NCBI GenBank assembly: GCA_027604685.1
Contig: JADHYX010000303.1
Span: 2,038 to 27,572 of the forward strand
Reading direction: 5' to 3'
Length of the DNA: 25,535 bases
DNA from: Lobulomyces angularis
Taxonomy: Eukaryota; Chytridiomycota; Chytridiomycetes; Lobulomycetales; Lobulomycetaceae
Shown here: piece by piece, positions 1 through 25,535 of the stretch
How positions within the stretch are numbered: the stretch's first letter is position 1
Layout of the letters: every line of letters begins with the position of its first letter
Position numbers and translations under genes: made by a program
The notes under the pieces: model-generated
What the model was told of the DNA's origin: nothing
What the model saw: only the letters and a program-made list of their open reading frames with translations
Database searches by the model: none

Positions 1-34
1 AAAAATAAAAATAAAAAAAAATAAAAAATAAATA

Positions 35-1492
35 ATGAGTTCAAGTTTAAATTATGCATTTAGATTTGTTACATTCAATACATTTTTTGTTGGAGGAACG
101 ATATTATTTTACGTTTTACAAGTGTTTTCAAATCTTTTAATTTTTAATAGAAAATATTACAGATACTACAACAGAAGAATCCAAAAGTTGTATGGTTCTT
201 TATTAGTTATTTTAACCTCATTCTTTCATCCTTTTGAAATTGGTATAAAAAAAAAAAATAAAATAAATAATAAAAATTATTATTTTTTTTTTTTTTTTTT
301 AATTTTTTTTTGAAAGATTAGTATTTACAGGAGATTATAAAGACATGTTAAAAGAAAAAAATGTAATAATGATGTGCAATCACCAGGTTTATTCAGACTG
401 GTGGTATTTGTGGGCTATGAGTTGGGTGTCAAATAAACATGGTGATATTAAATTTGTCTTGAAAGAGGATCTCACTAAGATGCCTTTTTTTGGTATTATA
501 TTTATTTTTATTATTTTTATATATTTATAATTCTTTTTTTTTATTTTTTTCAAGGTTGGGCTTTAAAATATTTTGTAAATTTTTATAAAAAAAAAAAAAA
601 AAAAAATTGAAATTAAAAATATAAATTTTTTTTTTATATTTTTTAATTATTATTAATTTCTTTTTTTTTTTTAAAATAGGAATTTGTTTTTTTAAAACGA
701 AAATGGGATCTTGATAAAATTGGGTACGCCAATACACTTCGTCGTGCAATTGATGATAATTTTCCATTGGTATGTATATATGTTTATTTTTGTAATAAAT
801 TAAAAATAAATATATAGTGGTTTTTAATATTTCCTGAAGGAACTGTAGTATGTGAGGAAACTGTTTTGACGTCACAAGCTTATGCGAAAAAGATGGATTG
901 GAAATATAACCCAAAGCACGTTTTAAATCCAAAATCAACCGGATTATATCACGCGTGTGAGATTTTAAACAAGTCTGTGGACTATATGTATGATCTAACA
1001 ATGGCATTTTCTGATATTTCATCGGAAACATATCCCTACGATTTTTTTTCACTGCCGAAATGCTTTTTTAAAGGAGAGGGACCCAATCAAATTTTTATAC
1101 ATTGTAAAAAGCATAAAATTGATTTAATCCCAGGATTTAAAGAAAAAAAACCAGCTTTGGATTTTTTAAATGAAGGGGAGGAAAAAAAATTAACAACAGA
1201 AGAATTGGAATTATTTCAAAATAAAAAACGAGGTGAATTATTTGGTGAATGGGTCAGGGACCAATTTAAAACTAAAGATGAAATGTTAAAAAAATTTTAC
1301 TTGACCAAAGAATTAAAATTATTAAACGAAAGCGAAAAAAGTACTTTAATTTGTAAAATGGAACCAAGAGTAAAGGACTATGTTACTGTCACCACTGCTT
1401 TTGTTCTTGCAATTTCACTATCCTATTCTTTTTTTAAATTTTTGTATTATCTAATTAACTTTTTTTTTTTCCCTACTCATTCCTCTTTATAG
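35..1492 (+). CDS. Membrane lysophospholipid acyltransferase (PlsC/AGPAT-LCLAT1 type)
   Basis: Predicted to move an acyl chain from acyl-CoA to a lysophospholipid (lysophosphatidate or lysophosphoinositide class) in the ER membrane. Five exons: 35-242, 322-492, 555-574, 680-769, 818-1492, giving 387 aa; every junction keeps frame. A hydrophobic segment lies at about residues 15-37. The catalytic NHxxxxDW box reads NHQVYSDWW (His90, Asp95), and the glycerol-phosphate-binding block reads FPEGT (168-172) after WFLI. Between them GWALKYFEFVFLKRKWDLDK is the order typical of AGPAT3/5, LCLAT1 and yeast Cst26. A second hydrophobic stretch near the C-terminus (about 350-378) could be a membrane anchor. 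Exon 3 is only 20 nt. The gene is convergent with the beta-tubulin gene. Family assignment is firm; the exact lipid substrate cannot be told. The ATG at 35 is the first in frame in this window, but only 34 bases precede it, so an upstream exon cannot be excluded. Confidence 0.88.
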
Positions 1493-1897
1493 ATGTTAAT
1501 TCTTTTTTTTTTAACTTCCCTATTTTTTCTTTTTTTTTTTATTTTTTTTTGCTAGTATAATTAATATTTTATTTTATTATTTTTTTTTTTTAAAACTATT
1601 TAATTAATTAATTAATTTTTTTTTTATTACTTTTTATTTTTTTTATTTTAATTGATATAAAAATTTTGTTAAGTATGGAAATTAAAAAAAAAAAACTAAT
1701 TTATTTTAAAAGAGAATAAAAAGAAAAACGATGAAATAAAACTATAATGAAAAAATTAGTAATTAATATAAAATAGTTTGAAAGAATTATTACATACTAT
1801 ATATCTTTTTTTTTTAATGAATATAAATTAAAATTTTAAAAAAAAAAAATAATAATTTTTTTTTTTTTTTTTTTAGTTTAATTTTTTTTTTAAGGAT
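1493..1897. other. Convergent intergenic spacer, AT-rich
   Basis: The spacer lies between the 3' ends of the acyltransferase (+) and beta-tubulin (-) genes. It is almost pure A/T with many homopolymer runs and contains an AATAAA hexamer at 1715-1720, a possible polyadenylation signal for the plus-strand gene. I see no coding potential on either strand and no structured RNA. Confidence 0.5.
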
Positions 1898-4594
1898 CTA
1901 AGGTGAAAAGGAAGAATTTAAACTTGCTTTGGAAGTTGTGGTACTTTTTGCTAAAGTTTTGTTTAAACTAACAGTGGAAGAAGATGCTTTTACTGAGGTT
2001 GGTGTAGAAATCTTGCTATTTGCAGTACCAATTCTATCATAAATGATTGGATTTTTATTTATCATGTCGTTAAAGGACGACATCCCAGAATTTTTTATCT
2101 TGGGTATCGCACTTTTTTCAATGACGCTGTTAAAAGTTGTGGTGGATTTGACTAGAGTAGAGCTGGATCTGTTTTTTTCAGAGGTGCTACTATTGCTAAT
2201 AGGCTTTACGATTACTTTTTGGTTCAAGCTTTTGGTTGGCAGGACTGGTTTACTCTCTTTGGACACTGGATTTAACACACCTGCTTTCTGGCTGTTGTTA
2301 ACTTCTGGTTTTTTTTCGGCGCTTGAAGAACTAAAGCTGCTACTTCCAGCAGCGGCTGCTTTTTTTGGTACCTTCAGTTGATTAAAGTTTCCTCTATTGT
2401 CAGCGTTACTTTTAATCTTTGACTTTTGAATATTTTCTCTCTTTTGCTTTAACTCCTGTTCTTCCCTTTCCTTTAAAAATAATCTATCTTCTTTTTTTTT
2501 TTCAATGGTGCTTTGTTGTTTTTTATTTTGTTTTATTCTACTGTCTAAACTTTCTTCTTCTTCTTCTCCATCTACGTTCAAATCTACTGTTGCATCTTGG
2601 TATTGTTGGTATTCTGATATAAGGTCACACATATTTGCTGTTTGATTTTTTTTTTTTTAATTTATTTTTAATTTTTCTTAATTTTATTTTTTTTTAATTT
2701 TACATTCGGCTTCGGTAAACTCCATAGGTTCCATTCCTTCACCAGTATACCAATGAACAAAAGCTTTTCTTTTAAACATAGCAGTATATTGGTTATGAAT
2801 TCTCTTGAATAATTCTTGAATTGAAGTTGTGTTTCCAATAAATGTTGCAGATCTCGTCATTCCTTTGGGTGCTATGTCACAAACTGCTGTTTTGATGTTA
2901 TCTATTATTTTTATTAAAAAAATAAAATTAAAATTAAAAAAAAATTAATTAATATATCTTAATTTATTTTAATTTTATTTTTATTTTTAATTTTGTTTTT
3001 TTTTTTCCCATACTTGGTATCCATTCAACAAAATTTGAGCTATTTTTATTTTGAATATTGTACACGGTAGTTTCGACCTCCTTCATTGATAACTTTCCTC
3101 TAAATATCGTTGCAACGGTTAAATACTTTCCATTTCTTGGATCCAGGGCAGCCATTACATTTGTCGGTGAAAATAACTGATTTGTCAAATCCAATACGCT
3201 GTAATTATTGTACATTACGTTACTTCTTGATGTTAAGGGAGCAAAACCTTTTTTATATAAAAAAAAAATATATAAATATATATTTTAAATTTTTTTTTTT
3301 TTTCTTTTTTATATAAACCTAGAACAAAAAAATGTAAACGGGGAAAAGGTACCATATTTAAAGTCAATTTTCTTAAATCTGCATTTAATTGTCCAGGAAA
3401 TCTGAGACAGGTGGTGATACCTGAAACTACATTTGAAATTAAGTGATTTAAATCACCGTAAGTTGGAGTAGAAACTAAAAAAAAAAAAAAAAAGAAAAGA
3501 AATTTAAAAAATTAGAAATTAATTAAAAAAAAAAAAAAACCTTTTAAAGTTCTAAAGCAGATATCATACAAAGCTTCATTGTCAATACAAAAAGTTGAAT
3601 CCACATGTTCAACCAGTTGATTTATACTAAGTGTAGCATTATATGGTTCTACTACTGTGTCTGAAACTTTGGGAGATGGAACAACTGAAAATGTACATAA
3701 CATTCTATGAAAAAAATAAAATAAATTAAGTTATACACTACCAAAAAATTTATTTGATAAAAAAAAAAAAGAAAGTTCAAAAAAAAAAAAATGATAATAA
3801 CCTGTCAGGATATTCCTCACGAATTTTTGAAATTATTAAACTTCCCATGCCTGAACCTGTTCCCCCACCTAAAGAATGGATCATTTGAAATCCTTGCAAA
3901 CAGTCACAATTTTCTGCTTCTTTTCTTGTTATATCTAATACTGTCTCTACTAGTTCCGCACCTTCTGTATAATAACCTATTATAATTTTTTTTTTTTTTT
4001 TTTTAAAAAAAAAGAGAGTCAAAGTTTATTTAAATTTAAAAATATTATTTATTTTATGAAAATTAATGTTTTTAAAGGCACATAATAATATTTACCTTTT
4101 GCCCAGTTATTTCCAGCACCATTTTGACCAAATACTGCATTATCTGGACGAAACAACTTTCCATATGGTCCACCATTGATAGCATCCATTGTTCCAGGTT
4201 CCAAGTCAACAAGAATCCCCCTTGGAACATATTTACCACCCCTTAGTTCGTTAAAATATACCTATTTAAATTTTTATTTATTTTTTTTTTGAAATAAAAA
4301 AAATTTTTTTTTTATTTGCTTCAATACATTTATTCTTTCTAATTGTAAATCTTTTACTGTTCTCTTTGACCAACTACTATTGATCTTTTGGTCAGAATTT
4401 TCTTGGGTAGAGTAATTACCGTTGGGATCAATTCCATGCTCTCCACAAATGACCTCCCAAAATTTTAATCCAACTTTAATTAAAAATAAAAAAAAATAAA
4501 TTTTTTTTTTTATTTTTTTTTTTGATTTAATTTATTTTTTTTTACTCTGATTTCCACATTGTCCAGTTTGTATATGTATAATTTCTCTAGTCAT
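1898..4594 (-). CDS. TUB2: Beta-tubulin with a ~217-residue C-terminal extension
   Basis: Microtubule subunit. Nine exons (high to low): 4594-4546, 4473-4328, 4261-4096, 3976-3802, 3704-3541, 3474-3319, 3247-3014, 2901-2704, 2637-1898; 675 aa against a usual 445-450. All junctions keep frame and restore conserved tubulin sequence (for example [13 protein letters not shown] and FTEAESN). The GTP-binding GGGTGSG lies at 157-163. Canonical numbering is offset by +17 after the H1-S2 loop, because the start is MTREI rather than MREI and 16 residues are inserted before LQLERI. The M-loop ([10 protein letters not shown]) differs from TSRGSQQYRA. Canonical position 198 is Ser (residue 215); 167 and 200 stay Phe. 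After the normal end ([10 protein letters not shown] ... EEEEE, to 458) the frame stays open for 217 residues: a charged coiled-coil-like part (about 472-505), then Ser/Thr/Lys-rich low complexity with two KSTTT repeats and a SAIP motif at 605-608. Probably a divergent, specialised isotype. Confidence 0.93.
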
Positions 4595-4679
4595 AGTATT
4601 AATTTCTTATAAATATATATATATTTTTTTTATTTATTAATTTATTAACTTTTTTTTTTATTTTCTTTGTGAAGATATA

Positions 4680-4999
4680 TTCTAGAAAAAAAAAATTTTT
4701 TAAAATGGTATTCTAGAAAAAAAAAAAAAAGAATTTTTTTTAGTATCAAATATACTATGATAATATAAATTTTTTTTTAAGTTTTAGTAGTTTTTTTTTT
4801 TTTGTATTTTATATAATTCTATCTAATATGGAATATTTTTAAATAACAAAAATTTTAAAATTTCTTAAATGGAGATTATTATTTAAAAATCAAGTTTTGA
4901 TGTGAAGCCGATGAAAAGGGAACAATTTAACCAGCTTAGTTATGTAAGAGAAACTTTGATTGCTTTTATTTTTGTTCTTTATTTAATAATATTCTAGAA
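4680..4999. promoter_or_regulatory. Three TTCTAGAA palindromes (heat-shock-element-like)
   Basis: The 8-bp palindrome TTCTAGAA occurs at 4680-4687, 4711-4718 and 4992-4999 in the divergent tubulin/RNase H2A promoter. It has the TTCnnGAA form of paired heat-shock-factor half-sites. The first two are 31 bp apart. Two more copies sit upstream of the cyclic-nucleotide-binding gene, so promoter copies recur in this window. Function is inferred only from the match to the known half-site pattern. Confidence 0.35.
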
Positions 5000-5035
5000 G
5001 GAAAAAAATTTTTGTAAGATTATTAACCCATTTTG

Positions 5036-5055
5036 AAAACCCTTGTAAAAACCCT
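5036..5055 (+). promoter_or_regulatory. Two AAAACCCT motifs before the RNASEH2A start
   Basis: AAAACCCT is present at 5036-5043 and 5048-5055, ending 24 and 12 bp before the ATG at 5068. The same octamer lies just before the SLD5 and histone deacetylase starts, which suggests a shared core-promoter or 5'-UTR element for genes acting on DNA or chromatin. Confidence 0.35.
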
Positions 5056-5067
5056 ATAAAAAATTAT

Positions 5068-6503
5068 ATGACAAAGAGAACCCAAAAAATTAACCAAAAC
5101 AAGTCGATTAAAATTACAGATGAAGTATCCGACAGTGAAATTGAAAAAGAAATGGTGACTGAGATAGCAAAAAAAGCGGTGAAAACCTTGTCAATGAAGG
5201 AAGAGGACAAATTTCCAGATGTTACTTTAAATTTAGATTTTATTCCAACTATACCCTTAACAAAATCATGGAATTATCATACTCCCGTTCCTTATAGATG
5301 TATAAATGAAGATGTCATTATGGGCATCGACGAAGCTGGAAGAGGTCCAGTTTTAGGTTTCAATTTAAAAAAAAAAAACTTTCACATTTTTTTTAAAATT
5401 TTTATTTTATTTTTCATTTTTCTAGGTCCAATGGTTTATGCAATTTGTTATATACCTCAAAATATGGATAATGAATTAAAATGCATCGGTGTTCAAGATT
5501 CAAAAATATTAAACGATTTTATAAGATGTAGCTTGTTTAAAGGTATGCAACAAAAATATAATGAATATATTGGTTGGGGAGTTTCCGTTCTTTCTCCTCA
5601 AGATATATCAGAGGGTATGCTGCGATGGTAATTTAAAAGAGCAACAAATTTAAAACCGTGGTGCTTTTCTTTTTTTGTTAGTGGAAAATACAATCTCAAT
5701 GCACAAGCACATGATTGTACCATAGATTTAATTAAAAAAGCTTTAAACTCTGGTGTTAAGGTTAAAGAGGTTGTTTTAATAATTTGTTGCACTTTGTTTT
5801 TCTAAACATTTTCCCTTTTTTTTTCTTTTTTTTTTTTTAGATTTATATTGATACAGTTGGACCACCTGATGCTTATCGAATGAAATTAGAAGGCATCTTT
5901 CCAAAGTTAAAAATTGTGGTAGCAAAGAAAGCTGATAGTCTGTACGCAACAGTCAGTGCCGCTTCAATATTTGCGAAAGTTACTAGGTAAAAAAAATTTT
6001 TTGAAATAAAATAAAATTATAAAAAAAAATGAAAATAAAATTATTTAAATTTTTTTTTTTTTTAAAAAAGAGATAAAATTTTGGAAAACTTTAAGTTTAT
6101 TGAAGAAGGTTTAGATTTAAAATTAGGAAAAGATTTTGGAAGTGGATATCCATCAGATCCTAACACTGTACTTTGGTTAAAAAATAATTTGGACTATATA
6201 TTTGGATATCCAAGACTAATTCGGTTCAGCTGGTCCACTTGCGAAAAGATTTTGGAGGAAAAGGCAGCTGGCTGTAAATGGTTTTTATTATTTCTTAATT
6301 TTTAGTAAAATTATTCATTGTGAAGGTTGGATGATGAGAAAGAAAATCATGGAGTTGACATTAGAAAATTTTTAAAAGGAAAAAAGAAACATAGAATGGA
6401 GGATGATGAAGCTATCATTAATGATATGGAAGACTTGAATGGACCAAAAAGGGAGACTTGGATAAGAGATTTAATAGGTTTAAAAATTGTTGAGAGCCTA
6501 TGA
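5068..6503 (+). CDS. RNASEH2A: Ribonuclease H2 catalytic subunit A
   Basis: Nicks DNA at embedded ribonucleotides and degrades RNA:DNA hybrids in the nucleus, normally with the B and C subunits. Six exons: 5068-5356, 5426-5627, 5682-5769, 5841-5986, 6071-6280, 6326-6503; 370 aa, somewhat longer than human RNASEH2A owing to an N-terminal leader of about 80 charged residues. The type 2 RNase H catalytic set is complete: Asp88-Glu89 in GIDEAGRG, Asp197 in YIDTVGPP, Asp225 in KKADSLY. The 28-residue spacing of the last two equals the human 141/169 pair. The GVQDSK motif and the tyrosine of SGYPSDP are also present. The protein ends in a Lys/Asp-rich segment. Intron 1 (69 nt, a multiple of three, no stop) interrupts directly after the DEAGRG box. 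The exon 3 donor GTTGTT at 5770 is weak; an alternative GT three bases later would add one valine. The gene is convergent with the TMEM198-like gene, 138 bp apart. Confidence 0.93.
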
Positions 6504-6641
6504 GGTTATGTAGTTAGAGATTAATATTTTTAAAGCTAGATTTTTTAATTAATATTCCGATATAATTTTTTTATGCTACGCAAACTAATAAGAAAGACGA
6601 TTTTTTAAAAATAAAAATGTAATTAAGCTATTTTTTTTTAA

Positions 6642-7881
6642 TCAGGCTGCTTTCCCTTCCCTATGTGGTCTTTTGGAATTAAGTTTATACTGGGAAATTG
6701 TCCCAAATACATATAATATCAACATCCCAACAAGTTCGAAATAAACTTCAGTGCTAACCTTGTATTCTTTTACTTGACTGATATCTGTAGTCCCAATAAA
6801 CTGAGTTATTGATTCATTCAATCCTTTGTTTAAAAATAAATCTAAACCGTATATAATGCTTTTTTTAAAAAATTAAATAAAAAAAAATATTTAGTCATGT
6901 TGCCAATAAAAATTTTCTTTTTTTGTAATAAAATTTGATTTGCTTCTATACCTAAACGCACCACCAAAACTCGTGGAAAATATCAGCAAATGTTTTTCCA
7001 AACACACAATAGCAATGGCACCTAGTATGGTTAGTACAAGTATAAAAATTGCCCTTCCAAGTTGTTCTTTAATTACTCCTCCGGACAACAAACTTAATAT
7101 AAATATTGACAAACTAAATCCACCAAAAGCACCTGTAGGAATAAAAAAAATATTTTTTTTAATTAATTAAATATTAATTTTTTAAAAAAATAATTACCAA
7201 TGGCAGCTAAACCTAATTTCCAAAAAAATCTCATTAAAAATCCACAAGCTACTCCAAAAACAACACAAGTAACAAGATATACATAATCTCTCGTTGGATA
7301 ACCTTTATGATAAAGAAATTAAAAATTTAAAATAAAATAAAAAATAAAAATTTAAATTATTCAAAGAAAATTGTTGATGATTTTGAAAAAAAAAATAAGA
7401 ATACGAAATATAATTTTTACCAGTTTCCGGGCAAATGTATGGCTCTAGATTTGTTAATATTACAAAAGCTAAACAAGCACCAACATAAAGCCCTATTACA
7501 AATTTAAGTTTTTTTTTTTTTTTTAAAAAATGAAAAATATAAAACCTGCAATGAAACAAATTAACTTAAATAACCTAAGACCTAATACCAAGAACAAAAA
7601 TCCAGCGGCAATCAATATAGTTGCACTAATTACCAGTGGTGCTGTTAAAACATAGTTTGCAATTTCTAATTTTTTAATTTTTTTTAAATAAAAATAAATA
7701 AATTTTAATAAATTAAATTGTCCTGTTATTTTATTTTTATTTTTTTAATTTATTTTGCATTTTTACCTTGAGATGTTTCAATAGGATTTAAATAATTTGT
7801 TCCATTGTTATTTTCAGTTACTGGAACCGCAATCATCACATGTATAAAACATAAAAACTTAAAAATATTTTCAAACATCAT
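6642..7881 (-). CDS. TMEM198-like multi-pass membrane protein (TM7S3/TM198 domain, DUF4203)
   Basis: Six exons (high to low): 7881-7767, 7665-7546, 7492-7421, 7302-7198, 7132-6952, 6858-6642; 269 aa, all frames joining cleanly. The N-terminus (from MMFENIFKFLCFIHVMIAVP) looks like a signal peptide, followed by a short Asn-rich segment. About seven hydrophobic helices follow with small-residue patterns (AAGFLFLVLGLRLF, GLYVGACLAFVIL, CVVFGVACGFLM, GAFGGFSLSIFILS), then a conserved GLDLF region, a last helix (about 235-252) and a basic tail. This order fits the TM7S3/TM198 family of secretory-pathway or plasma-membrane proteins. Human TMEM198 is linked to Wnt signalling, which need not apply here. 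No catalytic motif is visible, so the molecular role is unknown. Splicing at 6952 (GCGTTTAG then GTATAG) is chosen because read-through gives a stop soon afterwards, while splicing restores GGAFSIIYGLDLF. Confidence 0.75.
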
Positions 7882-8396
7882 CTAACAAAAAAAAAAAAAA
7901 AATTGATTAATTTTACTGAAACAAAAATTAGAAAATATTTATTTTAAATATATTTTTTTTTTTTATAGTTAAAAAAAAAATAAAAAGGGCCATTTTAATT
8001 TACTCCTAAAAAAATTTTTTTTGTAATTATTAAAACGCGTAAAACAAATATTGTCAAAGAATTGTAAAGACATGTAAACAAATTTTTCATTACTTTAATT
8101 TGTTTCAAGTATAATTATAATCAAATTTTAAGTCCTTTAACCAAATTTCATTTTCTCTGACCATTCCATTACATTGGTATATATCAGTACTTTTTTAGTG
8201 AAGTAAGAGGAACAAGCATTTGTATCAAGTTCTATTTAACAATACAAAAAGGTACAAAAATTGATCAAGCTGTGAGTGTATATCTATCTACCATTTTCAG
8301 TGGAGTTAAATAAAATCTTATTAAATACTCTCTTCACTATAATTATTAAAAAATTCATCAAGTTAGTTTTATTTTAGACTACAGGTGTTAATTTTG
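7882..8396. other. Intergenic region upstream of the TMEM198-like gene
   Basis: This is non-coding AT-rich DNA between the TMEM198-like start and the left repeat copy. The first ~100 bp carry long A/T runs; beyond about 8.0 kb the texture becomes mixed. An ACGCGT hexamer at 8035-8040 is listed separately. I looked for earlier exons of the S9 peptidase here (such as an HGGP motif) and found none. Confidence 0.5.
8035..8040. promoter_or_regulatory. ACGCGT hexamer (MCB-like)
   Basis: A single ACGCGT palindrome within AAACGCGTAA lies 154 bp upstream of the minus-strand TMEM198-like start. In yeasts and other fungi this is the MluI cell-cycle box bound by MBF-type factors. CpG is rare in this DNA, which makes the site stand out, but a single copy is weak evidence. 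Confidence 0.2.
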
Positions 8397-8716
8397 TTCT
8401 TGTAATATTTTGGAAGTTTTCACTTGCTGATTAGCAGTACTTTATATTTGTTTTATAATAATTATTTTTTATCTACATATGTATACAAACATACATCATC
8501 ATAACCTGAAAAAAATGTAAATAAAAAATTATTTTATAACAAAGGACTGCTGATTTTTGTGACGTAGGGGAGTAATCACTCACCCTGGTTTAAACCAATA
8601 CCATTTGCAAGTCTTAAACAAAATATTTCATAGAATTCAATTTTTTTTTTATTTCTTTTTTCACTTTTTTTGTAATCTTTTTTGTAATTTTTTTGTTAAT
8701 TCTTTATTTTTGTATT
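8397..8716 (-). repeat. Dispersed repeat, left copy (inverted relative to 24931-25234)
   Basis: The reverse complement of this ~320-bp segment aligns by eye over its whole length with 24931-25234. Identity in the best ~205 bp is roughly 85-90%, with small indels, and 49 bases are identical (8428-8476 against 25156-25204). Both copies hold the 12-bp palindrome TGGTTTAAACCA (here 8586-8597). Similarity stops sharply at both ends. No ORF, poly-A tail, clear terminal inverted repeat or target-site duplication is evident, so it could be a non-autonomous mobile element, a solo-LTR-like remnant or another dispersed family. It lies 38 bp before the S9-peptidase remnant. Confidence 0.8.
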
Positions 8717-8753
8717 TGTTGTAACATTTTGCTAAGCAGAGCTTTCCACTTTA

Positions 8754-9614
8754 GACTCAAGCTTTGATTTAACATCACAATGGTTAGCAAACAGAGGATA
8801 TGTCGTCTTTCAGCCAAATTACAGAGGAAGTACTGGATTCACTAAAGGGTTATTGGTTAAGAGCTGTAAGCAATGGGGAAAAACAATGCATACTGATTTA
8901 CTAGGTTTATAAGCGCTTTTATGATACATTTATATTGTGTAGATTCTGTTGATATCCAAAAGGATTTATTGACAGTGAACATGTTGCTATCTTTGGAGGA
9001 AGTTATAGTAAACCAGGCGTCAAACTTATTCTTATCCTTCTAGAATTCAAATAGGTGGATATTCAGCATTATGTGGAGTTACTTTAACACCAGATTTTTT
9101 CACCTGTTTAGTTGACTTTGTCGGACCACCCAGTAGCTTAATCACATTGATTAAGTCTATTCTATTTTATTGGTGAGAGATGGAACTTAATATTCTAATG
9201 CATCTATATTTCTTTCTCTACTTTTCAACAATAATAGGATATTAGAGAGAGGTATGTTGAAAGCCAGATTCGGTGATGAAGTTGAAGAAGCAGACATGCC
9301 AATAGAAGTTTCACCGTTAACCCATGCCCACAAAATTGTCAAACCTTATGCAAGGTAAAAATGATCCAAGGGTTACAGTTATGGAAATGAACAAATAGTT
9401 GATGCTATAGAAAAAACTTATGGAAATGTATATTATGGTATTACAACATTACTTGAATAACTTTCAAAAGTAATTTTTTTTATTTTCATTTTTTTGTTAT
9501 TTTATAGTTCTTTATCCAAATGAAGGACATGGGTTCTCTACACCTGTAAATAGAATTGACGTTTACAGTAAAGCAGAATTGTTTTTAAGTGAATTTATGG
9601 GTTATAAATCGTGA
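8754..9614 (+). pseudogene. S9 prolyl-oligopeptidase-family hydrolase, 5'-truncated and frameshifted
   Basis: The C-terminal catalytic half of an acylaminoacyl-peptidase/dipeptidyl-peptidase-type S9 enzyme is readable in pieces. 8754-8903 gives FDLTSQWLANRGYVVF and NYRGSTGF with WGKTMHTDLL. About 8962-9009 gives GFIDSEHVAIFGGSY. After an intron-like gap (9010-9054) comes [15 protein letters not shown] up to FYW. From 9239, after an intron, ILERGMLKARFGDE to SPLTHAHKIVKP. 9349-9438 gives QGKNDPRV and onward. 9508-9614 gives VLYPNEGHGFSTPVNRI up to a TGA. Remnants of the Ser/Asp/His triad are visible. Damage: a frameshift at about 8951-8962, a second with small loss at about 9345-9350 that makes an immediate stop, Ser for the second Gly of the nucleophile motif (GGSYSGY, if spliced), and no beta-propeller half or start. 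Splice sites are still intact, so the decay looks fairly recent. Sequencing error could mimic the frameshifts but not the missing 5' half. Confidence 0.8.
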
Positions 9615-10364
9615 GCTCAGCGGGGTTTGTCGCTAACCCTAAATTTTTAATTCAAGAATTATATTTTGATTATTATTTTCTATTTTTTAATTTACAGTTT
9701 ATACAAATTACAATTTCTCGTATTTGCTTTTAGTATTTATAATTCACAGTTGTAAAATTATAATAAAGGCTATCTTGATGCTTTTTTAATATTTAGTTAA
9801 AAGAGTATTTAATAACTTCTCCATTAATTTTACTGAAAATCATGATAGATATACTTATAACTTGATCAATTTTTGTACGTTTTTATATCGTCTAAGCAGA
9901 ATACCATGATGTAAATTTATTTTACAACAACAATGAAAATCTAAAGCCAACCATACTAAATAGGAACTTAATATAATAGCTTTTAATATTACCTGCATTA
10001 TATTTTGATCAATCAGACCAAATTAAACCATATATTACAAATTCCTATTTTTTTTACAATACTTGATTTAGGTTTTAGATTTTATGACGTAGAAAACGAT
10101 ACCCTAAAACGCGCATCAGTGTTTTCTAATTCACTCATTTCATTTTAAACTATTTAGTTTAACGCTATTTCCTGCTTGCTTTGTCATTTTACATATAACT
10201 TTTTTTTCCTAAATGAAACAGGGTGTTTTGAGAAAAACAAAAAAGTGGCCTGCTTAAGTTAGTAGACTGAAATGGGGAAGCCAGAAGGAAAAAATATAAT
10301 TGTTTTACATTTCAAAATTTTTTTCTTTAATATCATAAAAAACTGTTAATATTTATAAAAGTAA
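9615..10364. other. Convergent intergenic region after the S9 pseudogene
   Basis: These 750 bp lie between the pseudogene stop and the 3' end of the cyclic-nucleotide-binding gene. I find no convincing ORF, tRNA or repeat. The composition is AT-rich but less dominated by homopolymers than the left part of the window. An ATAAAG at about 9762 could be a degenerate poly(A) signal. Confidence 0.45.
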
Positions 10365-12650
10365 TTAAACTAAATTTCTGTATGATAAGTTATCTTTCAT
10401 TGTTCTATTTTTTTCCCACATTTTCAGAGTAATATTTGGGTCTTTGAACTTTTCTCTAAATATTAATTCCAAATATTTTTTTTTATACATTTTCCATTTT
10501 TTTCTTTCAATCTGATCTAGGTACAAACCCTTTAAAACGTTTTTGGTATAGTCTTTACGGCTTAAAATATTAGGAATTTCTTTAGGTATTTTGGACCAAG
10601 CTACATCAAATTTAAATTTCAGTAATCATCTCAATTTAGTTAACTTTTTCTTACCATTATATCGTTGCACTACTCCAACTTCCACATCAGTTTCACATTT
10701 AATTTCAACTTGACTTCTTTCCCAAATTATTTTGTTGGGATGTAAATGGACAATTTTTTCATTAAAGTATTCTCCTTCACTTAACCTTGCTATAAATATT
10801 TTAATCACATTTGCATCAGTTTCATTAATAACAGCATTATTTACTACTTCATTTTTCAAGTCTATTTCACACTCAATTGGTTTTTTATTACTAATAATTT
10901 TTCTAGAAAATTTTCCATTGATGTTAAATTTAATCTCATCTTTTCTGAGTAAGTGTTTTCTTTTGTTGCTGCAAGTATCAATTATCCCTATATCTTCCTC
11001 CTCTTGCAAACAATTTAAATCGAAATTTTTCCACACTGACAAAGTTCCTTTTTTTATAAAGCAAAATTCATCTAGTGTATCATTTTCTTTTAAAATTATT
11101 TGCCCTTTTTTAAAAGATTTTATAGAAATACAATCAGAAAATGAATGAATATCTAATTCGCTTAAATTAGAAAAAACTGGCAATTTTCTTAACATTGTAA
11201 CTTTCTATCCATTTGCATATTTTTAAAAAAAATAAAATAAAAAATAGAAACATAAACAGTTAGTTTTTAACTTTTAACCTTTTTTTTTTAATTTACCTCT
11301 AGTCTATCTCTTTTGTGTTCATATCGCAATATTCGGTTATAGTCAGACTTTTCAATCCTTAATAGAACACTGGATGTAGAGCTCATTATCGTAGCCGCTC
11401 TAACACCATGGCTTTGAATTAATGCTAATTCTCCAAAACCGCTAAATAATAAACAATTTACAAAATATGTATATATTTTATAGATTAACGTACAATCCAG
11501 GCACAATATTACCAACGGTAACCCCGTTTATAATGATAATCATTTCACCAACCAATACTACAAACCAATTGGAACCTTCATCTCCTTGAGAAAAAACTAA
11601 TTGATTTTTGTTATATGTCTCTAAATTTAAGCTATCATCTTCAATTAGCTGTAATAAAACTTTTTGACTAACTTTTTTGAAGGCTTTCAAATTTCTCAAG
11701 CAAGAAAAAGCTTTTTTTATATCAGAATTAACTCTTAAATTTGAGGGTTTCTTCAATATATTAATCAAAACTTCATTCTCATCTTTCTTATTATTGTTTA
11801 CTATATTTTGGGAGCTGTTCTGAATTTTGTCGCTAGAAAGTGCAACGTTGGTTTCAGAATCACGTGATGTAAAATTGTGATTAGTATGGTTATTATTACT
11901 TTTAGTTTCTTCTTCTAAATCCATTAGATCAAATTCTTCATTATCAGGGGCCTTTTTTTTTTTGCATTGGAATTTTTTATTTAGTTTAACGGCATGTTTC
12001 TTTAAATTATTATCAAGTTTCATATTATACTGAATGATATTCTCAAAAATGTTGTTTTCTTTATCTAACATATTTTCATTTTGCTTTCGAGTTTTACGCG
12101 ATCCATTTTTGTAGTTACCAATTCCTAAAATTCTATCATTTAAAACTGGTAGCAGATTATTAGTTTTTTTATAAACAATATCGACACTATGCTCAACCTC
12201 CTTTTTAAAAAAGTTGTTTTGTTGAAAATGCTTTTGGTTGAATTTTTCATCAAAAATTTTTTTAAATTCTTCGTGTTTTTTTTCTTCATCAAGCTTTTGT
12301 TGAAACTTTGTACCTTTTGTAGTTTTAAATTTTTTAAAATGTTCACAAGGTTTAGAGCAAGTCACAAATAGTTTATTTGTTTCTTTCATCAACTCTCTAA
12401 TTTTTGTGTTGTGTATTTTTCTCTCCTCTTCGGCTTCCTTTTTGCTCTTCTTTACCTGCTTAATTTTTAATATTTCCATTTTATTTATAGAGCATTCTAA
12501 ACAATGATTTTCCTACCATAAATTGTTAATATTAGCTTACGAGAATGTTTTCCAAAAAAAAAAAATTTGGATATAATTTACCTCTAAATAAGTTGCATTA
12601 AAATTATTAACAACATATTCACCATCATTTCGCTTTATTATTTGAACCAT
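10365..12650 (-). CDS. Protein with two cyclic-nucleotide-binding domains
   Basis: Five exons (high to low): 12650-12582, 12512-11494, 11441-11297, 11204-10655, 10600-10365; 672 aa. The first ATG lies in a 69-nt exon; an 11-codon lead then joins in frame to a long Lys/Glu/Asn-rich, partly coiled-coil N-terminal region (to about residue 285). Domain 1 (about 290-405) has the cAMP-receptor fold: LVFSQGDEGSNWFVVLVGEM and, after the exon 2/3 junction, the phosphate-binding cassette FGELALIQSHGVRAATI with its Glu and Arg, so nucleotide binding looks possible. Domain 2 (about 412-594) starts like the second half of PKA-R (MLRKLPVFSNLSELDI, GQIILKEND, FIKKGTLSVW). Its cassette is degenerate (GEYFNEK) and it carries a ~90-residue charged insertion. 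A basic C-terminal exon ends the protein. No kinase or channel segment is seen. It resembles CNBD2-type proteins more than a PKA regulatory subunit (no R-x-x-S inhibitor site noticed). Target unknown. Confidence 0.82.
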
Positions 12651-13282
12651 AATTAGCTAAAAAATTTAAATTTTAAGCTGTTAAATATTTTTTTCCCATT
12701 ACAATTCTAGAAATTTTTATTATATGTATGTTCTAGAAAATTATAGAAGGAATAACAGTTTCCAAAACCAACATCATTGGCTATTGTAGTGGTAATGCTG
12801 GTGAATAAAATAGTACTCATGCAAGGTTGAGTCGTAACTTCTATATGTTATTAATTTTTCCTAAATAAATCGTTGTGTTGGTAAAGTTAAAATTGCAAAA
12901 AAAATGTGTTGAATGCAGAAAGCCATAATAAAAAACCTTATTAAATGGAGAGATAGTTATAAAACTGGAATAAAGTACATTTTTTTCTTTCTTTGTTACA
13001 TTCTGAACTGTTGTAACATAGAACTAATTTTTTCGAAAAATGGCAATTGAACAATGAATCTTTAAAATTTCACTATCCAGCGTCTACTGTAAGGAATTAT
13101 AAGCAGTGAAAAACCTATCTATAACTTTGAAACAAATTAAAAAGTTATGTTTCTTTTTTTTTAAAAATTCTATTAGTAAAAATTCTTTAGATTCAAAACG
13201 TTGTAAATTATAAGTAAAAATATAAATCTAACAATTAAATTATTCATCTGAAACTAAAATCTACACGAAAAATTCAACCAAT
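12651..13282. other. Intergenic region between CNBD gene and carnitine acetyltransferase
   Basis: This 632-bp spacer holds the promoter of the minus-strand CNBD gene and the 3' flank of the carnitine acetyltransferase gene. The only clear signals are two TTCTAGAA palindromes near the CNBD start, listed separately. No ORF or RNA gene is supported. Confidence 0.5.
12705..12738. promoter_or_regulatory. Two TTCTAGAA palindromes upstream of the CNBD gene
   Basis: Copies at 12705-12712 and 12731-12738 lie 26 bp apart, 55-88 bp upstream of the minus-strand start at 12650. They have the same TTCnnGAA form as the sites in the tubulin/RNase H2A promoter, consistent with a heat-shock-factor-like or other dimeric regulator. 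Copies also occur inside the S9 pseudogene (9038) and inside CNBD coding sequence (10901), so the word is not confined to promoters. Confidence 0.35.
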
Positions 13283-15449
13283 TTATAATTTGGCTTTTGG
13301 AGTCAATTCAGGTATGGTTTTTTCAAATACTACTTTCATTTCGTTTAATGCTTCATGAAAGTAGTGTCTAAAAGTCTCGTTTCCCAATTTCAGACTGACC
13401 AAATTAAAATGTAAACTGTTATTTTTAACCATGTAAGCACATCCTAAAAAAAATTGATAAATAAATAAAAAAGAAGAAAAGGAAGAGTTACCCCATCCAT
13501 CAGGAACAACTTCACCCCAACCATAACCTTCGTAATATTCTGAAGTTATCTGACTTGTACTTAAATTCCAATGGCTACTTCTGGAGTATGCAGGATCAGC
13601 AAAAATTTCTGGTTTGGGCTCATCTGGTTTTAATAACAACCTCAACCCTAACAAATGTCTATCGACACCTTTGCCATCAACCGCCTTCCTCATATAAGTT
13701 GATTGGGAAGCAATCGCCTTTCTACCTAACTGACCTTTTTCAACATCCTAAATTATTTAAAAAAAATTATTTTTTGATCATTTCCCAGTCAATACATACT
13801 GATAAATGAGGATTTTCCATTGCTTTGACCCAAGCGACACTTTCATTACTGACGCTTCTGCATGTTTCGGTTCTGCCAAAGAGGTATTTTTTGGTTTGTG
13901 CACTTTCATAAGTTGGATCACATTTTCCCATTAGCTTGAAATACGCAAGTTGGATTGCCATTTGGGCATAGGCATCCGGAGAAACCCCAAATTTCTTTAT
14001 AAGATTTTTTCCGTAGCCTTCAAATACACAAACTTTCAAGTCATGCTTGTCAATTAATTCGTTGAAGTTTTTTTTGGCTACAGCGATTTGTGTTTTTTGA
14101 TTTGTTAAATCAAATTTTAATTTTTCAGGAAGAGGTAAGGTAATTGGTGCATGAGAATTTCCGTCATCAAATTTTCCAGTAAAAATGCTTTATATAGTAA
14201 TCATTAAAATTAAATAAATTAACTATCAGATGCATACTTATGTAAAAATGTGTTGCACATTCTATCTGGGGGTGTAGCATCCATTCTGCTATGTTCTCCA
14301 TTAAATCCAGCCTTTCCATTGTCAAAAATGATAAACTGCAGTGACTTGTCAAAAAATCTATTCTTTCCATCACCATGCCAGCAAGCCCTACTTAATTCTT
14401 CTCTGGTAACAGGTTTTGTATCATCCAAACATATGGCAAAAACACTATTTTCAATAATTTCTAAACTTTTCTTATTTAATGGGTTTAATAGTAATTCATC
14501 TCTAGTAGCAGTCCAAATATCTCTGTTTTCAGTAGTAAGAATTCCTAGAGGAGTGTGTTCCTCGGTGCCAGCCATTTCGTAAATTTTTTTAAACTGGCTA
14601 TTATGGTCATTAAGAGAAAAAAATTTTAAAAGGAATATAATACCTCTCCAATTCATTCGTGCTCAAAATTCTACCATTTACTTTTAAGTCTATGGTAAAA
14701 AATTGATTTTTTCTTATCACTACCGCATGATTATTTTGATTTGGATCTGCCAAATGAGTAATGTCACTAGGAATCTTTGGAATTCTGGTACTATTAAACA
14801 TGTATCTGTATTGGTCCATACATAGCGGTCCTGCTTTTGTAGAATCTGGAATGAGCGTTTCGCTGATTTTTACATAAGTATTTTCATCACAATTTTAGGC
14901 TTACTTAATAAGTTCTTCACGAAATTGCATCGCACCTCTTGCAATACTGGCTGCTCTAGCACTAGGATCTTTTCTAAATTTATCATCCTTAAAAACCCAA
15001 AAATAAGAGACCCAAACTACAATGGGATCCCGATAACCCATATAAGCATAATCATTCCACCAATCAATTAGCCAGCTACTATTTGAATATTTATTTTGTC
15101 TATCTTTTAACAACTTTTGCAACTCTTCACCTTTCCCACCTGGTTTTAAAAAATCTTTAACTGCCATTAACGACCTTTCATATTGCTGATTCGTTAATAT
15201 AGGTTCCAATGATTTTAAATAAGTTTCACAAGTTTCTTTCAGTTCAGGAACCTAAAACAATGTTATTTTTTTGAACCTAACTTAAAAAACATAGAGAAAT
15301 TTTACCGGAAGTCTAGGAAGAGTTGATTGATGTGAATATGTAATTTTAGTAGAAAATTTGCTCATCGATTTAGATAATGTGTTACTTCTTTGCAAAGTAG
15401 AATTTGTTAAGATTTTGTTACTTCCAGAAATAAATCGCTTGAAGTTCAT
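13283..15449 (-). CDS. CAT2: Carnitine O-acetyltransferase with mitochondrial and peroxisomal signals
   Basis: Exchanges acetyl groups between CoA and carnitine, so that acetyl units can leave peroxisomes and enter mitochondria. Seven exons (high to low): 15449-15306, 15251-14905, 14862-14644, 14597-14238, 14187-13800, 13747-13492, 13443-13283; 624 aa, the usual length, all frames joining. The choline/carnitine acyltransferase fold is clear: LPRLPVPELKETCETYLKSL, CMDQYRYMFNSTRIP, ILTTENRDIW, and the catalytic His339 in GEHSRMDATP (human CRAT His343). The N-terminus is rich in Ser, Thr, Lys and Arg and lacks acidic residues, like a mitochondrial presequence; Met29 could start a shorter form. 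The C-terminus is AKL, a type 1 peroxisomal signal, as in yeast Cat2. Introns are very short (42-54 nt); the last, 48 nt, is a multiple of three without a stop. An in-frame stop upstream makes 15449 the first possible ATG. Confidence 0.92.
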
Positions 15450-16192
15450 TAAGTAGCTAAAGAGTAAATCGTCAATCTTTTAACCCAGCTCTTCAAATTA
15501 ACTACTTAAAATTGTTAAGTTGTGAAACGAACTGATGATTGGTTTACAAAAATTGTTTGTAATATAAAAAAAAAAAATCAAAAAAAAAAAAAAATTATTT
15601 TGTCATGTATGAAAATGACTGAAATTTTTTTTTATTTTTTTAATTCGTAGAAGATTTCTATCTTTTTAAAATATATATTCATTGAAAAGAGAAGTAGTAA
15701 ATAAATATTTAAGAGGTGTTATGTGCAGAATAAAAAGTTAAAGTGCACAAACAACTGAGACTTTCCCAGCCATTAGCTATTCCTATATTTAAGTCTCAAG
15801 TACCTTAATTCACAACCTAAAATGGTTATTTTTCTAAATAATTGATTTGTAATCCTACAATTGTTGGATTGAGTTTAAATTAATTATTGCAAATACATAC
15901 TATAAATCACAACTTTTAAAAAAATATTAATACCACTTAAAACTTCGATTATTTCATTATTAGAATTATTGTTGTAATTCAGGTAGTAAAATTGAAGGAA
16001 ATTACAATTGGAGACTAAACTTTCATATTCTACTCTACAGAATCAGTACACTACTGGAAAAAATTTTCTTGCAACATAACAATTTTACTTGATAAAAGAT
16101 AATTTATATTAATCCACCTGGGTTGTTTTTACGTCAAAATTAAATATTTTACAAAAAATTCAATAAAAAAAATACATATTTATTAGAATAAA
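15450..16192. other. Divergent promoter region, carnitine acetyltransferase / UFD1
   Basis: The 743-bp spacer between the two start codons has no ORF longer than chance and no tRNA. A near-perfect 20-bp palindrome at 15851-15870 is listed separately. Otherwise it is mixed AT-rich sequence with a few A/T runs near 15570-15650. Confidence 0.5.
15851..15870. promoter_or_regulatory. 20-bp palindrome in the divergent promoter
   Basis: AATCCTACAATTGTTGGATT reads the same on both strands apart from one mismatched pair. It lies near the middle of the spacer that separates the carnitine acetyltransferase and UFD1 starts. The form suits a homodimeric DNA-binding protein, but no known factor is recognised. 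Confidence 0.3.
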
Positions 16193-17447
16193 ATGTTTCA
16201 TCAGTTTATGGGTGTACAAAATAACAGATTTGAAAAAACTTACAGATGCTACTCAATTCTCTGTATGCAGGGAAATCCCAAAGTGTTGGACATCCAAAAT
16301 GGTGGAAAGATCTTCTTACCTCCATCTGCATTGCTTGCTATACAGTCAATGCAAGTGCAGTTTCCCTTAACCTTTCACCTTTCTAATCACAAGGAAACCA
16401 ATTTAAAATCCACTCATGCAGGAGTTTTAGAATTTAACGCTGAAGTAACCATTTTAATTATTAAAAATTAACCTTTACATTTAGGAAGGAAGGGTTTACG
16501 TACCTCAGTGGTTAATGGTTCAACTAATGTTGAATGAAGGTGACCTGATTAAAGTAAAATATTCTGCACTGCCTTTAGGAACTTATGTGAAAATACAAGC
16601 ACAAAGCGTTGATTTTTTGGAGATCCATGACCATAGAGCTGTGCTAGAAAAGGCCTTTAGAAATTATGGTACTTTAACTGAAGGTAATGTCCTGTTTACC
16701 TTATTTAACCTTTTCACCTTAATATTACAGGCGATATCATTACCATCAATTATAATAACCGAACATATGACATATTGGTGATGGAAACTAAACCGAAGGG
16801 TGCAATATCTATTGTAGAAACTGATTTGCAGGTAAGTTTTATTTAGAGAATAATAAACACAGTTTGATTTTATTAAGAGATATTTTTAAATAAAACTAGA
16901 TTTTTTAATAATATCTAATACTTTTAAAAATAGACAGAATTTGCTGCTCCATTAGGATACCAAGAACCTACACCAATCCCAAAAAAATTAACTAAACCTT
17001 CCTTGGAAGTGAGTAAAATTGACAAATTTTATTAAAACAGTTTTATGTTAGGGTAGTGTTGAAAATATAACCCAGCACGTAGTGAAAGAAGAGGAAGGTT
17101 TTTCCGCTTTTCATGGTTCAGGACAAAAGTTGAGTGGAAAGAAGCTGGGAGAAGAAATAATGTGAATATACATTCGTTCTTTTTATGGATTAACTCTTAT
17201 ATTTATACAGTAGAAAAAAAGAATATAGCAAGAATAAACCTCCTCCAGCGTTAGTGTTACCAGCAGGCAGAATTTTTCTTGGTTACAAAGTCGTACCTTT
17301 GAAAGGAAATGAATCCGCTGAAGGATCAAAGGTTTGCAGCATATTGTATATTTATTATAACCATTATGTTGATAATAGGAAAATATATTTTCTGGAGAAG
17401 GAAAAACTCTTAGGGCATCCAGAAAAGGAAAAGGAAAGGAAGTTTAA
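16193..17447 (+). CDS. UFD1: Ubiquitin fusion degradation protein 1 (Cdc48-Npl4 adaptor)
   Basis: Partner of Npl4 that brings polyubiquitinated substrates to the Cdc48/p97 unfoldase in ER-associated and nuclear degradation. Seven exons: 16193-16444, 16485-16683, 16731-16831, 16934-17008, 17052-17161, 17211-17331, 17379-17447; 308 aa, close to human UFD1. The N-terminal UT3 domain is recognisable throughout: GNPKVLDIQNGGKIFLPPSA, THAGVLEF, EGRVYVPQWLM, VDFLEIHDHRAVLE, TINYNNRTYDILVMETKP, then a variable linker. Both p97-binding SHP boxes are present: FHGSGQKL at 229-236 and FSGEGKTL at 290-297, the latter followed by a basic end (RKGKGKEV). Between them PAGRIFLGYKVVP matches the conserved Npl4-binding region. 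The last two exons are supported by recovery of these motifs. A 182-bp gap with a strong hairpin separates it from SLD5 on the same strand. Confidence 0.94.
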
Positions 17448-17549
17448 ATATTGCCTATTTAGTGATAATTTTAATTCTTTTTAGTTTGGTGCATATTTTT
17501 AATTGTATTTAAATTGTAATTTATCATTTGTCACTTGCCAGAAAACTAT

Positions 17550-17581
17550 CAGAAATTTTTGTTTTAATACAAAAATTTCTG
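17550..17581. repeat. Perfect inverted repeat (13-bp arms, 6-nt loop)
   Basis: CAGAAATTTTTGT (17550-17562) and ACAAAAATTTCTG (17569-17581) are exact reverse complements around a TTTAAT loop, followed by a T-rich run. The repeat lies between the UFD1 stop and the SLD5 start, both on the plus strand, so it could act in the UFD1 3' end, in the SLD5 promoter, or as a cruciform-prone spacer. Confidence 0.75.
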
Positions 17582-17603
17582 TTTTTTTACAATAATTTCT
17601 TAC

Positions 17604-17611
17604 AAAACCCT
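17604..17611 (+). promoter_or_regulatory. AAAACCCT motif before the SLD5 start
   Basis: The octamer ends 18 bp before the SLD5 ATG at 17630. It is the same word and strand-relative orientation as the motifs before RNASEH2A (5036, 5048) and the histone deacetylase (20380-20387, minus). Confidence 0.35.
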
Positions 17612-17629
17612 CCTTGAAAATTTGATTTT

Positions 17630-18515
17630 ATGTTTGGAGAAGAATTAGAAAACACGCATTTAAGTTCGATATGTAATACTACAGATGTAGATGGCAGCAA
17701 TGGATTTAATACACAGGATTTTTTAAACGACGATTCAGAAGGAGCAAGTGAACAGAGTGACATTGACTTGTTTACAAAAGCGTGGATAAATGAAAAAAAT
17801 TCACCAGAAATTTTAAACTTTAAAAAGGAACTATTAGAAAGCTTAAGCTTAAAATTGACAACGCAAAAGCATTTTATTGAAGAAGAAAATTTAGAAATAT
17901 TTTTGAGTTCAATTTATTTACAAGAAATTGAAAGACTAAAGTTTTTAATAAGAAGTTATTTAAAAATGAGATTAGAAAAGGTAAGTTATTTGAAAAAAAG
18001 ACAAAAAATTTAAAAAAAGTATATTTACGTAACTTTTATTTTTTACTCAGATTGAAAAATTCAGTTTAGATTTTTTAGTTAATCAAGAAAATAGATTAAA
18101 ATTAAGCTCAAAAGAGTTAAACTATTGTGAAAAGTACCAGAGATTGAAGCAAGAATACTTTAATAAAACTTGTTTAGAAAAATTACCAGAAATGTTGAGA
18201 AGCATTGAAGAAAAAAATGAGATGGGACTGTCTATGAGTAAAGAAATTTTTAAATTATTTAAAATTTATTTAAAATAAAAAATAAAACTATTCAGTTGTG
18301 GAACCCGATTTAAACGATTCAGTGTTATTCAAGGTTGATAAAAGTATTGAGATTTATCGGTTAGAAGATAGGTTAGTAACAATCAAATCATAATCTGTTT
18401 TAATTTTTTTGTTATTAGAAATATTAACCTTAGTTTAGAAAAGGATTCGGTGCATTTGCTCCGATACAATTCAATAAGAAATTTGCTTGCGGATGATAAA
18501 ATCAGGCTCATATAA
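17630..18515 (+). CDS. SLD5: DNA replication complex GINS subunit SLD5
   Basis: Subunit of the GINS tetramer, which with Cdc45 and Mcm2-7 forms the replicative CMG helicase. Four exons: 17630-17980, 18051-18237, 18296-18371, 18419-18515; 236 aa (human SLD5 has 223). An acidic, Ser/Asp-rich leader (about 45 residues) precedes the helical A domain: FTKAWINEKNSPEIL, then the hallmark IERLKFLIRSYLKMRLEKIE across the exon 1/2 junction, and LSSKELNYCEKYQ. After the inter-domain linker, VEPDLNDSVLFKV and the terminal beta domain SVHLLRYNSIRNLLADDKIRLI complete the family pattern. The order helical domain first, small beta domain last is that of Sld5 and Psf1 rather than Psf2/Psf3. The start at 17630 is the first ATG of the frame and follows an AAAACCCT motif. 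The gene is convergent with the histone deacetylase gene. Confidence 0.9.
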
Positions 18516-18736
18516 GAGCCAGTTTATACTACAAAAATTTTTTTAAGTTTTTTATACCAAAAATGAAGTTAACATTGTTTTATGATCTATGTTGCTTAAT
18601 CCAATATATTTCATTTTTAATTAACATGTGCCAGAATTATACAAAATATAAAAATGCAGCAGTTTTTCTTTGTAAATAAAAAATTTTCTTTTCTACATTC
18701 GATTTTGAAAGAACCTTGATTTCTCTAAATCTAAAA

Positions 18737-20370
18737 CTAAGTGCTTAAAGGGGTGGTTAGAAATTCTAATTTTTTTAAGCAGGCACTAATTATGTATTCA
18801 CAGTATTTAATATTTTTTTCGTTCAATTTTAACAGATCACCAGTACTTTCTAACTTTTTTACTTGGAATTTTCTTGATAATAACTTTTCATTATCATCCT
18901 TCATATTACTAGTGTCAACAATTAAACTAAAGTCTGGGCCGTAATACTCAAAATACTTATGTTCCGGAATAATATTATAGTCTTTAAGTTTTTCCTGTTG
19001 TAAAAACCATTCATATTGACTTTCTTTGTGGTTGTTATGAAATATATTATCATCAAGTGGAAAATTTGAAACAGTTGCCTTTTCAAGTTCCAGCAGCTTT
19101 AATAAAGTGTATGTCCAACTTCGTGCAGTATTTTCATTATTGTAACCACCACCACCTAATATTAACAAAGGTTTTTGAAATTTGTATAACTTTTAATTTA
19201 GTTAGTTTGAATTCTTTTAAGTTGAATTTACATATTTGGAAATTTGACCAAAAACAGTAACATCTAAATTCCATCCTTCACTACTTGGTTTTTTGTCAGA
19301 ATGTCCTAAGGGATCAAATGCTATACCATCAGCTCCACATTGCAATACAATCGCGTCTGGGTTGTACTTGAGCATCACTTTTTCCAGAATGATCTTAAAT
19401 AGCTTCAAAAATAATTCACTTTTCAATCCCTTTTTTAAAGGAATATTCAAATTGTGAAATTTGCCTTTTCCCAAACCAACATCGTCTAAACTGCCAGATC
19501 CTGCAAATAATCAATTCTACAACGAGTAATACCAAAAAATTAAAAACCTGGATAAAATGCTGCATCAAAACGATGAAAACTTAATGTAAAAACTTTGTTA
19601 GTGTATTTAAAAGCTTCCTCCACACCATCACCATGATGGATGTCCAAATCAATGTATAACACTTTATTGAATTTTTCATGCAATTCTAATATTCCTAGCA
19701 CTATATCATTTACATAACAATATCCTGCAGCAGAATCCTTTTTACTGTGGTGTCTTCCACCATCAAAGTTAATTGAAATGTCACATTCTCGGGAAGTTAA
19801 TTTTTTTGCACACAAAATAGTTGCTCCTACTACATATCGACAATATTCTGTTATTTTTTCAAACACGGCACAGTCACTGTTGGGAAAATATTAATTTTAT
19901 AAATTTTATTAACTTTTTTAAATTAGTATGTTGAGACTGTTTTACAAGTGAAAAAAAAAAAAAAAAAATTGCATATACTAACTGTTCAAGCCCATATTCT
20001 TCAATTAAATTATCAAACTCAATATTGTCCCATCCTTTTTTATGTTCTAAACTAAAAATAAACTCTTACATTGTTAAGAATTTTCATTGTTTTAAAAAAA
20101 TCGGAATGAAACCTATATATTCCTTATCATGAAATCTAAATATATAGTTAACATGACAAATAAAAGCGAGTAGTCATTATTAAACCTGGTTAGTTGCTCC
20201 CTGGTTGCTAAAGGTATGTTACCTGGAATGTTGACACGTGGAAAAATGTTATACGCTTCAATTAATGAATGAACCATGCTAGATCTTTGAAGGTTTGATG
20301 GAAGCAAGTCTAAAGTATTCAAATATTTTTTATCTATCGCATAAAATATTAGTGGTATTTTACAACTCAT
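18737..20370 (-). CDS. Zinc-dependent histone deacetylase, class I (HDAC8/Rpd3-like)
   Basis: Removes acetyl groups from lysines, mainly on histones, in the nucleus. Six exons (high to low): 20370-20186, 20135-20113, 20046-19983, 19876-19548, 19500-19232, 19189-18737; 440 aa, frames joining. The catalytic set is complete: the His133-His134 pair in GGRHHSKKD, zinc ligands Asp169 and His171 in DLDIHHGDG and Asp258 in LQCGADGIAFDP, and Tyr306 in LGGGGYN. SSMVHSLIEAYNI at 30-42 closely resembles HDAC8. The short C-terminus (EHKYFEYYGPDFSLIVDTS) is of class I type. Exon 2 is a 23-nt microexon that restores the family motif FHDKEYI; reading through instead gives an unrelated peptide and a stop. Intron 5 is only 42 nt. 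An AAAACCCT motif lies 10 bp before the ATG. Whether the orthologue is Rpd3, Hos2 or HDAC8 cannot be settled without a tree. Confidence 0.93.
20113..20135 (-). other. 23-nt microexon of the histone deacetylase gene
   Basis: The microexon is flanked by a TTTAG acceptor and a GTTTCA donor on the minus strand, with introns of 50 and 66 nt. Its seven whole codons plus split ends encode FHDKEYI, the conserved early HDAC motif. It is shorter than default exon-finders usually accept. Confidence 0.85.
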
Positions 20371-21022
20371 AATTTAACAAGGGTTTTTATAATATATTTA
20401 AGGTTTTAGTTCAAACTACTATTTTTACTTCATTAAGACATTTAACTTTTCTCCGAAGTACTTAAAAATTTCCTAATATTAAGTTTAAAAAGATTTAGCA
20501 GCATGTTTTAAAAGGCTTGTAATTGCAAGAAAATATTTAAAAATATTAAAAAAATAGTAAATTGGAATTGATATTCAGAGATAATTACTCTACTCATGTG
20601 GAAAAAACATCGTCCTGTAAAAGATAATTATCATATAGATATTCTTTAGTTTACCTTTATATAAAATTTCCGCTTTATTATATCTAGCAAATTTTGTATA
20701 AAACCATCAAAAGTTAACTCTTTGTGAAATAGAGTATGCAGAAATAACAAAAAGAAATGCAGCAAAGTTTATTAGACAAGTATTAATTAGCCGCAAAAAA
20801 AAAAAAATAATGCTTTAAAGCGTTTAGTTATGAAAATTTGTATGTTCATATTATTATTTCAAATTTTTCAGTTCTAATACTGTAATGCAGATGTTTTTAA
20901 AGAACCTGATTTCAGTAAAATTTGTTCTTAAAAAGATTCACCCTTAAATCGCCTCAATAAGGCTTTTACCTAAAAAAGTTCAAAATCATCTTCAAATAAC
21001 AATTTTTAAACCTACAACATAG
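20371..21022. other. Divergent promoter region, histone deacetylase / RasGEF
   Basis: This is a 652-bp AT-rich spacer between the two start codons. Apart from the AAAACCCT motif on the minus strand near the deacetylase start, I see no ORF, RNA gene or repeat that stands out. Confidence 0.5.
20380..20387 (-). promoter_or_regulatory. AAAACCCT motif before the histone deacetylase start
   Basis: AGGGTTTT on the plus strand, that is AAAACCCT read in the direction of the gene, ends 9 bp before the ATG at 20370. It is the third gene in the window with this octamer next to the start codon. Confidence 0.35.
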
Positions 21023-24000
21023 ATGACTAAAAGGTTTATAGTATCTGCACTCTACGACTACGTTGGGAATGAAGAACGCTCCCTTTCCTTCAAGCGGGGT
21101 GATATCATTAGAGTAATAACACAACTTGAATCGGGTTGGTGGGATGGTGTTTGTAAAGGCCAGCGAGGTAATTAAACTTTTTCTTTTTAATTTGTACTTC
21201 AAGTTTTTATTTCGTTCTTTATGGTGTTTTTCTAAACTTCACCCAATTTACTTCAATCAATTTATCGTTTTAGCTCTCTCACTTTTTTTTTTACTTAGTT
21301 TTACTCTAATCAAATCCAAAAGTTATAGTATAATTCTAATTCTTTTTTATTTTTAGGTTGGTTTCCCTCTAATTATGTAACTAGTACAGAAATTGCCACT
21401 GACATAAAAGTAAGTAAAATGAAAAGTTTTTCCGTTCTTTTTACGAACTCGATTTATTTTTTGAAGATATCATCGGTGGAACTGCATTCAAATAGCAACA
21501 GCAGTGCAACTTTAATATCTGCTGTAGAATCTAATGTTTCAAATAATCTAATATCTCCATTTTCTGATCGGTCATATCAGCAGTATCAAAAGCAATTAAA
21601 CGAAGGTACTCCAACAGACACGTTAGATGATATATCCGCTGTCCATCAAAGTTCATTAACGAAAGATTCATTAAAAAGTTCTTCTCTTGATAAATATTCG
21701 CTCTCCGTGAGTTCTCCTAGTCAAACAATTACCCCCATGTCTGCAATATCAGAGCAAAGTTTTGGCATGTACTCAATGAAATCACCTTCCTCCGCAGCAA
21801 TATTAAAATTTGATCAAGTAAAAATTACTATTCTAAACTTAACTTATGTATTTTTTTGATTAAGAATTTACCACCTAATTGGGCAAAAAAGCAAAATTCT
21901 GATGGAAAGATATACTATCAAAATTTACTTACTGAACATATTTCTTGGTCTTTGGATAATGTACATATGGAAAATGGGGAGTTGGTATTCAACAAATTAA
22001 ACATTATTTCTTCTTAAAAATTTTATACAATTTAGATGAAGAATAACTCTTCACAGCCAAATCAAACTTCTCAAAATATAGAGAGAGATGAGGATGTTGT
22101 ATCTAATAAATGGAATTGGAATGCTTTATCAGATGACATTGTAAATGCTGTACATAACTTAAATTTATCAGCTAAATCAAGTCGAAAAGAAAACTTTGTT
22201 TCTCAGTCTTTACAAATTATGGAATCTATTAAGATAATGCTCTATGCCAGTGGCACTTTTCAGAAAGATACACCTCTAGTCTCATCCCATAAAATTCTTA
22301 AAACAAATCATAAACACATAATGAATGCCTTGACAAAATTAGGTTTATCGGCCAAACTGGCTTCTAATACACCTTGTCCAGTGGATGCAGTGCAACAAAT
22401 GCAGCAGGCCTGCCATGATGTTTTACTTGCAGTGAGGCATTTTGTAAGTGCTGCTCTTGAGGCTGAGATATCTATAAATAATTTGGATGGAGTAGATCTT
22501 TCGGAAGTTACTAATTGGCAAAGTGATATGAGCAGCTATACATCTTTAATGGAAACAAATCAAGACGTAAGTTCGTTTGTGGAACTGCAGCAAAAGCAAG
22601 CTGATGCGGATTTGATTGCGTTATATGAGAAGCACACCAAATCAGTTGTTAAAACAATTTCTCTCCTAGTGCGTTTAATTAGGTCGAACCAATGTAGTTC
22701 CAGCTCATTGATTGCTGAAGTTCGTTCTGTTGTAACGGATGTAGGAAATTTTTTGGCGCTGGTTGATGAAATTCCAGTTGACACATTGTCGCATGAAGTC
22801 ACAGTTGATTTTAAGGTAACAAGACTTGCACTGTACAATAGTATCTCTGGGCTAGTTATGGCTACTCAAACTGCAACAAGTCCACTATCACCTAGCAACG
22901 CCTTAGAACAAGTTGTCTTAAGTACTGGATTGGTGGAAAAAGCTGTCAAGGATTTATTTGCATCAACGAAGTTTATGATAGAAGAAAAAGAGGAGCTAGA
23001 TCAACTTTCTGATATTAAAAAAGAAGAAGCTGCGTTAATTAAACCAAGAAGAACGGTATCTCTATCATCCGCCATTCCGCCAGTAATAACTCCTATGGCA
23101 GAAGGGGAGTTAAACAACAACACAAATAAGGATCTAAAATTAGGACATGGCCAACCGCAATCAGCAGGTCCTTTAACTACCCCAAACGGTATTTTTGGTG
23201 ATGGAGAAACTTCCTCCCCTGTAAGAAGCAAGATTAAAAAGTTCTTTGGTGAAGTTCCTGATAGTCCTATTTCGGTGGGAGTAGTTAAACAAGAAACAGT
23301 GCCACCCTTTCTCCAATATGATTATGGACCCAACGATATAATTTTCAATATGGAAGGTAAAATTAAAGGCGGAACTTTAGAAGGATTGATTGAAAGGTTG
23401 ACACCGCACGATTCCAATGGTAAGGCTAATCTCCTTTGTCAATATTTTTAACTTTTAATTTAGATTCAAACTATACTACCACATTTTTACTGACTTACCG
23501 GTCCTTCACATCCTCAACCGAATTTTTTGAATTGCTAAAAAAGAGGTATTTGATTACTCCAGATCCTTTTTTGAGTAAAGATGAACTGCAGCAGTGGGTT
23601 GAAAAAAAACAAACTCCTATTAGAATGCGGTAGATCTATACACAAATTTAAAATAATTTATTCTTTAATGTTTTAGAGTTTTTAATATCTTGAAATCTTG
23701 GATTGAAAATTACAGCGAAAGCACCCCGGAGGATTTAAAAGTTTTATCAGAAATGAAAGACTTTGCAACGGTGATGTCGCATTCCATCCAATTTGCTTCC
23801 CAGCAATTAGTGAAGTTGGTAGAAAAAAGGATACTGTCTTTAGAGACGAACACCCCTTCCAAAAAAATAATAAAAACCTCAAATATTTGCCCATTACCAA
23901 TTTTACCAAAAAATTTAAAAAAAATAAAATTTCTTGACATAGATCCATTAGAAATAGCTCGCCAATTAACAATACTGGAGAGTAAAACTTTTAACAAGAT

Positions 24001-24797
24001 CCAGCCAATGGAGTTTTTGAAGAAGGCTTGGAGTGAAAAGGAAAGCGATAACAGTAAAAATGTTAAAGAGGTTGCAAAGATGTCAAACTTGGTAGTTACA
24101 CTAAAAACTATTTTAATTTATTTCATGTATTCTGTTTTAGATAACAAGTTGGGTGGCGGAAACCATTTTATTGCAATCAGATTTAAAGCAAAGAGCAGCC
24201 CATATTAAGCATTTTATTTTAATAGCGGAGGTAAAAAAAAATTATATAATCTGTTATATAAAATTTAACATTTGTTAGAAATGCCGTACTCTGAATAATT
24301 TTAATACCTTAATGTCCATAATGGCAGGATTAAATTCCGCGCCAATACATAGGTTAAAAAGAACCTTTGAATTATTGTCATCGAAAACTCAAACATCACT
24401 TGATCAATTACAAAGTTTGATGTCGACTACAAAAAATTATTCGGTTTATAGAGAAGCACTACATGCTTCTTATCCACCATCCATGCCGTTTTTGGGGTTA
24501 TATTTGACAGATTTAACTTTCATAGAGGATGGAAATCCAGATTTACTAAAACCAGACAATAGACTAATAAATTTTAGCAAGAGAAGTAAAACTGCCGAAG
24601 TGATTATGGAAATTCAGCAGTATCAGCGCACACACTACAATCTAACCCCGGTTGTTGAAATTCAAAATTTCATCATAAACTGTTTGACAGAAAGTTTGGA
24701 TGAAAATAAAATCTACGATTTAAGTTTGCAACTGGAACCAAGAGAAAGGGAGGATGAAAAAATAGCAAGATTGTTGAGTGAAAGTGGATTTCTGTAA
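21023..24797 (+). CDS. CDC25: Cdc25-type Ras guanine-nucleotide exchange factor with SH3 and WW domains
   Basis: Activates Ras by driving GDP release at the membrane. Nine exons: 21023-21167, 21357-21409, 21467-21817, 21865-21984, 22036-23419, 23464-23629, 23677-24091, 24141-24230, 24279-24797; 1080 aa. Domains in order: SH3 (about 4-60: ALYDY, LSFKRGDIIRVI, SGWWDG, GWFPSNYV); a Ser-rich linker; WW (about 184-215: LPPNWAKK ... IYYQN ... ISW, lacking the usual final Pro); a long helical middle region with another Ser/Pro-rich linker; the Ras exchange motif (about 660-760: GGTLEGLIERLTP, TTTFLLTYRSFTSSTEFFEL, RVFNILKSW); and the Cdc25 catalytic domain (about 827-1075: DPLEIARQLT, SNLITSWVAETIL, FNTLMSIMAGLNSAPIHRLK, PFLGLYLTDLTFIEDGNP, NFSKR). 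The catalytic core looks intact. Exons 3 and 4 use AAG-type acceptors, placed because they restore the SH3 linker frame and the WW start. Confidence 0.93.
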
Positions 24798-24930
24798 AAA
24801 ACTTACTTTTTTTTTTGGCAACCAATTTTTTATTATTCTTTTTGGAAACTTTTACTTTTTTTGCGCAATTTATTAATGCATTTCATATTTCTTTTTTTTT
24901 TTTGTAAATCTACCATACTCTTCTTACACA
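24798..24930. other. RasGEF 3' flank
   Basis: This short T-rich spacer separates the RasGEF stop from the right repeat copy. The nearest AATAAA (24939-24944) lies just inside the repeat, so the repeat may supply the RasGEF polyadenylation signal. Confidence 0.35.
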
Positions 24931-25234
24931 GATACAAAAATAAAGAAAAATTTACAAAAAAAATTACAAAAAAAATTAAAAAGAAATAAAATAAAAATTT
25001 AATTCAATTAAATATTTGTTTTAAGATGGTGTTGGTTTAAACCAAAGCGAGTGGGTTACTTCCCCATGTCACAAAAATAAGCAATCCTTTGTTGTAAAAT
25101 AATTTTTTATTTACAATTTTTTTTCCCGTTATGATGATGTATGTTTGTATACATAGTAGATAAAAAATAATTATTATAAAACAAATATAAAGTACTGCTA
25201 ATCATCAAGCGAAACTTCCAAAATTCTACAAGAC
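24931..25234 (+). repeat. Dispersed repeat, right copy (inverted relative to 8397-8716)
   Basis: This ~304-bp segment matches the reverse complement of 8397-8716. The left part (24931-25020) is A-rich with repeated ATTACAAAAAAA units. The rest is complex sequence holding the TGGTTTAAACCA palindrome (25033-25044), a GTATGTTTGTATACAT stretch and the 49-bp identical block (25156-25204). Flanking sequences differ from the left copy on both sides, which points to a dispersed element rather than one large duplication. Confidence 0.8.
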
Positions 25235-25535
25235 CTGAAAACCTAATTAGGAAAATTTATTTCTTTACACCAATAAATTAATAAAATCTTACATGTATTC
25301 CTTTGTAATCCTTTGTGTTTTAGTGTGATGAAGTCTTAATTTTGGAGGTCAAGTGTGTAAGTGTGTGAATTAAAAATTCCCATAAAAAAACCCATAAAAC
25401 TAAAGTAAAAATTTTTTCATCACAGTGTAGTGCGTGGGCATTATCTTTTTGAACACCCAAGCACCAATAAAAAAAATAGCGAAAACTATTTAGGAAAAAA
25501 TTTTTTATCTACTTAAATAAACTGGTCTATTTCCA
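25235..25535. other. Window end, no gene recognised
   Basis: About 300 bp of AT-rich DNA. I tested both strands for family motifs and plausible exons and found none. A 5' or 3' flank of a gene beyond the window is possible. Confidence 0.4.

Follow-up and report, generated by a model that had tools for sequence, protein, structure and literature searches.

A divergent beta-tubulin gene of the chytrid Lobulomyces angularis with a long, basic C-terminal extension

Tubulin is among the most constrained of eukaryotic proteins, and the C-terminal tails of tubulins, which are usually short and acidic, are a main site of the 'tubulin code'. The locus considered here raises the question of whether a beta-tubulin gene can encode, beyond its acidic stretch, a long basic extension, and if so, what kind of tubulin carries it and what such an extension might do. 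The gene is found in a stretch of 25,535 nucleotides (referred to below as the window), which corresponds to G000:C303:2038-27572 of an assembly of 20.8 Mb in 533 contigs. A sequence-only reading of the window had proposed that the frame of the gene continues past EEEEE for 217 residues to a TAG codon, that the segment concerned occupies positions 1898-2551, and that the junction is located inside one exon whose upstream splice restores conserved sequence. The first of these observations is borne out by exon-like GC content, by shuffled sequences and by a second record, all described below; the placement is exact to the base, the stop codon included; and both statements regarding the junction are confirmed in our splice model (Table 1).

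Table 1. Features of the beta-tubulin gene and of its predicted protein in the window
Feature	Position in window	Strand	Residues	Basis or remarks
Divergent beta-tubulin gene	1898..4594	-	675 aa	9 exons; splice model and matches to Clydaea vesicula and to structures
Exons of the gene	4594-4546, 4473-4328, 4261-4096, 3976-3802, 3704-3541, 3474-3319, 3247-3014, 2901-2704, 2637-1898	-		
MTREI start	4580..4594	-		One residue between Met and REI; MREI in 15 of 17 other aligned proteins
16-residue insertion	4355..4402	-	41-56	19-protein alignment; window protein and P0007 only
Last exon	1898..2637	-		Core end, acidic stretch, tail and stop in a single frame
EEEEE	2552..2566	-	454-458	Acidic stretch preceding the extension
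C-terminal extension (tail)	1901..2551	-	459-675	217 residues, pI 10.3; TAG stop at 1900-1898
Predicted charged helix	2390..2569	-	453-512	AlphaFold models
Predicted mostly disordered basic part	1901..2389	-	513-675	Low pLDDT and composition
SAIP, SxIP-like	2102..2113	-	605-608	Basic, Ser/Thr-rich surroundings; also in P0007

All eight introns of the gene are of the GT...AG type and 66-119 bases long, with a GC content of 4.2-13.4% each (8.2% pooled), and splicing out the last of them restores conserved beta-tubulin sequence. Judged by its core, for which we take residues 1-458 (through EEEEE) as distinct from the tail (459-675), the window protein is a beta-tubulin: its best structure match is to solved beta-tubulin chains (residues 3-459, E 9.5e-232), it contains the GTPase signature GGGTGSG, and its core could be aligned with 18 beta-tubulins. 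However, where a beta-tubulin would end in a short acidic C-terminus of about 20 residues, the acidic stretch, which is a possible glutamylation site, is followed by 217 more residues. That these residues are coding is near certain. The tail, with a GC content of 34.7%, is similar to the exons of the same gene (30.6-40.4%), whereas the 3' flank (1493-1897) has a GC content of only 9.1% and the 5' flank (4595-4989) one of 14.9%; none of the ten measured 60-base blocks of the tail fell below 22%. As the tail has a GC content of 34.7% rather than 9.1%, it has been under coding constraint for a long time or was derived from coding sequence. In addition, when the tail was shuffled 2000 times with its dinucleotides preserved, no shuffled sequence was open over 217 codons (median 11, maximum 205), and the other two forward frames contain 17 and 25 stops. 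The possibility that a separate downstream gene is read into the tubulin was rejected, as the junction lies within one exon and the first Met of the tail is found 157 residues into it. Antisense to the tail there is an open frame of 112 codons (window 2043-2381, + strand), which nothing marks as a gene.

With regard to the surroundings of this gene, the tubulin gene starts about 400 bases away from an RNase HII-type match (window 4990-5631, + strand; E 9.7e-13) of opposite orientation. Elsewhere in the window, the C-terminal part of a carnitine O-acyltransferase was observed at 13283-13747 on the - strand (Pfam E 2.5e-31), and the region 22036-24797 on the + strand contains open frames matching DUF7783 (22036-23451) and RasGEF (24279-24797), which are probably pieces of a single gene for a Ras exchange factor.

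The second record of this gene comes from Clydaea vesicula, which is also a lobulomycetalean chytrid. The protein HK099_000302 of this species (P0007 in our set; 668 aa) is 98% identical to the window protein over its whole length, and the two represent the same gene, with identical core residues, the same insertion near the N-terminus and the same tail. Its gene model leaves out seven residues (LHFFVLG), and it is named Tubulin beta-1 chain in UniRef, the names being silent on the tail. The two tails are of equal length (217 residues) and differ by five substitutions (A524T, S545N, S577G, N636D and A647S, window residue first), with no indel and no stop over 651 bases, whereas the 451 core residues common to both models show no difference. 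This contrast (5/217 versus 0/451; Fisher p 0.0035) and the lack of indels indicate a tail that diverges more rapidly than the core while its frame is kept, and part of it may therefore be under little constraint. As only one match each was detected in the window genome for the DNA of the last exon and for the tail protein, among the best candidates scored, the window gene and P0007 are probably not two haplotypes of one assembly, and a haplotype of the window genome was dropped as the source of P0007. Duplication from a different gene of the window genome was likewise set aside as the origin of the tail, its own locus being the sole match among the best candidates scored.

The sequence-only reading had described the extension as a domain consisting of a charged, coiled-coil-like segment and a basic Ser/Lys/Thr-rich region. 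The two parts and their order are in agreement with the AlphaFold models, but the term domain is too strong, because disorder is predicted for the greater part of the final 163 residues. When the exon alone was modeled from its single sequence, a helix was obtained at residues 453-512 (pLDDT 94-97 at 464-503), followed by low-confidence coil in which only a short helix at 618-624 is predicted. A model of P0007 together with 25 relatives placed the helix at its residues 450-503 (457-510 of the window protein), with block pLDDT values of 58-89 that were lower at the ends and of 23-30 thereafter; the core of this model is poor (mean pLDDT 47 from 26 sequences, with the seven residues missing) and it was used for the tail only. 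The tail is thus predicted to be a helix followed by a mostly disordered basic arm, and its helix could either exist singly or form part of a weak coiled coil. Of its 60 residues 53% are charged and 10 are hydrophobic. It shows no excess of i/i+3 and i/i+4 salt bridges, the 13 attractive pairs (versus 15 repulsive) being equaled or exceeded in 4430 of 5000 shuffles, and this pattern therefore lends no support to a single stable alpha-helix. The 163 residues that follow (513-675) include 24 K+R, 7 D+E and 51 S+T, and the tail as a whole has a computed net charge of about +23 and a pI of 10.3.

The homology search with the tail alone that had been recommended was answered in part: in a search restricted to the tail region, P0007 was the sole return among 4548 candidates, all of which had lengths between 0.55 and 1.75 times that of the 668-aa query; a short, stand-alone relative would be missed by this filter. 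In the Pfam search no family matched the tail above cut-off (the best was DUF5677, E 6.3), and the frame of the exon had no NCBIfam match above cut-off. A Pfam match of the exon to HYLS1_C was discarded, as it reached an E-value of 0.019 and 16.2 bits against a cut-off of 27 and covers the end of the tubulin together with the start of the helix. Among 140 fetched proteins bearing the motif EYQQ(Y/C/H/F)Q, there were 11 with more than 45 residues after the motif, one of them P0007. Four of the others (P0029, P0039, P0044, and P0048) run on into tubulin sequence again, four (P0087, P0090, P0108, and P0120) contain another Pfam family, and P0096 and P0102 possess a long C-terminal part unlike the window tail. 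When the first 110 residues after the motif were compared by eye, no tail resembling that of the window protein was found in this set besides P0007. No description of a tail of this kind on a beta-tubulin from a chytrid was recognized in the literature as represented by titles and the beginnings of abstracts, subscription papers being mostly outside this scope. The passage naming Clydaea vesicula in an article on TPPP (PMC10459994) is a row in a table of similar proteins, and the tubulin passages of an article on the fungal flagellum (PMC13358043) are general in nature.

The sequence-only reading was also worded as though this were the beta-tubulin of the organism, but the gene is not the only one. 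The search for other tubulin genes that it suggested led to 15 matches on seven contigs (C5 among them), and comparison with the window protein identified canonical beta-tubulins on C42 (L003) and C64 (L004) and an alpha-tubulin on C183; in our own judgement, the match on C3 looks like a gamma-tubulin and that on C100 like an epsilon-tubulin. The two canonical genes differ in their DNA and encode identical proteins of 449 residues, which contain the axoneme motif EGEFDEE and end in a short acidic tail (TAEEEGEFDEEEGEAEAQEAA). The window gene thus represents a third, divergent isotype, whose core is identical to the canonical betas of the same genome at 328 of 428 aligned positions and which shares one of its eight introns with them (window codon 179, canonical codon 162, phase 2), no other shared intron having been found. 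The coexistence of two canonical, short-tailed betas suggests that the bulk microtubules probably do not have the arm on every dimer, and as the proteins encoded by these two genes are identical, the window copy would be free to specialize. In addition to the tail, the window protein differs from other beta-tubulins in a 16-residue insertion, which among the proteins compared is confined, like the long tail, to the window protein and P0007. Its site is what we take to be the H1-S2 loop, a loop that is present on the luminal side of the microtubule. The protein also has an extra residue at its start (the comparison in Table 1 is with the 17 aligned proteins other than the window protein and P0007).

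A start of the form M-x-REI was found in 12 of 151 fetched proteins, nine of which are from chytrids. It is not unique to a chytrid class, because two records from Wallemia (P0016 and P0017, MGREI) and one from Tigriopus (P0034, MPREI) share the extra residue; these three are long and have two GTPase signatures each. The chytrid betas with an M-P-REI start (P0086, P0121-P0126, and P0148) are from Spizellomyces, Thoreauomyces, Geranomyces, Powellomyces, and Phlyctochytrium, and none of them contains EGEF. Their extra residue alters the MREI start, which is used in the autoregulation of tubulin mRNA. To what extent the window protein is related to this class was examined by means of class-specific residues and a phylogenetic tree. 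The window protein resembles the class at nine positions (shared with at least five of seven class rows and at most two of 15 other betas), of which one is the extra start position. However, a control yielded an equal number of positions that resemble the other betas (at least 11 of 15, with at most one of the seven class rows), while 61 positions were like neither, and hence these residues were dropped as proof of kinship. In the tree based upon 24 rows (the window pair, seven class rows and 15 others), a split uniting the window protein, P0007 and the seven class rows against the 15 others had support values of 94/92, which is just below the mark of 95. The branch of the window pair is long (0.42, where the median for end branches is 0.062), and the path distance from the window protein is 0.60 to P0086 and 0.61 to the canonical betas of its own genome. 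Membership of the window protein in the chytrid M-x-REI class is thus possible. The control weakened the case for this kinship but left the odds of our main explanation, given below, as they were, since that explanation does not rely on it.

In terms of axonemal characteristics, the motif EGEF of axonemal beta-tubulins (PMC6479064) is absent from the window protein, whereas both canonical betas of the same genome have it. Similarly, in place of the outer-arm dynein site (S/T)G(G/A), located at 55-57 in axonemal beta-tubulin (PMC3382179), the window protein reads RGG (within NELRGGK) and its own canonical betas TGG. The same article on Tetrahymena beta-tubulins describes two, BLT1 and BLT4, that lack both EGEF and (S/T)G(G/A); as GFP fusions, they entered cortical bundles and nuclear arrays but could not be detected in cilia (PMC3382179). 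As the window protein also lacks EGEF and the dynein-arm site, we infer by analogy with BLT1/BLT4 that it is a non-axonemal isotype. The loss of the dynein-arm site is not a property of the chytrid class, since six of its eight M-P-REI betas retain SGG.

Taken together, our best explanation, to which we give about even credence, is that the window gene encodes a functional, non-axonemal beta isotype whose arm binds acidic tubulin tails or recruits partners, thereby stabilizing or bundling chosen arrays. According to this explanation, the gene would have gained, in this lineage, the C-terminal arm (a charged helix of about 60 residues and about 163 mostly disordered basic residues) and the 16-residue loop insertion. 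The gene would be expressed, and dimers containing this isotype would most likely be built, together with canonical dimers, into selected arrays of the cytoplasm or the spindle, where the helix would lift the basic part off the lattice. The basic part could then bind acidic tails, either on its own microtubule or on a neighboring one, and this electrostatic mechanism is the simplest, because a basic tail (pI 10.3, about +23) would sit on a surface lined with acidic ones. As a second and weaker possibility, the arm may instead recruit partners such as EB1. Either binding or recruitment would stabilize or bundle the array. The suggestion of a built-in MAP fits the composition of the tail, which might fold back on acidic tails or bundle microtubules. 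In its strongest form, a natural fusion of tubulin and MAP by which selected microtubules acquire a stoichiometric modification as they assemble instead of through the exchange of separate MAPs, this suggestion is less likely than not; if it were true, the microtubule would be marked on its luminal face by the loop insertion and on its outer face by the arm.

The same observations can be read differently. The window protein could be an expressed minor isotype whose tail is a nearly neutral by-product of a lost stop codon, with no specific function. The low-complexity, Ser/Thr/Lys-rich nature of the tail, the search that returned P0007 as its only homolog and the presence of five changes in the tail versus none in the core are all in accordance with this, but a tail that drifts in this manner is difficult to reconcile with its GC content (34.7%, versus 9.1% in the 3' flank), with the absence of indels and stops across the 651 bases of two records, or with the confidently predicted helix at its start, and we consider this explanation rather unlikely. 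The other alternative that assigns a role to the tail concerns its SAIP motif. SxIP is the pattern of EB1-binding proteins, and the C-terminal part of EB1 is the part that binds it; the tail might thus be an arm that acts at plus ends or in the recruitment of partners, so that dimers deliver or hold EB1 and other partners. The motif lies within a basic, Ser/Thr-rich, disordered stretch and is conserved in P0007, and the genome contains a homolog of the CH region with which EB1 begins (G000:C51:29268-29657, E 1.7e-21, 39% identity, with a segment of Mal3 as the query; CH domains, PF00307, have 17 matches in this genome). Against it, an SxIP turned up in 606 of 5000 shuffled tails, so that SAIP is not rarer than chance and provides a lead only; the Pfam search found no genome candidate for the EB1 C-terminal family (PF03271), an empty result which does not prove absence; and as EB1 binds the lattice already, the gain from such an arm is not obvious. 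This proposal is therefore best regarded as improbable.

That the extension is an artefact, either of assembly or of a wrong gene model, and that the true protein ends or splices past the acidic stretch, was also considered, since several other long beta-tubulin records are tandem or fused gene models. However, the same frame is found in a second record that bears its own substitutions, the junction falls within one exon of exon-like GC content throughout, and the ten blocks of the tail remain at or above 22% GC, in contrast to the 4.2-13.4% of the introns, all of which makes an artefact highly improbable. The functional, non-axonemal isotype thus remains our preferred explanation. By attaching a long, basic and partly helical arm directly to the lattice, such an isotype would naturally test how much mass and positive charge the surface of a microtubule tolerates, and whether the function of a MAP can be built into tubulin itself. 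With divergent second betas in other chytrids as well, the canonical (EGEF-containing) and the non-axonemal betas may divide the work of the flagellum and the cell body between them.

Of the known systems with which this protein can be compared, proteins of the tau/MAP type have basic, disordered microtubule-binding regions. The tail resembles these in being basic, Ser/Thr-rich and predicted to be disordered, and in that it would be expected to bind acidic tubulin tails; unlike them, it is covalently a part of tubulin and hence could not leave the lattice. No recognizable microtubule-binding repeat or domain was found in it by Pfam, and because no family was above cut-off, the tail is, on present evidence, not a member of a MAP family. 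The M-P-REI betas of chytrids share with the window protein the extra residue after the first Met and the absence of EGEF. In contrast to it, they lack the 16-residue insertion, and the seven compared end 16-37 residues past EYQQYQ(D/E)A, the longest of these C-termini being that of Spizellomyces, with a short end stretch containing basic residues. Another parallel is provided by BLT1 and BLT4 of Tetrahymena thermophila, which are likewise divergent accessory betas alongside canonical ones, with both axonemal motifs absent and with non-canonical C-termini (PMC3382179). As BLT1 has 471 residues in total and BLT4 458, their tails are short, unlike that of the window protein, and they lack the EEEE glutamylation motif, whereas the window protein retains EEEEE (PMC3382179). 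The window protein is a divergent isotype of beta-tubulin, set apart by its unusual tail.
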